Assembly (NCBI RefSeq): GCF_030408675.1
Contig: NZ_CP047200.1
Span: 1,984,001-2,048,000 of the forward strand
DNA: 64,000 bases
Source of the DNA: Corynebacterium durum
Lineage (GTDB): Bacteria > Actinomycetota > Actinomycetes > Mycobacteriales > Mycobacteriaceae
Direction: 5' to 3'
Below the pieces are notes generated by a model. That model had not been told where the DNA came from. It did no database searches and saw only the letters and a program-made list of their open reading frames with translations. The number at the start of each line of letters is the position of its first letter. Position 1 is the first letter of the stretch. The position numbers were made by a program, and so were the translations under genes. This document shows positions 1 through 64,000 of the stretch, piece by piece.

Positions 1-503
1 ACGAAGAGGATGCGCTCACCGTCGTCGGTGTGTGCGGCGGTGACAAACACGGCGTCGTCATACAGGTTGGAAGCCCAGTTGAGTTTGCCGTTGACGCGGT
101 AGCCGCCGTCAACACGGGTGGCGGTGAGTTCGATGTCGCCGCAACCTGCGAATTCTTTGAAGGCAGCCGCCATTCCCGTGACCCCGGGGCGTTCCCCGGC
201 CTCCAGTTGCTTGGCCAAAGTCTGCGCGTCCTCTGCGTCTGCTGCCCGCAGATATTCCAGGGTCATGCGGTGGGCCCAGGTGGTGAATCCCACGGAGAGG
301 TCGTTGCGGGAGAGTTCGCGAATGAGACGTGCAGTGGTGAGCAGGTCGGCGTCGAGAAGCCCAGCATCGCCCAGCAGTGGAAGGATGTAGCGCGCGTCTA
401 CCTCGCCTTTATCCACAGCGGATGCGGTGGCGGCTACCTGGTCCAAAAGCGCGGGGTCAACGCCGAGTGGTGCGAGGGTGATGGGTTGGGTGGCGGTGGT
501 CAT
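1..503 (-). CDS. Acyl-CoA dehydrogenase-family flavoprotein (C-terminal part outside window)
   Basis: About 167 N-terminal residues are visible, from an ATG behind a good AGGAGG; the flavin-binding and catalytic region lies beyond the window edge. The visible part is an N-terminal helical domain followed by the start of the middle beta domain ('YRVNGKLNWASN', like the usual 'vnG.K.w.s.a' strand of acyl-CoA dehydrogenases). It begins 29 nt after the stop of the OsmC-like gene on the same strand, so the two are probably one operon, divergent from an ABC importer. Relatives beside OsmC proteins and NrtA/SsuA-type transporters are often flavin monooxygenase-like (SfnB/DszC) rather than fatty-acid enzymes. 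That function is inference; the family call is fairly safe. Confidence 0.75.
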   Translation of the reverse strand, partial: MTTATQPITLAPLGVDPALLDQVAATASAVDKGEVDARYILPLLGDAGLLDADLLTTARLIRELSRNDLSVGFTTWAHRMTLEYLRAADAEDAQTLAKQLEAGERPGVTGMAAAFKEFAGCGDIELTATRVDGGYRVNGKLNWASNLYDDAVFVTAAHTDDGERILF

Positions 504-532
504 GGCGGTTGCCTCCTGGCGTTTCGGGTGGG

Positions 533-1081
533 TTAAACGAGTTCCGAGGTGAGCTTTGCGGGACGGGTGTAGGTGTTCACCACGGGCGACCACTTAATGG
601 CATCTTTCTGGATCTGGTCGAGGGTATCGCGGTCTGCGTCACCTTCAAGGGCAATTTTGACGCGCACGTCAGAGACACCGGGGCGCTTGTCCTCGCTGAG
701 GTCGCCGACGCCCCAGGTCGGAGAAATATCGATGTCGCCCTCAATGTCAATCTCAATCTTGGTCAGGGTCACGCCACGGTGAGTAGCAATGGCCTGAATA
801 CCCACGGAAATGCAGGCCGCGAGGGCAGCCTGGGCAACCTCGGTGGGGTTGGGGGCGGTATCGTCACCCAACAGCGCGGGCGGCTCGGACACCAGCACCG
901 GCTCCAGCTCGCGCACCTTGGTGTAGTTGCGGAACTGGCCGTCGGCTTCAGTGTGGGTGCGTACGGTGCGCTTGCCACCCTCGGGGTTGTCGATGTTCTT
1001 CTGCGCGAGTGCGTTCAGTGCATCCTTGTCGATGGGCTGCAGCGGTTCGCCTGGCTTGTGGTTCGGGGTCAGATCGCTCAT
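533..1081 (-). CDS. OsmC/Ohr-family protein
   Basis: 182 residues, ATG preceded by a strong AAAAGGAGC. The fold signature of the OsmC family is visible: a central 'AALAACISVGIQAIA' helix with the peroxidatic-type cysteine, preceded by 'ALLGDDTAPNPTEV', and a C-terminal '..KWSPVVNTYTRP' segment. In OsmC/Ohr peroxidases the latter usually carries the second cysteine; here it is serine (SPV), so two-cysteine thiol peroxidase chemistry is doubtful. Single-cysteine members of this kind are commonly linked to sulfur metabolism clusters. It heads the leftward operon with the flavoprotein and its promoter lies in the divergent spacer shared with the ABC importer. Confidence 0.8.
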   Translation of the reverse strand: MSDLTPNHKPGEPLQPIDKDALNALAQKNIDNPEGGKRTVRTHTEADGQFRNYTKVRELEPVLVSEPPALLGDDTAPNPTEVAQAALAACISVGIQAIATHRGVTLTKIEIDIEGDIDISPTWGVGDLSEDKRPGVSDVRVKIALEGDADRDTLDQIQKDAIKWSPVVNTYTRPAKLTSELV

Positions 1082-1186
1082 CTTTATGCTCCTTTTACAT
1101 CATGATTTTATGGCCGGAGATTCCTAGGGAACTCTGGATTACCTGACCGACCCTAACATAGATCATCCCAAAATGTGAACCACTCA

Positions 1187-1372
1187 GTCTACAGACCGTT
1201 CTATATCGCGACTTAGAACAATTGCGACACATAATGTCTATTTATCACTGTTTTTTCTTTAAGTTTTTACCCAACCACACCCGCCATCGCGCCGGATAGA
1301 CAGAGACTCATTACGTAAACTAAAGTCAACTGCCAACCATTGCAGAGACTAAGTAGTCTATTTTTTATAGAC
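1187..1372. promoter_or_regulatory. Divergent spacer with repeated GTCTA/TAGAC elements (candidate operators)
   Basis: The 319-nt spacer between the OsmC operon and the ABC importer holds several copies of one half-site. GTCT-AC-AGAC lies at 1187-1196, a GTCTA near 1235, TAGAC near 1297, and GTCTAT-TTTTT-ATAGAC at 1356-1372, the last a perfect 6-bp inverted repeat around five T. Its position about 28 nt before the importer start suggests it sits in the promoter or 5' leader. McbR, a sulfur regulator of C. glutamicum, uses TAGAC-N6-GTCTA; here the arms are in the opposite order, so it is not assigned. An imperfect tandem AGCACCCACG follows. Confidence 0.45.
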
Positions 1373-1400
1373 AGCACCCACGCAGCACCCACGAGGTTCC

Positions 1401-2582
1401 ATGACCCCCAATCACCCGCACCCACCCCTCACCAGGCGCGCGTTCCTCCGTGCATCAGCCGCCGCAGTCGCAGGGGTGTCGTTAGCGGGCATGGCTTCCT
1501 CCTGCGGGTCCACCTCCCCCACCATAGATGGCCCAGACTCCGTTCTGGATGTCACCATCGGCTATGTCCCCATCGCCTGTGCCGCCCCGCTTGTGCTTGC
1601 CAGCGCCCAGAAACTGTTTGACCAGCACGGGGTCAACGTCGCATTGCGTAAATATGCGGGGTGGGCGGACCTGTGGAGCGCCTACTCCACCGGCGAGTTG
1701 AATGTGGCGCACATGCTCGCCCCCATGCCGCTAGCCATTAATGCGGGTGCCGCCAATGGCCAGCGCCCCACCGAGGTGGCCTTCACGCAAAACACCAATG
1801 GCCAGGCCATTACGCTGGCAGAAAAACACGTGGGCCGGGCACAGTCGGCGAAAGATTTTGCAGGAATGGTCATTGGCATCCCGTTTGAGTTTTCCGTGCA
1901 CGCCCTACTGCTGCGTGATTTCCTTGTTGCCGGTGGGGTAGATCCGGTGCGTGACCTGGAACTTCGACTCCTGCGCCCTGCGGACATGATCGCGCAACTG
2001 CAGGTGGGTGGGATTGACGGATTCATTGGCCCAGAACCGTTCAACCAGCGTGCGGTCACCACTGGCGCAGGCCGCATTTTCACATTGACCAAGGAACTCT
2101 GGGCGGGGCATCCGTGCTGCAGCATAGCCATGTCCAAGGAATGGCGTACCGCCCACCCGGAGAAAGCCCGCGCGATCACGGCGGCGCTGACGCAGGCATC
2201 TCAGATGGCCAATGACCCAGCCCAGAAAGACCAGGTGGCGGAGATTCTCTCTCGGGAGAAATACCTAAACCAGAAGAGAGAACTCTTCCTGCCCACACTG
2301 GCAGGCACCTACCAGAACTGGGAAGGCGAGGAAAAGACGGACCATGAGCGCATATCGTTCGGCAATCCCACCAACCCCACGGCGATTATCTGGATGGCCA
2401 CGCAACTTGCCCGCTGGAACTTGGGAGGAGACACACTCACCATGGATGATCCCACCCTGATTCATCTTGCTGATTCCGTCCTTCCCGATGACGTGCCACG
2501 CGGCGGCGACCCAGTGACCATTAACGGCCGCGTTTTTGACGCACATACTCCCACCGTTGGATACGAGGTATACACACGATGA
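1401..2582 (+). CDS. NrtA/CmpA-family ABC transporter substrate-binding lipoprotein
   Basis: 393 residues. The N-terminus has a twin-arginine motif (RRAFLR, residues 12-17), a hydrophobic stretch and a lipobox ending at Cys35 (MASSC), so it is a Tat-exported lipoprotein. The mature part follows the NrtA/CmpA/SsuA pattern: 'GYVPIACAAPLVLASAQKL', 'YSTGELNVAHMLAPMPLA', 'DGFIGPEPFN'. Known members bind nitrate, bicarbonate, cyanate, sulfonates or thiamin precursors. The substrate cannot be read from sequence. Linkage to OsmC and a DszC-like flavoprotein favours an organosulfur compound (inference). The stop overlaps the permease start (ATGA). Confidence 0.85.
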   Translation: MTPNHPHPPLTRRAFLRASAAAVAGVSLAGMASSCGSTSPTIDGPDSVLDVTIGYVPIACAAPLVLASAQKLFDQHGVNVALRKYAGWADLWSAYSTGELNVAHMLAPMPLAINAGAANGQRPTEVAFTQNTNGQAITLAEKHVGRAQSAKDFAGMVIGIPFEFSVHALLLRDFLVAGGVDPVRDLELRLLRPADMIAQLQVGGIDGFIGPEPFNQRAVTTGAGRIFTLTKELWAGHPCCSIAMSKEWRTAHPEKARAITAALTQASQMANDPAQKDQVAEILSREKYLNQKRELFLPTLAGTYQNWEGEEKTDHERISFGNPTNPTAIIWMATQLARWNLGGDTLTMDDPTLIHLADSVLPDDVPRGGDPVTINGRVFDAHTPTVGYEVYTR

Positions 2583-3463
2583 CTCTTTCCACGCAGACCA
2601 GGCAGACCCACAACCCCATCGACACATCCGATACCACCGCTACACCATCAACAACGAGCGAGGCACCTGCGAACCGGGTGCATCGGGGCGTCGATACGCG
2701 TATCCAGGCCGTGATCATTGGCGTTGTCCTAGCAGCGGTGAGCATCGGCGTGTGGCAACTTGCTGTGACCGCAGGCTGGCTCAGCGACCTCGCCCCCACC
2801 CCGGCGCGCACGTTCAGCCGTGGGGTGGAGATCCTGTCGGACCCGTTCTACCGGGACGGACCCGGCAGCGTCGGTATTTTCTGGCACGTGATCACCAGCC
2901 TAAGGCGCGTAATCACTGGTTTTTTCATCGCTACCGTTGTAGCCATTCCCCTGGGGTTTGTGCTGGGCCGCAGCACTGCCCTGCGCTGGGCAGTGGACCC
3001 ATTGATGCAGGTGCTGCGGCCTGTGTCGCCACTGGCGTGGTTGCCGCTGGGCCTGGCACTGCTGAGCAACGCGGAGCACACTGCAATTTTTGTGATTGTT
3101 CTGTCCGCGCTCTGGCCGACGCTGATCAACACTATCGACGCGGTACGTAACGTCAACCCCACCTACATCAACCTGACCGCCACCCTGGGTACCCCGATGT
3201 GGGCGCGCATCATCTACATGTGGTTTCCTGCTGCCCTGCCCGGCATTGTCACGGGCCTGCGCATCTCCTTGTCTACCTCGTGGTTGGTGATCATCGCTGC
3301 GGAAATGCTCGTCGGGGGCCAAGGCATCGGATTTTTCGTGTGGAACCAATGGAACCGCCTGGACATTGACGCCATTGTGGTGGCCATCGTCTTAATCGGC
3401 GTCACCGGCCTGATCCTGGATCACCTTGTTGCCGCCCTGCAGAAAGTTGTGCGTTATGACTAG
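2579..3463 (+). CDS. ABC transporter permease, NrtB/SsuC type
   Basis: 294 residues, inner-membrane permease of the binding-protein-dependent type. After a Thr-rich cytoplasmic N-terminus of about 35 residues there are about six hydrophobic segments. The cytoplasmic-loop motif contacting the ATPase reads around '..TLGTPMWARIIYMWFPAALPGIVTGLRISLSTSW', with the expected A..LP.I..GLR.S core. It starts inside the stop of the substrate-binding gene (ATGA) and its own 3' end overlaps the ATPase start by 8 nt, so the three genes are translationally coupled. Confidence 0.87.
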   Translation: MTLSTQTRQTHNPIDTSDTTATPSTTSEAPANRVHRGVDTRIQAVIIGVVLAAVSIGVWQLAVTAGWLSDLAPTPARTFSRGVEILSDPFYRDGPGSVGIFWHVITSLRRVITGFFIATVVAIPLGFVLGRSTALRWAVDPLMQVLRPVSPLAWLPLGLALLSNAEHTAIFVIVLSALWPTLINTIDAVRNVNPTYINLTATLGTPMWARIIYMWFPAALPGIVTGLRISLSTSWLVIIAAEMLVGGQGIGFFVWNQWNRLDIDAIVVAIVLIGVTGLILDHLVAALQKVVRYD

Positions 3464-4205
3464 CCCGCATGTGGAACTGAAGGAAATCACCAAATCCTAC
3501 GGCTCCACCACCATCATTGCCCCCACCACTATCACCATTGAGGAAGGCCAGTTCGTCTCTATCCTCGGCCCTTCTGGCTGCGGCAAATCGACCATCCTTT
3601 CCATGGTGGCGGGCCTGAGTTTCCCCACCACCGGAAGCGTTTTTGCCTCCGGGTCACCCATCACCGGACCGGGACCGGATCGCGGCATGGTGTTCCAGCA
3701 CCACGCACTCCTGCCGTGGATGACTGCCAAAGGCAACATCGAATTCGGCCTGAAATCCGCACGGCCACACTACAGCCGCACCGAACGCTCCGACATCGCC
3801 GACACCTATCTTGAGCAGGTGGGACTCACCCACGCCGCGTCACGACGCCCCGCCCGACTTTCCGGCGGCATGCAACAACGCGTCGGCATCGCCCGGGCCT
3901 TCGCCATTGACCCGGAAATACTGCTTCTCGACGAGCCCTTCGGGGCGCTCGATGCGTTGACGCGCCGGGAGCTGCAACTCCAGCTTCTTCATGTGTGGGA
4001 ATCATCCCGACGCACGGTGATCATGGTGACTCACGATGTGGACGAGGCAATTGTGCTGTCCGACCGTATTCTGGTCATGTCCCACGGGCCGGAATCCACG
4101 GTGATAGCAGACGTTGCGGTGGATGTGCCGCACCCTCGGCACGACACAGACGCAGACTCCGCCGTGGAGCTGCGCCACCAGCTGCTTGACCTGCTGGAAC
4201 ACTAG
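3456..4205 (+). CDS. ABC transporter ATP-binding protein, NrtD/SsuB type
   Basis: 249 residues, energising subunit of the importer. The ATG at 3456 is chosen because it overlaps the permease stop and gives the family's usual N-terminus (MTSPHVELKEITKSYG). Visible motifs are Walker A GPSGCGKST (near residue 40), Q-loop MVFQHHALLPW, signature LSGGMQQRVGIARAF, Walker B ILLLDEPFGALD and H-loop VTHDVDEA. The stop codon lies in a CTAG (4202-4205) that also supplies the stop codon of the convergent gene. Confidence 0.9.
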   Translation: MTSPHVELKEITKSYGSTTIIAPTTITIEEGQFVSILGPSGCGKSTILSMVAGLSFPTTGSVFASGSPITGPGPDRGMVFQHHALLPWMTAKGNIEFGLKSARPHYSRTERSDIADTYLEQVGLTHAASRRPARLSGGMQQRVGIARAFAIDPEILLLDEPFGALDALTRRELQLQLLHVWESSRRTVIMVTHDVDEAIVLSDRILVMSHGPESTVIADVAVDVPHPRHDTDADSAVELRHQLLDLLEH

Positions 4206-4921
4206 TCTTCGGGGTCCAGCAGAAAATCCACCACGGCGCGGGGATTGTCCAGAAACTCCCGCGTGGCCTGGACAATCGTGGCCTGATCGTACGTGACGGG
4301 GGCTAGGCCATCGGCGGTAATTTCCAGAATGGTTGCGTCCGGCACGGCCAACAGAATCGGCGAGTGTGTGGCAATAATGAACTGCGACCCCTCTTCCGCC
4401 ATCCGCGTGATACGCACCAGCAATTCCATGAGCCGGAATGGCGACAGCCCAGCTTCCGGTTCGTCGAGAATATACAGACCCTTTTTGGTGAACCTCTCGT
4501 CCATGATGTGCATCACCGATTCCCCATGAGAGCGGTGATGCAGGTTCAGCCGGTCCTCCGGGGGAAGCGTCGCATCGAATTCGTAGTAGGCGGTGGCCAC
4601 GTTGTAATAGGATTCCGCCCGCAAAAAGAACCCCCACGTGGGGTTTTTCGCCCGGACGACCGTGAGCCAGTGATGGAGTTCCGATTCCGTATTCATGGTG
4701 GAAAACGTGACCTGCCGCGTCCCGCCTTCCGCATTAAATCCACTCCCCACAGCAATGGCCTCCACCAGGGTGGATTTGCCTGACCCGTTCTCCCCCACCA
4801 CAAAGGTGACTGGCGTGGTGAGGTTCATACGTGGAACGGCCAGCAGGTGTCGCACCACGGGAAGCTCATTAATGTAGCTTGTGGTGCCAATCTCATCGAG
4901 TTTGATCCCGGTAATAAACAT
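4202..4921 (-). CDS. AAA/ABC-type ATPase, small (COG3910-like)
   Basis: 239 residues, soluble ATPase with the SMC/ABC-like architecture compressed into one domain. Seen: Walker A GENGSGKSTLVEA (about residues 43-55), 'LYILDEPEAGLSPFRLMELL' combining signature-like and Walker B segments, and the H-loop 'FIIATHSPILLAVP'. No membrane segments or coiled-coil arm. Family members are widespread in actinobacteria with no settled role, and some related OLD-type ATPases act in defence or repair. Convergent with the importer ATPase, sharing a CTAG for both stops. No clear partner gene. Confidence 0.75.
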   Translation of the reverse strand: MFITGIKLDEIGTTSYINELPVVRHLLAVPRMNLTTPVTFVVGENGSGKSTLVEAIAVGSGFNAEGGTRQVTFSTMNTESELHHWLTVVRAKNPTWGFFLRAESYYNVATAYYEFDATLPPEDRLNLHHRSHGESVMHIMDERFTKKGLYILDEPEAGLSPFRLMELLVRITRMAEEGSQFIIATHSPILLAVPDATILEITADGLAPVTYDQATIVQATREFLDNPRAVVDFLLDPED

Positions 4922-5030
4922 GATCAGCGTGATGTGGGGTCAGTGTCTGTGTCGCAAGCATCCAGGTAATGCAGTAAAGCCATGATACCGGTGACCTTAA
5001 TCCTCGTCGCATAGCAAGCACATTTTTAAA

Positions 5031-5061
5031 CCCCACTCCACGGATGGGTCGTGGAGTGGGG
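5031..5061 (-). terminator. Inverted repeat, likely terminator
   Basis: Perfect 11-bp arms CCCCACTCCAC and GTGGAGTGGGG around a 9-nt loop. Read leftward it is followed by TTTAAAAATG. It lies about 110 nt past the stop of the secreted repeat protein (5174-5704) and before the AAA ATPase gene. The rest of 4922-5173 shows no credible gene. Confidence 0.55.
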
Positions 5062-5173
5062 TCGTTTTCATCACGCAAGTTAGGAGGTTAAGGGTCGTAT
5101 TCAGGTCTCCCTTCGTCGGGGGTTTCAGGGGCGTCGTCACGGTTATGAGCAGCGCCGGGGCGTCTCGCCCCCT

Positions 5174-5704
5174 TTACTTCGAGTCGTCGCGGAAGCCACC
5201 GAACGGGCCGTGGCCACCCTCACCGATCTCAATGGCCATTTCTTCGCCACCAAAGACATCTGCGTTGAATGCTTTCAACACAGCATCTTTATCCTTGGAT
5301 GTGATCTTGCCATCGGTGACAGCCTTATCGAGGCGAGAGGTGAGGTCCTCACGGGTCTTGGTGCTATCGTTAACGTTTCCGTCACCGCCGTCACTGAATT
5401 CAATGGCTATTTCTTCACCACCAAGCACGCCTGCGTCGAATGCTTTCAACACAGCATCTTTGTCCTTGGATGTGATCTTGCCATCGGTGACAGCCTTATC
5501 GAGACGGGAACCCAAATCCTCGCGAGCCTTGGTGCTATCCAGGGCAACGCTGGCATCGTCGTGGTGAACGCTTTGACTGGACGTGGTGCTCTTAGCATCA
5601 GTCGAACTGTTCTGTGCCCACGCCATCGCAGCCCCCGTTCCTAAGAGGGCAGCGGACAAACCGCCGACGATTGCTACTTTGGCTGGGGTTGGAAGAGCGC
5701 GCAT
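5174..5704 (-). CDS. Secreted protein with two tandem ~57-residue repeats, function unknown
   Basis: 176 residues, start chosen at the ATG following AAGGAGAATATACG (MRALPTPAKVA); upstream in-frame codons lack a ribosome site. A signal peptide is evident (hydrophobic 'VAIVGGLSAALLGTGAAMAWA', cleavage near AWA-QNS). The mature part contains two copies of a unit with '..REDL.SRLDKAVTDGKITSKDKDAVLKAF..', 57 residues apart, followed by GGEE and acidic or Gly-rich stretches. The duplication is recent: the DNA units (about 5229-5352 and 5400-5523, offset 171 bp) are nearly identical. The DGKIT segments are faintly EF-hand-like but lack a full loop. No family assigned. Confidence 0.75.
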   Translation of the reverse strand: MRALPTPAKVAIVGGLSAALLGTGAAMAWAQNSSTDAKSTTSSQSVHHDDASVALDSTKAREDLGSRLDKAVTDGKITSKDKDAVLKAFDAGVLGGEEIAIEFSDGGDGNVNDSTKTREDLTSRLDKAVTDGKITSKDKDAVLKAFNADVFGGEEMAIEIGEGGHGPFGGFRDDSK

Positions 5705-5866
5705 CGTATATTCTCCTTTGGTATCGGGGGCGCTGGTCTCATGTGGCTTGGATGAGAGTGTTTCCCTCGTAGCCACTGAAACCTAAGGTAAGAGCCAAAG
5801 CTTGGGAATCGATGCCACAAACCTTGGAGTTACCTGTCAATAAAGCATGTCTCCTACATATGCCAA

Positions 5867-5890
5867 AAGCGCAGCCCATGGGCTGCGCTT
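5867..5890 (-). terminator. 24-nt perfect palindrome, likely terminator
   Basis: AAGCGCAGCC-CATG-GGCTGCGCTT, about 25 nt downstream of the leftward gene 5915-6319. On the minus strand it is followed by TTGGCATATG, a weak T-tract, so termination is probable rather than proven. Confidence 0.55.
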
Positions 5891-5914
5891 GGGGATGATA
5901 GGTATTCTTATTTG

Positions 5915-6319
5915 CTAGTTTGCGGCAGGCGGATTACCGGTGCCTCGGCCTCCTTGGTTCTTGTGATTTCGAGCGTCAAATTGACTGCTAAGGTTGTCTC
6001 CCAGTTCCCGGAGCGCCGAGAGAAAATCCTGGACGGCAGGCTCGCTCTGGAGTCGGCGAAATGTATCTTCGACGTTGGAGCCAAAGTTGTTGGCGCTGAA
6101 CCGGGGGCCGGATGTGCTGGTGCCGTAGGTGTTCTCCGCGTCGGAGGCGCTGCGGGCAGAGGAACTGCTGGTGGACTCGCCGACCTCCACGATGACCTGA
6201 TCGCCTTCAAACTGGAGGACCGCGCTGTCGGGGGCACCGAGTTCCTGGGCGGCTTCGATAAAATCGGCAAGGTCGCCGAGGGTGACATTGGTGAGGCTGA
6301 ACGTGAGCTTGTATGACAT
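5915..6319 (-). CDS. Conserved-looking hypothetical protein, 134 aa
   Basis: Start chosen at the ATG following AAAGGT (MSYKLTFSLTNVTLGDLADF); a longer frame exists without a ribosome site. The first ~60 residues look like a compact alpha/beta unit ('LGDLADFIEAAQELGAPDSAVLQFEGDQVIVEVGE'), followed by a Ser-rich linker and a helical segment ('..LQSEPAVQDFLSALRELGDNLSSQFDARN') with a polar tail. No signal peptide or membrane helix. I do not recognise the family. Monocistronic, with a palindromic terminator downstream. Confidence 0.6.
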   Translation of the reverse strand: MSYKLTFSLTNVTLGDLADFIEAAQELGAPDSAVLQFEGDQVIVEVGESTSSSSARSASDAENTYGTSTSGPRFSANNFGSNVEDTFRRLQSEPAVQDFLSALRELGDNLSSQFDARNHKNQGGRGTGNPPAAN

Positions 6320-6572
6320 ACCTTTAACGCTAGTGCGATATTGGCGACACGTCACCCCCTATCAGGGTTCTCCCTGACCCCGCCCTACCCCTCCCTGATA
6401 TCCACGCACCGGCAGCGATAACTCAACCTAATAACAGTTCCTATACTGCACCAATAACATGGCGGGCCGCTCCGCTTGAATTACATTCGTGAAAGTATGC
6501 GAAAAGTTCCCGGCCCATGATGTCTATTTTTTCACGTTTAAAACCTAGGCACGCCCCTTTACGCTAGGCAGC

Positions 6573-8414
6573 ATGACCATCATTAATCATGTGACCAATC
6601 AACCTGTCAGCAGCGCAGATACTGCGGCAGCCGGGGCGTCGATAAGCGTCGCGGACACCATCACCGAATACCTAGAACGAGCTGACTGGCGTGTCAATGC
6701 CAACGCTAACCAGGACTATTCGCTGGGTGGCATGATGCTGAACACGTCCGGGAAGGTTGTGGCCAACTACTGGCTGAACGAGGTTTTCTCCCCTGAGGCC
6801 GGGCAGGCGCACCGGAACGGTGACATCCACATCCACGACCTGGACATGCTCGCCGGATACTGTGCGGGGTGGTCACTGCGGCAACTTCTAGAACAGGGAT
6901 TCGGCGGTGTACCCGGCGCGATCTCCTCCGGGCCACCGAAACACCTCTCCTCTGCCCTGGGGCAGATGGTGAACTTCCTGGGCACCTTACAAAACGAATG
7001 GGCGGGTGCGCAGGCTTTTTCCTCCTTTGACACCTACCTAGCGCCTTTTGTCAGGCTCGATAACCTGGACTACAGCCACGTCAGGCAGTGCATGCAGGAG
7101 TTTATTTTCAATCTCAATGTGCCCAGCCGGTGGGGAACGCAAACCCCCTTTACCAACCTCACCTTCGACTGGACCTGCCCTGCTGACATTGCGGAAGACT
7201 ATCCCTTCATCGGCGGCGACGTGTGCGATTTCCGCTACGGGGACCTCGCGGAAGAAATGGCGCTGATCAACCGGGCCTTCATCGACGTGATGGCGGAAGG
7301 CGATGCTGATGGACGCGTGTTCACCTTCCCCATCCCTACCTACAACATCACCCGTGACTTCGACTGGGACAGCCCCAACGCCCACGCCCTGTTCGACATG
7401 ACCGCGCGCTACGGGCTGCCCTACTTCCAGAACTTCATCAACTCCGACCTGAATCCCGGCGACATTCGGTCCATGTGCTGCCGCCTCCAGCTTGACCTGC
7501 GCGAACTGCTCAAACGCGGCAATGGGCTCTTCGGCTCCGCCGAACAGACCGGGTCCATCGGGGTGGTCACCCTCAACTGCGCCCGCCTCGGGCACCTGTA
7601 CAAGGGCGACGAGGCGGCGCTACTGGAGGCGGTGACTAGGTTCGTGCGGCTCGGCGTGGACACCCTCGAACGCAAGCGCCGCTACATCACGAAACTCCTT
7701 GAGGCTGGGCTGTTCCCCTACACTCAGCGCTGGCTGCCCAGCCTTGACAACCACTTCTCCACCATTGGAGTCAACGGCTGCAATGAAATGATCCGCAATT
7801 TCACCAGCGACACCGAGGACATCACCACCCCGGCGGGTCACGCGCAGGTGGCGCGACTTCTCGACCACATCAACACCCTGCTCGTTGAAGCCCAGGAAGC
7901 CACCGGGCACCTGTACAACCTCGAAGCCACCCCCGCCGAAGGTGCTACCTACCGGTTCGCCCGGGAAGACATCGCCCGCTACCCCGGAATCATCCACGCC
8001 GGAACCGCCGACGAGCCTTATTACACCAACTCCACCCAACTCCCCGTCGCCCACACCCCCGACCCCTTTGACGCGCTGGCCAAACAAGACGACCTGCAGA
8101 CCAAATACACCGGCGGTACCGTCCTCCATTTGTATATGGGGGCCGCCATGAGCAACGGCGACGCCTGCGCTGCTCTCGTCCGACGCGCGCTCACCCACTA
8201 CCGACTCCCCTACATCACCATTACCCCCACCTTCTCCATCTGCCCCAACCACGGCTACCTCTCCGGCGACCATCCGCACTGCCCGCGCTGCTGTGCTGAC
8301 ACTGAGGTGTGGACCCGCGTCATGGGCTACTTCCGGCCCGTCGCCAGCTTCAACACCGGCAAAAAAGGAGAATTCCATGAACGCACCTACTTCCGCGAAC
8401 CCAGCCGGGTGTGA
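6573..8414 (+). CDS. nrdD: Anaerobic (class III) ribonucleoside-triphosphate reductase
   Basis: 613 residues. Glycyl-radical enzyme reducing NTPs to dNTPs without oxygen. The sequence shows 'NGDIHIHDLDMLAGYCAGWSLRQLL' near residue 80, 'NLNVPSRWGTQTPFTNLTFDW', 'VTLNCARLGHLYKG' and 'GVNGCNEMI', all typical of NrdD. A C-terminal zinc motif CPNHGYLSGDHPHCPRC precedes the radical site RVMGYFRP (Gly about residue 585, family pattern RVxGY). No ATP-cone is obvious at the N-terminus. The nrdG start overlaps the last 38 nt. The 253-nt spacer upstream has no gene; I saw no clear NrdR box. Confidence 0.93.
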   Translation: MTIINHVTNQPVSSADTAAAGASISVADTITEYLERADWRVNANANQDYSLGGMMLNTSGKVVANYWLNEVFSPEAGQAHRNGDIHIHDLDMLAGYCAGWSLRQLLEQGFGGVPGAISSGPPKHLSSALGQMVNFLGTLQNEWAGAQAFSSFDTYLAPFVRLDNLDYSHVRQCMQEFIFNLNVPSRWGTQTPFTNLTFDWTCPADIAEDYPFIGGDVCDFRYGDLAEEMALINRAFIDVMAEGDADGRVFTFPIPTYNITRDFDWDSPNAHALFDMTARYGLPYFQNFINSDLNPGDIRSMCCRLQLDLRELLKRGNGLFGSAEQTGSIGVVTLNCARLGHLYKGDEAALLEAVTRFVRLGVDTLERKRRYITKLLEAGLFPYTQRWLPSLDNHFSTIGVNGCNEMIRNFTSDTEDITTPAGHAQVARLLDHINTLLVEAQEATGHLYNLEATPAEGATYRFAREDIARYPGIIHAGTADEPYYTNSTQLPVAHTPDPFDALAKQDDLQTKYTGGTVLHLYMGAAMSNGDACAALVRRALTHYRLPYITITPTFSICPNHGYLSGDHPHCPRCCADTEVWTRVMGYFRPVASFNTGKKGEFHERTYFREPSRV

Positions 8415-9057
8415 TGTTGAGCTGCCCGTCGCCGGAATCATCCCCTTCTCCGCCACCGACTGGCCCGGCAAACTCACCTGCACCATCTTCACTCAAGGCT
8501 GCATGTGGACCTGCACCTACTGCCACAACCCCACGCTGCAACCCATCACCCCGGGCGAGCACGCCTTCACTGCAGTAGTGGACCTGCTTGGCCAGCGGCG
8601 CGGGCTTATCGACGCCCTGGTCATCAGCGGTGGCGAACCCACACTCCACCACGGGCTTGGGAACGCCATCGCCGCCACCCATCGCATCGGATTCCCTGTG
8701 GGCCTCCACACCTGTGGGTACGCGCCGGGGCGGCTGGACGTGTTGTTAGAACGCGAAGAGACCCGCCCTGATTGGGTGGGTCTAGACATCAAAGCACTCC
8801 CCAGCGACATGCTCGCCGTCACCGGGTGCTCCCCGCGCGCCGCGACTGGGAGCTGGCAATCCCTCCGATTGCTTGCCGACGCCCGCGATCGCCTAGGCCT
8901 TGACCTGCAGGTACGCACCACCATCTGGCCGGATTCCATTCTTGAACACCACCTCGACGATGTGCGCGCCGCCGTAGCAGGTTATGGGTGCGAGTTGGTG
9001 GTGCAATATGCCCGGGGCGTCAACGAGCGCGGGGAATATTACGCAAACCTGTTTTAG
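8377..9057 (+). CDS. nrdG: Anaerobic ribonucleotide reductase activating protein (radical SAM)
   Basis: 226 residues. Radical-SAM activase that installs the glycyl radical on NrdD. Start at the ATG 5-7 nt after AAAAAAGGAG, inside the nrdD 3' end. The cluster motif is GCMWTCTYC (CxxxCxxC), followed by 'VISGGEPTLH' (SAM-binding GGE), 'HTCGYAPG' and 'VGLDIKALP'. It is longer than E. coli NrdG and resembles the NrdG2/PflA-like group common in actinobacteria. The stop codon overlaps that of the convergent heme oxygenase gene by 4 nt. Confidence 0.92.
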   Translation: MNAPTSANPAGCDVELPVAGIIPFSATDWPGKLTCTIFTQGCMWTCTYCHNPTLQPITPGEHAFTAVVDLLGQRRGLIDALVISGGEPTLHHGLGNAIAATHRIGFPVGLHTCGYAPGRLDVLLEREETRPDWVGLDIKALPSDMLAVTGCSPRAATGSWQSLRLLADARDRLGLDLQVRTTIWPDSILEHHLDDVRAAVAGYGCELVVQYARGVNERGEYYANLF

Positions 9058-9707
9058 CGGGCGCCGAGAGCGTTGAAAAGATTCAGGTTAAGCAGGAATG
9101 CGTCGGTGGCTTCGGCGAGGAGACGTTCGCGGTCCGCGGCGTCGATAGGCAGTGCATCGAGAGCGGCGCGGTAGTTGTCCTTGTAGGGCTTGGTCTTGGG
9201 GATTTCGGCGAAGCGGTAGAAGGTGACACACTCGTCGGAAACGCCGTAATGGCGCTGCATCATGCGGCCGATAACCTGGCCGCCAGACAGGTCACCCAGG
9301 TAGCGCACGTAGTGGTGCGCAAGCAGGCGAGCCACATCCTTGGTCTCTTCGATGTCATTGAGGCGTGCAATGTACTCGGCTGTGGCGGGCAGCGGGGTCA
9401 CGGTGGTGCGCCATTCGGTGGAGCCGTGGAGATGGTCGAGATCATGCTCCAGGGCGTTCACTCGTTCCAGGGCGGGGTCAACAATTCCAGATGCCAGCGG
9501 GTGGTCAGCAACGGCGCGGGCGGCGTCTTCCAGCGCGGAGTAGAACAGCCAGGATTGCTCTTGCAGCGCGATGAAGTCGGCAACACTGAGTTTGCCTGCA
9601 AGCAGATCATCCATGAACACGGAGTGTTCGGCTTTGTCGTGGGCTTCAGCTGTGGAGGTTTTGAGCGCTGCGGACAGGGACTCACGGGTATCAGTGGCTG
9701 TAGTCAT
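9054..9707 (-). CDS. hmuO: Heme oxygenase, HmuO-like
   Basis: 217 residues, cytosolic enzyme that opens heme to biliverdin, CO and iron to obtain iron from host heme. The proximal histidine lies in 'TAEAHDKAEHS' (His23, matching His20 of C. diphtheriae HmuO) and the flexible distal helix is 'YLGDLSGGQVIGRMMQRHYG'. Length and overall pattern match HmuO closely. Start ATG follows AAGGAAAAACC. A DtxR-like box about 85-100 nt upstream suggests iron repression. Convergent with nrdG (4-nt overlap). Confidence 0.94.
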   Translation of the reverse strand: MTTATDTRESLSAALKTSTAEAHDKAEHSVFMDDLLAGKLSVADFIALQEQSWLFYSALEDAARAVADHPLASGIVDPALERVNALEHDLDHLHGSTEWRTTVTPLPATAEYIARLNDIEETKDVARLLAHHYVRYLGDLSGGQVIGRMMQRHYGVSDECVTFYRFAEIPKTKPYKDNYRAALDALPIDAADRERLLAEATDAFLLNLNLFNALGAR

Positions 9708-9789
9708 GGTTTTTCCTTCTCGTGTGACTCAATATGAGGAGCCATAACGGTGCACCATTCCCGCGTCTGGCTTGCACCTTTTATTTAAC

Positions 9790-9808
9790 TAAGGGTACCC
9801 ATACCTAC
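9790..9808 (-). promoter_or_regulatory. Candidate DtxR box upstream of hmuO
   Basis: Read on the minus strand it is GTAGGTATGGGTACCCTTA, which matches the DtxR consensus TTAGGTTAGSCTAACCTAA at about 13 of 19 positions, including the AGGT and inner GG/TA core. It is the only such site in the 169-nt spacer and hmuO of C. diphtheriae is known to be DtxR-controlled. Functional binding is inference. Confidence 0.5.
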
Positions 9809-9876
9809 ACATCAATCTTAGGAATGATTCCTGCTAACCAACCGGCTAGAACCTGGATACACCCCTCGCCTAGCCA

Positions 9877-12800
9877 TCAAGGTTCGAAGGTTTTCTCGCC
9901 CCAGAACACCTCATCAACCACCTGGCGGGCACGGCGTGTAACTTTCAGATAGTTTTCCAAAAACTCCTGGTATTCCGTAGGATCCCAGCCAGCAGCACCC
10001 GCCACCTGAGCCAAATGCGGACCCGGCGGTGGCAGCTGATCCGTACGCTTACCGCGTACCAACACCAACGCATTGCGCGCATCCGTGGCCGTCAACCACG
10101 CGGTCCGTAAAATCTGTACCTTCTCCGGGTCAACGAGCTTGTGGTATTCAATCACGTCCAGACATTCCAGCGTGGACGTGTTGTGCAGTTCCGGCACCTC
10201 ATGGGCGTGCAAGAGAATCAGCAGCTGCACTGTCCATTCAATATCCGTCAAAGCGCCGCGCCCAAGTTTGGTGTGGGTGTTACGGTCCGCGCCGCGAGGC
10301 AGCCTTTCGTTATCCACTCGGGCCTTCATCCGTCGCACTTCGCGCACCAGCTCTGGGGAGGCACCATCGGCCGGGTAGCGGAACGAATCAATCGCTGCGA
10401 GGAACTTCAGCCCCACGTCCTTATCGCCAGCGATGTGTGTGGCACGCAGCAGCGCCTGAATTTCCCAGGTCTCACCCCACTTTTCGTAGTAACGAACATA
10501 CGAGTCGATAGTGCGCACCACGGCACCCGAACGGCCTTCCGGGCGCAAGCCCAAATCCACCTCCAACGGCGGATCACCACTGGGTTTGGAAAGCCTGCGA
10601 CGCATCCTGTCGCACACACCAATCGACCAGCGCACGGCCTCATTGTCGTCCACGCCTGGCGCGGGTTCGCACACAAACATCACGTCCGCGTCGGAGCCGT
10701 AGCCCAGCTCAGCGCCGCCGAGGCGGCCCATGCCGATTACGGCGATGCGCGCCGGAGCTTCCTGCATCGCTCCCTCTGCGCTTCCTTCACGCCCACTCTC
10801 CACAGAGGCGCGTATCTCCGCAGCCAGAGCGGCCTCCAGCACGGCATCCCACACAAAGGAGAGACTGCGGCACACCTGCTGCACATCCATCATGTCGAGT
10901 AGGTCAGCGGCGGCAACACGGGCGAGTTCAGCGCGACGAAGGGACCGCGCCACGGTGATGGCACGGTCGGGGTCTTTATGCCGGGAGACGCTGGCGCACA
11001 GGGAGGAGGACACGGTGGTGGGCGATGCGTCCAAGAGTTTCGGGCCGCGCGCGCCATCACCCAGGAGCTTCACAGAGTCGGGGGTGGCGATGATCAGGTC
11101 GGACACGTAGGGGGAATTCCCCAGGATTTTCATCAGGCGCTGCCCCACCACGCCCTCATCGCGCAGCATGCGAAGGAACCATTGGCGGTCATTCGCGGCG
11201 TCGGAAAGCTTGCGGTAGTTGAGCAGACCGGCATCGGGATCGGCAGTCTGGGAAAGCCATTCCATGAGGGTGGGCAGCAGCATCGCCTGGATGCGGGCTT
11301 TGCGGGTGGTCCCAGAGGCCAAGGCGATCAGGTGCTCGTAGGCGCGGTCCGGGTAGTAGTAGCCCAGCGCAGCGAGCTGGCGTTTTGCCGATTCGGCGGA
11401 AAGACGCAGCGTTTCCACCGGCAGGTTGACCACGGAGTTCAGCAGTGGCCGGAAGAAGAGCTTGGCGTGAAGCTGCGCAACTTGGCGGCGGACTTTGCGG
11501 TATTCGCTGGCCAGCGCCTCTGCGGAGGTGCCGTCGCCAACACCCATGATCCCGGCGGTGCGGGCCAGCCAGCGGAGACTGGTTTTGTCGTCCTCGGTGG
11601 GCATGGTGTGGGTGCGACGGACGCGTTGCAGCTGCAGGCGATGCTCCAGGAGTCGGAGGAATTCGTAGGCGTCTATCAGGGTGGAGCCGTCTTCGCGACC
11701 GACATACCCTGCAGCGATGAGGGCGTGCAATGCGGCAACGGTGGAGCACACGCGGAGGGATTCGTCGCTGCGCCCATGCACCATTTGCAGCAGCTGCACC
11801 GCAAATTCCACGTCGCGGAGGGAGCCGCGCCCGAGTTTCAGTTCACGTTCCAGCAGTTCAGTGGGCACGTTATCAATCACGCGTCGGCGCATTGACTGCA
11901 CGTCTTCCACAAAACTGTCGCGCTGGCTCGCGGTCCACACCATGGGGGTAAGCGCATCAACGTACGCTTCCCCAAGCTCCAGCGATCCTGTCATGGGGCG
12001 GGCTTTGAGCAGTGCCTGGAATTCCCAGGTGTGGGCCCATCGCTTGTAATAGGCCACATGGGATTCCAGGGTGCGCACCAGCGCGCCCTGTTTGCCTTCG
12101 GGACGCAGCGCCGCATCCACCTCGAAGAAGCATTTGCAGCCGATGCGGATCAGCTCACCGGCCACGCGGGTGGCTTTGGTGTCGGCGGGTTCGGCAACAA
12201 AAATAACATCCACGTCGGAAATGTAGTTGAGTTCCTGAGCACCACATTTGCCCATGGCGAGCACCGCCATCTGACATTCATAGTCTTTTTCCCCCCACAC
12301 CACCGCGACGGCAACGGCTAGCGCGGCGGTGAGCGCGGCGTCGGCAAGCGCGGTCAACATTCCCGTGACCTGGTCGAACGGCACCAGGGGCTGGCCGGGG
12401 CGGCGCGGGGATTCCGGGTATGTTCCAGCGAGATCGTGCGCGGCGATGCGCATCAACAGCGTGCGATAGGTGCACTTCAGGGCCTTTTCCGCATCAGCAC
12501 CAGTCAGCCCGGCACGGTAGGTCCCGGGAGTGGTGAGGGTCGCGCTTGCCGACGCATCCAGCGGCATGGCCTGCACACACTCCAGCAACTCGCGCATCAT
12601 CTCGGCGGGAGTGGGCATCGGCTGCGCCAACAGCCGCCACAACCCCGGGTTCGCAGCCAGGTGATCCCCCATCGCCGTGGACGCCCCCACAAGGGACAAC
12701 AGCCGCACACGAAACGCCACGTCAGAGCGGATAGCGGCATCAAAATCCGCGTATTCTTTACCGTCAGCATAGTCACCACTTGTCAGCTGGTCACGCAGAC

Positions 12801-12978
12801 GGATCAACGTATTCAGCGCAAGATCCGGGTCGCCAGCCCCCGACAGCGCCCACAACAACTCCACCGACTGGCTATTAAGCCAACCAAGCTCCTCCAGGTC
12901 CGCCTTGGCTGTAGGGCTATTGAACCCCAATCCCCCCAACGTGGGCATGGGTCTGCGGGTGGTTCGTGACGTGGGCAT
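9877..12978 (-). CDS. glnE: Bifunctional glutamine synthetase adenylyltransferase/deadenylylase
   Basis: About 1033 residues, close to the C. glutamicum length. Adenylylates and deadenylylates glutamine synthetase I. Two nucleotidyltransferase domains are seen: 'MAVLAMGKCGAQELNYISDVDVIF' near residue 235 and 'IAVIGMGRLGGAELGYGSDADVMF' near residue 750, each with the G-K/R-xG..E..SDxDxxF pattern, separated by the helical R-like region and ending with 'VFWGEKTFEP'. Start at the ATG 12976-12978 because AGGA lies 10 nt before it; an ATG three codons earlier sits too close. It follows glnA2 by 46 nt and is surely co-transcribed. Confidence 0.93.
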   Translation of the reverse strand: MPTSRTTRRPMPTLGGLGFNSPTAKADLEELGWLNSQSVELLWALSGAGDPDLALNTLIRLRDQLTSGDYADGKEYADFDAAIRSDVAFRVRLLSLVGASTAMGDHLAANPGLWRLLAQPMPTPAEMMRELLECVQAMPLDASASATLTTPGTYRAGLTGADAEKALKCTYRTLLMRIAAHDLAGTYPESPRRPGQPLVPFDQVTGMLTALADAALTAALAVAVAVVWGEKDYECQMAVLAMGKCGAQELNYISDVDVIFVAEPADTKATRVAGELIRIGCKCFFEVDAALRPEGKQGALVRTLESHVAYYKRWAHTWEFQALLKARPMTGSLELGEAYVDALTPMVWTASQRDSFVEDVQSMRRRVIDNVPTELLERELKLGRGSLRDVEFAVQLLQMVHGRSDESLRVCSTVAALHALIAAGYVGREDGSTLIDAYEFLRLLEHRLQLQRVRRTHTMPTEDDKTSLRWLARTAGIMGVGDGTSAEALASEYRKVRRQVAQLHAKLFFRPLLNSVVNLPVETLRLSAESAKRQLAALGYYYPDRAYEHLIALASGTTRKARIQAMLLPTLMEWLSQTADPDAGLLNYRKLSDAANDRQWFLRMLRDEGVVGQRLMKILGNSPYVSDLIIATPDSVKLLGDGARGPKLLDASPTTVSSSLCASVSRHKDPDRAITVARSLRRAELARVAAADLLDMMDVQQVCRSLSFVWDAVLEAALAAEIRASVESGREGSAEGAMQEAPARIAVIGMGRLGGAELGYGSDADVMFVCEPAPGVDDNEAVRWSIGVCDRMRRRLSKPSGDPPLEVDLGLRPEGRSGAVVRTIDSYVRYYEKWGETWEIQALLRATHIAGDKDVGLKFLAAIDSFRYPADGASPELVREVRRMKARVDNERLPRGADRNTHTKLGRGALTDIEWTVQLLILLHAHEVPELHNTSTLECLDVIEYHKLVDPEKVQILRTAWLTATDARNALVLVRGKRTDQLPPPGPHLAQVAGAAGWDPTEYQEFLENYLKVTRRARQVVDEVFWGEKTFEP

Positions 12979-13024
12979 GCTGCACATTTCCTGCGCTCTT
13001 TCCCGGTAGTTTCCCAGTAGTTTT

Positions 13025-14365
13025 CTAGTAGTCCAGTGTGGTGCGCAGCTCCCAAGAGGAGATTTGCGCCTGATAGTCGTGCCACTCCCGCCACTTATTG
13101 CGCAGGAAATACTCAAACACGTGCTCACCCAGGGTGTCGGCAACCAGTTCGGAGCCCTCCATCAACCGCAGCGCATGGTCCAGGCTGCCCGGCAAATCCT
13201 GGTACCCCAAGGCGAGGCGTTCGCGCCGGGTGAGCTTGGAAATGTCCTCTTCAGCAGGCTCGGTGAGCTCATAGCCTTCCCGGACACCTTTCAGCCCGGC
13301 GGCAAGAATCACTGCATAAGCCAGGTAGGGGTTGCAGGCGGAGTCAGGGCTGCGCACCTCAACGCGCCGGGAAGATCCCTTACCCAGGCGGTAGGTGGGC
13401 ACACGCACCAGCGCCGAACTGTTGGACACTCCCCACGTGGCGGCGCGGGGCGCCTCGTTGCCGAACATGATGCGTTTGTAGGAATTCACCCATTGGTTGG
13501 TGATCGCCGTGAACTCGGGGGCATGCCGCAAAATACCGGCGATGAACTGCCGCGCCGTGGTGGACAGGCTGAACTCATCATCGGGATCGTGGAAGGCGTT
13601 GCTATCGCCCTCGAACAGGGAAATATGGGTGTGCATGGCGCTGCCTGCGTAGCCTGCAAAGGGTTTGGGCATGAATGTGGCCCGCACCCCGTTTTTCAAC
13701 GCCACCTTTTTGATCAGATAGCGGAAGGTCATGATGTTATCGGCCATGGTCAGGGCGTCAGCAAAGCGCAGGTCTATCTCCTGCTGGCCGGGGGCGGTTT
13801 CGTGGTGGCTGAACTCAACGGAAATGCCCATGTCTTCTAGCGCGGAGATGGCATCAAAGCGGAAATGCGGGGCCTTGTCCGTCACCGCTTGATCAAAGTA
13901 GCCGCCATTATCCGTAGGCGTTGGGGGCTGCCCCTGGGTGTTAATCGAATCTACCAGGAAAAACTCGATCTCAGGATGGACGTAGCAGGTGAAACCATCG
14001 CTCGCGGCCGAGGCCAACTGTCTGCGCAGCACCTGGCGGGGGTCAGCAAAGGAGGGCTGTCCGTCCGGCATGGTGATGTCGCAAAACATGCGGGCAATGC
14101 TGCGGTCCGTGCCGTTTTGCTCAAAGGGCATCAACTGGAACGTTGATGGATCAGGAAGCGCAATAGTATCGGACTCGGATATGCGCGAAAAACTCTCAAT
14201 AGCCGAGCCGTCGAACCCAATGCCCTCCCCGAAGGCGTTTTCCAGCTCAGCAGGCACCACCGCCACCGACTTTAAATAACCCAGAATGTCGGTGAACCAC
14301 AGCCGTACAAAACGGATGTCACGTTCCTCGACGGTACGAAGCACAAATTCCTGTTGGCTGTTCAT
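13025..14365 (-). CDS. glnA2: Glutamine synthetase, GlnA2-type
   Basis: 446 residues, the length of corynebacterial GlnA2 (GlnA1 is near 470-480). Catalyses ATP-dependent glutamate plus ammonia to glutamine. Visible: 'GIGFDGSAIESFSRI', 'VHPEIEFFLVD', 'EFSHHETAPGQQEIDLRF', 'MPKPFAGYAGSAMHTHISL', 'NSYKRI..GNEAPRAATWGVSNSSALVRVP' and 'RVEVRSPDSACNPYLAYAVIL'. The C-terminal region has LGYQDLP, not the NLYxLP context of the adenylylated tyrosine of GSI-beta, so it is probably not a GlnE target although the two genes form an operon. Start ATG gives the usual MNSQQEFVLRTVEERD N-terminus. Confidence 0.92.
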   Translation of the reverse strand: MNSQQEFVLRTVEERDIRFVRLWFTDILGYLKSVAVVPAELENAFGEGIGFDGSAIESFSRISESDTIALPDPSTFQLMPFEQNGTDRSIARMFCDITMPDGQPSFADPRQVLRRQLASAASDGFTCYVHPEIEFFLVDSINTQGQPPTPTDNGGYFDQAVTDKAPHFRFDAISALEDMGISVEFSHHETAPGQQEIDLRFADALTMADNIMTFRYLIKKVALKNGVRATFMPKPFAGYAGSAMHTHISLFEGDSNAFHDPDDEFSLSTTARQFIAGILRHAPEFTAITNQWVNSYKRIMFGNEAPRAATWGVSNSSALVRVPTYRLGKGSSRRVEVRSPDSACNPYLAYAVILAAGLKGVREGYELTEPAEEDISKLTRRERLALGYQDLPGSLDHALRLMEGSELVADTLGEHVFEYFLRNKWREWHDYQAQISSWELRTTLDY

Positions 14366-14446
14366 TCTTACAAATCTACCGCGCGCACCCGACTCGCCGT
14401 GGACACACGGTTGGTGACAGGTAAAAAATAGTGACACACTTTAACC

Positions 14447-15298
14447 ATGAATTCAGACACCGGCTCCACCCCCGCCACGCCCCCGACTCCAGCAACCCCC
14501 ACCAAACCCGTGCGCATTTCCGACCTGCTGTCGTGGAAAGCCGAGGGCTCAAAATGGGCGATGCTTACCGCCTACGATTACTCCACCGCTCAGGCGATGT
14601 CCCAAGCAGATATTCCGGTTCTTCTGGTTGGGGACTCCGCCGCGAACGTCATCTACGGTTACAAGACCACCACGGAAGTATCGCTGGACGAAATGATTCC
14701 GCTGGCCCGGGGCGTCGTCAGGGGCGCCGGAAAGGCACTGGTGGTGGCAGACCTCCCATTTGGTACTTATGAGGCATCCGACGAGCAGGCGGTACTGAGC
14801 GCCGCCCGGATGATGCGGGAATCCGGTGCCCACGCCGTCAAAATAGAAGGTGGTGTGCGCATTGCCCCCCGCATTCGCGCGCTGGTGGACGCAGGCATTC
14901 CCGTGATGGCGCACATTGGGTTCACCCCGCAATCGGTGCACAGCCTCTCCGGATTTAAGGTCCAAGGCCGCGCGGGCGGCGCTGATGCCCTGCGTGCCGA
15001 CGCCCGCGCCGTCGCCGAAGCGGGTGCCTTCGCCGTGGTCCTGGAGATGGTGCCCGCCGACCTCGCCGCAGAAGTGACGCGCGACCTACCCATTCCCACC
15101 ATCGGCATCGGCGCCGGCCGGGAGACAGACGCCCAGGTGCTGGTGTGGCAGGACATGGTGGAGCTGCCCGCCGGTGGCTTCGCGCCTAAGTTTGTCCGCC
15201 GATTCGGTGCCATTGGTGCCGCGCTTACCGACGCCGCGCGGGACTACCGCGACGCCGTAGCCAGTGGGGACTTTCCCGGCGAGGAGCACGCCTACTAA
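14447..15298 (+). CDS. panB: 3-methyl-2-oxobutanoate hydroxymethyltransferase
   Basis: 283 residues; first step of pantothenate synthesis (ketopantoate from alpha-ketoisovalerate and methylene-THF). After a Pro/Thr-rich extension of ~20 residues come '[40 protein letters not shown]', '[18 protein letters not shown]', 'HAVKIEGG', '[25 protein letters not shown]' and '[21 protein letters not shown]', all PanB hallmarks including Mg-binding Asp and catalytic Glu. Divergent from glnA2. No panC follows. Downstream, GGGTGTTACACCC (15313-15325) is a small inverted repeat without a T-tract. Confidence 0.95.
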
Positions 15299-15448
15299 GT
15301 GCGGGGCGGGGTGGGTGTTACACCCGTGTTATCCACCCCATGACAGGCGCTCAGCAATAGAATTGCACCCGAAATATTATTCCTGGTAGCGTAGCCACAA
15401 CTGATCTTTTTCTCAAAAAATATTTCTCTAAAAAACAGGATTATTTAA

Positions 15449-16222
15449 GTGGACATTTGTCGAATCGTCAGCTACCTCAGGACTCATCTCTGGGACGACG
15501 ACGAGCCGACCCTTAGTCGCATCGCCCAGGAACACGGATACAGCGCCTTCCACCTATCGCGCGAATTTAAAAACCAGGCCGGGTACAGCATCCGTGAGTG
15601 CATTGAAGCACTACGCATCCAGCGCGGCATCGAACAGATCATGGACCACGGGATGAGCGTCACGGACAGCGCCCTCGCCGCGGGCTACAGCAGCCTTGGT
15701 ACCTTCTCTAACACGTTCAAAAAACACACCGGTGTGACGGCACGTGACTACCCCAAGGAAGCGTCAAAAGCGCAGGCAGTTTTACAGAAAATTGCCAACC
15801 GGGATGGCCTGCTGGTGCATCGCCAAAGCAAAGTGACCACCAACAACACGCTGTCCGTCTCTACGCATTACCCCGATGGCTACAGCTCCAATGTCACCTG
15901 CGTGGGTCTGTTCCCCACGGCCATCCCCAAGGGCATGCCCGTGGTCGGGGCTGCGCTTGTTGGTCGCACCTCCTGCACCTTCACCAACATCCCGCCCGGC
16001 GAGTATTACTTGCTGGCTTGTGAACTCCGCTACAGCGCCAACCCCGCCCGCGCGCTGCGCGATAACCTGCGCCAGCGCGTGGAACGCAAACTCGCCTTCC
16101 CGAACGACTCCGGTGCCACATTCGCGCTGGACATGCGGCCACCCGCGCCGCAGGACCCGCCCATCACCATGAACTTCCCAATCCTGACGATGCGGCACCT
16201 GCTGAAAAACCGCAATTCATAA
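15449..16222 (+). CDS. AraC-family transcriptional regulator with unusual C-terminal domain
   Basis: 257 residues, GTG start. The N-terminal ~105 residues form an AraC/XylS double helix-turn-helix: 'LSRIAQEHGYSAFHLSREFKNQAGYSIRECIEALRIQRG' and 'VTDSALAAGYSSLGTFSNTFKKHTGVTARDY'. The DNA-binding domain comes first and the effector-like part (110-257) second, reminiscent of Rob/TipA-type layouts, but it does not read as a GyrI domain: it contains 'VGAALVGRTSCTFTNIPPGEYYLLACEL', similar to beta-sandwich segments. It precedes the VOC and DinB genes on the same strand and may regulate them (inference). Confidence 0.8.
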   Translation: MDICRIVSYLRTHLWDDDEPTLSRIAQEHGYSAFHLSREFKNQAGYSIRECIEALRIQRGIEQIMDHGMSVTDSALAAGYSSLGTFSNTFKKHTGVTARDYPKEASKAQAVLQKIANRDGLLVHRQSKVTTNNTLSVSTHYPDGYSSNVTCVGLFPTAIPKGMPVVGAALVGRTSCTFTNIPPGEYYLLACELRYSANPARALRDNLRQRVERKLAFPNDSGATFALDMRPPAPQDPPITMNFPILTMRHLLKNRNS

Positions 16223-16259
16223 TAAGCGGCGCGGCACGGCGTTCAATAGCCTTGGGAGC

Positions 16260-16682
16260 ATGGGAACATTCAATATTTACCTCATGCTACCTGGTACAAC
16301 ACGTGAAGCCTTCGACTTCTACGAAGCACTCTTCGGCGGGCAGCGCACTGCCTTGTTCACCTTTGCGGACATGGCCGCCATGGGCTTGCCCGCCGAAGAC
16401 GAGCAAGCCGATCTGATTGCCCACACAGCCCTCGAACTACCCAACATGACACTGATGGGCAGCGACAGCACCAGCCCCATCACCCCTTCCACCAACCAAT
16501 CCCCCGTACTGCTGCACCACTTCACCGACACACGCGAGGATGCCGACCGCATCTTTGCCGCCCTCGCCGAGGGTGGCACCATCATCCGCCCGATTGTCGA
16601 CGCCCCGTACGGCTACTACGACGGCAGCTGCATCGACCGCTTCGGCATCGCCTGGAACATCATGTACGAACACGAAACATAG
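16260..16682 (+). CDS. PhnB-like VOC (glyoxalase-fold) protein
   Basis: 140 residues. Matches the PhnB / 3-demethylubiquinone methyltransferase-like branch of the VOC superfamily: 'YLMLPGTTREAFDFYEALFGG' at the N-terminus, 'HTALELPNMTLMGSD' and a C-terminal 'YGYYDGSCIDRFGIAWNIMYE' (family pattern W.....G.WGF.WMI). Metal-binding residues are only partly kept, as usual in PhnB proteins, whose reactions are mostly unknown. Starts 37 nt after the AraC gene and 21 nt before the DinB gene. Confidence 0.78.
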   Translation: MGTFNIYLMLPGTTREAFDFYEALFGGQRTALFTFADMAAMGLPAEDEQADLIAHTALELPNMTLMGSDSTSPITPSTNQSPVLLHHFTDTREDADRIFAALAEGGTIIRPIVDAPYGYYDGSCIDRFGIAWNIMYEHET

Positions 16683-16703
16683 ACCCAGGTAGGCTGGGAA
16701 GGC

Positions 16704-17213
16704 ATGTCAGAGTACTTAGGTGACCTTTTAGCAGACGCAGCGCAACGAAGCAGAGACGTCTTCCACGACGTGCTTTCCCAAGTGACACCCGAGCAAGCCA
16801 ACTGGCGGCCCGCCCAGAATGCCAACTCCATCGCCTGGCTGGCGTGGCACACCGCCCGTGAGCAGGACCTACAGATCGCGGCGCTCGCGGGAACCCCCGA
16901 GGTCTGGACCTCACAGGGCTGGGTGGACCGTTTCAACCTTGACCTGCCGCGCAACTCAATGGGCTACAGCCACACCCCCGAGGAGGCCGCCCGCGTGCAC
17001 GTCACCGACCTGTCCTTGCTGCTCGGATACCTGGACCAGGCCACCGAGGCGACCATCGCCTACGTTCGCAGCCTCACCCCCGATGTGCTCAACGATGTCA
17101 TTGATACGCACTGGACCCCACACGTCACCCGTGGTGTGCGGGTGGTCAGCATCATTGATGACGCCGCCCAGCACGCCGGGCAAGCCGCCTACATTCACGG
17201 AATGCTGGGATAG
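16704..17213 (+). CDS. DinB-like (DUF664) four-helix protein, possible mycothiol-dependent transferase
   Basis: 169 residues. The DinB-fold triad is visible as His in 'IAWLAWHTAREQDLQIA', His in 'DDAAQHAGQAAYIHGML' and the following His, the usual metal-binding set. Actinobacterial members include mycothiol S-transferases acting on electrophiles, but substrates are seldom known. Likely co-transcribed with the preceding VOC gene, also a family tied to thiol detoxification. Function is inference from family and neighbours. Confidence 0.75.
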   Translation: MSEYLGDLLADAAQRSRDVFHDVLSQVTPEQANWRPAQNANSIAWLAWHTAREQDLQIAALAGTPEVWTSQGWVDRFNLDLPRNSMGYSHTPEEAARVHVTDLSLLLGYLDQATEATIAYVRSLTPDVLNDVIDTHWTPHVTRGVRVVSIIDDAAQHAGQAAYIHGMLG

Positions 17214-17258
17214 CCACAAAACCGCCCCTGCCTGCAGAAAAACTGGTAAACAGGGGTT

Positions 17259-18809
17259 ATGAACACGGATGCGCACACTGAGATTGAAGTCAAATTCGCC
17301 GCCACCCCAGAGACTGAACCGCCGGAGCTTGCTGGCGCAATCGAGGGGGTGGTGTCCGAATCCTCGGATATTCACTTCCTTTCGGCTGTCTACTTTGACA
17401 CCGAGGACCTTCGGCTTACCCGCAACAAAATAACCTTGCGCCGCCGGACAGGTGGAAAAGACGCAGGCTGGCACCTGAAATTACCGAAGCAGGGGACGCA
17501 CCGCATGGAGCTCCAGGCTGATCTTGGCCCCGATGCCGCCACCGATGTTCCACCGCCGGACCTGCTCGGACCGGTCAGATCCCTGGTCCGTGACCTGCCG
17601 CTCGCCCCCGTCGCGCAGGTGGATAACGAGCGCCACGAAACCGTGCTGCACGATGCGGACGGTACCGCCATCGCGGAATTCTGCGACGATCACGTCACCG
17701 CCTGGTCCCTCCTCCCCCACGGTGAGCGCACCAGCTGGCGGGAATGGGAAGTGGAGGTGGGCTCGGCCTACACCGACGACGCGCAACGGATTCTGGAGGC
17801 AGCGACCAGCGCGATCGTCGATAAGGGGGCGGTGGCTGCCGATAGCCCCTCGAAGCTTGCGACGGCGCTCGGGGATTCCATCGCCAACGCCCCCACCCCG
17901 CCGACAGTGAAGAAACTCAAAAAGGGTTCCCCAGCTGCGGCGGTGTTGCAGGCACTGGCCGCCAACCGAGACCGGCTGGTGGCGATGGACCCGGCCGTGC
18001 GCCGCGACGACTGGGATTCGGTGCACCAGATGCGCGTAGCCACCCGCGAGCTCCGCAGCCACATGCGCACTTTCGACGGCATCATCACCAACGAGAACTA
18101 CACGCACCTGGGCAGCGAACTTAAGCACCTCGCTGGGGTTCTCGGAGTCGCCCGCGATGCGGAAGTAGTCGGAGAACGCCTTACTGCACTCGCCCCGCTT
18201 GTCGACGCCCCGACCCACACGCGCATCACCAGTAGCATGTCCGATGCCTACCGCACCGCCCATTCCGATGCCGTGACGTTCCTGAATTCCCCACGTTACT
18301 TTGCCCTACTGGCAGACCTCGACAATCTTCTCGCCTCCCCCACCGTCACCAGTGGAAAAGGCGGTGCAGCGCGGAAAATCCTGCTCCAGCACCTGGGCAG
18401 TGCCTACGAGCTGCTGCTCAACCGTCACACAAAAGCCATCGCTGAGTGGTCCGACACCGACCTACCGTTGGAACAACGGGAAAGGAACATCCACAATGTG
18501 CGCAAAGCAGCCAAACGGCTGCGTTACTCCGCCGAAGCCGCAGGCCAAACCACAGGATTAAATACCAAGAAACTCTACTTGGCCTGCAAAAACCTACAGA
18601 CCGTATTGGGCGATTTCCAAGACCACGTGACCACCCGCGACGTGGTACTACGCCTTGCTAAGGACGCGCGTGCCCATGGTGAGGATACGTTCAGCTACGG
18701 CGTGCTCTACCAGCACGAACAACGCGCTAGCGAGGACGCCCTCATGGGCTACGAGGACGGCTTCGCCGCAGTCCGCACAGCCTACAAGAAACTGATGAAG
18801 AAAAAGTAG
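17259..18809 (+). CDS. CYTH-CHAD domain protein (inorganic polyphosphate/triphosphate related)
   Basis: 516 residues. The N-terminal CYTH domain (about 1-205) starts with the ExExK signature 'EIEVKF' and has 'YFDTEDLRLTRNKITLRRRTG' and 'EWEVEVG', the metal and phosphate tunnel residues of triphosphate hydrolases. A linker leads to a CHAD domain (about 225-515) with two conserved basic helices, 'VHQMRVATRELRSHMRTF' and 'IHNVRKAAKRLRYSAEA', which bind polyphosphate. Same gene class as Rv2226 beside panB in M. tuberculosis, supporting orthology. Start at ATG 17259 just before TEIEVKF. Confidence 0.9.
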   Translation: MNTDAHTEIEVKFAATPETEPPELAGAIEGVVSESSDIHFLSAVYFDTEDLRLTRNKITLRRRTGGKDAGWHLKLPKQGTHRMELQADLGPDAATDVPPPDLLGPVRSLVRDLPLAPVAQVDNERHETVLHDADGTAIAEFCDDHVTAWSLLPHGERTSWREWEVEVGSAYTDDAQRILEAATSAIVDKGAVAADSPSKLATALGDSIANAPTPPTVKKLKKGSPAAAVLQALAANRDRLVAMDPAVRRDDWDSVHQMRVATRELRSHMRTFDGIITNENYTHLGSELKHLAGVLGVARDAEVVGERLTALAPLVDAPTHTRITSSMSDAYRTAHSDAVTFLNSPRYFALLADLDNLLASPTVTSGKGGAARKILLQHLGSAYELLLNRHTKAIAEWSDTDLPLEQRERNIHNVRKAAKRLRYSAEAAGQTTGLNTKKLYLACKNLQTVLGDFQDHVTTRDVVLRLAKDARAHGEDTFSYGVLYQHEQRASEDALMGYEDGFAAVRTAYKKLMKKK

Positions 18810-18818
18810 ACCTAAAAG

Positions 18819-19019
18819 TTAGGCTTTGTCGTAGTCGTCTTTGCCCGCTTCGTCATACTCGTCGGCCTGGCGAGTGCGTTCCGCTGCCAGGGCGAGGGCG
18901 TCGCGTGCCTCTGCTTCGGTGGCGTAAGGCCCCATGCGGTCCGTCCAGTTTCCGGCTTTGCCTTGACTGACCACCCCGGTCGCGAGGTCAAAGTACCACT
19001 GGTTGTCAGTATCTGACAT
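18819..19019 (-). CDS. Small conserved actinobacterial protein (SPOR-like)
   Basis: 66 residues: WYFDLATG, then RMGPYATEAEARDAL, then a charged tail rich in Asp/Lys. The pattern 'W.DR.GPY.T..EA..AL' recurs in short actinobacterial proteins and resembles a single SPOR-like alpha/beta unit; no signal peptide. Start ATG follows an AGGAG at suitable distance. Convergent with the CYTH-CHAD gene. Function unknown. Confidence 0.7.
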   Translation of the reverse strand: MSDTDNQWYFDLATGVVSQGKAGNWTDRMGPYATEAEARDALALAAERTRQADEYDEAGKDDYDKA

Positions 19020-19167
19020 GGTTGCTCTCCTGTCTGTGGGCGTTACGGTTGTACGTTAGGATGGGGTCGCTCGTGATGTCCACGTTAACCACCCCTGCCG
19101 TTCACGCTACAGTGAACGCAGTAAACATGTCGTCTTTTGGCTTACACACTAGGAGCTTGTTTTCGCG

Positions 19168-20457
19168 ATGACCATTTCCCCGCAGCAACCTGGTGATCAC
19201 TCGGATTCGTCTTCGGCAGGCTCCGCAAAGGGTTCCGCAGAAGGCTCAGTGTGTGATCGGGTGAAAGCTGGCCATACCGCCATTTTCGGTTCGGAACCCA
19301 CGCTGGTGGCCAGCGCCCCCACCACGTGGTCGCTATTGGGTGAGCATGTCGACGTGGTGGGGGGCATCGTGCTTGTTGCATCAAGCGACCTGCGGGTGGG
19401 TATCGCGGCATCGCCACGCAGCGATAACAACATCAGTGTGAGCGTGAACGGCGCAAAACCCAACCATATTGCCATGGGTGACGTGAGCGATTTCGCGTTC
19501 TCTGTGCTGGACGCGCGGGACAAAACGGAGAGCGTACCCTCGCCGCATGGTTCGTGGCCGGAGCGCCTGGGCGGCGTGGTATGGTCGTTGATTTTCCGAC
19601 AGCTGCTGCCGCGGGACACGCCAGGGTTTAACATCGCGGTGGAGTCGGAAGCACCCGTTGACTGGGGATTGGGCGTGCATGCCGCCGCCGAGGTCGCCTT
19701 TGCGTCGGCGCTGGTAGTGGACGATGAAAACCGTGGTGACTACCCACTGCGCGTCCGTGTCGCCGAAGCATGCTTCCAATCGGCCGCTATTTTCTCCGCG
19801 ACCCCCGCCCTGCGGGCGCGCTACACCGTCGCATTACGGAGTATGGACGGGCAGATTTCCGTGGTGGACTACAAGGATGAGTCGGTTACGCACACGCCGC
19901 ACATTGCGAGCCGGAACACTGTGGTGTTTGCGGTCAATACACCACATAATCCGGGCGGGCAGATACCCGAGGAAATGGCCCGCCGCCTTGACTTCATTGA
20001 TAAGGCCACCCGCGCGTTTGGTGTGGAGTCGCTGCGGCACCTGCCCGATGCCGCCCCCCGCGTACGTGACTGGCTGGAAGCTGTACATAAAGTGCACGGT
20101 CCTAGTGGGGTACCCAGCTTGCAGGAAGCGACCCGCTGGCTGGAGTTTTTCGAGGCCGAGACCCGACGCGCACAGTCGATGGTACCGCTGCTACGTTCCC
20201 GTAACGTGGCGGAATTATCCGATATTGTGGCGGCCTCACAACGCGCCCTGAATGATGATTACTCCGTCAGTGGTACCGATTCAGCGTTAGCTCAGCTGTG
20301 CCGGAGTCGGGGCGCGGTGACGGCCCGCAGCGCCCACGCAGGGGTGAGCAACGCCGTGATCGCGGTGGTGGAGGCCACCCACGCGAGGAATTTCGCCGCC
20401 GACCTAGTAGACGACGGCCTAGAGGTCATCGAGCTGCGACCCGGAACAGCGGCCTAA
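19168..20457 (+). CDS. Galactokinase-like GHMP-fold protein, probably catalytically impaired
   Basis: 429 residues with galactokinase layout but eroded motifs. Motif 1 reads 'APTTWSLLGEHVDVVGG' (GEH.D kept, usual APGRVNLIGEHTDYN changed). Motif 2 reads 'PVDWGLGVHAAAEVAFASAL' where active enzymes have GAGLSSSAALEVA. The catalytic-Asp segment (usually CGIMDQ) is replaced by 'SATPALRARYT'. The C-terminal region 'HAGVSNAVIAVVEATHARNFAADLV' is only loosely like motif 3. No galT/galE nearby. I read it as a diverged pseudo-kinase rather than a working GalK; it is intact and not obviously decaying. Confidence 0.7.
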   Translation: MTISPQQPGDHSDSSSAGSAKGSAEGSVCDRVKAGHTAIFGSEPTLVASAPTTWSLLGEHVDVVGGIVLVASSDLRVGIAASPRSDNNISVSVNGAKPNHIAMGDVSDFAFSVLDARDKTESVPSPHGSWPERLGGVVWSLIFRQLLPRDTPGFNIAVESEAPVDWGLGVHAAAEVAFASALVVDDENRGDYPLRVRVAEACFQSAAIFSATPALRARYTVALRSMDGQISVVDYKDESVTHTPHIASRNTVVFAVNTPHNPGGQIPEEMARRLDFIDKATRAFGVESLRHLPDAAPRVRDWLEAVHKVHGPSGVPSLQEATRWLEFFEAETRRAQSMVPLLRSRNVAELSDIVAASQRALNDDYSVSGTDSALAQLCRSRGAVTARSAHAGVSNAVIAVVEATHARNFAADLVDDGLEVIELRPGTAA

Positions 20458-20477
20458 GCAGCTTACACGTTGTTGGG

Positions 20478-20910
20478 CGAATGAGTCAGCCTCTAAGCCG
20501 GATTCTGTCCTCCCCGCCATGCAGCGACGGGAAGTGGTGAACATCCATCTGGACCGGCCATTACTGGCGGCCTCAAGCAGCGTACCCGCAGACTGGGCGA
20601 GCAGCCTATGTCCGCGCAGGCATACCGCAGCTGGTACGCCCTCTTGCCTTGCTCCCGGTGGGGTTTACCGAGCCGCGCCAGTCGCCTGACGCGCTGGTGC
20701 GCTTTTACCGCACCGTTTCACCCTTACCTCCTCGCGCAGGCGGGAGGCGGTTTGTTTTCTGTGGCACTATCCCGCAGGTCACCCTGGGTTGCTGTTAGCA
20801 ACCACCGTGCTCTGTGGAGTCCGGACTTTCCTCGACGCCACGTCAAACGCATAGTCACATACATGATCAATGCTGATACGTGTGCCGCGTCCACCCGACT
20901 GGCTCATTCG
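20478..20910 (-). ncRNA. rnpB: RNase P RNA
   Basis: Catalytic RNA of RNase P, which trims tRNA 5' ends. On the minus strand the CRI core reads GAGGAAAGTCCGGACTCCAC then AGAGCACGGTGGTTGCTAAC, the P-RNA hallmark, and the 3' core reads ACAGAATCCGGCTTA. Ends are set by the P1 helix: 5' CGAATGAGCCAGUC pairs with 3' GGCTGACTCATTCG apart from one mismatch. The length (~430 nt) fits actinobacterial type A. Exact termini may differ by a few bases. Confidence 0.93.
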
Positions 20911-20922
20911 CACGGCATTACT

Positions 20923-22038
20923 TTACAGGTGAGAGGTGTCGTTGACCAGCCGAACTACTGTGGGGCCATCGGCATAGAACTCCGCAATGGAGATCGACGC
21001 GAGATCCAGGTGTAGGCAGTGGAACAGTGAAGGCCCAGCGCCAAGAGCCATGCGCAGTAGCGCCTTGATGGGTGTGACATGGGAAACCACCAGCACGGTT
21101 TTACCCGCGTAGTCCTTGCATAGTTCGTCTTTCACGGCACTGATGCGCTGGTAGGCAGCATCAAGGGATTCGCCACCGGGAGGGACGATGCTGGTATCGG
21201 ATAGCCAGGCACTGTGCGCCTCTGGGTTGGCCTCATGTGCTTGCGCAAAGGTAAGGCCGTCCCACTCACCGAAATCCAATTCGATCAGGCCATCAACACT
21301 GGCCACGGGCAGACCTAACGCATCACCGCACGCCCGCGCCGTCTCCATGGTTCGAGTCAGCGGCGAAGCCACGATCGCATCAATGCCACCCCGCGCTGCT
21401 AATCGACGCGCCGCGCCTGCCGCCTGCTGCGTCCCCAGTTGCGTCAGTGGAGGGTTGCTGCGCCCGGAATACTGTCGGGCCGCAGACATCTCGGTTTGTC
21501 CGTGCCGCAGCAGGATCAGCCGGGTCGGCTCCGTGGTGGCACCGTTCCACGAGGTGGGACAGGTGGTATGCGTTTTGCCGTCGGTTCCTTCCTCCGCTTC
21601 GTCCTCACCGCCAGCAACAATCCCAATCGGCGCCCCCGCCGCGCCCGCATCCATGGCCTGGTTGGCCAGGGCGTCGGCCTCGGAGTTTTCGGCGCGGGGA
21701 ATCCAGGTGTAGCTGATGGCATCGAAATCCCGCGCAATGGCCTGGGCTTTCAGCGCGAGTTCCTTCATGTCGGGGTGCTTGATTTTCCAGCGCCCACTCA
21801 TCTGCTCGACAACGAGTTTGGAGTCCATGAGCACCTCCACCTCGGTGGCCCCGAGGTCGCGGGCAGCTTCCAATCCGTTAAGCAGAGCGCGGTATTCGGC
21901 GACGTTGTTGGTAGCAGTGCCCACGTAATCGGCGATGCTGGTCAGCACCGTGCCAGAAGCATCGTAAAGCACAGTCCCGGAGCCTGCGATGCCGGGGTTG
22001 CCGCGGCTGCCGCCGTCGGCTTTGATCTGCACTTTCAT
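20923..22038 (-). CDS. Bifunctional RNase HI / histidine phosphatase (CobC-like)
   Basis: 371 residues, ortholog class of Rv2228c. Residues 1-~130 are an RNase HI domain with the four acidic residues in 'KADGGSRGNPG', 'NNVAEYRALLNGLE', 'VLMDSKLVVEQM' and 'ENSEADALANQAMD'. After an acidic linker (~140-170) comes a histidine phosphatase: 'ILLRHGQTEMSAARQYSGRSNPPLT', 'IVASPLTRTMETA' and 'VLVVSHVTPIKALLR'. The mycobacterial homolog has RNase H and alpha-ribazole phosphatase-type activities. Start at ATG 22036 (MKVQIKAD), overlapping the zinc-ribbon gene stop. The first gene after rnpB on the same strand direction. Confidence 0.92.
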   Translation of the reverse strand: MKVQIKADGGSRGNPGIAGSGTVLYDASGTVLTSIADYVGTATNNVAEYRALLNGLEAARDLGATEVEVLMDSKLVVEQMSGRWKIKHPDMKELALKAQAIARDFDAISYTWIPRAENSEADALANQAMDAGAAGAPIGIVAGGEDEAEEGTDGKTHTTCPTSWNGATTEPTRLILLRHGQTEMSAARQYSGRSNPPLTQLGTQQAAGAARRLAARGGIDAIVASPLTRTMETARACGDALGLPVASVDGLIELDFGEWDGLTFAQAHEANPEAHSAWLSDTSIVPPGGESLDAAYQRISAVKDELCKDYAGKTVLVVSHVTPIKALLRMALGAGPSLFHCLHLDLASISIAEFYADGPTVVRLVNDTSHL

Positions 22039-22727
22039 TGGGCATCTCCCGCCGTGGTGCGCACCAGATAGGTGCCGCAATCGGGGCAGCGGGGAACGTC
22101 ATCGGCGGGCGCGTTGCGGATCTGACTCACCGATGTCGGCGGCAGCACAATGAAGCAGCCCCCGCAGGCGCGGCCGTTAAAGGCGGCGGCCCCAACCCCG
22201 TACACGTCAACCTGGTCGTCGTAGTCGGCGAGTGTCGCGGCGTCGAAAAGCGCGCGGAGCTCGCTGATGCGTTCGGCACGGTTGTCGGTGGGGACGGTGA
22301 TGCGATCAAGCGCATCACTGAGTTCCGCCACTCGAGCCTTGTGACGTTCCGCCGTCGCGCGCAGGGCGTGCAGCTCATCGTGGCATTCCTTCAGCTCACC
22401 GCGCAGGTCGTCGAGGCGACGGTAAGTGGTGGACAAGTCATGTTGCAGGTCGCGGCGCTGTTCCACATCAACGGCGGCACCCAGGCCAGCCTTGTTGGCT
22501 TTTTCGCGCTGCCGCAGCTTGGACATGTCGGCTTCGATGCGGCGAATATCCACCTCAATGTCGGAAATATTGACCTGGGAGGTGCCTAGTACTGAGCGGG
22601 CGTCGGCTAGTTCCTTGGTTAGCCTGTCGCGTTTCTGTTGTTCCTCAGAGACGACCGGGGAATCCCCGGCGCGTTCCAGGGTGGCCAGTTCCAGCAGGCT
22701 GCGTTGGAGTTCGAAGGCGAGTTTCAT
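22035..22727 (-). CDS. Coiled-coil zinc-ribbon protein (Rv2229c/CT398-like)
   Basis: 230 residues. A long antiparallel coiled coil (about 1-165; heptad-like Leu/Glu/Arg-rich) is followed by a C-terminal zinc ribbon: 'NGRACGGCFIVLPP' and 'DVPRCPDCGTYLV' (two CxxC knuckles). This is the family between Nif3 and RNase H genes in actinobacteria, cited as c4-type zinc ribbon/DUF164; function unsettled. ATGA overlaps on both sides link it translationally to the Nif3 gene upstream and the RNase H gene downstream. Confidence 0.88.
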   Translation of the reverse strand: MKLAFELQRSLLELATLERAGDSPVVSEEQQKRDRLTKELADARSVLGTSQVNISDIEVDIRRIEADMSKLRQREKANKAGLGAAVDVEQRRDLQHDLSTTYRRLDDLRGELKECHDELHALRATAERHKARVAELSDALDRITVPTDNRAERISELRALFDAATLADYDDQVDVYGVGAAAFNGRACGGCFIVLPPTSVSQIRNAPADDVPRCPDCGTYLVRTTAGDAQ

Positions 22728-23875
22728 GATCGTGTGCTTTCTGTGTGGGTGGGGTGTGCTGAGATGGTCCAGGGGTCGGTGCGGATGTTCAGAACCTCCA
22801 CCTCCACGGAGGCTTCGCGGGCGACCAGTTCGGCAGCCTGCTCACACCAGGGGAATTCGCTGGCCCAGTGCGCAGTATCAATGATCGCCGGTCCGCCGTC
22901 GCGCAGCGCCTCATCAACCGGGTGGTGGCGCAAATCCGAGGTCACAAACACGTCCGCACCCAGGGCCTTCGCCGCCGCCAGGTGACTGTCCCCCGCGCCC
23001 GAAGACACGGCCACGCGCTGCACCATGCGCTCCGGGTCACCCGCTGCACGAACACCCCACTTTGTGGCAGGCAGGCGGTCGGCCACGCGCTGCACAAAAT
23101 CAGCGAGCCTCATTGGCTCCGGCAAGTCCCCGATACGCCCCAGGCCACAGGCGGTGGAAAGATCCTCTGTGGATTCCAGCTCCACCACGTCAAACGCCAC
23201 CTCCTCATACGGGTGGGCCTCTCGCAACGCCACCATGATCGCATGACGACGTCCCGTTGGCGCCACGAATTCCACCCTGGTTTCCGTTCCTGTGAACACA
23301 CTGCCCACCTGACCCAGCGTGGGATTCGCGCCATCAACCGGGCGGAATTGCCCCTGCCCGGACCACTCGAACGCGCATTCCCGGTAATCCCCAATTGCAC
23401 CGGCCCCGGCGGCGAACACGGCCGCTTTCACCTCATCGATATGATCCAGCGGGACCATCACACCCCACTTATCCACGGTGGACGTGTTCTTGGGTTCCAG
23501 CGGACGCTCCGGCGTGACTCCCAGCAGCTCCGCAAGCCGATCATTCACCCCCGGGCGGGCCGAATCCGCGTTCGTATGCGCCGCCATCAACGCCACCCCA
23601 TGACGAATCAGCGTATGGATAATCCTCCCCTTCGGAGTGTCCGCAGCCACCGTGTGCGTACCAAAAAGCAACAACGGGTGATGCACCACCAGCATCTGTG
23701 CCCCCGCCTCCACGGCGCGCTCCGCCACTTCCTGGGTGCAATCCAGCGCAAACACCACCTTATGCACCCGATCCGCCGGATCCCCGCAGATAAGGCCGAC
23801 CTTATCCCAACTTTCCGCAAGGTGCGGAGGATACGCCTCCTCCACAATGGCACGAATGTCAGCCACCGTCGTCAT
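22724..23875 (-). CDS. Nif3-like dinuclear metal-centre protein
   Basis: 383 residues. Nif3 family (sometimes called GTP cyclohydrolase I type 2): 'PPHLAESWDKVGLICGDP', 'MLVVHHPLLLFGTHTV', 'LIRHGVALMAAHTNAD' and C-terminal 'VAVSSGAGDSHL' and 'DTAHWASEFPWCEQAAELV' carry the metal-binding His/Asp/Glu. A central YqfO-type insert ('..YEEVAFDVVELE..') is present, as in the long Nif3 proteins. ATG 23875 is preferred because AAGGAG lies 8 nt before it; a GTG three codons upstream is also in frame. Part of a tight four-gene leftward operon. Confidence 0.9.
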   Translation of the reverse strand: MTTVADIRAIVEEAYPPHLAESWDKVGLICGDPADRVHKVVFALDCTQEVAERAVEAGAQMLVVHHPLLLFGTHTVAADTPKGRIIHTLIRHGVALMAAHTNADSARPGVNDRLAELLGVTPERPLEPKNTSTVDKWGVMVPLDHIDEVKAAVFAAGAGAIGDYRECAFEWSGQGQFRPVDGANPTLGQVGSVFTGTETRVEFVAPTGRRHAIMVALREAHPYEEVAFDVVELESTEDLSTACGLGRIGDLPEPMRLADFVQRVADRLPATKWGVRAAGDPERMVQRVAVSSGAGDSHLAAAKALGADVFVTSDLRHHPVDEALRDGGPAIIDTAHWASEFPWCEQAAELVAREASVEVEVLNIRTDPWTISAHPTHTESTRS

Positions 23876-23880
23876 ACAAC

Positions 23881-24930
23881 TCACTCCTTCACAACCTGCC
23901 TGTATTCTTCCAACAAGTGCTGCACCGCGTCCATGTCACGCACAGCCAAACGCCAAAAACCCTGGTCCAGGCCCGGGAATGTATCGCAGCGCCGCACCGC
24001 GACGCCCCTGTCCAACAACCGCAGCCGCGCCGACTCCGGGTCCAGGGTGGGCGGCCGCACCAGCACAAACGGTGCCGACGACCCCGCCACAACCCGAAAC
24101 CCCTCGTCTTCCAGGTACCTGACCATCGCGGCGCGCTCCCTGGCCACATCACCCGCTATCTGCTCTGCGGCAGCAGGACCCCGGCGCATCACCTCAGCGA
24201 TGGCGCGCAGCTGCACACTTCCCAATGGCCAATGCGGACGCCCAGCAGACAGTCGCGCCAGCACCTCGGGCTGCGCCAGCACATACCCACACCGAAGACC
24301 CGCCAACGCCCACGTCTTGGTCAAACTACGCAGCACAATTAGCTGGGGATTATCCACCACGCGAGCCGCTAGGGAATGCTCTTCCCCCGCCACATCCATG
24401 AATGCCTCATCCACCACCAGATGCGGAACATCCCAGGTGAGCAGGCGCGCCGGGTCGTGCAACACGCCGGTGGGGTTGGTGGGATTACCCACCACGGCCA
24501 TATCGACGCCGTTGGGGAGACTGGCTGAGAGGGTAAACGGGGCGTCGAGAAGCAAGCGCACCACCGGCACCCCAGCTGCGCGCAGGGCGTACTCCGGTTC
24601 GGTGAAGCTTGGGTGCACCGCCAGGGCCGAACCGCCCGCGGGAACCAAGCGCGGCAGCAGCGAAAACCCCTCCGCAGCGCCCGCCAACAGCAACACGTGC
24701 GAGGCCGGAATGCCATGAAAATCGGCCACGGCCTGCCGGGCCTGCTGCTCCGTCTGTGCTGAAGGGTAGCTGGCTATATTGCTCAGTTCCTCCGTCAAGG
24801 CCTCCAACAACCAGGGCGGGGGCTCGGTCCCTCGCACGTTCACCGCAAAATCAAGGTGTGCGTTTGCGGCGTCAACATCGCCATGGAACCGCAGAAACTC
24901 GTCCGACACATCACAGCCATTCACCTGCAA
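23881..24930 (-). CDS. PLP-dependent aminotransferase, CobC-like (threonine-phosphate decarboxylase type)
   Basis: 349 residues, class I/II aminotransferase fold. Visible: 'LDFAVNVRGTEPPPWLLEAL', 'LLAGAAEGFSLLPRL', 'VVGNPTNPTGVLHDP', 'HLVVDEAFMDVAG' and the Schiff-base lysine in 'LRSLTKTWALAGLRCGY'. It matches the CobC-like protein Rv2231c in the same position, and the CobD gene lies nearby, but the rest of the cobalamin pathway is not in the window. The start is uncertain: the longest reading opens with TTG at 24928-24930, and a GTG two codons on is an alternative. The HAD gene diverges 27 nt away. Confidence 0.85.
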   Translation of the reverse strand: MQVNGCDVSDEFLRFHGDVDAANAHLDFAVNVRGTEPPPWLLEALTEELSNIASYPSAQTEQQARQAVADFHGIPASHVLLLAGAAEGFSLLPRLVPAGGSALAVHPSFTEPEYALRAAGVPVVRLLLDAPFTLSASLPNGVDMAVVGNPTNPTGVLHDPARLLTWDVPHLVVDEAFMDVAGEEHSLAARVVDNPQLIVLRSLTKTWALAGLRCGYVLAQPEVLARLSAGRPHWPLGSVQLRAIAEVMRRGPAAAEQIAGDVARERAAMVRYLEDEGFRVVAGSSAPFVLVRPPTLDPESARLRLLDRGVAVRRCDTFPGLDQGFWRLAVRDMDAVQHLLEEYRQVVKE

Positions 24931-24957
24931 CAGTGTACGTCTGCCACACTAAAACAC

Positions 24958-25605
24958 GTGAAAACTCTCCTCTTAGACGTTGACGGAACCCTCATTGACT
25001 CCTACCCAGGCATCATCACCAGCTTTGTTCATGCCCTTGACCAGGGAGGGCATCCCCGCCCCTCCGAGGACTTCCTGCGCAGCGTGCCCGGCCCACCGCT
25101 GGAAGTAACCCTCAACCGGCTCGGCCTGACGCCCGAGGACAACCGCGCCACTCTCCGCCGCTACATGGAGCATTACGACACCACGGGTTGGGCCATGAGT
25201 GCGCCCTATCCTGGTATCCGTGACCTGCTAGTGAGTTTGAAGGACCAGGGATTCCAGCTCTGCACCGCCACCTCAAAATCCCAGCCCATCACCGAGAAAA
25301 TACTCGAACACCACAAACTCGCAGAGCTTTTCACGTTTATCGGTGCCGCGACAGGTCCAGATGGTGGTAGGCGAAGCAAACGCGACGTGATCGCGCACGT
25401 TCTGGACAATGTGGGGCTGGACGAGGGCTCAGATATTCTCATGATTGGCGACCGCATCCACGACATCACCGGCGCTGCCGAATTTAACATCCCCACCGTG
25501 GCCGTTACCTGGGGATACGGCAATGCTGAGGAACATCAGCACGCCCACCGCGTCGCCGACACCCCCGCAGAACTCGAAAGGATCATCCATGACTGGGCAC
25601 ACTGA
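24958..25605 (+). CDS. HAD-superfamily phosphatase (Gph-like; Rv2232/PtkA position)
   Basis: 215 residues from a GTG with no Shine-Dalgarno, possibly leaderless. HAD motifs are complete: I 'LLLDVDGTLIDSYPG', II 'LCTATSKSQPIT', III Lys in 'ITEKILEHH', IV 'ILMIGDRIHDITGA'. A phosphoglycolate-phosphatase-type cap is present. In M. tuberculosis the same position holds Rv2232 (PtkA), next to PtpA. The tyrosine phosphatase gene starts inside its last 17 nt here too. Substrate unknown. Confidence 0.87.
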   Translation: MKTLLLDVDGTLIDSYPGIITSFVHALDQGGHPRPSEDFLRSVPGPPLEVTLNRLGLTPEDNRATLRRYMEHYDTTGWAMSAPYPGIRDLLVSLKDQGFQLCTATSKSQPITEKILEHHKLAELFTFIGAATGPDGGRRSKRDVIAHVLDNVGLDEGSDILMIGDRIHDITGAAEFNIPTVAVTWGYGNAEEHQHAHRVADTPAELERIIHDWAH

Positions 25606-26089
25606 AAGCCTCTACATCGTCTTCGTCTGCACGGGAAACATCTGCCGCTCCCCCATGGCTGATGTCATCTTCCGCGACGCGCTTGACGACGCCCACCTCA
25701 CCGACGATGTCCTCGTACGTTCCTGCGGTATTGGTGGCTGGCATGTTGGCCAGTCCGCTGACCGGCGCGCCATCGCGGAACTTCAAGCTTCTGGACACGA
25801 CGGCACACAGCACCGAGCCGCCCAGCTTGGCCCCGAACACGACGATGCCGACCTCTTTGTGGCCCTGGACAACGGGCACATTCACGACCTTGTGCGCCAC
25901 GGAATTCCCTCCGAAAAAATCCGCCTGCTCCGCTCCTTCGACCCATCCTCTCCCCGTGGTGCCGACGTTGACGACCCCTACTACAGCAATGCTGCCGCCT
26001 TCACCGAAGTGCGCACACAAATCGACGCCGCCATGCCTGGGATGATCGACTGGGTCAAGGAAAGGCTGGAACATTCCTCTAAGCGGTGA
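25589..26089 (+). CDS. Low-molecular-weight protein-tyrosine phosphatase (PtpA-like)
   Basis: 166 residues. The P-loop CTGNICRS near residue 15 and the general-acid loop 'DVDDPYYSN' define a low-Mr tyrosine phosphatase. Start at ATG 25589 following GAAAGGATCATCC, overlapping the HAD gene. Same gene order as Rv2232-Rv2234-Rv2235 in M. tuberculosis. The first mosaic repeat copy lies directly downstream. Confidence 0.92.
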   Translation: MTGHTESLYIVFVCTGNICRSPMADVIFRDALDDAHLTDDVLVRSCGIGGWHVGQSADRRAIAELQASGHDGTQHRAAQLGPEHDDADLFVALDNGHIHDLVRHGIPSEKIRLLRSFDPSSPRGADVDDPYYSNAAAFTEVRTQIDAAMPGMIDWVKERLEHSSKR

Positions 26090-26124
26090 GGGGTTCGGGG
26101 ACTGCAGTGGTTTTATGCGGATGG

Positions 26125-26249
26125 GCGGGCAGTGTGATGGATCATGGGCTACGCAGAGCATTGAACAACGTTAGTGCAAACGGTTGCATAAAAGTATGCT
26201 TATCCCCAGGTCGCAAAACGGGGTGTTTTCGTGCTTGAGCATAAGCACA
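26125..26249 (+). repeat. Mosaic hairpin repeat, copy 1 (partial: modules E-C-A)
   Basis: Shortest of four related intergenic elements. From left: module E (GGGCAGTGTGATGGATC and ..GCATTGAACAACG), module C (GTTAGTGCAAACGGTTGC, about 26169-26187) and module A, a nested hairpin from ATGCTTAT (~26196) to ATAAGCAC (~26248). The inner part of module A is GCAAAACGGGGTGTTTTCG. Modules D and B of the larger copies are missing. It fills most of the 306-nt gap between the tyrosine phosphatase and SURF1 genes; no gene seen in the remainder. Confidence 0.85.
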
Positions 26250-26395
26250 TTGTGCAGGGTCGACCGTAACTACGGTAAAACCCCAGGTCAAGGGCCGTCT
26301 GGGCGTGCACTTCCGTAGACCACAACCCCGACAGTTCTCAGTAGCCCAACACCACCACACGCACCCTTTTCACAGGCATCCTAGAATAAGGAATC

Positions 26396-27334
26396 GTGAA
26401 CAGTGCGCGCCCTCATCCCAGCACCCAGCGCAGCGTGTGGAAAACATTTTTGAAGCCTGGTTGGGTGTTCACCGCTGCGGCGGTGCTGATCTTCGCCTAT
26501 TTTGCCTTCACGGTGCTAGCACCGTGGCAACTGCACAAGAACGAGGCGAAAACGGAACGCAATCACAACATTGAGGCTGCGTTTGAGACGGACCCGGTGC
26601 CGTTGTCAGAGATTTTCACTAAGCGGGGCGAGGTCGCTGACAGCAAGGAATGGCGTCGTGTGAGCATGACCGGTCATTACCTGCCGGAGTCTGAAGTGCT
26701 GTTACGTTTGCGTCCAGTCAACTCGTCACCTGCTTTTCAGGCGCTGACCCCATTTCGCCTGAACAGTGGTGAGATCATGCTGGTGAATCGTGGCTTTGTA
26801 CCAGCCAATCAGGACAACGTGCCAGACATCCCAGCGGCCCCGTCCGAGGAGGTCACCATCGTGGGGTATGCCCGCTTGGACGAGCCGCCACCATCCCATG
26901 AGCCGCTGACAGATCAGGGTCGGTTGCAAGTGTCGGGCATCAATTCCCAGCAGATCGCTGACCTCACCCATCTTGAACTGGGGAAAGATTACGTCCAACT
27001 AAGTGATGGGCAGCCAGGTACATTATCGGCCATCCCATTGCCACAACTGGACTCGGGTCCGCACCTGTCCTATGGCATCCAGTGGATTGCATTTGGCATC
27101 ATGGCCCCACTCGGGTTGGGGTATTTCGTGTGGGCGGAGATGCGCGAGCGCCGACGCGAACAAGAAGAGCAACAAGCACTACAAGAACAGCAACAAACGC
27201 CACTCGAACAGCAGGACGAGAAAGACCAGCAAGAACCCGAGTCGCCAGCAGAGGCGAAGCTCCGTAGCAGGTATGGCGGCGCCCGAGTTGATCACTACAG
27301 TAAGATTGCTAGGAGGAACGAGGAACGTTTTTAG
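26396..27334 (+). CDS. SURF1-family cytochrome oxidase assembly protein
   Basis: 312 residues, GTG start. SURF1 layout: N-terminal transmembrane helix (about 25-45, 'WVFTAAAVLIFAYFAFTVLAPWQ'), periplasmic domain with 'RRVSMTGHYLPESEVLLRLRP', 'ALTPFRLNSGEIMLVNRGFVP', and a second helix near 225-250 ('LSYGIQWIAFGIMAPLGLGYFVW'). The cytoplasmic tail is unusually Gln/Glu-rich. Helps assemble the heme a/copper site of cytochrome aa3 oxidase. Position matches Rv2235. Confidence 0.9.
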   Translation: MNSARPHPSTQRSVWKTFLKPGWVFTAAAVLIFAYFAFTVLAPWQLHKNEAKTERNHNIEAAFETDPVPLSEIFTKRGEVADSKEWRRVSMTGHYLPESEVLLRLRPVNSSPAFQALTPFRLNSGEIMLVNRGFVPANQDNVPDIPAAPSEEVTIVGYARLDEPPPSHEPLTDQGRLQVSGINSQQIADLTHLELGKDYVQLSDGQPGTLSAIPLPQLDSGPHLSYGIQWIAFGIMAPLGLGYFVWAEMRERRREQEEQQALQEQQQTPLEQQDEKDQQEPESPAEAKLRSRYGGARVDHYSKIARRNEERF

Positions 27335-27361
27335 CTTTTCTTATCAACTAGCATTGAGTTC

Positions 27362-28453
27362 ATGACAACTTTCATTAACGCCTACTCCACGGTTGTCCAA
27401 GAGATCCCCTGGACTGGTCCAGGGGCTACTTATTTTAAGTACCGATCCACCGTGACCGGCACTAACCAGGAGATTTCTGATTTCCAGGATCACTTGAATG
27501 GCTTTCTAGGCTACGCCATCGATTTTTGGATCACGCAGGGTATTGAGTACAACGCGTTTATCCACAGCATCTCCCAGCACATCAGGGAGACGCGTAGCCA
27601 GTACGTGTTTGAGCGGGATGCGTCGTTCGAGCCTGAAGATCTGAAGGATTTCAAAGAGTGGGCACGGGCGACGAACTCGATCTTTTTCCTCAACGACGGC
27701 GGTATTTACAACGCCGACGGCGTGAATTTGCTCGACCCGAACACCAAAAAATTCGCCCCGATTCACCCCTTGTCCAAGTCTAGGAGTGAACGTATCCGCA
27801 CCGATTTGGGGAAGAAGGGCATGTCGGTGCCACAGTCGTTGCCGCCGGTGCGCTCAGAGATGGAGGTGCAGTTGCGGTCCACCCAGGAGGTGGCTAGCCG
27901 CTTCCGCGCTTTGGTGATTGTTGCTCATTTGGCAGCGGCGGTGCTGGATGGGGATAAGAACACGGCGAAGAATATTTACACAGTGATGAGTAATTCGCCC
28001 TACGATTTCACCCCCACTGAGCTGGCGTTTATTGATACGGTGGCAAAGGAGTCGCAGAAGAAGTTCGGCAAGTACGGCAAGTCAACCCAGGAAGCTGCGG
28101 TGCAGTTAGTGTGGCGGTGGGAGTCCGCGACAGTGCTGGGATGGGTGCTCGGCAAAGTGAGTATGGACCCCATGGTATTGGAACCCGCCAACGTTGATCG
28201 CCTGACAACGCTGGAGGAAAACCCCGACGAGTTGTATGACATTCACCGCTTGATTGACACGTTCCACATTTGCGACGGCTACGAAAGCACCTACTCACAG
28301 CGCTGGTACGCCGTGGACCAGGACGTCAACCCAGAGAACTCACCACCTGTGTTTGAAAACGTGCACTGTAGCATCCTGCTGGAGCGCCATCACGCATTCT
28401 CGTGGCTGCATCACCCCTTGAGCACCTGGGATGACGTGGATTTAAACACGTAG
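27362..28453 (+). CDS. DUF4272 domain protein
   Basis: 363 residues, soluble. The C-terminal half carries the DUF4272 pattern: 'SRFRALVIVAHLAA', 'QLVWRWESATVLGWVLG', and the terminal 'LLERHHAFSWLHHPLSTWDDVDLNT' (family: E.....W....WD.V..DT). The N-terminal ~150 residues are less typical. No known activity. Its last 43 nt overlap the convergent cobD gene, so either 3' end could be set differently, but both C-termini match their families. Confidence 0.78.
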   Translation: MTTFINAYSTVVQEIPWTGPGATYFKYRSTVTGTNQEISDFQDHLNGFLGYAIDFWITQGIEYNAFIHSISQHIRETRSQYVFERDASFEPEDLKDFKEWARATNSIFFLNDGGIYNADGVNLLDPNTKKFAPIHPLSKSRSERIRTDLGKKGMSVPQSLPPVRSEMEVQLRSTQEVASRFRALVIVAHLAAAVLDGDKNTAKNIYTVMSNSPYDFTPTELAFIDTVAKESQKKFGKYGKSTQEAAVQLVWRWESATVLGWVLGKVSMDPMVLEPANVDRLTTLEENPDELYDIHRLIDTFHICDGYESTYSQRWYAVDQDVNPENSPPVFENVHCSILLERHHAFSWLHHPLSTWDDVDLNT

Positions 28454-29331
28454 GCCATGGCCCCGACCGCCAGCTGCGTCCATCGCGATAGTCGCACGGC
28501 CTCCCGGACGGTTTGCACCGTAGGCGCTGGCCCCTCGCCCAGATAGGGCCGCTTTTCGACGCCGTGTGCATACGCCGTCGGCCCGCCCAACCGCACCCCG
28601 AGCGCGGCAGCGGCCGTCGCCTCCACTGGCCCGGCGTTGGGGCTAGGGTGCGACGGGGCGTCGTCACGCCACGCCCGCAGCGCCGCAGCACCTCGACCGT
28701 GAAGAGCGGCGAAACCAGTATGGACTGTTGCGGTAAGCCTGGCCGGAACCCAGGCCATGGCGTCGTCGAGCTTCGCGGCGGCCCAGCCGAAATTGCGGTA
28801 CCGTTCGTTGCGGTACCCCACCATCGCATCCAAGGTGTTGACGCAGCGATGTGCCACCACACCCGGCGCGCCCGCCACCGCTGCCCACACCAGCGGCGCA
28901 ATGGCGGCGTCCGACGTGTTCTCCGCGACGGATTCGACGGCGGCGCGAGCCATGCCGGGAGCGTCGAGAAGCTCGGGGTCGCGGGAGCACAGCCACGGAA
29001 CCCAGCCGCGGGCCGCATCCTCATCGCCGGATTCCAGCGCCTGCGCCATCCGCATGCCGGTACGCTCCAGGCTCGTACCCCCCAGCGCCGCCCACAGCGC
29101 CACCGCAGTAGCTAGCCGTGGTGCCCGCTTGGCGACGCCCGCTGCCACCAGGGTCGGTGGCAGCACACAGACCGCCGCGAACACTGCTCCCGCGACTTTG
29201 TTGTCGCGGTACAAACGGCGCTCCCACCACAGCGCGTACTGACCGAACAGCGCCACCGGATGGTAGCGCTGGGGGTCTTTAATCAGTCGATCAGCCAGAA
29301 TGCCCGCTGCAATTCCACTAGCATGGTCCAT
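28411..29331 (-). CDS. cobD: Adenosylcobinamide-phosphate synthase, CobD/CbiB-like
   Basis: 306 residues, integral membrane enzyme of the nucleotide-loop part of cobalamin synthesis. N-terminal 'GILADRLIKDPQRYHPVALFGQYA', 'ESVAENTSDAAIAPLVWAAVAGAPG', 'YRNFGWAAAKLDDAMAWVPARLTA' and 'SPNAGPVEATAAAALGVRLGGPTAY' are CbiB/CobD hallmarks. Corresponds to Rv2236c. With CobC-like 23881-24930 it hints at cobamide remodelling, but no other cob genes are here. Confidence 0.9.
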   Translation of the reverse strand: MDHASGIAAGILADRLIKDPQRYHPVALFGQYALWWERRLYRDNKVAGAVFAAVCVLPPTLVAAGVAKRAPRLATAVALWAALGGTSLERTGMRMAQALESGDEDAARGWVPWLCSRDPELLDAPGMARAAVESVAENTSDAAIAPLVWAAVAGAPGVVAHRCVNTLDAMVGYRNERYRNFGWAAAKLDDAMAWVPARLTATVHTGFAALHGRGAAALRAWRDDAPSHPSPNAGPVEATAAAALGVRLGGPTAYAHGVEKRPYLGEGPAPTVQTVREAVRLSRWTQLAVGAMAYVFKSTSSQVLKG

Positions 29332-29340
29332 ACCGACAGA

Positions 29341-30507
29341 CTAGTCTGAAATGCCAAAAGCCGAGGACAGGAAACTGATGACCTGCTCACGGGAGTTGTG
29401 GGCGGCACGACCGTTGGCATCGGCATCACCACCCACAGCAATGCGATGCCCATGGTCCTTGATCACTGTTGTCGCGGGCAACCCTGAGAAGCAGAAAGGG
29501 TATCCGCTGGCGTGACCGGCTGCTGGATATTCAACGCAGAACACCTCAATGTTGTGCTCGCGGGCAGCTTTTTCCAGGTTGGTAGACATACCGACGCTGT
29601 CCCACACGGCATCATCGGTGCCTGCAGTGAGCAGAAGCGGACCGGTCATGCCACTAAGATCAAGCGGCGTGGCTTTGGCGTGGGCATGCTGGTAAAAGTC
29701 CCACAGCTTCGCCGGATGGCCAGTCACTGCGGACTTCATAAAGGCGGAAAAACCGGGCCGATCACAGTGCACGTCACTGGGGGAATGTGCCACCACAGGT
29801 CCAATGAGATCGGGATGGGTGCTTGCCAGGTGAATGGCATCGGCGCAGCTCCTGCCCTGCGCCACCAGCGCGAGCGGCAGCTCTGAGTCAACACGCTCGT
29901 GCTCGTGGATCTCTGCTGCGAGTTCAGGAAGACGATCCGCCGGGATTTCCGGGCAGTAGAAGACCGTGAACCCATGATGCGCGAGGGCGGCGGCACTAGC
30001 AGAGGCGGTGGCTGGTGGGGTGTCAACAAGCAGCAAGACCCCGGGTGCCCGGTGATTGGGGCTGAACCCGGAGCAACCTTTCGGCGCTGCGCATTCCTCC
30101 ACCTCACGGGCGATTGTGCGCTGCACCAACGCACCCCAGCCTTCCTCTTCCGAGCGGGCTTTCACGTGGATGTGCACTGACGCCAAGCCGTTCAGTTCGA
30201 ACGCACCCGCTTCCCCATCATTCGTGCCGATGCTGTCGGGACGCATTGTCCACAGCAGTCCACAGTGATGCGGTGGCGACCATAGCGCGCTTTCAGGAAA
30301 CGATGTCGCAACATCCACCACACCATGCTCATCAGCATGAAACACCTGCTCATTCGACCAGGGTTGTTTCTCTGCGTCTACCGCAGAGACGTGGATGCGC
30401 ACCCGTTCGCCTGGCTGCGCGTCCTGAACTCGAATCACCAACGGGGAATTAATCCCACTAATTGATCTCACAACCAGTTCCATGGAGTTCGATGCTAGTC
30501 CCCTCAC
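29341..30507 (-). CDS. BAAT-type acyl-CoA thioesterase/acyltransferase-like protein
   Basis: 388 residues. An N-terminal beta-sandwich domain (about 10-130, BAAT_N-like: 'VRVQDAQPGERVRIHVSAVD', 'PESALWSPPHHCGLLWTMRP') is followed by an alpha/beta-hydrolase domain. The likely nucleophile region is 'ALVAQGRSCADAIHLA', with acid in 'LLTAGTDDAVWDS' and His in 'PAAGHASGYPF'. Members hydrolyse acyl-CoA or transfer the acyl group to amines. The GTG start overlaps the stop of the upstream wall-anchored protein (GTGA), implying coupling; an ATG eight codons later (30483) is an alternative. Confidence 0.78.
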   Translation of the reverse strand: MRGLASNSMELVVRSISGINSPLVIRVQDAQPGERVRIHVSAVDAEKQPWSNEQVFHADEHGVVDVATSFPESALWSPPHHCGLLWTMRPDSIGTNDGEAGAFELNGLASVHIHVKARSEEEGWGALVQRTIAREVEECAAPKGCSGFSPNHRAPGVLLLVDTPPATASASAAALAHHGFTVFYCPEIPADRLPELAAEIHEHERVDSELPLALVAQGRSCADAIHLASTHPDLIGPVVAHSPSDVHCDRPGFSAFMKSAVTGHPAKLWDFYQHAHAKATPLDLSGMTGPLLLTAGTDDAVWDSVGMSTNLEKAAREHNIEVFCVEYPAAGHASGYPFCFSGLPATTVIKDHGHRIAVGGDADANGRAAHNSREQVISFLSSAFGISD

Positions 30508-31841
30508 TTGGCCAGTAGCTCACCTTTAGTGGAGCGACCACGTAACACAAATGCGGTCCCGCCAAGAATCACCAACAATGACAACAACACAAGCCCTACT
30601 ATCGACGCACCCGTATTCGCTGCATACGACCTGTCCACTGTCTCGGTCGAGGTGGCGATGTCCGTATCCGCAAGCGAAGCAGTCAACTCCGATGACGTGA
30701 CAGGAGTCACTTTAATCGAGGGTTCGGTTGACTCATGATGAGGTACTAACACATCAAATGCCCACGGAATCAACTGCACTGCGGCCAAAAGCGAATGGTA
30801 CCACGTACCCCGTCTGACCTGCGATATTGCAGCTGACCCCGTTGGTGCTGTCGGGCGTACAGACGATACCGCAGGAGCTGATACATCCACGCCATTGACG
30901 TAAATCACCGGGTCCGGCAGTGACGAGGCAAACTGCACACGATACGCAGCACCCCGCACCGGATTATCAATCACCACCGTCAGTGCCCCCGCCAGCGACC
31001 ACACAGACACCCGCTCCCCCGCCGCGCCCGCAAAATACGTCTCACCTGCGGAATCCGCCAGGAAAACACGCTGCGCACACCCCAGTTGCTGGGCATGAAG
31101 GTCGCCACCTGGCTGGCAGCGTGTCGACGCCGCGTCTTCCCACGTCCCACGGTCATACGCTGCACCTGCGTCACGACGCCGCACCTCAACAAAACCCTGG
31201 TCAGCCTTGCTAGACTCCACCACGATCCGACCCGAACGGGACTGCCTTGCCGAGGCAATCACATCCCAGCGACCATTCGGTTGCTGATGTGCCGCCTCAA
31301 CGATATCTGCCGGTGGGATTGTTGGGATGGCTTGGTTGACGTGGTTGGCGGCAAGTTCTTTTCGAAGGTCAAATGCTCGACCTCCCCACCGCACCAGTGC
31401 AGAATCGTTGGCATTCTTGACAGCTACCGGAACTTCGACCGAGCCCAAAATGTCTGCCGACGGAGTGGAAACATCGATGAAAGTACAGGTCACAGCTGTA
31501 GATGCTTGCGTTGATATACACCGCACATTCGGCTGATCCTGCTGCACCATGCGGACGGGCTCCAACCAGTCAGGAAGGCTAATCGTGACATTATCGCCCG
31601 GAATGAGCTGCGTACCTGCGGGAACAACCCAATCAAACCGGACCGCCGGCATCTTCCCCTCTGCCGACGGCACGACTGTAACGCTCGTTCCAAACTCGCC
31701 GCTCCTGTCGCCTCGCGTTGCGCCTGCCTGCGCCTGCGCTGGAAATGGGCGACAAGACAGGGCTACCAAGGCAAACACAACACACAGGACGGCGACTCTA
31801 CGCACCAGCATGGTGTGGCGTATTGAATCGAATGCCTGCAT
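30504..31841 (-). CDS. Secreted, membrane/wall-anchored adhesin-like protein
   Basis: 445 residues. ATG chosen after AAGGAGAAAACACGC. A signal peptide (hydrophobic 'VAVLCVVFALVALSC..', cleavage near AQA-GATRG) precedes an Ig-like adhesin domain of the kind found at N-termini of Gram-positive surface proteins ('FDWVVPAGTQLIPGDNVTISLPDWL'). The C-terminus has 'AANTGASIVGLVLLSLLVILGGTAFVLRGRSTKGELLAK': a hydrophobic helix and basic tail preceded by AANTG, which resembles an LAxTG/LPxTG sorting signal in position but not exactly. Sortase anchoring is therefore likely but not certain. Coupled to the BAAT-like gene by a 4-nt overlap. Confidence 0.75.
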   Translation of the reverse strand: MQAFDSIRHTMLVRRVAVLCVVFALVALSCRPFPAQAQAGATRGDRSGEFGTSVTVVPSAEGKMPAVRFDWVVPAGTQLIPGDNVTISLPDWLEPVRMVQQDQPNVRCISTQASTAVTCTFIDVSTPSADILGSVEVPVAVKNANDSALVRWGGRAFDLRKELAANHVNQAIPTIPPADIVEAAHQQPNGRWDVIASARQSRSGRIVVESSKADQGFVEVRRRDAGAAYDRGTWEDAASTRCQPGGDLHAQQLGCAQRVFLADSAGETYFAGAAGERVSVWSLAGALTVVIDNPVRGAAYRVQFASSLPDPVIYVNGVDVSAPAVSSVRPTAPTGSAAISQVRRGTWYHSLLAAVQLIPWAFDVLVPHHESTEPSIKVTPVTSSELTASLADTDIATSTETVDRSYAANTGASIVGLVLLSLLVILGGTAFVLRGRSTKGELLAK

Positions 31842-32010
31842 GCGTGTTTTCTCCTTATCCTTTGAGGATGCCCTACCGCTCACTCACACGTGCGGACGCT
31901 GCTAACACCCGGCAAGCTTCAGTAGAACAACCACTACAAAGGTTAAGGTTTTACCAGGTTTTTTCTTAATTTATTTTAAGCTTTACCCCCGGTTTTTATT
32001 AAAATGCCTG

Positions 32011-32052
32011 GAAAATGCCACCCCCTGCCAGGCTGGCGCTGAGGGCATTTTT
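32011..32052. terminator. Hairpin with AAAATGCC/GGCATTTT arms
   Basis: AAAATGCC at 32012-32019 pairs with GGCATTTT at 32044-32051, with GCCAG/CTGGC inside; a T-run follows on the plus strand. It lies in the AT-rich region upstream of the adhesin gene and before mosaic repeat copy 2. No rightward gene ends here, so its role is unclear; it could insulate the repeat. Confidence 0.4.
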
Positions 32053-32100
32053 CTTAGGTTTCTAGCGGACGTGGGGATTACTTTAGGAATCTTGTGAAGT

Positions 32101-32440
32101 GTGTATACGCTCCGGTCGGGAGTGCTGGATGTTGTCAGGCTTGGCGGGTATACGCGCTGTGCAGGGGCGGGCAGTTTGACAGAGCACGCTGGCTACGCGG
32201 CTGGCGACGATCCACCAAACTGCCAAAAACCCAGGAAAAGTGGCAGTTTGATAGAGCGCGGCGAACGGGAAAGCCTTGAACACCGTTAGTGCAAACTTTT
32301 GCATAAAGATAGGTCTACTGCTGGGTGCGGAAACACCCTGTTTTCGTACCTAGCAGTGGACCTACATGACAAGCGTGAAAATATGCTTATCCCCAAGCCG
32401 CACAACACTCCATTTTCGTGCTTGACCATAAGCATATTTT
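32101..32440 (+). repeat. Mosaic hairpin repeat, copy 2 (modules D-E-E'-E-C-B-A)
   Basis: 340-nt composite between the adhesin and tRNA-Val genes. Module D at 32101-32154 is framed by GTATACGC and GGGTATACGC. Module E: GGCAGTTTG occurs forward (~32170), reversed (CAAACTGCC, ~32216) and forward again (~32242). Module C is GTTAGTGCAAACTTTTGC at 32285-32302. Module B at 32311-32363 has arms AGGTCTACTGCTGGGT / ACCTAGCAGTGGACCT and core GGAAACACCCTGTTTTCG. Module A at 32381-32438 has arms ATATGCTTAT / ATAAGCATAT. Order and orientation are the mirror of copy 3. Confidence 0.88.
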
Positions 32441-32485
32441 GCGAGGCTGAGCATTTCCGCACCTGACGGTTTGCCCCCCCTCCCA

Positions 32486-32520
32486 ACACAAAAGCCCCTC
32501 ACAATGAGGGGCTTTTGTGT
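32486..32520 (-). terminator. Terminator of tRNA-Val
   Basis: 16-bp perfect arms ACACAAAAGCCCCTCA / TGAGGGGCTTTTGTGT with a CAA loop. On the minus strand it follows the tRNA 3' end by 14 nt and ends in a TTTTGTGT tract, a classic intrinsic terminator. Confidence 0.85.
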
Positions 32521-32533
32521 TACACAGATCTTG

Positions 32534-32606
32534 TGCGCCCTGACGGGTTCGAACCGCCGACCTGCTGGGTGTAAACCAGCTGCTCTTCCAGCTGAGCTAA
32601 AGGCGC
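32534..32606 (-). tRNA. tRNA-Val (anticodon TAC)
   Basis: 73-nt cloverleaf on the minus strand: acceptor GCGCCTT/AGGGCGC, D stem GCTC/GAGC, anticodon stem GCTGG/CCAGC with loop TTTACAC (anticodon TAC, reading GUA), T arm with GGTTCGAAC. CCA is not encoded. A strong terminator follows. Confidence 0.95.
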
Positions 32607-32739
32607 GTGCGCTGCAGCGATATGCATCATGCAATCAATAATGCTGCGACTCGAAAGATACTAACACATTTCCAAAACTCTACAAATCAGCAGTTCACAG
32701 TACCCAAAAGCCAACCAGCCCAAGGCCGAAGCGCAACAC

Positions 32740-33174
32740 CTAGCTGCGTTTCGCCGCACCGCGCTGCACGAGGCATGATCCCTGCCAGGACCCGAGGCGT
32801 TCCGCTTTGGTTTGTACTAGGCCGGCGAGCTGTGCGGATTCAGATACCACGCCTGGAGCAAGTTCACCTTTGGTGCCAGCGGCGGGCGAAAGTAGCCAGA
32901 TACGCCCGTGGTCGGCGAGGGGGCGTACAGCGTCGACAAGTTCATCAACGAGGTCACCGTCGTCGTCACGCCACCACAGGAGGACGACATCACAGAGTTC
33001 GTAGGAATCTTCATCAAGGAGGTCGGCACCGATAGCGTCTTCGACTGCTTCGCTGATTGCACTATCGCAGTCATCATCCCAGCCAACTTCCTGTACCGTG
33101 TGACCAGCTTTGATGCCGAGTGTTTTTGCGTAATCCTGGACGCCGTTTTTGGTTGCGCCCGGAATGTCCACCAC
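32740..33174 (-). CDS. DUF3052 family protein
   Basis: 144 residues, GTG start behind AGGAGGATTGAAACA. Family features: 'KTLGIKAGHTVQEVGWDDDCD', 'DEDSYELCDVVLLWWRDDDGDLVDELVDA' and 'GRIWLLSPAAGTKGELAPGVVSESAQLAGL'. It corresponds to Rv2239c, next to aceE in mycobacteria. Small soluble acidic protein, function unknown, conserved in actinobacteria. Confidence 0.88.
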   Translation of the reverse strand: MVDIPGATKNGVQDYAKTLGIKAGHTVQEVGWDDDCDSAISEAVEDAIGADLLDEDSYELCDVVLLWWRDDDGDLVDELVDAVRPLADHGRIWLLSPAAGTKGELAPGVVSESAQLAGLVQTKAERLGSWQGSCLVQRGAAKRS

Positions 33175-33632
33175 TGTTTCAATCCTCCTGAGTATCTAGC
33201 GACGTGGTTTTGCAGCACATTTGCGCCTCCCCACTGTTCCATTGTAGAAAAGATAGTTTCCCATTGACAGTACCGTTATGACCTGAATTGTAGGTACGGA
33301 CATGGATTTTTTTTCAAATCTTCAGCACCACCACCCTACCCCATTTGGGGTTAATTGCTGACTTTTGCCCACACCCACGGACACCCCAGCACCCCGGAGG
33401 GAAATGTGCGGCTAGGGTGCCGGATGCTTATTGACGCCCCGCCTCCCTCACCGCAGATGAGACACTCTACGCTCACGCTGCACCCCCTTATGTCCGCCCA
33501 AAACAACGCTTTGTGAGAGGAAAAATAAGCATTAAAACCTCTGTGCCCGTATTGTGTTGTATAGACCAGTGCGGCTTTCCATCAACCTGGAAAAGACGCA
33601 TCGACAGGAATATTCCTACAGGAGGATTTAGG
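33175..33632 (+). promoter_or_regulatory. Divergent spacer / aceE leader
   Basis: 458 nt without a credible gene. It holds a perfect inverted repeat ACCCC-ATTT-GGGGT (33338-33351), which fits the C4/G4-type half-sites bound by RamA in C. glutamicum (candidate only). A GCTTATTGACGCC near-copy of the window-wide 13-mer lies at 33426. The aceE ribosome site is AGGAGGATTTAGG just before its ATG. Promoter hexamers could not be fixed with confidence. Confidence 0.35.
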
Positions 33633-36371
33633 ATGGCTGACCAAAAACTGGGTGGCTCGCCAAACGATGACAGCAATTTCGCGCTCATTCGTGACGGCGT
33701 TGCGTCGTACCTTAACGACGTTGATCCGGAGGAGACCGCCGAGTGGATGGAATCCCTTGACGGGCTGCTTGCCGAAGCAACACCGGATCGCGCCCGCTTC
33801 TTAATGTTGCGCATGCTTGAGCGTGCTACTGCCAAGCGTGTCGCATTGCCGCCTTTGACCTCCACCGACTATGTGAACACCATTCCTACGTCTATGGAAC
33901 CCGATTTCCCGGGCGATGAGGAACTGGAAAAGCGCTACCGCCGGTGGATGCGATGGAACGCGGCCATCATGGTGCACCGCGCGCAGCGCCCCGAAATTGG
34001 CGTTGGTGGACACATCTCCACCTATGCGTCCTCTGCGCCGTTGTATGAAGTCGGCTTTAACCACTTTTTCCGCGGCAAGGACCACCCAGGTGGCGGCGAC
34101 CAGGTGTTTTTCCAGGGTCACGCCTCACCCGGCATGTACGCCCGCGCATTCCTAGAGGGCCGACTCACGGAAGACGACCTTGATGGCTTCCGCCAGGAAG
34201 TATCCCGCCCGCAGGGCGGTATGCCGTCTTATCCGCACCCCCACGGCATGCCCGAATTCTGGGAGTTCCCCACCGTGTCTATGGGACTCGGTCCTATGGA
34301 TGCCATTTACCAGGCCCGGTTTAACCGCTACCTGCACAACCGTGGCATCAAGGACACCTCTCAGCAGCACGTGTGGGCGTTCCTTGGCGACGGCGAAATG
34401 GATGAGCCGGAATCCCGCGGCCTAATCCAGATGGCTGCCCTGCACAACCTGGACAACCTGACGTTTGTGATCAACTGCAACCTGCAGCGCCTTGACGGCC
34501 CGGTGCGTGGCAACACCAAGATCATTCAGGAATTGGAGTCCTTCTTCCGCGGAGCAGGCTGGTCTGTGATCAAGGTCGTCTGGGGCCGCGAATGGGATGA
34601 GCTGTTCGAAAAGGACAAGGACGGCGCCCTGGTCAACTTGATGAACACCACGCATGATGGTGATTTCCAGACCTTCCGCGCCAACGACGGTGCCTACGTG
34701 CGCGAGTTCTTCTTCAACCGCGACGAGAAGACAAAGAAGCTCGTCGAGGACATGACCGACGAGGAAATTTGGAAGCTCAAGCGCGGTGGCCACGATTACC
34801 GCAAGATCTACGCCGCTTTCAAGCGTGCAATGGAGACCAAAGACCGCCCCACCGTCATTTTGGCCCACACCATTAAGGGCTACGGCTTGGGCCACAACTT
34901 TGAGGGCCGCAATGCAACCCACCAGATGAAGAAGCTCACCCTGGAGGACTTGAAGCACTTCCGTGACCGTCAGGGAATTCCGATCAGCGATGCTGAACTC
35001 GAGAAAGATCCTTACCTCCCGCCGTATTACAACCCCGGCCCCGACTCGCCGGAAATCAAGTACATGCTGGAGCGTCGCAAAGAGCTTGGCGGTTTCCTCC
35101 CAGAGCGCCGGACCAACTACGAGCCCCTCACCGTGCCGGACGTAGGCACCATGAAACCGCTGCTCAAGGGGTCTGGCAAGCAGAAGGTGGCTACCACCAT
35201 GGCCGTGGTACGTACCTTCAAAGAACTCATGCGGGACAAGGAACTATCAAAGCGCCTCGTACCGATCATTCCTGACGAAGCTCGCACGTTCGGTATGGAC
35301 TCCTGGTTCCCCACGTTGAAGATCTACAACCCGCACGGCCAGAACTACACGCCGGTAGATAATGACTTGATGCTGTCCTACCGCGAAGCCGTCGATGGAC
35401 AGATCATGCATGAAGGCATCAATGAGGCTGGTTCTGTGGCATCGTTCATCGCCGCTGGTACCTCCTACGCCACCCAGGGCGTCGCCATGATCCCGCTGTA
35501 CATCTTCTACTCCATGTTCGGTTTCCAGCGCACTGGTGATTCCATCTGGGCAGCAGGTGACCAGATGACACGCGGTTTCCTTTTGGGCGCAACAGCCGGA
35601 CGCACGACGCTCACAGGCGAAGGCTTGCAGCACATGGATGGACATTCCCCTCTCCTCGCAGGCACCAACCCCGCCGTGGTGTCCTACGACCCCGCATTTG
35701 CCTACGAGGTCGCACACCTCATCCGCGAGGGCATTGACCGCATGTATGGACCTGGTCGTGGCGAGAACGTGATGTACTACCTCACCATCTACAACGAGCC
35801 CACGCCTCAGCCCGCACAACCGGAGAACCTGGATGTTGAAGGTCTGCACAAGGGCATCTACCTGTACTCGCCCGCAGAGAGCGGCGGACACCAGGCATCC
35901 ATCCTTGCCTCCGGTATTGGCATGCAGGCAGCACTGCAGGCACGCGATATACTTGCCGAGGAGTACGGCGTTCACGCCAACATCTTCTCCGTGACATCGT
36001 GGAATGAGCTCGCCCGCGACGGTCAGCGTCACGATTTGGCGCAGCTCCGCGAACCTGCGGCACAGATTGCCGAACCGTTCGTCGCCCAGAAACTTTCTGG
36101 AGTTTCCGGTCCGTTTGTGGCTGTGTCTGACTTTGCTACTGCGTTGCCAGAGCAGATCCGCAAGTGGGTTCCAGGCGACTACACCACTCTTGGTGCAGAC
36201 GGTTTCGGTTTCTCCGACACCCGCCCCGCCGCACGCCGCTACTTCAACATCGACGCCGAATCGGTCGTTGTAGCTGTGCTGTCCGCCCTGGCCCGCGAGG
36301 GCAAACTTGATATTTCAGTGGCTGACGACGCCGCGAAGAAGTACAAGCTCACCGACCCAACCTCTGTATAA
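33633..36371 (+). CDS. aceE: Pyruvate dehydrogenase E1 component (homodimeric)
   Basis: 912 residues. Thiamin-diphosphate enzyme that decarboxylates pyruvate and acetylates lipoyl E2. Start ATG behind AGGAGGATTTAGG. The ThDP-binding motif is '[20 protein letters not shown]' continuing to '[13 protein letters not shown]' (about residues 248-290). Also seen are '[25 protein letters not shown]', '[41 protein letters not shown]' and '[11 protein letters not shown]'. Typical of the AceE used by corynebacterial PDH/ODH supercomplexes. Corresponds to Rv2241. An intrinsic terminator follows. Confidence 0.96.
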
Positions 36372-36387
36372 GAATCAGGGTTTTATT

Positions 36388-36418
36388 CCCCCTTTCCCAC
36401 CGGAAAGGGGGATTTTTT
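36388..36418 (+). terminator. aceE terminator
   Basis: CCCCCTTTCC-CACC-GGAAAGGGGG followed by A and six T, 17 nt after the aceE stop. Textbook intrinsic terminator. Confidence 0.92.
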
Positions 36419-36442
36419 ATGAATCTGGGTAGATTTATTACT

Positions 36443-37036
36443 ATGACGTCTCCGGTTCCATTTCAAGACAAAAGAGAATACGCCCAGGCACAACTCACCC
36501 AGGCTGTGGGCGATGGTCGACTGGACCTTGGCCGATTTTCTGACCTTGTGGGCACAGTGTGGGAAACCGACGATATTGCCACCATTGACCGCATTACCCG
36601 TGAAGTAGCTGTGGTGCCGAACTCGTCGGTGGAACAAACTGTGCAGACAGCACCTGCTACTCCGCCGACAGACATACCAACACGACTGGTAGCCATCTTT
36701 GGCACCCATAAACGGAAGGGTAGATTCCGCCTGCCCGGCATGGCGCAAGCATTGTGCATATTTGGCGATGTGACGCTGGATTTGAGTGAAGCTTCGCTCA
36801 CCGCACCCGAAACGCTTGTGGACGTGACGTGCATATTCGGCACGATTAAGGTGATTGTTCCCCCAGGTGTGATGGTGGAATCCCAGGTGGCTTCGGTGTT
36901 CGGTGAGGATAAAGTAACTATCTCCGAAACGACCATCCCCAATGGTCCGCGCATCACACTGCGCGGTGCGAATATCTTTGGCACGGTGAAAGCCAAGAAT
37001 CCCGGCAAGTCATGGTTTACTAAGTTTTATGGGTGA
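36443..37036 (+). CDS. DUF1707 / cell-wall-active antibiotic response (LiaF-like) protein
   Basis: 197 residues from ATG 36443 (MTSPVPFQDKREYAQAQL); an in-frame ATG at 36419 lies in the aceE terminator T-run and is unlikely. N-terminal DUF1707 ('REYAQAQLTQAVGDGRLDLGRFSDLVGTVWETDD'), then a LiaF-type C-terminal beta-helix domain with repeated 'IFG' turns ('AIFGTHKRKGRFRLPG', 'CIFGDVTLDL', 'CIFGTIKVIVPPGVMVE', 'ANIFGTVKAK'). Proteins of this layout relate to envelope stress. No membrane helix, unlike true LiaF. Overlaps the ACP gene by 8 nt. Confidence 0.82.
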   Translation: MTSPVPFQDKREYAQAQLTQAVGDGRLDLGRFSDLVGTVWETDDIATIDRITREVAVVPNSSVEQTVQTAPATPPTDIPTRLVAIFGTHKRKGRFRLPGMAQALCIFGDVTLDLSEASLTAPETLVDVTCIFGTIKVIVPPGVMVESQVASVFGEDKVTISETTIPNGPRITLRGANIFGTVKAKNPGKSWFTKFYG

Positions 37037-37286
37037 ACAGCATAAAGCCACCGAGCAGGGACCAAATGCTGCGGTGGCTCAAATTATTGCTAAAGCTGCG
37101 GGCGTCGAGGCGGAGGATATTGGCCCTGAGAAACGCCTCGTCGAAGATCTAGGGATTGACTCGCTCACAGCTATCACGCTTGCGGTGCAGCTTGAGCAGA
37201 GCACGAAAGTGCGCATTGAGGAGTCCGACGCGCAGATGTTCCGCACTGTTGACGATATCTACGCTTTCCTCAGCTCACGCCCCTAG
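37029..37286 (+). CDS. Acyl carrier protein
   Basis: 85 residues. Phosphopantetheine site Ser45 in 'LVEDLGIDSLTAITLAVQLE', flanked by the acidic helix II. Corynebacteria use type I fatty-acid synthases, so a free ACP here is probably for another pathway. The position corresponds to acpM (Rv2244) after aceE in M. tuberculosis. Overlap with the LiaF-like gene suggests coupled translation. Confidence 0.9.
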   Translation: MGEQHKATEQGPNAAVAQIIAKAAGVEAEDIGPEKRLVEDLGIDSLTAITLAVQLEQSTKVRIEESDAQMFRTVDDIYAFLSSRP

Positions 37287-37295
37287 AGACACGCT

Positions 37296-37631
37296 TTAGA
37301 AACGGCGTACTGTCGCGGTGAAGCCTTGCTCGTAGGCGAACTTGGCCAGCGCATGCTCCAATTCTTCCAGCTCGGCAGGGTGCGCCGACAGGGTTTGACG
37401 GCAGGACACAGTACCTGGGTTGGAGCGGGAGCGACGCCACTGGGTGAACCATTCGGCGCTGAGAGCGTCAATGGCGGCGTAGTCGCGGGTATCTTCAGAG
37501 GGCGCGGGGCTGGGCAAATACTCCACAAACAACTGCTCAACATCCAGGCGGAAGCGCTTAGGCATGTCGGAGATGTCAATGATTCCCCAGACGAGGTTCG
37601 GGGTACGCGGTGTCAAAGTTTGTTGGGTCAC
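37296..37631 (-). CDS. Hypothetical protein, 111 aa
   Basis: GTG start at 37629-37631 behind GAGGACCACC; longer in-frame readings lack a ribosome site. Sequence 'LVWGIIDISDMPKRFRLDVEQLFVEYLPSPA' then a mixed region and 'HPAELEELEHALAKFAYEQGFTATVRRF'. Soluble, no motif recognised. The strong ribosome site and clean ends support a real gene. The 247-nt spacer to the next gene holds nothing obvious besides an AT-rich, promoter-like TTATATAA at about 37712. Confidence 0.6.
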   Translation of the reverse strand: MTQQTLTPRTPNLVWGIIDISDMPKRFRLDVEQLFVEYLPSPAPSEDTRDYAAIDALSAEWFTQWRRSRSNPGTVSCRQTLSAHPAELEELEHALAKFAYEQGFTATVRRF

Positions 37632-37878
37632 GGTGGTCCTCAAAGAGTAAAGGCAGCACTGACACACCATTTTTGCGCATTGCTCATACAAGTACCCCTC
37701 TGGATAAGGTACTTATATAACACAGCCAAAAACACAGTGGTGTGTAAGACGAGGTTCGTCTTCCCCAACGGCCTCGCGGTACTGCACAGTTTCCAGCACA
37801 ACACGCCCCCAAGGCAACCCTCAACCTCTACTTGACACCCCCATTTATTAAACCTCAACTTTAGATTGAGGCCCCGAC

Positions 37879-38700
37879 TTAACCCTCGTTCATGCGCCTC
37901 CAGATCGCATCATTCGTCTCAGACCACAATGGTTTTGCCCACGTCCCAAAAGCATAATCCGTGAGCACCGCCATAGCGCGCATGCTAGGCCGATGAACCC
38001 ACAAAAAAGTCCCTGACTGCCCAAAATGGCCAATCGTGTCCGGGGGTAATAGGGTGCCTGTCCAATGCTCCCTCGACGCCCCCTTCGAGCCTTTTACCTC
38101 AAAGCCCAGGCCCCATGGACAGGGCTTAAACATGCCATAACCAGGGACAATACCGGAAAGATCCGGAAACTGAACACTGGCAGCATCGGCAACGGTCTGG
38201 GCGTCGAGAAGCGTGGGCTGTAATACCTCAGCGACAAAAAGAAGCAGGTCATGAACGGTAGAGGTGGCGCCGTGCCCCGCCGAGCCGTAAAGGTTCGTGT
38301 CGCGCATGCCCAGCGGATCAAAGACGGCTTCTCGCAGGTAATCGGGGAAATCGATGCCGGATTCCTCGCCAATGGCGTCAGCAAGAATCTCAAAGCCGGC
38401 CGAAGAATAGATCCGCCTCTCCCCCGGCGCGCGTTCAGGCTCGCGGGAGGCAAACCCCACCCCGCTGGCGTGCGCGAGCAAGTGCCGAACAGTCGACCCC
38501 GCAGGCCCCAACGGCGTATCCAGATCAAACACGCCTTCTTCAACCGCGACCAACACCCCATAGGCGACAATCGGCTTGGTCACGGACGCCAGCTCAAACA
38601 CGCGGTGAACATCACCCGTCGTTGACGTGTTAGCCCCGTTCACCACACCCGCCGCAACATTATGCGCAGGCCATTGCTGCAATGCATCAAGTTCATTCAT
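37879..38700 (-). CDS. Serine hydrolase, class C beta-lactamase / PBP-like
   Basis: 273 residues, cytoplasmic (no signal peptide). SxxK is 'FELASVTKPIVAYG', the tyrosine motif is 'IYSSAGFEILADAIG' (YSS/YxN-like), and the third motif is 'GHFGQSGTFLWVHRP' (HxG). Shorter than classical AmpC. Members are mostly esterases or D-aminopeptidases, so beta-lactam resistance should not be inferred. Divergent from the secretory lipase. Confidence 0.85.
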   Translation of the reverse strand: MNELDALQQWPAHNVAAGVVNGANTSTTGDVHRVFELASVTKPIVAYGVLVAVEEGVFDLDTPLGPAGSTVRHLLAHASGVGFASREPERAPGERRIYSSAGFEILADAIGEESGIDFPDYLREAVFDPLGMRDTNLYGSAGHGATSTVHDLLLFVAEVLQPTLLDAQTVADAASVQFPDLSGIVPGYGMFKPCPWGLGFEVKGSKGASREHWTGTLLPPDTIGHFGQSGTFLWVHRPSMRAMAVLTDYAFGTWAKPLWSETNDAIWRRMNEG

Positions 38701-38757
38701 GGTTACATGCTAATCGCTGCTAGATTGCGGTTTACCAACAACCCGAAAGGTAGCACC

Positions 38758-39960
38758 ATGCCTTCTCGCCGAGTTATAAGCGTGTGCATCTGCGCCCTCC
38801 TTCTGCCAGTTACCGCCATCACCGTGCCCACCGCCGCCAATGCCCAGAGTCGCGGGGCAGTTCAAGACACCCGACCACTTCACACATTTGTGGACAACAC
38901 TCCCTTCGACCTGAGTGATGCCACATGGTTCGCCTATGACACTCGCGACAGCTTCGGTCGTGATATTAGCGCAACAGCTACTCTTTTCCGTGCGACACGC
39001 CCGTGGGATAACACCAGCGAAAGACCTGTGGTGATTATCACACCCTTTACCCAGGGTGGCGACGACCCCTGCGCCTTCTCCCATACCATCACCCAGGGCA
39101 CCCACATTGACCCCACCAATCCCGGCGAAAGTGCCGTGGCGTCCCAGTACTACGCCATCCACTCCATGCTCGAACAAGGCTGGGATGTGGTGGTGCCGGA
39201 CCACCCGGGCCTGGGCACCCCCGACCAGCACTCTTACATGGACAACGTCGCCTCTGGGCAGGCGCTTCTCGACGCCGCGACTGCGGGACTTTCCCTCCTC
39301 GACAGACCCCACGCTCCCATCGCCCTCACTGGGCATTCCCAAGGCGCAGGGGCCAGCGCCTGGGCGGCCGAAAACGCACCGCACTACGCCCCGAAGCTCA
39401 ACATCAAAGCTGCGGCGCTATCCGCGCCGCCCTACAACCTCCCCCACCTGGCACAGGACGTAGACGGGAAACAAGAAGTGGGCATGCTCTTCATGGCCGT
39501 GAACACGCTCTCCCGGCAGTACCCTGCAGTCCAAGCCGAGATAGATCGCGTGTTCACCCCAGAGGGCAAGGCCCTGCTCGCTAAGGCTGACACGATGTGT
39601 GTGCCCGCCATGTTCGCCGTAATTGGCAAACACAACACTCGGGACCTCACCACCACCGGCGAATCAGTCTTCGACCTGGTCAATCGTCTCCCCGACGTGC
39701 AAAAAGAAATACAACGGCAGCGCATCGGGTTGCGGGCTCCTCAGGTCCCAGTGCTCATGATCTATCACCAGTCCGACCCTCTCGTCTCATGGGAAGACAG
39801 CCGCGCTCTCGGGGAAAACTGGCAGCGCGAGGGCGGGACTGTGCGGTTTGTGGACTATCCCCGCAACCCCGTGGCTGACACCCTAAAATCAGCACATAGC
39901 GAAACCGCACTCACGCCAGTCCCTGACATCGTGGCGTTCTTTAAACAGGAATTTCATTAA
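38758..39960 (+). CDS. Secretory lipase (LIP family)
   Basis: 400 residues, start ATG behind AAAGGTAGCACC. Signal peptide: 'VISVCICALLLPVTAITVPTAANA' with cleavage near ANA-QSR. Alpha/beta-hydrolase with the nucleophile elbow 'ALTGHSQGAGASAWAA', acid in 'MIYHQSDPLVSWEDS' and His in 'LKSAHSETAL', the pattern of secretory lipases in mycolate-forming actinobacteria. Probably releases fatty acids from host lipids for a lipophilic lifestyle (inference). Its 3' end overlaps the convergent glutaminase pseudogene by 20 nt. Confidence 0.88.
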   Translation: MPSRRVISVCICALLLPVTAITVPTAANAQSRGAVQDTRPLHTFVDNTPFDLSDATWFAYDTRDSFGRDISATATLFRATRPWDNTSERPVVIITPFTQGGDDPCAFSHTITQGTHIDPTNPGESAVASQYYAIHSMLEQGWDVVVPDHPGLGTPDQHSYMDNVASGQALLDAATAGLSLLDRPHAPIALTGHSQGAGASAWAAENAPHYAPKLNIKAAALSAPPYNLPHLAQDVDGKQEVGMLFMAVNTLSRQYPAVQAEIDRVFTPEGKALLAKADTMCVPAMFAVIGKHNTRDLTTTGESVFDLVNRLPDVQKEIQRQRIGLRAPQVPVLMIYHQSDPLVSWEDSRALGENWQREGGTVRFVDYPRNPVADTLKSAHSETALTPVPDIVAFFKQEFH

Positions 39961-41203
39961 GACTACGCACCACCGTGACATGGCCGCCGCCACCAGGATC
40001 CGGGTTGGGCACCACATCCTCGGGATCAATCAGGTAGGCGGTATAGCCATTCAGAGACAACCGCCGAATAACCTCCATTAGCATCCGGTACGCCACCGGA
40101 TTCAGCGAATGCACGCGGCTGACATCAATGGCCACGCTGGGTTCCTCCGCGACGGTACTCACAATTTCACGGATAAGCCGCTCAGCGCCAGCAAAACGAA
40201 TATCGCCCTGCAGCTCCACAACCCGGATGCCACCCGTCACCCTATTGGACCGGACAACCGCCTGAGACACCGGCGGCATCTCCATCAGATGCAAATCCAT
40301 GTCCTCCGAAATCCGCTCAAACAGTGCGATACCACGAACGCTGTTGCCGTGGGCGTCGAGACGCGGTGAAAACGTGGCCAGCCCCACCTGACTAGGCAGG
40401 ACGCCAATCAAGCCTCCAGCCACACCGCTCTTTGCTGGGATGCCCACCTGGGTGGCTCAGTCCCCAGCGGAGTCATACATGCCGCAGGTAGACATGACAG
40501 TCACCACCTGACGAATCACCTCCGGCGGCACAACCTGCTCTCCCGTCACCGGATTCAACCCCTGATTAGCCAACGTCACCGCCATGACAGCCAAATCCCG
40601 GGCAGACACCAATAACGCGCACTGCTTGGTGTACCCCTCCACCACGGCAATCGGATTCTCTTGCACAATATCGTAGCTACGCAGCATATAGGCGATGGCA
40701 ATATTACGGTACGCGTGGTCCATCTCCGAGGTGTACACCGCCTCATCCACCTCAAGCCTACGGCCAGCAAAAGCCGACAACCCAGACATCACGCGCTCAA
40801 AACGCTCCTCCGGGGTCGAGTCTGGCCTACCCACCAGCGAATGTATCGTAATCGCGCCAGCATTAATCATCGGATTGCGAGGTTGGCCCGTATTCCCCTC
40901 CAACGACAACTCGTTAAACGCCTCACCCGACGGCTCCACATCTACCTTGAAAAGCATGTCATCAAAACCACGATCCGCCAACGCGAGCGCATACACAAAA
41001 GGCTTAGAGATGGACTGGATAGAAAACTGATGGTCAACATCGCCCACCCCATACACCTGACCATCCAGAGTGGCGAACACAGCGGCCAGACGATCCGGGT
41101 CAGCGGTTGCCAGCTGTGGAATATAGCTGGCAAGCTCCCCGGACTGATCCAACCGCACCGTCTCAAGGACTTCTTCAAGATAATCAGGAATAGGCGATTT
41201 CAT
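39941..41203 (-). pseudogene. glsA: Glutaminase A with C-terminal STAS domain, interrupted by an in-frame TGA
   Basis: One frame runs the whole length, about 420 codons, with a single TGA (plus-strand 40457-40459). Upstream part: 'YIPQLATADPDRLAAVFATLDGQVYGVGD', 'FSIQSISKPFVYALAL' (catalytic SxxK), 'EGNTGQPRNPMINAGAI' and 'MSTCGMYDSAGD'. After the stop the same frame continues with ATQVGIPAKSGVAGGLIGVLP, the expected next block of glutaminases, and ends in a STAS domain. The TGA stands where homologs have Trp/Phe, so TGG to TGA is the simple explanation. A truncated product of 248 residues would lack the KSG active-site loop. No other lesions, so the mutation looks recent, or a sequencing error. 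Confidence 0.85.
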
Positions 41204-41280
41204 GCACTCTGTGTATCACACCGCCAGGATGCGTTGTGGCAGGTTGGGTTGGGCGCTTCTACTGCCCTACCGCACCGCTT

Positions 41281-41685
41281 CTACTGTGCCGCTGGTTTCA
41301 TGCGCTCACAGACCATGCCAGCAAAAACAACAAGCGGCACAATCATGAGCAGCGCGTTACTTCCCCACCAGAATGGCTCAAAATCGCCATAGAACGCCCA
41401 AAAAGATATCGCCATAAAACCCGCACAGAACGTTAACGTCAACCCAAGCACCAGCACGATATCGCCTGCCACGACATTACGCTTTATCAAAAATGCACCA
41501 ACAAAGACCGTCAAGGCAGCAGCAACATCCAGCGGGAAGAAAGACCAGTTCCAGGCCTGGATGACTTGGTTACTGTAATCGCGAAAGCGCATGCTTTCGG
41601 GAAATACATCCGTGATGACCAGGCACCAATAGAGGAGCAATCCGGCGTCAACCACAACAAGCAAAGACTTAGAAAAACTTTTCAT
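41281..41685 (-). CDS. Four-helix membrane protein (DUF5360/YvaD-like)
   Basis: 134 residues, ATG after AGGAAGGGCGCACCG. Four hydrophobic segments ('LLVVVDAGLLLYWCLVITDVFP', 'FFPLDVAAALTVFVGAFLI', 'IVLVLGLTLTFCAGFMAISFWAF', 'SNALLMIVPLVVFAGMV'). The pattern K....D.G...YW resembles YvaD/DUF5360 proteins of unknown role. Monocistronic between the glutaminase and the symporter genes. Confidence 0.7.
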   Translation of the reverse strand: MKSFSKSLLVVVDAGLLLYWCLVITDVFPESMRFRDYSNQVIQAWNWSFFPLDVAAALTVFVGAFLIKRNVVAGDIVLVLGLTLTFCAGFMAISFWAFYGDFEPFWWGSNALLMIVPLVVFAGMVCERMKPAAQ

Positions 41686-41801
41686 CGGTGCGCCCTTCCT
41701 GTGACGTTCTCTAGGCGTTATACAGAAAGATACTATCGTGGGGCGTGAGTAAGGACTGGGGATTTTGAAGCAAGAACAGCTGAAAACCCAGTCACCCACA
41801 T

Positions 41802-43094
41802 CTACGACACCAGCGCCGGTTCTTTCTTGGGTGCGGCGAAAGTGTCCGTTTCCAGGATGCCCTCGCGCTTGGACACAACCAGCGGAATGAGTGCCTGACC
41901 GGTGACGTTCACGGCTGTGCGCCCCATATCCACAATCGGCTCCACTGCCAGCAATAAGCCGACGCCTTCCAGCGGAAGCCCCAGGGTGGACAGCGTGAGT
42001 GTGAGCATCACGGTCGCACCGGTGGTGCCGGCCGTCGCTGCGGAACCAATCACAGAGACAAACACAATGAGCAGGTAGTCGGTGATGTTCAAGTCAACAC
42101 CGTAGAACTGCGCCACGAAAATCGCCGCCACCGCCGGGTAGACGGCAGCGCAGCCATCCATTTTGGTGGTGGCACCCAGCGGCACAGCAAAGGACGCATA
42201 GGAGCGTGGCACGCCGAGTTCCTTCTCTGCGGTCTGCTCGGTCACCGGCATCACACCCATGGAGGAACGGGTAACAAATCCCAGGGAAGTGACGGGCCAT
42301 ATTTTGCGGAAGAATTGCGTAATGCTCAGGCCGTTAAATTTCAGCACCAGCGGGTAGATCACGCCGATGACCAGCGCCAAGCCGATGTAGATGGCGATGA
42401 CAAACTTGCCCAGGCTCCCCAGTGATCCCCACCCGTATTCGGCCACGGCATGGGCGATGAGAGCTGCGGTACCGATCGGCGCGAGTCGGATAATCCACCA
42501 CAGCACCTTCTGGATAATCGCCAGGAAGGATTCAGCAAACGCCAGCACCGGATCGGCGGGCTTACCTACCTTGATCGCTGCGATACCAAAGGCAATGGAC
42601 ATGAGCAGTAGCTGAAGAACGTTAAAGCTCGGGGTCGCGGCCAGCGCACCCTCTGAGGACTCCTTCAGGCTGACACTCAGGCCCAGAATGTTGTCGGGAA
42701 CCAATCCCTGCAGGAAGGCCCACCACGAGCCGACGGTGGAGGGTGCCTTGGCCGCCGCGGCGTCGACACCCGCGCCCACTCCCGGGTTAATGATCAAGCC
42801 GACAACGATGCCGGCAGAAACGGATGCCAGCGCGGTAATGGCGAACCAGAGGAGGGTTTGCCAGGCGAGGCGGGCGGCGTTGGTGACTTGGCGCAGATTG
42901 GCGATGGAGGTAACAACGGCGGTGACCACCAGCGGGGGAACCAGCAGTTTGAGCAGGCTCACGTAGGCCGAACCAACCTCATCAACACCAACCGCAAGCC
43001 AGCTACCTTCGCCGAGATTGCGCGCCACCAACCCCAGCACCAAACCAACAATCAGGCCATAAATGACCTGCGCACCAAAACTACGCAGCTTCAT
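41802..43094 (-). CDS. Dicarboxylate/amino acid:cation symporter (DAACS, GltP/DctA type)
   Basis: 430 residues, about 8 helices and two re-entrant loops. The transport motifs are seen: serine-rich loop 'GFVTRSSMGVMPVT', 'VPLGATTKMDGCAAVYPAVAAIFVAQFYG' (the NMDG-like MDG), 'GTTGATVMLTLTLSTLGLP' and 'VEPIVDMGRTAVNVTGQAL'. Takes up glutamate/aspartate or C4-dicarboxylates with Na+ or H+. Proximity to a glutaminase gene makes glutamate plausible (inference). Confidence 0.9.
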   Translation of the reverse strand: MKLRSFGAQVIYGLIVGLVLGLVARNLGEGSWLAVGVDEVGSAYVSLLKLLVPPLVVTAVVTSIANLRQVTNAARLAWQTLLWFAITALASVSAGIVVGLIINPGVGAGVDAAAAKAPSTVGSWWAFLQGLVPDNILGLSVSLKESSEGALAATPSFNVLQLLLMSIAFGIAAIKVGKPADPVLAFAESFLAIIQKVLWWIIRLAPIGTAALIAHAVAEYGWGSLGSLGKFVIAIYIGLALVIGVIYPLVLKFNGLSITQFFRKIWPVTSLGFVTRSSMGVMPVTEQTAEKELGVPRSYASFAVPLGATTKMDGCAAVYPAVAAIFVAQFYGVDLNITDYLLIVFVSVIGSAATAGTTGATVMLTLTLSTLGLPLEGVGLLLAVEPIVDMGRTAVNVTGQALIPLVVSKREGILETDTFAAPKKEPALVS

Positions 43095-43177
43095 TGCGTT
43101 CCTTCTTTCACGTATTTTTTATTCAACGAGCGAAGCATACATAGAAAGATCGGTACATACAAAATAGACTACCCAGT

Positions 43178-43855
43178 CTAGGGTTGTTTTCCTTTCCCCG
43201 CTTTTCGATGCCGCCGGGCTTGCTCCTGCTCGATAACCGTCGGCAGCACCCACCCCCGCCAATACGCCAGAATGGCAAAACCCGCACCTAAGGTTGTGGC
43301 AGCGATCATGCCCACGGCATCGTGACCTGCGGCGTGAAAACCCACCATGATCGCTGAACTGAAAATCGCCGGGGTGGCGTACAGCGTATTACCGCCGAAA
43401 ATTGATGGAATGCTTCCCGTCGCGATGTCGCGAATCATGCCACCGCCCACCGCCGTTAACATGCCCATAAACATCGCCGATGCCCACGGCATGCCGTAGG
43501 TGAGCGCCTTCGTGGTGCCGGTTACCGCCCATACGCCCAAAATAATCGCATCCCCATGCACCCGAAACAGCTCCCAGGCGCGCCCTTTCAAATGGATCAC
43601 CATGGCCAACAACCCACCCAAAATAGCCATGCCCATATACATCGGCTCCGCAATGGCGGCGGGAGTGCCACGCTGCATCAACGTGTCGCGAAGCATGCCC
43701 CCACCCAGCGCCGAAAACAACGCCAAAAAGGCAAAACCAATAATGTCGAAATTGCGCTGTCGGGCTATCGATCCCCCAATCGCGCCATTCAACACAACAC
43801 CAATCAAATCCAACGTCTGATACAACGCCAGGATTGTGGGATCAACAGTGGCCAT
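43178..43855 (-). CDS. TRIC-type cation channel family protein (UPF0126)
   Basis: 225 residues, seven hydrophobic segments in two repeats of the UPF0126 unit, each with the glycine-rich kink: 'ALGGGMLRDTL' and 'AVGGGMIRDIATG'. Homologs form trimeric K+-selective channels. ATG 43855 gives the usual short N-terminus; no strong ribosome site. Basic C-terminal tail (RRHRKAGKGKQP). Confidence 0.87.
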   Translation of the reverse strand: MATVDPTILALYQTLDLIGVVLNGAIGGSIARQRNFDIIGFAFLALFSALGGGMLRDTLMQRGTPAAIAEPMYMGMAILGGLLAMVIHLKGRAWELFRVHGDAIILGVWAVTGTTKALTYGMPWASAMFMGMLTAVGGGMIRDIATGSIPSIFGGNTLYATPAIFSSAIMVGFHAAGHDAVGMIAATTLGAGFAILAYWRGWVLPTVIEQEQARRHRKAGKGKQP

Positions 43856-43922
43856 ACCAGCAATCCGACCACGACACCACGGTGCTGCACAAGACAGGTA
43901 CACCCAGAGTTCACGCAGGGTT

Positions 43923-45320
43923 CTAGTACTGCCCGTGCACCAGCGTCCTCCTGCGGTACACCCACTGCTGCACGGACGTACTAGACAAAGCCAGCAACGC
44001 CAGGATATTCAGCGGCAATGTGTCTTTGAACAGCACATACTGGATATCGGAAGGGTTGGTACTGATCAAGTGCCTATCGCTAAACACTTCCAGCAACACA
44101 AACGCCATGAGAATCAGCCGCGTGCGGTTACTGCCCTTCCAGGTGAACCAGCATCCCACGAGCAACACCGCGTTGGGAATCGCTGCAACCACGGCAGCCC
44201 ATGCCCATGGGAACGGCATCGTTCCTTCGAAAAAACCGACCGCCGATACCACGTCATTGCGAAAGCTGAACAACGCCAACAACACGACGCACGCAACACC
44301 TGCAGTCAAGGTAACCGGCCGATGCAGGACAGGGACGTAATTATCATCCACGGCATCCGGGTCAATTTTCACCGGGCCACCCGGCTCTTTGCGCGAATAA
44401 CCGTACGCGGCGCGCTCCACGCCCTCTGGAATAACAAGATTTGGCGAAAGCGCCACGGCGTCGAGGTCCACAATCGGCAAATGACCGTCCGTGGCCACAC
44501 GGTCCCCACCACCATTACGCGAGTGATAACCAGTGGAGAAATTCTCCACTATAGTCACCTTTGCCTCCGGGTTAGCATGTTGCAGGGAATGCACAATGTA
44601 ATCACGTTCAATATCAATATTTGCGTCGATTTTGTGCGTCACCTGCAGCGTAAACAGTGACAACCCCACCGAACGGTCGTAGGTGCCAGCCGCAATCCAA
44701 TCCACACGCTTACCACCAGGCAAAAGCCAGCCATCCGGGCAGCGCCACAACCGTACATGGTGGCGCTGGGAGGCGTTATCCTCCACCTCTTGTTGATAGG
44801 CCAAGCATTGAACACGGCCAAACACCAACAACGGACTCACCGGTGCCGCAGGGTAACTACGACGAAACAGCGAACTGACAATAATTCCCCACGACGATGT
44901 GAATGTCACATCGTCAGCGAGCGTCCATCCCGCCTTTGTCATGGCCTGATGAACTTCCTTCGCGGTGCCGTCAAACGCCAAGTTAATGGGATCACCCAAC
45001 AAACCATCCGAGGTGCGGGCGCGCCCAATGAAATAGCCCGGCACATAAATCTGCGTCAGCATCATATGCACGCGCGGAAGCACCAAATACGCAGTAACGA
45101 CCCAAAACGGAATCAGCAACAAAAGGTGCTGCCAGTCAATCCGCCATGATGCGGTAAGCAGAAGCAACGCCAGCCACCCGGCAAGCAGAGTGGCAATAAG
45201 GAAAAAAGCGGCGTTAAGAATAATCGACGCCCGTGGTCTACGCACCTGGTCTTCACGAACCTTCGGCGACACATGAATATACTGCGGTTTGGTCCTCCAG
45301 TTCCGGCGAAATCTGACCAT
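43923..45320 (-). CDS. Membrane protein with LssY-like C-terminal domain
   Basis: 465 residues. N-terminal pair of helices (about 35-85), a soluble LssY_C domain (about 105-260: 'AFDGTAKEVHQAMTKAGWTLADDVTFTSSW', 'RHHVRLWRCPDGWLLPGGKRVDWIAAGTYDRSVG', 'THKIDANIDIERDYIVHSL'), and four C-terminal helices. LssY domains occur with phosphatase or secretion genes; activity unknown. ATG 45318-45320 gives MVRFRRNWR. Divergent from the small membrane protein gene 45 nt away. Confidence 0.8.
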   Translation of the reverse strand: MVRFRRNWRTKPQYIHVSPKVREDQVRRPRASIILNAAFFLIATLLAGWLALLLLTASWRIDWQHLLLLIPFWVVTAYLVLPRVHMMLTQIYVPGYFIGRARTSDGLLGDPINLAFDGTAKEVHQAMTKAGWTLADDVTFTSSWGIIVSSLFRRSYPAAPVSPLLVFGRVQCLAYQQEVEDNASQRHHVRLWRCPDGWLLPGGKRVDWIAAGTYDRSVGLSLFTLQVTHKIDANIDIERDYIVHSLQHANPEAKVTIVENFSTGYHSRNGGGDRVATDGHLPIVDLDAVALSPNLVIPEGVERAAYGYSRKEPGGPVKIDPDAVDDNYVPVLHRPVTLTAGVACVVLLALFSFRNDVVSAVGFFEGTMPFPWAWAAVVAAIPNAVLLVGCWFTWKGSNRTRLILMAFVLLEVFSDRHLISTNPSDIQYVLFKDTLPLNILALLALSSTSVQQWVYRRRTLVHGQY

Positions 45321-45365
45321 GCCCGCCAGTCTAACGATGCGACGAGGTTGGGTACGGTAGGTCAC

Positions 45366-45821
45366 ATGAGCAACCGTCGCAGAAACACATCCCAGACCGC
45401 CACATTTGTGCGCATTGGCGGCCAAGAAGCAGGCGGCCTGCTCCTTGGAGCCAAAGGCGCGGGTGCCGCAGCTGGCTCCTGGATTCTTTTGGTTGCGCTG
45501 CTGGTGGCGTGCCTATTTTTCAACTGGCTGGCCATCCTGCCCGTACTCATCCTTATCGGCGGCGCAATCATCGCGGCAGGCCGACACACGTGGGCTAGCA
45601 TCCTGACCATCATGCTTCTAGCCCTTCTCGGGTTCAGTAGCGGCCTGTTCTTCTGGTGGTCTTATTATGTGCGTATCGACGCCGCACGCACCAACGAACC
45701 CACGCCCGTCGCCGCCGATTGGAATCTGGTCAGCCTTGCAATCTTTGGGGCATGCCTCGCAGGCATGTATGGCATTGGCGTCTGGGGGCGCCGCAGAAAG
45801 CAGCAGCACAACCGCGTATAG
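45366..45821 (+). CDS. Small integral membrane protein, unknown
   Basis: 151 residues; no Shine-Dalgarno before ATG (GTAGGTCACATG). About four helices ('AGSWILLVALLVACLFFNWLAILPVLILIGGAIIAAG', 'ILTIMLLALLGFSSGLFFWWSYY', 'LVSLAIFGACLAGMYGIGVWG') and a basic N-terminus and tail. No recognised family. Closely divergent from the LssY_C gene, sharing a 45-nt promoter region. Confidence 0.65.
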   Translation: MSNRRRNTSQTATFVRIGGQEAGGLLLGAKGAGAAAGSWILLVALLVACLFFNWLAILPVLILIGGAIIAAGRHTWASILTIMLLALLGFSSGLFFWWSYYVRIDAARTNEPTPVAADWNLVSLAIFGACLAGMYGIGVWGRRRKQQHNRV

Positions 45822-45852
45822 AAATAATGCTTTCATTAGGTCGCACATTCGC

Positions 45853-45890
45853 GTATAGTTGAGGTATCAACATAATAAGGTGCTACCTAA
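45853..45890 (+). promoter_or_regulatory. Promoter -10 and AAGGT-GCT-ACCT operator-like palindrome
   Basis: TATAGT (45853-45858) is a good -10. About 20 nt downstream, AGGT-GCT-ACCT (45878-45888) is a perfect 4+4 inverted repeat extended to TGCTACCTAA. Its reverse complement TTAGGTAGCA recurs at 51070-51079 upstream of the secreted protease gene. The spacing (3 nt) excludes a DtxR box (7 nt). Regulator unknown. Confidence 0.4.
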
Positions 45891-45960
45891 ACGATGTGAC
45901 GCCGGTGGTGGAGGCGCTGCATGGGTTTTCGGGGCGTCGTCACGCGCGCGAGAGGCAACA

Positions 45961-48084
45961 ATGAAGCGAATCAGGGCAATTCTGGCAACCGCACTACTGG
46001 GGCTCGGGGGAATAATGACTGCACCCGCAGTGCAGGCGCTGACCATCACACATACGGAAGAGAAAATCGATCTTGGTGCGGCACCGCTCCCCAACACCAC
46101 AACACTGGGCACCACCGTTAACGGTGCCGGAACACCCATCGGAGTGGTGGTCAGTGGCGGCGCGGGTGGCGTACTCAACATCATCGACCTAAAAACTAGG
46201 GCTAACATAGCCAGCCACGTGCTTGACGACTCCGCACGAGACGCCGGTGAAGAAGTCCACGCCTGGGGGTATGTGACGCTTTCCAACGGGCACGTTATGA
46301 TCGCGACCAGCAACGCAGGGCTTTATGATGTTGACCCGCAGAACTACCAGGTGAAGAAACTGTCTTCTGACGATCAGCCTGGGTACAAAACCAACAAAAT
46401 CAAAGAAAACGGGAAGTTCTTCTGGGACATCACCAAAGACGACAACGACAAGGTTTACATCGCGAGCTTCAGCAACAATACGGGCGCGGGCGGCCGCGTA
46501 TTCACCTACGACGGCAAAGCAACCGGCGACAAATGGGGCGACCTCCTTGGGCAAATCTCCCCAGACCAAACCACCGCACGCAGCGTTGCCTACGACAATG
46601 GCACCCTCTACATCGGGATGGGACAAACCCGGCCCGAAATCATCGCCGTGAACACCAAAAACCCCAGCGAGAAGCGCACCGTTCCGCTTGAAAATAGTGC
46701 CGTTAATGGGGCGCACGAAATCCTCTACCTCGAAGCGCTTGACGGTCGGCTGTACTCCACGGTGGATAGCAAAGACGCATGCAATAGCACCGGGACCTGC
46801 GTGATTGATGCAGCAACCGGGAAGGTGAGCGACACGCTCCAGACCTGGAGCAGCCGGACAATCAAACGTGCAGGAGAAAAATCCAAGGTCTACTACATCT
46901 ACAACTCTGGAAGCAAAGGCGGCATACTCCGCGAATACGACCCCGGCACCAAGTCCACCAAGGATCTGAACCCCAACGGTCAACTTGCGCCTAGGCTCGG
47001 GCGCAACAGCTGGGCCACCGACAATGTTCTGCTCACCAACGACATGAACAGCGGTGCCATGACGGTGTACGACTCTGGAAATGTGAGCAACGTCCCCGCA
47101 GGCACCCTCAAGGGCAGTGAACGCGGAATTCAAACCCTGACTACCGGCCCAGACGGCAACATTTACGGTGGGTTCTACATGAGCGGAACCCAGATGCTGA
47201 AAATCACCACCAGCGGCACTCCCAAGGCCGAGCTGCTTAACGACATGCCTACTGGCCAAGTCGAGGGCTTTGCCAACGTGGGAAACAAGCTCGTGGCAGG
47301 CATCTACCCTAGTGCCCGGCTCAGCGTCTTCGATCCTGGGAGCGGTCAGTGGACTGTGCAAGATAAGGCAGTTGATTCAGCTCTTCCCGAAGGCACACGT
47401 GAACAAGACAGGCCCTACACCATGACCGCCATCGACAATAACCGCGTCGCTGTCGGCACAGTGCCTAATAAAGACAAAGTTGGCGGGGCATTGGTTATCT
47501 TTAATCCACAAACTGGAGCATTTGAAGACAACCCCATTGTCATGAATGACAGCGGACCCGCCGAACTCCGCAACCTTTCCCCCGTGTCCATGGCCTACCG
47601 TGACGACAAACTCTACGTGGGAACCTCCATTCGTGGCGGCCTTGGCGTCCAACCAAAAGCCTCCGAAGCAAAGCTTTTCGTCTACAACGTGAAAAGCAAG
47701 CAGATCGAAAAAGTAGCCACCATCCCCGGAACCCCCACCGCTATCAACGCTCTCACCTTCGACGACAGTGGCAAACTCTATGGCGTTGCAGGAAAACACA
47801 TCCATGAGTTCAATCCCACCACTTTGGAAAGTGTACGAAGCTCTGACGACGTAATAACGCCAGATGCCAACCGCAGCCAGTTGCACTACAAAGACGGGAT
47901 TCTCTACACCGCGACCGGAAACAAAGTTCTAGCCGTCAACGCGGGTGACTTTAAGGATCGGGCCGAACTAGTGTCAACGGATCCGAATAAGGAAGCAAAC
48001 CCTGACTCACTGACATTGGACAAGGATGGCAACCTCTACTACTCCAAGCGACCAAACATTTACAAGATCACAGTAACTAAGTAG
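45961..48084 (+). CDS. Secreted beta-propeller protein
   Basis: 707 residues; ATG after GAGAGGCAACA. Signal peptide 'AILATALLGLGGIMTAPAVQA' with AxA cleavage at VQA-LTI. The mature chain is repetitive beta structure with propeller-blade signatures ('LTTGPDGNIYGGFYMSGTQMLKI', 'VGNKLVAGIYPSARLSVFDPGSG', 'LTFDDSGKLYGVAGKHIHEFNP', 'LTLDKDGNLYYSKRPNIYKI'), similar to NHL/SMP-30-like propellers. No sorting signal, so soluble secreted. Function not known; ligand- or polymer-binding is possible. Confidence 0.82.
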   Translation: MKRIRAILATALLGLGGIMTAPAVQALTITHTEEKIDLGAAPLPNTTTLGTTVNGAGTPIGVVVSGGAGGVLNIIDLKTRANIASHVLDDSARDAGEEVHAWGYVTLSNGHVMIATSNAGLYDVDPQNYQVKKLSSDDQPGYKTNKIKENGKFFWDITKDDNDKVYIASFSNNTGAGGRVFTYDGKATGDKWGDLLGQISPDQTTARSVAYDNGTLYIGMGQTRPEIIAVNTKNPSEKRTVPLENSAVNGAHEILYLEALDGRLYSTVDSKDACNSTGTCVIDAATGKVSDTLQTWSSRTIKRAGEKSKVYYIYNSGSKGGILREYDPGTKSTKDLNPNGQLAPRLGRNSWATDNVLLTNDMNSGAMTVYDSGNVSNVPAGTLKGSERGIQTLTTGPDGNIYGGFYMSGTQMLKITTSGTPKAELLNDMPTGQVEGFANVGNKLVAGIYPSARLSVFDPGSGQWTVQDKAVDSALPEGTREQDRPYTMTAIDNNRVAVGTVPNKDKVGGALVIFNPQTGAFEDNPIVMNDSGPAELRNLSPVSMAYRDDKLYVGTSIRGGLGVQPKASEAKLFVYNVKSKQIEKVATIPGTPTAINALTFDDSGKLYGVAGKHIHEFNPTTLESVRSSDDVITPDANRSQLHYKDGILYTATGNKVLAVNAGDFKDRAELVSTDPNKEANPDSLTLDKDGNLYYSKRPNIYKITVTK

Positions 48085-48103
48085 GTTGCACCTCCTCCTT
48101 GGG

Positions 48104-48198
48104 CAGTTGGTGCCCCTGGTGAATGCACATCACGACGCCGCTCACAGGTCGATTAGTCGTACGACCTGGTGATGTGCATTCACCAGGGGCACTAGCTG
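48104..48198. repeat. Giant imperfect palindrome with 24-bp perfect core arms
   Basis: 48110-48133 (GTGCCCCTGGTGAATGCACA then TCAC) is perfectly complementary to 48169-48192. Six more outer pairs with two G-T wobbles extend the arms to 30 bp (48104-48198). Inside, CAGGTCG (48145-48151) pairs with CGACCTG (48162-48168), leaving an 11-nt bulge on one side. It starts 20 nt after the propeller gene stop but has no T-tract, so it may be a terminator, a miniature mobile element, or part of the adjacent ATPase locus. No second copy was seen in the window. Confidence 0.85.
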
Positions 48199-48220
48199 TT
48201 GGGAGGGCATCACTGTAGGT

Positions 48221-48282
48221 TTTATCGGAAATATCGGGTTTATCGGGCGACAAGCTATTTATCGGAAATATCGACTTTATCG
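48221..48282 (+). promoter_or_regulatory. Phased TATCG repeat array upstream of ATPase gene
   Basis: Two 25-bp direct repeats, TTTATCGGAAATATCG plus a two-base variable pair (GG or AC) plus TTTATCG, at 48221-48245 and 48258-48282. They contain six TATCG pentamers at 48223, 48232, 48241, 48260, 48269 and 48278, spaced 9, 9, 19, 9, 9 bp. The array ends 24 nt before the ATPase start, so it is well placed as operator or promoter DNA, or as an iteron-like binding site for the ATPase's winged helix. Confidence 0.7.
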
Positions 48283-48306
48283 AAGCGCGGGCGGTATCCT
48301 GCAGGC

Positions 48307-49461
48307 ATGGACGACGTACGTAGGAACCCATTCCGCCCAGCTTTTGGCATCGCACCACGCGTATGGGCAGGCCGATCCACGATCATGGACACATACGCAG
48401 CATCGCTCCATTCCTTCGCCGGCAATCAAGCACGGACATTAGTGATCAGCGGACTTCGAGGAATTGGCAAAACCGCGCTAGTCAATGAGCTGGAAGAGCT
48501 CGCCCGCCAGCAAGGATGGGTTACTCTCCGTGCACACTCCACCGACAAAGATCCCATCGCCACGCTTGTTGAAAGTACAATCCCCACGGTCATTCATGAG
48601 CAATCTCCACCTGCAAAACGCACAATCACTGGCGCGACCATCGCAGGCATTGGCGCAATACAAACCACTGTGAATGACGATCCCCGTCCTACCCCAACGC
48701 TGAACAGCCAACTACGGAAACTCGCTGGACTACTGCAGCCACACGGGACAGGAATAGTGATCTCTATTGATGAGGTCCAACACGCCAATCCTGACGACCT
48801 AGCTATCATTGCGACGGCCTACCAGGACCTCATCAGGGACGGCATCGACATCAGCTTTATTGTGGCCGGGCTCAGTCACGGCGTCGATAATCTGCTGCAG
48901 CACCCCGGAACAACCTTCATCAGGCGTGGCGTGAGAGTCGAACTACAGCCATTAAGTTTTGACGAGGCGCGTGACCTGCTCATCACAACCGCTGATGAAT
49001 CCGCCGTAACAATGGACCCGGCCGCCGCCGCTAACGCAGCCAACTTCGCCCAGGGGCATCCCTACCTTGTGCAGCTCATCGGCTCCTTATCTTGGGCAAA
49101 AGCCCGCAGCGCACACGCCACGCAGATACGTGACGAACACATTGAAGAGACGAAGGCAACAGCAATCAACTCGCTTGGCTTGCAGGTACACCAACCGGAA
49201 CTCACATACTTAACCCAGTCCGAAACACGCTTTGTTGAGGCAATGGCCGAAGCCATGGGCGAAAACAACCACGCTGACATCGCCGACATTGCACGCATCC
49301 TAGGTAAGCCTGTGACGTCAATGTCGGATGTGCGCTCCAGGCTCCTCCGCAAAGAAGTCATTGACGCGTCAGGGCGCGGAGAAGTGCGGTTTCGGCTCCC
49401 CTACTTCAAGGAATACCTACGCCTGCCGGACAGCAGTTATCCGTTTAAGCAGATGCCCTGA
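48307..49461 (+). CDS. STAND/ATPase_2-like AAA ATPase with C-terminal winged helix
   Basis: 384 residues. Walker A 'VISGLRGIGKTALVNEL' (about residues 48-64), Walker B 'GIVISIDEVQHANPDDL', and a sensor region with 'GHPYLVQLIGSLSW', as in archaeal-type ATPase_2/AAA_16 proteins. The C-terminal 'ADIARILGKPVTSMSDVRSRLLRKEVIDASGRGEVRFRLPYFKEYL' reads as a winged helix-turn-helix. Such proteins are often autonomous, patchily distributed and of unknown function. The upstream TATCG array could be its own binding site (inference). Start ATG lacks a strong ribosome site. Confidence 0.78.
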   Translation: MDDVRRNPFRPAFGIAPRVWAGRSTIMDTYAASLHSFAGNQARTLVISGLRGIGKTALVNELEELARQQGWVTLRAHSTDKDPIATLVESTIPTVIHEQSPPAKRTITGATIAGIGAIQTTVNDDPRPTPTLNSQLRKLAGLLQPHGTGIVISIDEVQHANPDDLAIIATAYQDLIRDGIDISFIVAGLSHGVDNLLQHPGTTFIRRGVRVELQPLSFDEARDLLITTADESAVTMDPAAAANAANFAQGHPYLVQLIGSLSWAKARSAHATQIRDEHIEETKATAINSLGLQVHQPELTYLTQSETRFVEAMAEAMGENNHADIADIARILGKPVTSMSDVRSRLLRKEVIDASGRGEVRFRLPYFKEYLRLPDSSYPFKQMP

Positions 49462-49504
49462 GCTGGGATGTGAGGAAAACGAGGCGTCGATACGCGGGGG
49501 TTCC

Positions 49505-49999
49505 ATGTATGATCATGTCTGGAAAAGTGAGCGACAGAAAGCGGTTGAGGTGCAGTTTCGTAACTTGCTAAAAAAAGGCATCAACTTCACTCTTGTTGGT
49601 GTTGTCGGCGCGATTTTCGACTACGGGACGCGGTTCATCCTGCTGCATTTCGGTGTTCCGGCGTTTATCGCTCGCGGGTCCAGCTACATCGTGGGCAGCA
49701 CCGTAGCCTACTATCTCAACAGCTTTTTCACCTTCAAGGGTGACCGTTCCGCTGCGGAGAAGACTCGGGCCACCATCTCCTACATTGTGTGCTTCTGTAC
49801 CGCCGTGTTCGTGGATATGATTGTGCGACACACCATGGCCGATGTGCCGCAAGTACTGACTATCTCCTGGGTGATCTCCCAAGCTGCGGCAACAATCCTG
49901 AACTTCAGCATCCAAAACCTGTGGGTGTTCCGGGCTGCGAATACGGACGGTAAACAAGCGGAGCCTCGGAATACAGAAGAGACCGAACGTACACACTAG
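49505..49999 (+). CDS. GtrA-family membrane protein
   Basis: 164 residues; ATG 49505 (MYDHVWKSERQ), 43 nt after the ATPase gene. Four helices with GtrA features: 'FTLVGVVGAIFDYGTRFILLHF', 'SSYIVGSTVAYYLNSFFTFKGD', and 'ISQAAATILNFSIQNLWVFRA' (N..W.F at the end). GtrA proteins are thought to move lipid-linked sugars for wall polysaccharide modification. Same strand as the ATPase but the family link is probably incidental. Confidence 0.87.
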   Translation: MYDHVWKSERQKAVEVQFRNLLKKGINFTLVGVVGAIFDYGTRFILLHFGVPAFIARGSSYIVGSTVAYYLNSFFTFKGDRSAAEKTRATISYIVCFCTAVFVDMIVRHTMADVPQVLTISWVISQAAATILNFSIQNLWVFRAANTDGKQAEPRNTEETERTH

Positions 50000-50025
50000 G
50001 CCGCAGGAGCGTTACCAGGATTGCG

Positions 50026-50949
50026 CTATCGCGATTGCGCCAGATCCTCTGCAGAACGGTTAGTGATATTTGCCAACACATTGAAAATGTTGTGCGTTAT
50101 GCGCGTTGACACCGCCGATTGTGCATTGCCACCATAGTGAATGCCATAAATAGTTCCCCGTTCATCCAGCACTGACGAACCTGAATTGCCATAGTAGGTG
50201 TCCGTGTCGTGGTAGAACAAGCCGCGTTCCTCGCTGAAGATTCGACCGTGACCAACCCACATCGTGTTCTTCTCTTTATCCACCGGATAGCCGATAATCG
50301 TGGTTGACTTTCCATAGAGGGATTCATTGTCGGCGGACTTCATGCCAAACCAACCAGCCTTATTGCCCAAAGGCTGATCCAACTTCGCCACAGCCCAATC
50401 GCGTTCAATGTCCTGTTCAGAACGCTTATTCTCATCCATCCACACTTGGGTGACATTGGCGGTGCCGAACGGTTTAGAATCGCCGTTCTGACCTGGGCTG
50501 AACGTCATGTCCGTGAACTTATCACTCAAACAATGCCCTGACGTGACAACAGAATCAGGACCAATCAACGAACCAGTGCAGGACACGCGTTTCCCCGATT
50601 CCAGGGTAAACGTGAGAGTACCGACCCACCGGTAGGGGTATTGAGTGGCGTCCTTCACCTCATAGCGATCATCCGTGCCAATGACATCTTCATTATTTTC
50701 CTGATCACCGAAATTCGGGCGAGTCTCAGAATAACCCGGATCAACCAGCAAATCAGGTGCGCTCAACGGGTTTTCTCGATCCTGCTTACCATTCACCATT
50801 TTGTAACCAATGGGGGTGATGAGCTGACGAGTCTGCGGTGCAGCCTCTGCGACAGGGGCAGTGACTGTTGAAATAGGGGTCACAGCAGAAACAAAAAGCG
50901 CAAGCGTGCCGACACACGACAACATACATCGGAGAGTCTTATTTTTCAC
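50026..50949 (-). CDS. Secreted trypsin-like serine protease (V8/S1-type)
   Basis: 307 residues with signal peptide ('LSCVGTLALFVSAVTPISTVTAPVAEA', cleavage near AEA-APQ) and a short propeptide-like region. The triad is visible: His in 'DSVVTSGHCLSDK', Asp in 'IERDWAVAKLDQPLG', Ser in 'YYGNSGSSVLDERGTIYGIHYGG'. Length and motifs fit glutamyl-endopeptidase/V8-like proteases. A TTAGGTAGCA element shared with the propeller gene lies ~120 nt upstream. The 242-nt spacer upstream holds no gene. Confidence 0.88.
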   Translation of the reverse strand: MKNKTLRCMLSCVGTLALFVSAVTPISTVTAPVAEAAPQTRQLITPIGYKMVNGKQDRENPLSAPDLLVDPGYSETRPNFGDQENNEDVIGTDDRYEVKDATQYPYRWVGTLTFTLESGKRVSCTGSLIGPDSVVTSGHCLSDKFTDMTFSPGQNGDSKPFGTANVTQVWMDENKRSEQDIERDWAVAKLDQPLGNKAGWFGMKSADNESLYGKSTTIIGYPVDKEKNTMWVGHGRIFSEERGLFYHDTDTYYGNSGSSVLDERGTIYGIHYGGNAQSAVSTRITHNIFNVLANITNRSAEDLAQSR

Positions 50950-51191
50950 GTTCCTATCTTAGATCGGCAAAACTACAAAGTGAACAATTATGAAAATTTT
51001 TACATAAATGCAGGTCACCACAAGAACATGCACAAAGTATCATAATCGATAATTGTTTAGGTTGGCGACTTAGGTAGCAAAATGCGTATCGACGCCGCGA
51101 TGGAACGCATTTCAGGAAAAGTTACTGTGGCGGCAAGGTATTTGTCAGGTGTGGGGGTATTGTGAGGTTTGTTGTGTGGAGTGGGGTGGGA

Positions 51192-51917
51192 CTAAGAACG
51201 CACCTCATGGATACGAAATGGGGACGAATTAAACGGCCCCAGACGCGCGCGGATATATGTGAAGGCGGGTTGAGGAATCGCGACATGAGCCTCCCCCAAT
51301 CGTTGATGCAGAAGCCAGCGATAAGAAAAGCCAACAGACACTGTTGCGTTGGGAATGCCCGAGTTGGGTTGCTGGAATCTGCTTGTCGGAAGCGTGATTG
51401 TACTACGTCCCCAGGATGTGTGGGCTACGTCCTCATCAATCCGCACATACGGCCGTGTAAAAACAGAATGAAACGGCCACGCAATAACCGACGGGCGGAG
51501 ATCGCAGGTGATCGGCGTGACTGGTGTGTCAGTGCTGTGCTGTTCAGAAGGCTTGTTAGGGGTAGTCATTGGCTGCGCCGATTCCGAGCAAGCATCCCCT
51601 CGGGTTACCAACACCGATAAGAAAGCACACGCCGCCGCCCCAGACGATAACGTTTGTATGTGTTGTCCAAATAACAGCGACCACGCAATAAGTGCCGCAG
51701 CAAGCCCAACGAAAATCCAGGTCCATATGGTTGGCTCATGTGAAGCAAAGCCGCTTGCGTGACGAACCTCGATGATTGTGCCAAGCACCAAATCCAAAGC
51801 ACCCACTGCGAACAGGATGACAACAAGTACGCTGCTTCCTTGTTTAGCCATATGCAAACTCGCCCACGCCATGAGCGCTGCACCTGCGGCGACTAGGACG
51901 ATGGAAAACCTGGGCAT
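51192..51917 (-). CDS. Membrane protein with hydrophilic C-terminal half, unknown
   Basis: 241 residues from ATG 51917; a GTG six codons upstream is also possible. Four hydrophobic segments in the first ~110 residues ('FSIVLVAAGAALMAWASLHMA', 'SSVLVVILFAVGALDLVLGTII', 'IWTWIFVGLAAALIAWSLLFG', 'LSSGAAACAFLSVLVT'), then ~130 polar residues with no motif I know. Monocistronic, 91 nt downstream of the RhuM-Doc gene on the same strand. Confidence 0.6.
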   Translation of the reverse strand: MPRFSIVLVAAGAALMAWASLHMAKQGSSVLVVILFAVGALDLVLGTIIEVRHASGFASHEPTIWTWIFVGLAAALIAWSLLFGQHIQTLSSGAAACAFLSVLVTRGDACSESAQPMTTPNKPSEQHSTDTPVTPITCDLRPSVIAWPFHSVFTRPYVRIDEDVAHTSWGRSTITLPTSRFQQPNSGIPNATVSVGFSYRWLLHQRLGEAHVAIPQPAFTYIRARLGPFNSSPFRIHEVRS

Positions 51918-52008
51918 ACATTTATTCAACCCCACACCTATCCATCATAGGAACCGTCCGACGGAAAACAGATGCGTGGGGCCTGGGTAAGCCATCAACG
52001 CATTGCCG

Positions 52009-52926
52009 CTATGCGGTGTTAATCATGCGTTGTATCAGCGCTACCATGAGATCCTTTTCCTGCGGACTACTCATGGCGACCATCAAGGTCATTGCTGCTA
52101 ATGCATTGTTGGACACCCTTGCCGTGCCGTCGGCTTGATACAACGCTGCGTTACGATCCAGAAACTCTACAAAAAGCGCCGCTGCGCTTCGTTTATTCCC
52201 GTCTGCAAGTGGGTGATCCTTCACCACAAGATACAGCAGATTAGCAGCTTTCTCCTCCAGGGTGGGGTACAAATCTTGTCCAGCAAAACTCTGATAGATC
52301 GTTGCCACTACCGATTGCAGTCCATCGTCGTTCTCTACGCCGAGTAGTGTGTCGTCGGGGAATTCCTCGCGCAAACGAGCGATGATTGCCTGAGCGTCCT
52401 CATGCCCAAGCTCCCAAAGTGGCGATCGCCCCTCAGATTGCTGGGTAATAACTCCGTCGTCGTAGTCTCTAAGAAGCCGCAAACTTGGGAGATAGTAAGT
52501 TAACACTTCCCCAAGTCCAACCTCACTTTCAAGACGGTTTTGATTGACGCTGCATTTCTGCACCAGGCGTTCCCGCAAAAGTTTAGCCGCCCAGATACGA
52601 AACTGCGTGATCGTGATCGAGTTGACCCGATAGCCCACAGAGATGATGGCGTCAAGGTTGTAGTGTGTGACCAGCCGATTGACCTGCCTCTTACCTTCTT
52701 GACGAACCTGTCGGAAATCCCGACAGGTTGTCTCTTTTTCCAGCTCTCCCTCAGCATAGATGTGCCCCAGCTGCTCAACGATGTTCGTGCGAGATGTCTC
52801 AAACAACGCTGCCATCTGCCGCTGGCTCAGCCACACCGTCTCACTTTCCACACGTACATCGATACCTGCCTGACCCTCAACAGGCCGATAGATGATGATC
52901 GACTTCTCCGTCTCTTTTTCACTCAT
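52009..52926 (-). CDS. RhuM-like protein fused to a Doc/Fic domain
   Basis: 305 residues, ATG 52926 (MSEKETEKSIIIY). The N-terminal ~190 residues match the RhuM virulence-protein family ('VWLSQRQMAALFETSRTNIVEQLGHIYAEGELE', 'YNLDAIISVGYRVNSITITQFRIWA'). The C-terminal ~105 residues are Doc-like with the motif 'VKDHPLADGNKRSAAALFVEFL' (HxxxDGNKR, the Doc variant). Doc kinases and Fic AMPylases modify proteins, and the NKR form resembles phosphorylating Doc. No Phd-like antitoxin gene is adjacent on either side. Its neighbours are a membrane protein and tRNA-Asn. Confidence 0.85.
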   Translation of the reverse strand: MSEKETEKSIIIYRPVEGQAGIDVRVESETVWLSQRQMAALFETSRTNIVEQLGHIYAEGELEKETTCRDFRQVRQEGKRQVNRLVTHYNLDAIISVGYRVNSITITQFRIWAAKLLRERLVQKCSVNQNRLESEVGLGEVLTYYLPSLRLLRDYDDGVITQQSEGRSPLWELGHEDAQAIIARLREEFPDDTLLGVENDDGLQSVVATIYQSFAGQDLYPTLEEKAANLLYLVVKDHPLADGNKRSAAALFVEFLDRNAALYQADGTARVSNNALAAMTLMVAMSSPQEKDLMVALIQRMINTA

Positions 52927-53150
52927 AGCGCCATAGTGGCACAATACAAATAGAAAAGAAATGATTTTAAACGTCTAATTCGATTACCTGTTTTATTTGG
53001 AGTAAAACTTTATTTTCACTAAAAGAAAAAGCGAAAAAGCTATCGCAAAGCTAAAAATAGCACCGCCCAGACCCCACCCAGCATCACCCCACGGAAGCCA
53101 GAGACACCACATGGGCGCACTAACAGCAGTGGCGGGGCGTCGATAAGCAG

Positions 53151-53183
53151 AAACAAAAACAACCCCATGGCTTCTGCCTGGGG
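53151..53183 (-). terminator. Terminator of tRNA-Asn
   Basis: On the minus strand CCCCA-GGC-AGAA-GCC-A-TGGGG is followed by TTGTTTTTGTTT, 8 nt after the tRNA-Asn 3' end. Good intrinsic terminator. A GGCGTCGATAAGC 13-mer (53137-53149) lies immediately beyond. Confidence 0.8.
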
Positions 53184-53190
53184 CTTCCTG

Positions 53191-53263
53191 CTCCCCCAAC
53201 TGGACTCGAACCAGTAACCCTTCGATTAACAGTCGAATGCTCTGCCAATTGAGCTATGGGGGA
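53191..53263 (-). tRNA. tRNA-Asn (anticodon GTT)
   Basis: 73-nt cloverleaf on the minus strand: acceptor TCCCCCA/TGGGGGA with discriminator G, anticodon stem TTCGA/TCGAA with loop CTGTTAA (anticodon GTT), T arm with GGTTCGAGTCC. CCA not encoded. Confidence 0.95.
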
Positions 53264-53395
53264 ATGTGTTGCTAGCAACGAGAAGTAACTATATTCCGGA
53301 AGCGAAGACAAGGCAAATCAGCAGGTCACAGCGGATGAAGCGGGCGGATAGGGGTAGGTTGTGAATCATGCGCCACAATGTGCTTAAATGTTTTC

Positions 53396-53472
53396 GGGCC
53401 TATAGCTCAGTCGGTTAGAGCCGCGGACTCATAATCCGTTGGTCGCGGGTTCGAGCCCCGCTGGGCCCACCA
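53396..53472 (+). tRNA. tRNA-Ile2 (anticodon CAT, lysidine type) or Met elongator
   Basis: 77 nt including encoded CCA. Acceptor GGGCCTA pairs with TGGGCCC, anticodon loop CTCATAA (CAT). The acceptor and variable-region sequence (GGACTCATAATCC then GTTGGTCGC) resembles bacterial tRNA-Ile2, whose C34 is modified to lysidine, more than elongator tRNA-Met (which in actinobacteria starts GGCGGGG). Identity by pattern only. Confidence 0.85.
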
Positions 53473-53490
53473 CAGTATGCGCATGAAGCA

Positions 53491-53526
53491 CCCCATCAAT
53501 CTTCTTATGACTGGTGGGGATGTTTT
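53491..53526 (+). terminator. Terminator after tRNA-Ile2
   Basis: CCCCATCA (53491-53498) pairs with TGGTGGGG (53512-53519, one wobble); ATGTTTTATG follows. Placed 19 nt after the tRNA. Confidence 0.6.
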
Positions 53527-53954
53527 ATGTGAGCAACCCACACGATAGTTGTGTGGGACCTTGGGGGCCTATGTGCGCCCCACACAACTCACCGGACAAC
53601 CTGTCAAGCGCTAGACGACGGCCCTACCGACTCACCGCCGCCGGAAGTTGCCATTGGAGTGGCGGGAAATATGTACTACTGGTGAGCATTCAGGCAAAAT
53701 CTTCAAGCAGCAAGGTGGGTGTTAACACACAGCACGATAAGACAAGGAGACACATCCCTAGAGCTTGTGAATGAGCACATAAACAAAGATTACCAAAATC
53801 ACTTAATACAAGTAAGATAATTTCGTTGACGCTTTATCGTTCTACGTGGCAAAACTAACAACATAAAGAGCGTCAGCCGGTAGCATGAATCTGCCTTCAT
53901 TAGTAGGATAAATTTTGTTTCTTTCCTCTAACTGTATGAACATGGAGATACATA
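53527..53954. other. Gene-poor region downstream of tRNA-Ile2
   Basis: About 430 nt without a convincing gene; an 86-codon rightward frame over 53514-53774 has no ribosome site and odd composition. CCCACAC-GATAGTT-GTGTGGG forms a hairpin near 53539, and CCCCACACAACT recurs near 53579. From about 53760 the DNA becomes AT-rich, matching the next gene. Lying beside a tRNA 3' end, it could be the edge of an old insertion, but no integrase or direct repeat of the tRNA end was seen. Confidence 0.4.
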
Positions 53955-54524
53955 ATGCGCAATTTAACGTACTACGTAGCCACAAGCCTCGATGGGAAAA
54001 TCGCCAGTCCACAGGGTGATTGGGCAGACTTCCTGAGCGAAGGCGACCACATGAACGTCATCCTCACCGAGTTTGGTGACGCAATTCCAACTCACGTACA
54101 TGCCCAGATAGGGACATCACCCTCCAATACCCTCTTTGACACCGTCATCATGGGATGGAACACCTACACGCCTGCGCTTGACGTTGGCATTACGAGCCCT
54201 TATCAGCATCTTCGTCAGATTGTTGTGTCACATAAATCACATGATCTACCAGCTGATCTGGAGCTAACCCACGACCCAGTCACCACAGTTAAAGATTTAA
54301 AGGATCAACCCGGTAAAGACATCTGGTTGGCGGGTGGAGGATTGTTGGCCAGCTCCCTTCTTCCACTTATTGATCGATTGATTCTTAAAATCAATCCGGT
54401 TGTTTTTGCAGCAGGTATCCCCCTGTTCGCAGGTGCAGACTATATGCCAACACAATTCGCTTTGACAGAACTCCGCACTTTTTCATCCGGCGTAGTCATT
54501 GCCGAATACTCTCGACAGAACTAG
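53955..54524 (+). CDS. Dihydrofolate reductase-family protein (RibD C-terminal type)
   Basis: 189 residues; 'LTYYVATSLDGKIASPQGDWADF' at the N-terminus, 'FDTVIMGWNTYTPAL' in the middle, and 'KDIWLAGGGLLASSLLPLIDRLILKINPVVFAAGIPLF' at the C-terminus are the dinucleotide-binding features of the RibD_C/DfrA-like family. NAD(P)H reductase of unknown substrate. Base composition is more AT-rich than neighbours and it stands alone between tRNA-Ile2 and a gene remnant, so acquisition by transfer is plausible. A terminator follows. Confidence 0.82.
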   Translation: MRNLTYYVATSLDGKIASPQGDWADFLSEGDHMNVILTEFGDAIPTHVHAQIGTSPSNTLFDTVIMGWNTYTPALDVGITSPYQHLRQIVVSHKSHDLPADLELTHDPVTTVKDLKDQPGKDIWLAGGGLLASSLLPLIDRLILKINPVVFAAGIPLFAGADYMPTQFALTELRTFSSGVVIAEYSRQN

Positions 54525-54531
54525 TTTGCCC

Positions 54532-54568
54532 AAAATCTGCGACGCAGGTTCAGAGCGTCGCCGATTTT
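54532..54568 (+). terminator. Terminator after DHFR-like gene
   Basis: AAAATC-T-GCGACGC (54532-54545) pairs with GCGTCGC-C-GATTTT (54555-54568) around a 9-nt loop; symmetrical A/T flanks make it potentially bidirectional. It also faces the remnant on the other strand. Confidence 0.75.
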
Positions 54569-54608
54569 GCAGCAACTTTACACACATCAATGTCGGCCAT
54601 AAAAGACG

Positions 54609-54750
54609 CTATGCGTCGTTATCTTTGAGCCGCTTAACTATACTAGCTGGATCTTCAATTTCGCTAGTATTAATGTAAAGATTAGCAGAATCAACATCGT
54701 TTGATTTTAAGGGGAGAAACTCTCGCGAAAGTCACTGGTACTGCATGCGC
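54609..54750 (-). pseudogene. Remnant of a P-loop kinase/phosphotransferase-like gene (C-terminal end only)
   Basis: On the minus strand one frame reads QYQ, stop (TGA), then LSREFLPLKSNDVDSANLYI, then NTSEIEDPASIVKRLKDNDA and a stop at 54609-54611. The 'LYINTSEIEDPASIV..L' ending is like the C-termini of small P-loop kinases (gluconate/shikimate-kinase or TmrB-like). No start or P-loop remains upstream (54751-54944 gives nothing). So this looks like a decayed gene tail. Low confidence because of its size. Confidence 0.35.
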
Positions 54751-54944
54751 ATTTACCATTTTCAAAAATCGCCACAGGAGCATTTATCTCCGTAGCAGAA
54801 TGTCCCCACACGTCAATCCGATCACTCCGCTACCTCTACTTTTCACTTCACAACGCGGTATATTTAACATCGCTAGATAATTGCCGCTAGATAGTTGCCG
54901 CAGACTTTCAAACACACTAAAGCGTTCAAAGATAAAACCTGCTC

Positions 54945-55391
54945 ATGACCCCCACACCAGACGTACCAGCGACCTCAAATCCCGATCCCACCGACCTCAC
55001 CCTGTCTGAAGAACACCGCAAGGAGCTAATCGGCTGGGCCGCACGCTGCGTCGCACGCCTGCTTCCGATCTTTCACCAGCACCGTCCTGCTGACCAACGC
55101 CTTGATGAAGCTCTTGCCGCCGTCGAAAAGTTCCAAGACAACACGTTTTCGGTTGGTCAGATGCGCACCCTCGCGTTCGGTTGCCACGCCGCAGCACGCG
55201 ATTGCACAAACGCCCAGGCTAAAGCTGTTGCACGGGCTTGCGGTCAGGCGATTGCCATTGCGCACATGGGTGGTCACGCCCGCAATCTTGCGCGGTACAC
55301 GCGCCAGGCATTGGCCGATCCGTCGGAGGAGTTGGCCTGGCAGCGCGAACAGCTTCCCTCTCACCTGCAGGACTACGTCTACCGCACTTAA
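54945..55391 (+). CDS. Imm-5-like putative immunity protein
   Basis: 148 residues. 'LSEEHRKELIGWAARCVARLLPIFHQHRPADQRLDEALAAVEKF' followed by 'MRTLAFGCHAAARD', 'ACGQAIAIAHMGGHARNLARYTRQAL' and 'WQREQLPSHLQDYVYRT' is the helical pattern of the actinobacterial putative immunity protein family (Imm-5-like). Family membership is by pattern; the immunity role itself is only a predicted annotation. No polymorphic toxin gene is adjacent; the nearest secreted nuclease is at 57711-58259. Confidence 0.7.
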   Translation: MTPTPDVPATSNPDPTDLTLSEEHRKELIGWAARCVARLLPIFHQHRPADQRLDEALAAVEKFQDNTFSVGQMRTLAFGCHAAARDCTNAQAKAVARACGQAIAIAHMGGHARNLARYTRQALADPSEELAWQREQLPSHLQDYVYRT

Positions 55392-55477
55392 ACCGCTTAT
55401 CGACGCCCCGCACAGTGCCGTGCATTTCGGTAAAGTAGCGGGTGCTAGGTTACGCGTTAGGAAGCGAAAGAAGTCCC

Positions 55478-55720
55478 ATGATCCAATTTGTTGTAGGTGC
55501 TGCCGCTGGTTATGTGCTGGGCACGAAGGCAGGCCGGAGGCGTTTTGAGCAGATCAAGAAGGGCTACAACTTGGCGGTGCACTCGAAAGCTTCCCAGGCA
55601 GCGTTACAGGCTACTCGCAAGGCGATTGCCAATAAGTTGGATCCGCAGCCACGCATGAAGGAAGTAAAGAATTTGAACCGTGGGGACGGTTCAACGGTGC
55701 TGGAACCGGATGAGGACTAG
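55478..55720 (+). CDS. YtxH-like small membrane-associated protein
   Basis: 80 residues from ATG 55478 (MIQFVVGAAAGYVLGTKAGRRRFEQIKKGYN). A short glycine-rich hydrophobic segment followed by basic KAGR..YEQI-type residues is the YtxH pattern; the rest is a basic then acidic helix. Unknown function. Convergent with dnaG, 26 nt apart. Confidence 0.72.
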   Translation: MIQFVVGAAAGYVLGTKAGRRRFEQIKKGYNLAVHSKASQAALQATRKAIANKLDPQPRMKEVKNLNRGDGSTVLEPDED

Positions 55721-55746
55721 CCCGTCACATCCTCCTCATACAGCAC

Positions 55747-57672
55747 TTACCCCTTAAACGCCCGGTCAAGAAGCTCCCGGCGCGCGGCTTCCAATGCCAC
55801 GAGGTCGGCAAACAGGGAGTTGTAGGTGGCTTCGTCGTCGGAGGGCCGCATGCGCTGGAGTTGACCTTTGAGCTGGGCGATGTGGTTGCCCACACGGACT
55901 TCCTGAAGCCGAGAGAGCACACTGTCGGCGTAACGCGGGAGATCCTCAAGTTCGCAGTGAATGTCTTCCACGGCTAGTTCGGAGACCAGGGAGCGCCCCA
56001 CAAGGTCGGGTAGTTCACCGGCCACGCTGCTAATCCAGTCGACACCTTCGTTGGCGTTGTCGCACCCTCCAGCGGCGGCGATGGCGACACGCACGGCGTT
56101 GTAGGCGGGATGCGTGAAGCAATCATCGGCGAGTCCGTCAAAGTAGGAGCCCGCGATGTCGGGGTACTGTAGCGCGATTTTCAGGCTTTCGCGCTCGGGC
56201 CAGAGCCGAGGATTACGGCGGTCGGGCAGCACAAGAGTCGCATCAGGATTCACGCCAGTACCGCCAGCGCCCATACCGCCACCCGCGCTAGCAGCACTAT
56301 CGAAACGCCGGGCACGACGTGGTTGCTGTTGCGTACGCGGGCGTCGAGAAGCGGTGCGAACCTGGGCGAGGACCTCGGCGGGGTCGGCCCACCCAATCCA
56401 TCCGGCGAGCTGGCGGGCGTACTCGTTGCGGAGGGTCTGGTCGTGGATGTCAGCGACGATGGGCACGGCGCGGCGCAGCGCCTGGAGGCGACCCTCCACG
56501 GAGTCGAGGGGGAAGTCGGCGATCATGGCGCGAACAACAAATTCGAACATGGGCACGCGTCGAGCGACGAGGTCGCGGACGGCGGCATCGCCATGCGCAA
56601 GACGCAGGTCGCAGGGGTCCATGCCTGCGGGGGCGACGGACACGTAGGACTGGCCGGTGAACTGCTGATCGCCGTCAAAGGCGCGCATGGCGGCTTTCTG
56701 ACCAGCCTCGTCACCGTCGAAGGTGTAGATGAGTTCGCCGCGGAAGTAGTTGTCGTCGAGCATGAGCCTGCGCAGAAGTTGCAGGTGCTCCTCACCGAAG
56801 GCGGTTCCACAGGCGGCGACAGCGGTGGTCACCCCGGCGGCATGCATGGCCATGACGTCGGTGTACCCCTCCACCACCACAGCCTGATGACCAGCGGCGA
56901 TGTCCTTTTTGGCGCGGTCCAGCCCGAACAGCACTTTCGACTTTTTATACAGCAGCGTATCGGGCGTGTTCATGTATTTGCCCATGTTGTCGTCATCGAA
57001 AAGCTTTCGCGCGCCGAACCCAATCACATCACCCGCGAGATTTTTGATGGGCCACAGCAGACGCCGATGAAACTGGTCGATGGGCCCGCGACGACCCATT
57101 TTTGCCAACCCCGCCGCATTAAGTTCCTCGTAGCTGAATCCCTTACGCAGCAGGTGTTTGGTCAGAGTGTCCCACCCCTCGGGCGCATAACCGCAACCGA
57201 ACTGGTGTGCATGATCGGCCGAAAAACCACGCTCGGTGAGGAAGTTCCGCGCAGCCTCAGCCCCCGGGGTTTCCAGCTGCGCACGGAAAAACTCGTGGGC
57301 GGCCTTATTCGCGGCAACCAGCCGCTTCCTGGTTCCGGGTTCCTCCCTGCGGCCCGGTCCCCCACCTTCATAGTTAATGCGGTAGCCAATCTTCTCGGCG
57401 CAAATCTCCACCGCCTCTGGGAAGGAAATATGCTCCATTTTCATCAAAAAACTGAACACATCGCCGCCCTCCCCGGAGGAGAAGCAGTGAAAGTAGCCAC
57501 GGTTGGGCCGCACATGAAATGATGGTGTCTTCTCGTCCTTAAACGGGGACAGCCCCTTCAACGAATCCACGCCAGCGGGCTTGAGCTGCACATACTCACC
57601 CACGATGTCTTCGATCGGGGTGCGTTCGCGAATCGCAGCAATATCGCTTTCGGGGATGCGTCCTTTGGCCAT
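55747..57672 (-). CDS. dnaG: DNA primase with degenerate zinc-binding domain
   Basis: 641 residues, DnaB-dependent primase making lagging-strand RNA primers. RNA-polymerase (TOPRIM) domain: 'FGCGYAPEGWDTLTKHL', 'GFGARKLFDDDNMGKYMNTPDT', 'VVVEGYTDVMAMHAAGV' (catalytic Glu), 'ELIYTFDGDEAGQKAAMRAF' (DGD). C-terminal helicase-binding domain follows. The N-terminal zinc module reads 'GLSPFKDEKTPSFHVRPNRGYFHCFSSGEGGD' where DnaG normally has LCPFH...HCFGCG: the first Cys is Ser, His is Lys, and the last Cys is Ser, so a zinc ion can hardly be bound. Otherwise full length and intact. Confidence 0.95.
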   Translation of the reverse strand: MAKGRIPESDIAAIRERTPIEDIVGEYVQLKPAGVDSLKGLSPFKDEKTPSFHVRPNRGYFHCFSSGEGGDVFSFLMKMEHISFPEAVEICAEKIGYRINYEGGGPGRREEPGTRKRLVAANKAAHEFFRAQLETPGAEAARNFLTERGFSADHAHQFGCGYAPEGWDTLTKHLLRKGFSYEELNAAGLAKMGRRGPIDQFHRRLLWPIKNLAGDVIGFGARKLFDDDNMGKYMNTPDTLLYKKSKVLFGLDRAKKDIAAGHQAVVVEGYTDVMAMHAAGVTTAVAACGTAFGEEHLQLLRRLMLDDNYFRGELIYTFDGDEAGQKAAMRAFDGDQQFTGQSYVSVAPAGMDPCDLRLAHGDAAVRDLVARRVPMFEFVVRAMIADFPLDSVEGRLQALRRAVPIVADIHDQTLRNEYARQLAGWIGWADPAEVLAQVRTASRRPRTQQQPRRARRFDSAASAGGGMGAGGTGVNPDATLVLPDRRNPRLWPERESLKIALQYPDIAGSYFDGLADDCFTHPAYNAVRVAIAAAGGCDNANEGVDWISSVAGELPDLVGRSLVSELAVEDIHCELEDLPRYADSVLSRLQEVRVGNHIAQLKGQLQRMRPSDDEATYNSLFADLVALEAARRELLDRAFKG

Positions 57673-57710
57673 GTTCCCTACCTTAGTGCTCGCATGAAAA
57701 GATGTTCCAC

Positions 57711-58259
57711 ATGAAGAAAAAAACGCTGGCCGCGCAGGTGATCGGCCTCCTCTGCGCCGCCATCGCTGTGTGGACCGGGATCAACGTTTCCAACGATTCC
57801 GGGGACTCCACCGCTTCCTCCACGTCCGCAGCCTCGAACGCCGCGCGCTTATCGACGTCCTCCACATCAGCGTCCCCTTCCAGCTCCCGCGCTTCGGGGG
57901 GTTCTGGTTCTGGGAAGTCTGGCGGTTCTGGGAGTGGGGGTTCTGGGAGCGCCGGCCTTCCGAGTTGCCCACTTAATTCCCTGCCCACCGAAGCCGACGA
58001 GGTAGCCCACGATATCCTCGCGGGCGGCCCCTTCGATCACCCCGACGAAGACGGCAGTCATTTTGGCAACTACCAGCGCATACTCCCCCGCAAGAACAGC
58101 AACTTCTACCGCGAATACACGGTGGAAACCCCGGGCGTCGGCCACCGAGGCGCGCGTCGCATTGTGGTGGGCGGCGGCAGCGACACCGACCCGGACGTGT
58201 GGTACTACACCGACGACCACTACGAAAGCTTCTGCGAAATCCCCGATGCGGAAAAGTGA
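57711..58259 (+). CDS. Secreted guanyl-specific ribonuclease (RNase Sa/N1-T1 family)
   Basis: 182 residues from ATG 57711 (MKKKTLAAQ; an ATG three codons earlier is possible). N-terminal signal/anchor helix ('VIGLLCAAIAVWTGINVS'), a ~70-residue Ser/Gly-rich linker, then a microbial RNase domain of ~95 residues. The active-site set of RNase Sa is present: Glu in 'FYREYTVETPG', Arg in 'HRGARRIVVGGG', His in 'YYTDDHYESF'. Two cysteines (LPSCPLN, SFCEI) could form the N-to-C disulfide. Extracellular or cell-surface RNA cleavage is expected. No barstar-like gene is adjacent. Divergent from dnaG. Confidence 0.88.
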   Translation: MKKKTLAAQVIGLLCAAIAVWTGINVSNDSGDSTASSTSAASNAARLSTSSTSASPSSSRASGGSGSGKSGGSGSGGSGSAGLPSCPLNSLPTEADEVAHDILAGGPFDHPDEDGSHFGNYQRILPRKNSNFYREYTVETPGVGHRGARRIVVGGGSDTDPDVWYYTDDHYESFCEIPDAEK

Positions 58260-58907
58260 CTATTCCTTTATCACCAGAATCTGATCAATTGCGGCGCGAC
58301 CACTTATGTAGTTGTTAATGCGGTCCTGGCTTGGGTATCCGAGGGCGATGCCCGCTACCAGCGCTTCTTCATCAGGAACTCCCATGATTGGCCGCACCAC
58401 CTGCGGATACTTGACAATTTCATACGCTGGAATTGACCCAATCCCCTTGTTTGCCGCGCTGAATAACAACGACTGCGAAAACGCGCCAAGATCATACAGC
58501 GACCAGGGAATAATCTGATTCGGGATGGTCAGGTACACCAGGGCGGCGGCATTGAAGAGACGCCGCTGCGCCAACGCGAAATCGGGCAGATCATCGCCCA
58601 TATAGCTCTGAATGTCTTGCATGAGCGCGGCCATATTATGTTGCGGGCCTGTTCCCCATTCCGAGCGGCTGCGCACCGGAAGTTCCGATGCTCCAGGCTC
58701 CTCATTGCTAGACAGTTCCGCATGTTGACGCTTGATGGCAGCCAGCGTCTCTCCGGTTGCGATGTATACCTTCCACGGTTGCGAGTTTGCCCACGACGGC
58801 GTGCGCTGTGCCTGTCGCACAATATCCATGAGCACATCTTTGCTGATAGGTTCAGTCGTGAAATCCCTGGCTGAGCGGCGCTTTGCGATTACCTCATCGA
58901 AGTCCAT
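58260..58907 (-). CDS. Nitroreductase-family FMN oxidoreductase
   Basis: 215 residues. N-terminal FMN contact 'IAKRRSARDFTTEPIS', 'APSWANSQPW'-type segment 'RTPSWANSQPWKVYIATG', and C-terminal 'GIGSIPAYEIVKYPQVVRPIMGVPDEEALVAGIALGYPSQD' are typical. NAD(P)H-dependent reduction of nitro or quinone compounds. Start ATG after AGGAAGGAAACC. A perfect 14-bp palindrome 20 nt upstream probably binds a regulator. Its stop abuts that of the RNase gene. Confidence 0.9.
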   Translation of the reverse strand: MDFDEVIAKRRSARDFTTEPISKDVLMDIVRQAQRTPSWANSQPWKVYIATGETLAAIKRQHAELSSNEEPGASELPVRSRSEWGTGPQHNMAALMQDIQSYMGDDLPDFALAQRRLFNAAALVYLTIPNQIIPWSLYDLGAFSQSLLFSAANKGIGSIPAYEIVKYPQVVRPIMGVPDEEALVAGIALGYPSQDRINNYISGRAAIDQILVIKE

Positions 58908-58927
58908 GGTTTCCTTCCTGCGGTTAT

Positions 58928-58941
58928 TGTATGTACATACA
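58928..58941. promoter_or_regulatory. Perfect palindrome TGTATGTACATACA (operator)
   Basis: A 14-bp perfect inverted repeat ending 20 nt before the nitroreductase start, where a repressor would cover the promoter. MarR/HxlR-type redox regulators such as QorR bind similar AT-rich palindromes; the regulator here is unknown (the MarR gene at 59431-59874 is a nearby candidate). Confidence 0.6.
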
Positions 58942-59091
58942 TATTGTAGCTAGATACGCACATGCGCGCACCTCGCCTCAATCCACCAGCTTCAGCCACA
59001 CCACTCTGGCGATAATCACAACAAGCCAGAACCGCACACGACAAAGCGCACCACTGAAGCAACAAACGGTGCGCCTATGGGCCGTCCTGCA

Positions 59092-59432
59092 AAATGTGCT
59101 TATGCTCAAGCTCAAAAACACCCCGTTTTGCGACCTGAAGATAAGCAAACTTTTACCCCTGCCATATAGGTCCATCCCCAGGTACACAAACACCCCATTT
59201 TCGAACCCAGCGGTAGACCTACTTCTGCGCAAACGTTTGCACTAACGCTGTTCAAGGCTGCCACAAACGCCGCGCTCTACCAAACTGCACGTTTAACCAA
59301 GAAAAAGCGGCAGTTTGATAGACCACAAGGAGTCAACACCCAGCCGCGCTCTATCAAACTGCCCACCCCTGCAAAGTTTGTATACCGTCAAGCCCGAAAA
59401 CACCCCTTTTCGGACCGGAGCGTATACAAACT
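59092..59432 (-). repeat. Mosaic hairpin repeat, copy 3 (modules A'-B'-C'-E'-E-E'-D')
   Basis: Most complete copy, in reverse orientation to copy 2. Module A' at 59092-59155 has ATGTGCTTAT..ATAAGCAAA and core AAAACACCCCGTTTTGCG. Module B' at 59167-59221 runs TAGGTCC to AGACCTA with core ACAAACACCCCATTTTCG. Module C' contains GCGCAAACGTTTGCACTAAC. E': CTCTACCAAACTGC, GGCAGTTTGATAGACC and CTCTATCAAACTGCC. Module D' (59375-59432) has perfect 11-bp arms AGTTTGTATAC/GTATACAAACT and core GAAAACACCCCTTTTCGG. The right arm overlaps the MarR stop codon by 2 nt. About 95 bp is continuously alignable to copy 2. The rest of the 523-nt gap shows no gene. Confidence 0.9.
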
Positions 59433-59874
59433 ACACAATCCTCTTCCCCACCTGCATAAACGCCTCCCGAATATGTGCGCCATCCAACCCTGGACATTCC
59501 CCAGACTCAGACTCAGACACCTCACTCAAAAGCCTCTCTACCTCTGCCCCGAACGCCTCACTAGCGAAATCAAGCAATTCCTGTCCCTTATCGGTGATCA
59601 CGGCGAAGACGCCCCGGCCGTCGTGGGGGCAGGTGTCCCGCAGGGACAGTCCTTTTGCCTCCAACCTCCCCAAAAGCCTGGTCACAGAGCTTTGATTGAG
59701 TCCGACTTTCGCAGCGAGGTCGTTGACTCGCAGTTCGCGCGTCGGGGATTCCGCCAGGTACATCAGCGCCCAGTATTCAGTCAGGCCCACGCCGTGGTGC
59801 GTGGTGAGCCATTTGCCCAGGCGGGCGTCGATAAGCGAGGCGAATACCGACACCTCGGCCCATTTCTTCTCCAT
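59431..59874 (-). CDS. MarR-family transcriptional regulator
   Basis: 147 residues from ATG 59874 (a GTG one codon earlier is possible). Winged-helix core 'LTEYWALMYLAESPTRELRVNDLAAKVGLNQSSVTRLLGRLEAKGLSLRDTCPHDGRGVFAVITDKG' with the wing DGRGVF. Third gene of a leftward operon MFS-ArsR-MarR (6-nt gap to ArsR). May control this operon and/or the nitroreductase. Its 3' end abuts mosaic repeat copy 3. Confidence 0.88.
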   Translation of the reverse strand: MEKKWAEVSVFASLIDARLGKWLTTHHGVGLTEYWALMYLAESPTRELRVNDLAAKVGLNQSSVTRLLGRLEAKGLSLRDTCPHDGRGVFAVITDKGQELLDFASEAFGAEVERLLSEVSESESGECPGLDGAHIREAFMQVGKRIV

Positions 59875-59880
59875 CACCGA

Positions 59881-60240
59881 CTACTCGTGCGCCGGCTCGC
59901 CGGTCATTTGATGGTCGGCGTGGTTCAGTGATTCGAACACCAATCGGGTGAGGTGGCCGTCGTCAACGCGGTAGATGACGCTACGCCCCACCCGGCGCGT
60001 CTGCACCAGGCCACCGAGCCGCAGCTTGGCCAAATGCTGGCTGACCACGGTGCGCGCCACACCAGTGACCTCCACCAGTTCAGTGACGTTGCGTTCCCGT
60101 TCCGACAGCAGCCACAGAATGTGCAGGCGCGTTGGCTCTGCAAGAAGTTTCAGCGTGCCAGTGGCGGAGTCGAAAATCCCAGATTCCGCATCAATATCAT
60201 GGACGAACGATGGTTCGGTGGACTGGGGCTGGGCGCTCAT
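59881..60240 (-). CDS. ArsR/SmtB-family repressor with CzrA-like alpha-5 metal site
   Basis: 119 residues. Winged helix: 'LKLLAEPTRLHILWLLSERERNVTELVEVTGVARTVVSQHLAKLRLGGLVQTRRVGRSVIYRV'. No ELCVC alpha-3 cysteines, so not an arsenic/lead/cadmium alpha-3 sensor. The last helix has D-x-H-x10-H-x2-H ('DDGHLTRLVFESLNHADH'), with the spacing of the CzrA alpha-5 zinc/cobalt site. It should repress its own operon and release on Zn, Co or Ni (family knowledge; metal not decidable). Starts 9 nt after the MFS gene. Confidence 0.9.
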   Translation of the reverse strand: MSAQPQSTEPSFVHDIDAESGIFDSATGTLKLLAEPTRLHILWLLSERERNVTELVEVTGVARTVVSQHLAKLRLGGLVQTRRVGRSVIYRVDDGHLTRLVFESLNHADHQMTGEPAHE

Positions 60241-60249
60241 AATGTAAAA

Positions 60250-61512
60250 CTATACATCCTTATCTACATGCACCGACGGCCACACATTCGCCGCCGCGAT
60301 CAGGGCGAACCCAGCGATCAGCGCCAGCAGCAACGACGTCCACCCCAACCCAAGCGCCGCACCACACCATCCTGCCAGCGGATATGTGAGCATGTAGCAC
60401 GCGTGCGAGAGGGAAAACTGCGCGGCGAACACTGATCCAAGTTCCTCGTCAGCCACGTTGCGGCGAATCACCTGTCCCATCGGGGTCGCGAGTGCAGACA
60501 TCGACATCCCCAGCACAAACCACAGTGAGATGAACACGGGCCAGGTGGGCGCGGCGTCGATAAGCAGGAAAAGCCCCAGCAAACCCGCAACGGCGCCGCC
60601 CGCGCCGCCGAACAGCGTCACATGCAAACGCAGGTGCGGAATAAGCAGCGCCATCACAATCGACCCAGCCCCGCACGCACCGAGCAGCACCGCCACATCA
60701 GATTCGGAACGCCCCAGCTGCCCGCGCACCAGCACCACCGTGTTCACCAGCACCAGCGCCGTCGGCGCAGCCAGCGCAAGATTCAACGCCAGCACCCCAC
60801 GCAGCTCTGGGAGGCGCAGCATCGTCACCATGCCTTCCCGCACACGTCGCGACACACTTTCCCGCTTATCGACGCCCAGACTCCCCGAGCCTGCAACCAT
60901 CGTCGCCGACCCCACGAAGCCCACCGCCGCAACGGCAAATACCTGGCCACGGGACGCAAACGACAACAGCATCGCGGCCAACACGGGACTCAAAATCTGC
61001 TCAAGATCATAAGCAATGCGCGACAAAGACAAGGCCGAGGTGTACTCGTTTTGGTTATTAATGATGCGCGGAATCAGCGCCTGGAACGTGGGAGTAAACG
61101 TCGCGGCAGCCATCTGCAGAACCGCCACCGCCACGTACACCTGCGCCTCCGAGGTGATAAACGGCAAACTACACCCCACCGCTATGCGAATGATGTCGCT
61201 GCCCACCAGCACAGCCTTCACCGGGAAGCGAGCAAAAAATGCCGACAACCACGGGCCCGCACACACATAAATCAGAATCTTGATCGTGAGCGCCATCGAC
61301 ACCACCGCGCCCGCGCGGTCGCCCGCTATATCGAAGGCGAGAAGCCCAAGGCCAACGTTTAATAGGCCCGTTGCCGTCAACGCCAACACGTGGGCGGTGA
61401 AAAGGCGCCTGTAGATGGAGTTTTTCAGCGGGGTGAGAAGGGTAGTTTTTGTTTCTTGCGAGGTGTGCGTCTGGGTACTTGGTGTGTGTGATTGTGGCGT
61501 GTGCGTGGTCAT
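60250..61512 (-). CDS. MFS transporter, probable exporter
   Basis: 420 residues from ATG 61512, which follows GAGGCGCAG; upstream in-frame ATG 61545 lacks a ribosome site. Thr/Gln-rich N-terminus then about 12 helices; 'FAHVLALTATGLLNVGLGLLAFDIAGDRAGAVVSMALTIKI'-type segments and 'RREGMVTMLRLPELRG' between the halves fit the MFS_3/enterobactin-exporter-like group. Directly upstream of, and co-directional with, an ArsR metal sensor and a MarR regulator, so metal- or drug-responsive efflux is likely. Several GGCGTCGATAAGC 13-mers fall in this gene (60553, 60864). Confidence 0.87.
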   Translation of the reverse strand: MTTHTPQSHTPSTQTHTSQETKTTLLTPLKNSIYRRLFTAHVLALTATGLLNVGLGLLAFDIAGDRAGAVVSMALTIKILIYVCAGPWLSAFFARFPVKAVLVGSDIIRIAVGCSLPFITSEAQVYVAVAVLQMAAATFTPTFQALIPRIINNQNEYTSALSLSRIAYDLEQILSPVLAAMLLSFASRGQVFAVAAVGFVGSATMVAGSGSLGVDKRESVSRRVREGMVTMLRLPELRGVLALNLALAAPTALVLVNTVVLVRGQLGRSESDVAVLLGACGAGSIVMALLIPHLRLHVTLFGGAGGAVAGLLGLFLLIDAAPTWPVFISLWFVLGMSMSALATPMGQVIRRNVADEELGSVFAAQFSLSHACYMLTYPLAGWCGAALGLGWTSLLLALIAGFALIAAANVWPSVHVDKDV

Positions 61513-61568
61513 CTGCGCCTCGGTTTCGCGGCCCGTGCGTTTCATGCGGTTTATATTGCTTATGTGCG

Positions 61569-61582
61569 TAAGTGTGCACTTA
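61569..61582 (-). promoter_or_regulatory. Operator-like TAAGTG-TG-CACTTA upstream of MFS/ArsR/MarR operon
   Basis: Inverted repeat with 6-bp arms and a 2-bp centre, 57-70 nt before the chosen MFS start and next to AT-rich promoter-like DNA (AATATAAACC on the minus strand). ArsR-family sites are typically 12-2-12 or shorter palindromes of this style. Assignment to the operon's ArsR protein is inference. Confidence 0.45.
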
Positions 61583-61685
61583 TGTGATGATTGTAGGCTT
61601 ACCTTCAATGTCACACAAGGGGCGGGCGCATGGCAGGGGTGCATACTACGTGCTGGGGTTTCGCGATAATTGCAACACACCCTGC

Positions 61686-61925
61686 GAAGTGTGCTTATAC
61701 TCAAGCACGACAACGGGGTGTTTTGCGGCTTGGAGATAAGCACACTTCACGATTGTCATCTAGGTCCACCGCGAGGCACGAAAACAGGGCGTTTCCGTAC
61801 CTGGCAGTAGACCTTTTTCTATGCAAATCTTTGCACTAACGTTGTTCAATGCCCGCCCTGCAAAATGTGCTTACGCCCAAGCCCAAAAACACCCCGTTTT
61901 GCGGCTTGAAGATAAGCATATTTCA
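61686..61925 (-). repeat. Mosaic hairpin repeat, copy 4 (modules A'-B'-C'-A')
   Basis: Between the MFS and dgt genes. First module A' has perfect 13-bp arms GAAGTGTGCTTAT (61686-61698) / ATAAGCACACTTC (61736-61748) and its core is in the opposite sense (ACAACGGGGTGTTTTGCGG). Module B' (61761-61815) runs TAGGTCCACC to AGTAGACCTT. C' is TGCAAATCTTTGCACTAACG followed by TTGTTCAATGCCCGCC, a truncated E'. A second A' (about 61864-61924) has core AAAACACCCCGTTTTGCGG. D is absent. The rest of the 440-nt gap is promoter DNA of the MFS gene. Confidence 0.88.
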
Positions 61926-61952
61926 CGCAACCCCAGCAGCAGTCTTCCCCGC

Positions 61953-63194
61953 TCACCCCAGCAGCAGGTCGCCGCAGTCGCGGGCGAGCCGTTCGAGGCG
62001 GGATTCCGTCATGGAGGCGATTTGGTCGATGATCACGCGCTGGCGCTGAGCATCGGTGTCGGCGGAGATGTACCAGTCGCTAAACATGGGGTCGAGCGAA
62101 CCCGGCGCGCCAAGCGTGAGGTAGTCGTAGACTCGGTAAATGCGGTCGCGTTGCCGGTCTTGGCGTTTTTGATGGAGCGGGTTGTCCATGACGTAGAGAA
62201 CGGCAATTGTCTTGAGCAGTTGCACCTCGGCGGCAGCCTCAGCCGGAACAACCAAACCACCTCCACCGGCGGCTTTGGTCGCTGCGATGGTTCCGCCGAC
62301 GTAGCGTCCAACAAGCTCGGACGTCATGGTTTTCAGCGCGGCGAGTGAACGGAAACTGCCGTCGTAGTCGGCGGCGGCCGCAACAACGGGAAGTTGGCGG
62401 AGTCGTCCTGCGGCTTCGACGAGCAGGTCGGCAGAACCGCCGAAGGCGCGTTGCCCTTTTTCGGCGAGCGCGGCGAGTTCGACAAGATCCCACAGCACAC
62501 TGAGGCTGACGCGCCCAGAAAGTATGCCGTCTTCGACGTCGTGGACGGAGTACGCAATGTCGTCGGAGGCATCCATGACCTGGGCTTCCACGCTGACACC
62601 CGCAGGCATCGAAGAACCATCCAGTATCCAATCAAGTATGTGCTGGTCTTCAACATAAGCCCCGTATTTCGTGCGCTCCACCCCATCGGAACCAACTTTC
62701 GGCCAGGGGTATTTGCTGGCTGCTCGGAGCGCGGCACGGGTGAGGTTGAGCCCGAAGGATTCGTCCTCGTCGGAGATGATTTTGGGTTCGAGGCGGCTGA
62801 GTATTCGCAGGGTTTGGGCGTTGCCTTCGAAGCCGCCGCATTGGTCGGCAAGCATGTTCAGGGCTACTTCCCCGTTGTGCCCGTAGGGCGGGTGCCCGAT
62901 GTCGTGGCTGAGTGCCGCGAGTTCGGCGAGGTCGGGGTCAACCCCGATGCCGCTGCCAATGCCACGCGCAATTTGGGCGACTTCGAGGGAGTGCGTGAGT
63001 CGTGTTCGGGGGGTGTCGCCGTCGCGGGGACCTACGACCTGGGTTTTGTCGGCGAGGCGTCGTAAAGCGGCGGAGTGGAGGACGCGGGCGCGGTCGCGGT
63101 TGAAGGCTCCCCGGCCGTCGGGGTTGTCGTATTGGCTTTGTTTGAGTGGTTCGGGGTAGCGTCGCTCCACGTCTTTGTCCGTGTAGTGGCGCAT
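61953..63194 (-). CDS. dgt: Deoxyguanosinetriphosphate triphosphohydrolase-like protein
   Basis: 413 residues, HD-domain dNTP triphosphohydrolase (Dgt type 2). HD residues: 'PRTRLTHSLEVAQIARGIG', 'LSHDIGHPPYGHNGEVALN' and 'MDASDDIAYSVHDVEDG'. N-terminal 'GRGAFNRDRARVLHSAALRRLADKTQV' is typical. Hydrolyses dNTPs to nucleosides and triphosphate, balancing pools. Immediately follows the YdcF-like gene on the same strand (stop of YdcF abuts its start), and mosaic copy 4 lies just past its stop. Confidence 0.93.
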   Translation of the reverse strand: MRHYTDKDVERRYPEPLKQSQYDNPDGRGAFNRDRARVLHSAALRRLADKTQVVGPRDGDTPRTRLTHSLEVAQIARGIGSGIGVDPDLAELAALSHDIGHPPYGHNGEVALNMLADQCGGFEGNAQTLRILSRLEPKIISDEDESFGLNLTRAALRAASKYPWPKVGSDGVERTKYGAYVEDQHILDWILDGSSMPAGVSVEAQVMDASDDIAYSVHDVEDGILSGRVSLSVLWDLVELAALAEKGQRAFGGSADLLVEAAGRLRQLPVVAAAADYDGSFRSLAALKTMTSELVGRYVGGTIAATKAAGGGGLVVPAEAAAEVQLLKTIAVLYVMDNPLHQKRQDRQRDRIYRVYDYLTLGAPGSLDPMFSDWYISADTDAQRQRVIIDQIASMTESRLERLARDCGDLLLG

Positions 63195-63845
63195 TTACGT
63201 GTCCTTTCTGCGGAGCGCGTCGTGGCGGGCTTTTCGGGAGGGCCGGAGGGTTTCGGCGATGGTTCGGAGTTGGTTTTCCGCCCATTCAGCCCACCGCACA
63301 TTGATGAGTCTGAGGTCAAGGACGACCAGGCCGGAGCATTCGTGCAGGACTGTCCATAGCCATCGCTTGCCTATTTTACGGGTCGGCGCGTAAGGGGTCG
63401 GCGAGGGCCGCGCGTCCAGGCCCAGGCGACGGGCGATGCTGGTGGCGCGGAGGCTGTGGTTGGGGTCGGTAATCACCAGCACCCGCCCCGAGTTGTGTTG
63501 GGCCACCGCGCTTATCGACGCCCAGCTGTCCGAGCCCTCCTCCACCGCAACGATGGCGTCCTCCCGCACGCCGCGTTCTATCAGGTAGCGCTTCCCGACG
63601 GCCGCCTCAGTAAACGCATCACCAGGGAGTTTCCCGCCGCAGGTGAATACTCTCTGCCCTGGTTGCCAGATTTCTGCCGCATGGTCGAGGCGCGCCGCAA
63701 ATTGCCGCGACGGGACGCCGTTGTATTGTGCCGTGCCGAGGATGAGCAGGGCGTCGATAAGCGAGGGATCGTTGCGGACACGGCGGGCGGAGTAGCCGAG
63801 GACGCGCGCGGGGTAGCTGAGCACCACGAGCAGGAGAATCTTCAT
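63195..63845 (-). CDS. YdcF-like (DUF218) protein
   Basis: 216 residues. DUF218 features: 'DALLILGTAQYNGVPSRQFAARLDHAAEIW', 'VFTCGGKLPGDAFTEAAVGKRYLIERGV', 'SWASISAVAQHNSGRVLVITDPNHSLRA'. A short hydrophobic N-terminus (MKILLLVVLSYPARVLGYSA) suggests membrane association. Members are linked to envelope polysaccharide metabolism and vancomycin susceptibility (SanA). Two 13-mers lie within it (63510, 63750). Confidence 0.87.
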   Translation of the reverse strand: MKILLLVVLSYPARVLGYSARRVRNDPSLIDALLILGTAQYNGVPSRQFAARLDHAAEIWQPGQRVFTCGGKLPGDAFTEAAVGKRYLIERGVREDAIVAVEEGSDSWASISAVAQHNSGRVLVITDPNHSLRATSIARRLGLDARPSPTPYAPTRKIGKRWLWTVLHECSGLVVLDLRLINVRWAEWAENQLRTIAETLRPSRKARHDALRRKDT

Positions 63846-63856
63846 GCTAACAACGA

Positions 63857-63862
63857 TATAAT
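63857..63862 (+). promoter_or_regulatory. -10 element TATAAT for the last gene
   Basis: Perfect TATAAT 9 nt before the ATG at 63872; transcription would start at or within a base or two of the start codon, so the mRNA is probably leaderless or nearly so. Confidence 0.6.
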
Positions 63863-63871
63863 GTGGCAGTT

Positions 63872-64000
63872 ATGAACCGACTTCGTCTTGTCGCTGTCAG
63901 TGCCCTCATCGCGTGCGCGCCGCTTGCCGCTGGGCCGTGGATCGCTGAACCGGTGGCGGTCGCGCAGGCCCCCGCCACCTACACGGACGTGGTGACCGAC
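63872..64000 (+). CDS. Secreted protein, N-terminal fragment (cut by window edge)
   Basis: 43 residues visible. 'RLVAVSALIACAPLAAGPW' then 'VAVAQAPATYTDVVTD': a signal peptide with cleavage near AQA, then the start of a mature domain whose TYTDVVTD resembles the opening of TPM/Psb32-type domains (too short to be sure). Divergent from the YdcF-like gene, 26 nt apart. Confidence 0.6.
   Translation, partial: MNRLRLVAVSALIACAPLAAGPWIAEPVAVAQAPATYTDVVTD

What the first reader, a model, noticed from the sequence alone, without database searches (positions are those of the whole stretch)
59092..59432. A new-looking mosaic repeat family: different outer hairpins with one shared inner stem-loop
Four intergenic elements (26125-26249, 32101-32440, 59092-59432, 61686-61925) are assembled from the same set of modules A, B, C, D, E. 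Modules A, B and D are each a nested hairpin with its own outer arms (A: TGTGCTTAT/ATAAGCACA; B: AGGTCTACTGC/GCAGTAGACCT; D: AGTTTGTATAC/GTATACAAACT), but all three enclose one shared core, CGAAAAC-ACCCY-GTTTTCG. Arms vary by compensating changes, suggesting selection for base-pairing. A shared core inside module-specific stems looks like a set of recognition sites for a common protein or RNA with different address labels. No known family (REP/BIME, ERIC, attC, CRISPR) that I know fits.
Basis: partly seen in the sequence, partly recalled or inferred. Interest (0 to 1): 0.88.

Follow-up and report, generated by a model that had tools for sequence, protein, structure and literature searches.

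The report
Mosaic hairpin repeats behind Corynebacterium genes
One Corynebacterium species carries its own many-copy family of mosaic hairpin repeats that sit just behind genes and share one inner hairpin wrapped in different outer stems; it resembles known bacterial repeat families, but what copies it and what it does are not known.

Summary
The four elements are real and belong to a dispersed family: 57 sites in the fetched parts of this 2.79-Mb Corynebacterium genome, with 51 A, 34 B, 32 C, 13 D, 14 E and 6 F modules. The longest copies are colinear A-B-C-E-D, about 341 bp. A, B and D do share one inner stem-loop. No copy was found in the other genus genomes searched.

Compensating change is strong only in A's outer arm; A's middle stem and B show none. 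On the transcribed strand G·U and A·C mismatches are about equal overall (108 v 94), though A alone leans to G·U (63 v 42, p 0.05), so selection on the RNA is not shown. Elements crowd behind stop codons: 22 of 53 gaps convergent against 10 of 132 controls; 30 of 49 within 30 nt of a stop, about 15 expected.

Best reading: a BOX/REP-like non-autonomous repeat family kept at DNA level and tolerated at gene 3' ends. No RAYT gene, target duplication, plasmid or phage copy was found. Movement is unproven. A similar hairpin design with other arms forms a private family in genome G080.

The parts
26128..26147 (.). E remnant of the first element
   Evidence: profile match
26161..26190 (-). module C
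   Evidence: profile match
26193..26251 (-). module A hairpin, G-rich loop on the + strand
   Evidence: profile match; fold z -1.9
32098..32155 (+). module D, degenerate hairpin at the left end of the full-length element
   Evidence: profile match, (right edge approximate); fold z -0.55
32170..32262 (-). module E (three inverted copies of a TCTATCAAACTGCC-like arm)
   Evidence: profile matches
32275..32305 (-). module C
   Evidence: profile match
32311..32364 (-). module B hairpin
   Evidence: profile match; fold z -10.5
32380..32438 (-). module A hairpin
   Evidence: profile match; fold z -5.1
59093..59151 (+). module A hairpin at the left end of the full-length element
   Evidence: profile match; fold z -2.8
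59168..59221 (-). module B hairpin
   Evidence: profile match; fold z -1.1
59229..59256 (+). module C, palindrome GCAAACGTTTGC followed by CACTAACG-GTTCAAG
   Evidence: profile match; pattern
59269..59363 (+). module E
   Evidence: profile matches; inverted repeats I3, I4
59375..59432 (-). module D hairpin, right end of the element, abutting the stop of the MarR gene (59431-59877, -)
   Evidence: profile match; fold z -6.5; sequence
61688..61746 (+). module A hairpin, G-rich loop
   Evidence: profile match; fold z -7.1
61761..61814 (+). module B hairpin
   Evidence: profile match; fold z -3.3
61820..61849 (+). module C
   Evidence: profile match
61864..61922 (+). second module A hairpin, C-rich loop
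   Evidence: profile match; fold z -5.9

Best explanation
A species-private, non-autonomous family of dispersed palindromic repeats, of the same broad kind as pneumococcal BOX or enterobacterial BIME/ERIC elements. The fullest unit is about 340 bp (A-B-C-E-D, sometimes with F in front), with A and an inverted A-like hairpin D as its two ends. Truncation and re-joining gave the shorter mosaics and solo A hairpins. Copies persist where they do least harm, just behind stop codons and between convergent genes. Pairing of A's outer arms is kept or restored mainly at the DNA level: as a cruciform or single-strand hairpin, as a two-fold symmetric protein site, or by self-templated correction of the palindrome. 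Shown: the family, colinearity of long copies, location, absence from the other genus genomes searched, covariation confined to A's outer arm. Inferred: that copies spread by transposition-like copying in trans, that pairing is a DNA-level matter, and which DNA-level process it is.
For: 57 dispersed sites, long copies colinear; A and D inverted to each other at 7 of the 10 sites that hold both (my tally); strong placement behind stops and avoidance of divergent gaps; loop found in both orientations with fixed arms, as template switching or cruciform processing would leave; covariation in A's outer arm only; G·U and A·C mismatches about equal on the transcribed strand, 108 v 94 over 50 modules, 32 v 33 in outer arms; no copies by DNA search in 200 other genus genomes.
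Against: No target-site duplication at 19 A/D-ended sites; no mobilising enzyme identified; no strain comparison, so no empty site seen; copies are mostly 69-87% identical to the query, so recent movement is not evident. A modules taken alone lean to G·U (63 v 42, p 0.05), which would fit RNA-level selection.
Confidence: 0.55

Rival explanations
1. The hairpins work in RNA: bidirectional transcription terminators or 3'-end mRNA protectors, spread and kept because they are useful behind genes.
For: 30 of 49 sites with a facing stop lie within 30 nt of it; 22 of 53 gaps convergent. Only 1 of 42 gene ends within 60 nt of an element has a T-run terminator starting within 80 nt, against 17 of 103 controls. 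A solo A fills the gap between two convergent stops at 143451-143508. A modules lean to G·U on the transcribed strand, 63 v 42. A's outer arm covaries.
Against: No overall G·U excess, 108 v 94, and none in the outer arms, 32 v 33. B does not covary. No T-run behind the hairpins by eye; ordinary terminators stand beside the element at seven sites. The terminator contrast is partly trivial, because the element fills the space behind the stop.
Confidence: 0.3
2. Sites for chromosome organisation or for a sequence-specific DNA-binding regulator (two-fold symmetric sites, the C palindrome included), with no mobility.
For: C is well conserved: 8 of the 16 forward matches listed (35 in all) are exact. 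Site density is uneven, 18 of 57 in one eighth of the chromosome (chi-square p 8e-5).
Against: Copies hug stops, not promoters. Clustering of neighbouring sites is not significant (P 0.06). Truncated mosaics and up to 30% divergence suit decaying repeats better.
Confidence: 0.08
3. REP elements mobilised by a RAYT (Y1 transposase) in the same genome.
For: Palindromic intergenic repeats behind genes, as REPs are (PMC3733652, passages); B carries GGTAGACC at one foot.
Against: No PF01797 match in the genome while 5 of 14 control genomes ring; A and D lack a GTAG or CGTC foot.
Confidence: 0.03

Closest known systems
BOX elements of Streptococcus pneumoniae (PMC3049150)
   Same: Intergenic mosaics of about 50-nt modules in varied combinations, solo modules, over-represented between convergent genes, mobiliser unknown (section 6 and passages read).
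   Different: Other sequence and genus; BOX varies by boxB copy number, here the modules are mostly truncations of one colinear unit; here modules share one inner hairpin inside different arms.
REP/BIME elements (PMC3733652)
   Same: Palindromic, dispersed, mostly behind genes in convergent and same-direction gaps (passages).
   Different: REP units are 20-40 bp with a GTAG or CGTC foot; here hairpins are 53-59 nt, the tip and not the foot is shared, and no Y1 transposase gene was found.
Bacterial MITEs such as ERIC, RUP, Correia/NEMIS (PMC2229807)
   Same: Under 400 bp, no protein coded as far as seen, long stem-loops, inverted ends (passages).
   Different: No target-site duplication detected; no matching IS found (not searched beyond PF01797).
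Stem-loop families Cod-1, Cod-3, Cod-5 of Corynebacterium diphtheriae (PMC2267715)
   Same: Stem-loop repeat families in the same genus: Cod-1 140 nt, 17 copies, intergenic; Cod-3 170 nt, 23 copies; Cod-5 74 nt, 35 copies, intergenic (passages).
   Different: Cannot be told: their sequences were not in the passages read.

Membership tests
BOX-like mosaic repeats | Several distinct modules joined in varied combinations in intergenic DNA | tested here: met
BOX-like mosaic repeats | Over-representation between convergent genes | tested here: met
   22 of 53 v 10 of 132 gaps
BOX-like mosaic repeats | Sequence homology to boxA, boxB, boxC | not tested
   no BOX sequence was fetched
REP/RAYT | Y1 transposase (RAYT) in the genome | tested here: not met
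   PF01797
REP/RAYT | GTAG or CGTC at the foot of the hairpin | tested here: not met
   absent from A and D; a GTAG occurs in one arm of B only
MITE | Terminal inverted repeats | tested here: met
   A and D inverted at 7 of 10 sites with both; many copies lack one end
MITE | Target-site duplication | tested here: not met
   19 sites with A or D at both ends, no excess of matching flanks; old copies could have lost it
MITE | Ends matching a transposon of the same host | not tested
   transposases other than PF01797 were not searched; and looked only between close copies
Intrinsic terminator | Stem followed by a T-run | tested here: not met
   scans find a T-run terminator inside an element at one site (172018) only; scan criteria were my own
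Structured non-coding RNA | Covariation of pairs and G·U tolerance on the transcribed strand | tested here: inconclusive
   A outer arm covaries, A middle and B do not; G·U v A·C 108 v 94 overall, A alone 63 v 42
Structured non-coding RNA | Match to an Rfam family | tested here: not met
   no Rfam match over the elements at gathering scores
attC / CRISPR | Integron integrase or Cas genes with array structure | not tested
   no integrase or cas search was made; copies are dispersed, not arrayed

The most novel reading that the evidence does not exclude
Corynebacterium species carry a general class of tip-addressed palindromes. A trans-acting factor reads the inner A4-loop-T4 hairpin on extruded or single-stranded DNA and copies or maintains any palindrome that bears it, so each species evolves private outer arms around one conserved tip (here the A, B and D arms; other arms in G080, G148 and G137).
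Probability: 0.12. Interest if true: 0.75.

Novelty: new variant of a known kind. Interest (0 to 1): 0.45.

Why it matters
Mosaic palindromic repeats are common in bacteria, but the enzyme that spreads most of them is unknown, and I found few described for Corynebacterium. A family with one shared hairpin tip and different arms, with a separate private family of similar design in at least one other species, offers a clean test of whether the tip is what is recognised. The split result, covariation in one arm only and no clear RNA signature, warns that pairing in bacterial repeats need not mean a working RNA.

Tried and rejected
RAYT link: no PF01797 match in the own genome. Autonomous partner: the span between close A copies at 34-36 kb holds a MocR-like regulator (recognised by eye), and that between two B copies at 2137-2139 kb a 323-aa ORF without Pfam match; other transposase families were not searched. 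Plasmid or phage carriage: no match. Exact 16-17-base words in viral contigs gave 26 and 8 stretches; no module match beyond the words themselves at E 0.01, taken as chance. Target-site duplication: none. Tip as a general mark of long hairpins in this genome: 0 of 11 other intergenic and 0 of 20 genic hairpins in the fetched sequence carry it. An insertion that cut the MarR gene short: rejected, its two closest full-length relatives end at the same residues. A genome-contig scan with the MarR protein found one distant record and was of no use.

Limits. The first covariation count mixed A with D and looked better than A alone. Covariation used 43 A/D and 29 B modules, near full length and at least 25 bits in the first scan; later counted 51 A, 13 D and 34 B, and the rest were not added. 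The loop count used 34 of 37 A modules (3 with gaps left out); for four the arms give little or no support for the orientation. Four of 57 sites were left out of the gap test because no two called genes bracketed them. Genes were called by my own codon script, not checked by annotation. One search scored at most 3 candidates a genome, and searches used stricter filters, so weak copies elsewhere could be missed.

Full report
Observation. A DNA search of the own genome with 59092-59432 gives 62 matches at about 40 places by my grouping, 69-94% identical outside itself. Profile scans of the window plus 50 fetched stretches find 57 sites with 51 A, 34 B, 32 C, 13 D, 14 E and 6 F modules. This is a lower bound, since only regions with prior hits were fetched; a pattern search finds 35 C places in the whole chromosome. 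The genus is Corynebacterium: nearly all named relatives listed for a window protein are Corynebacterium, the nearest named one 73% identical. No call names the species.

Anatomy. The longest copies (672733, 2016098, 2043093 and 2061207 in genome coordinates) are colinear A-B-C-E-D; shorter ones look like truncations or re-joinings. An alignment of 15 of the longer copies is most conserved over A, B and C (mean 0.74-0.87), weaker over E and D (0.46-0.58, several copies lack them), and fades outside. D is an A-like hairpin with a different outer arm; at 7 of the 10 sites with both, A and D are inverted to each other (my tally). Several copies lack B, with A joined straight to C. A, B and D share an inner stem-loop with A-rich and T-rich runs around a GC-rich loop. 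The loop stands in either orientation while the arms keep theirs: 14 G-rich, 16 C-rich, 4 neither. By my tally, 12 of 14 G-rich but only 3 or 4 of 16 C-rich loops sit in copies where A is followed by B, so the inversion seems to follow sub-lineages and not to be constant flipping. Inversion of a palindrome centre is what template switching or cruciform processing would leave (recalled knowledge).

Is pairing selected? On 43 A/D modules the covariation score is 0.175 against 0.134 in shuffles (0 of 500 reach it); slid structures reach 0.108 at most. On 29 B modules it is below shuffles, 0.136 against 0.159 (496 of 500 shuffles as high), and one slid structure reaches 0.124. With D removed, the outer 11 pairs of A covary strongly (double changes 311 v 123, 0 of 2000), all A pairs together weakly (478 v 381, p 0.06) and the middle stem not at all (93 v 159). 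Shuffles do not control for relatedness. The G080 family shows a weak excess (0.125 v 0.093, 22 of 500). On the strand transcribed from the one neighbouring gene whose stop faces the site within 150 nt, 50 modules contain 108 G·U and 94 A·C mismatches (p 0.36), and 32 v 33 in the outer arms; split by module, A gives 63 v 42 (p 0.05), B 40 v 44, D 5 v 8. Selection on an RNA hairpin should favour G·U, a DNA-level process should not. The sum fits the latter; A alone leaves the former open. Fold energies of single modules are mixed; whole elements at 59092 and 32098 fold better than shuffles (z -3.7 and -4.5).

Where the elements lie. With my own codon-based gene caller, 53 of 57 sites lie in gaps bracketed by two called genes: 22 convergent, 27 same-direction, 4 divergent. 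132 control gaps of at least 60 nt from the same stretches give 10, 73 and 49 (Fisher p 2e-7 for convergent, 3e-5 for divergent). In same-direction gaps the median distance is 23 nt to the stop and 240 nt to the start; 23 of 27 are closer to the stop. 30 of 49 sites with a facing stop lie within 30 nt of it, against 15.1 expected from random placement in the same gaps (maximum 24 in 5000 runs). Avoidance of promoters explains part of this: with the 150 nt before starts forbidden, the median relative position in 19 gaps is still 0.18 (mean 0.29) (all). Only 1 of 42 gene ends within 60 nt of an element has a T-run terminator starting within 80 nt, against 17 of 103 controls, but the element itself fills that space. 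At 59430-59433 the edge of D forms part of the TAG stop of the MarR gene; its two closest full-length relatives end at the same residues, so the element abuts a natural end.

Elsewhere. The composite is found in 1 of 201 genus genomes, its own, by DNA search with few candidates scored. The C motif with up to 3 mismatches occurs in 40 of 241 other genus genomes, at most three times each, and the reversed control motif in about 28 by my count of the listing, so near chance. R1, the A/D covariance model, hits 9 of 242 genus genomes including the own one. G080 is the clear case (best 1.7e-7); it has 11 copies of its own palindrome with arms AGTGGACAAGCTCAGATCGG, found in no other of 242 genomes at E 0.001. 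G148 has a third set with arms near AAGTTGGCC, and the four core-pattern hits of G137 are all nested hairpins near gene ends, each with its own arms. G056, G305 and G167 share one orthologous-looking hairpin. With 242 genomes searched, the hits of G099, G301, G167, G056, G305, G055 and G052 (E 4e-5 to 0.008 for one genome) are marginal. Most bare core-pattern hits looked at are not nested hairpins. So a genus-wide class is a lead, not a result.

Mobility and mechanism. No target-site duplication at 19 A/D-ended sites, no RAYT, no plasmid or phage copy; no strain comparison was possible. Spread by an enzyme in trans is inferred from dispersal, inverted ends and truncated copies, by analogy with BOX and MITEs. 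Which DNA-level process keeps A's outer arm paired is open.

Literature. The listings of searches, seen in part where long, show no paper on such a family in Corynebacterium; they cover open-licence PubMed Central only. PMC2267715 (passages and section 10) lists C. diphtheriae families Cod-1 (140 nt, 17 copies), Cod-3 (170 nt, 23) and Cod-5 (74 nt, 35); sequences not compared. PMC3049150 (section 6 and passages) gives the BOX comparison; PMC3733652 and PMC2229807 (passages) give REPs and MITEs; PMC8355165 was seen only in a search listing with the start of its abstract; PMC11109978 (passages) mentions Corynebacterium riboswitch and uORF candidates, and the passages seen do not describe this family.

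Verdict. A real family, undescribed as far as searched, of the BOX/REP-like kind, with the unusual build of one shared tip inside different arms.

Noticed in passing
window 20478-20906 (-), 32534-32606 (-), 53191-53263 (-), 53396-53469 (+): RNase P class A RNA and three tRNA genes (Rfam); by eye an ordinary terminator stands at about 32488-32522, between the tRNA and the second element.
   Followed up: no
window 59430-59433: The outer edge of module D forms part of the TAG stop codon of the MarR gene (59431-59877, -); the protein's C-terminus is the same in its closest full-length relatives.
   Followed up: yes
window 59229-59242 and other C modules: The C palindrome TGCAAA-NN-TTTGCA equals the outermost arms seen at some A hairpins (TGCAAAGT...ACTTTGCA), as if C were such a hairpin with its interior lost.
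   Followed up: no
window 59431-61743: MarR, ArsR and MFS transporter genes in a row on the minus strand (Pfam), between two of the elements; the MFS reading frame starts too early, its domain begins about 100 residues in.
   Followed up: no
L124 about 2050-2730 (G148): Four tandem units about 215 bp apart, each with the nested hairpin of G148.
   Followed up: no
L049, L178, L179 (G056, G305, G167): A nested hairpin with arms like ACGTTTCGATCAAATAG and the same core, apparently behind the same gene in three species: a conserved single-copy hairpin at a gene end.
   Followed up: partly
whole chromosome G000:C1: Sites are unevenly spread, 18 of 57 in one eighth (2.09-2.44 Mb), chi-square p 8e-5.
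   Followed up: partly
L120 1873-1921 (G080): A further long palindrome with other arms (GGACATGG...CCATGTCC), 85 bp from a family copy.
   Followed up: no
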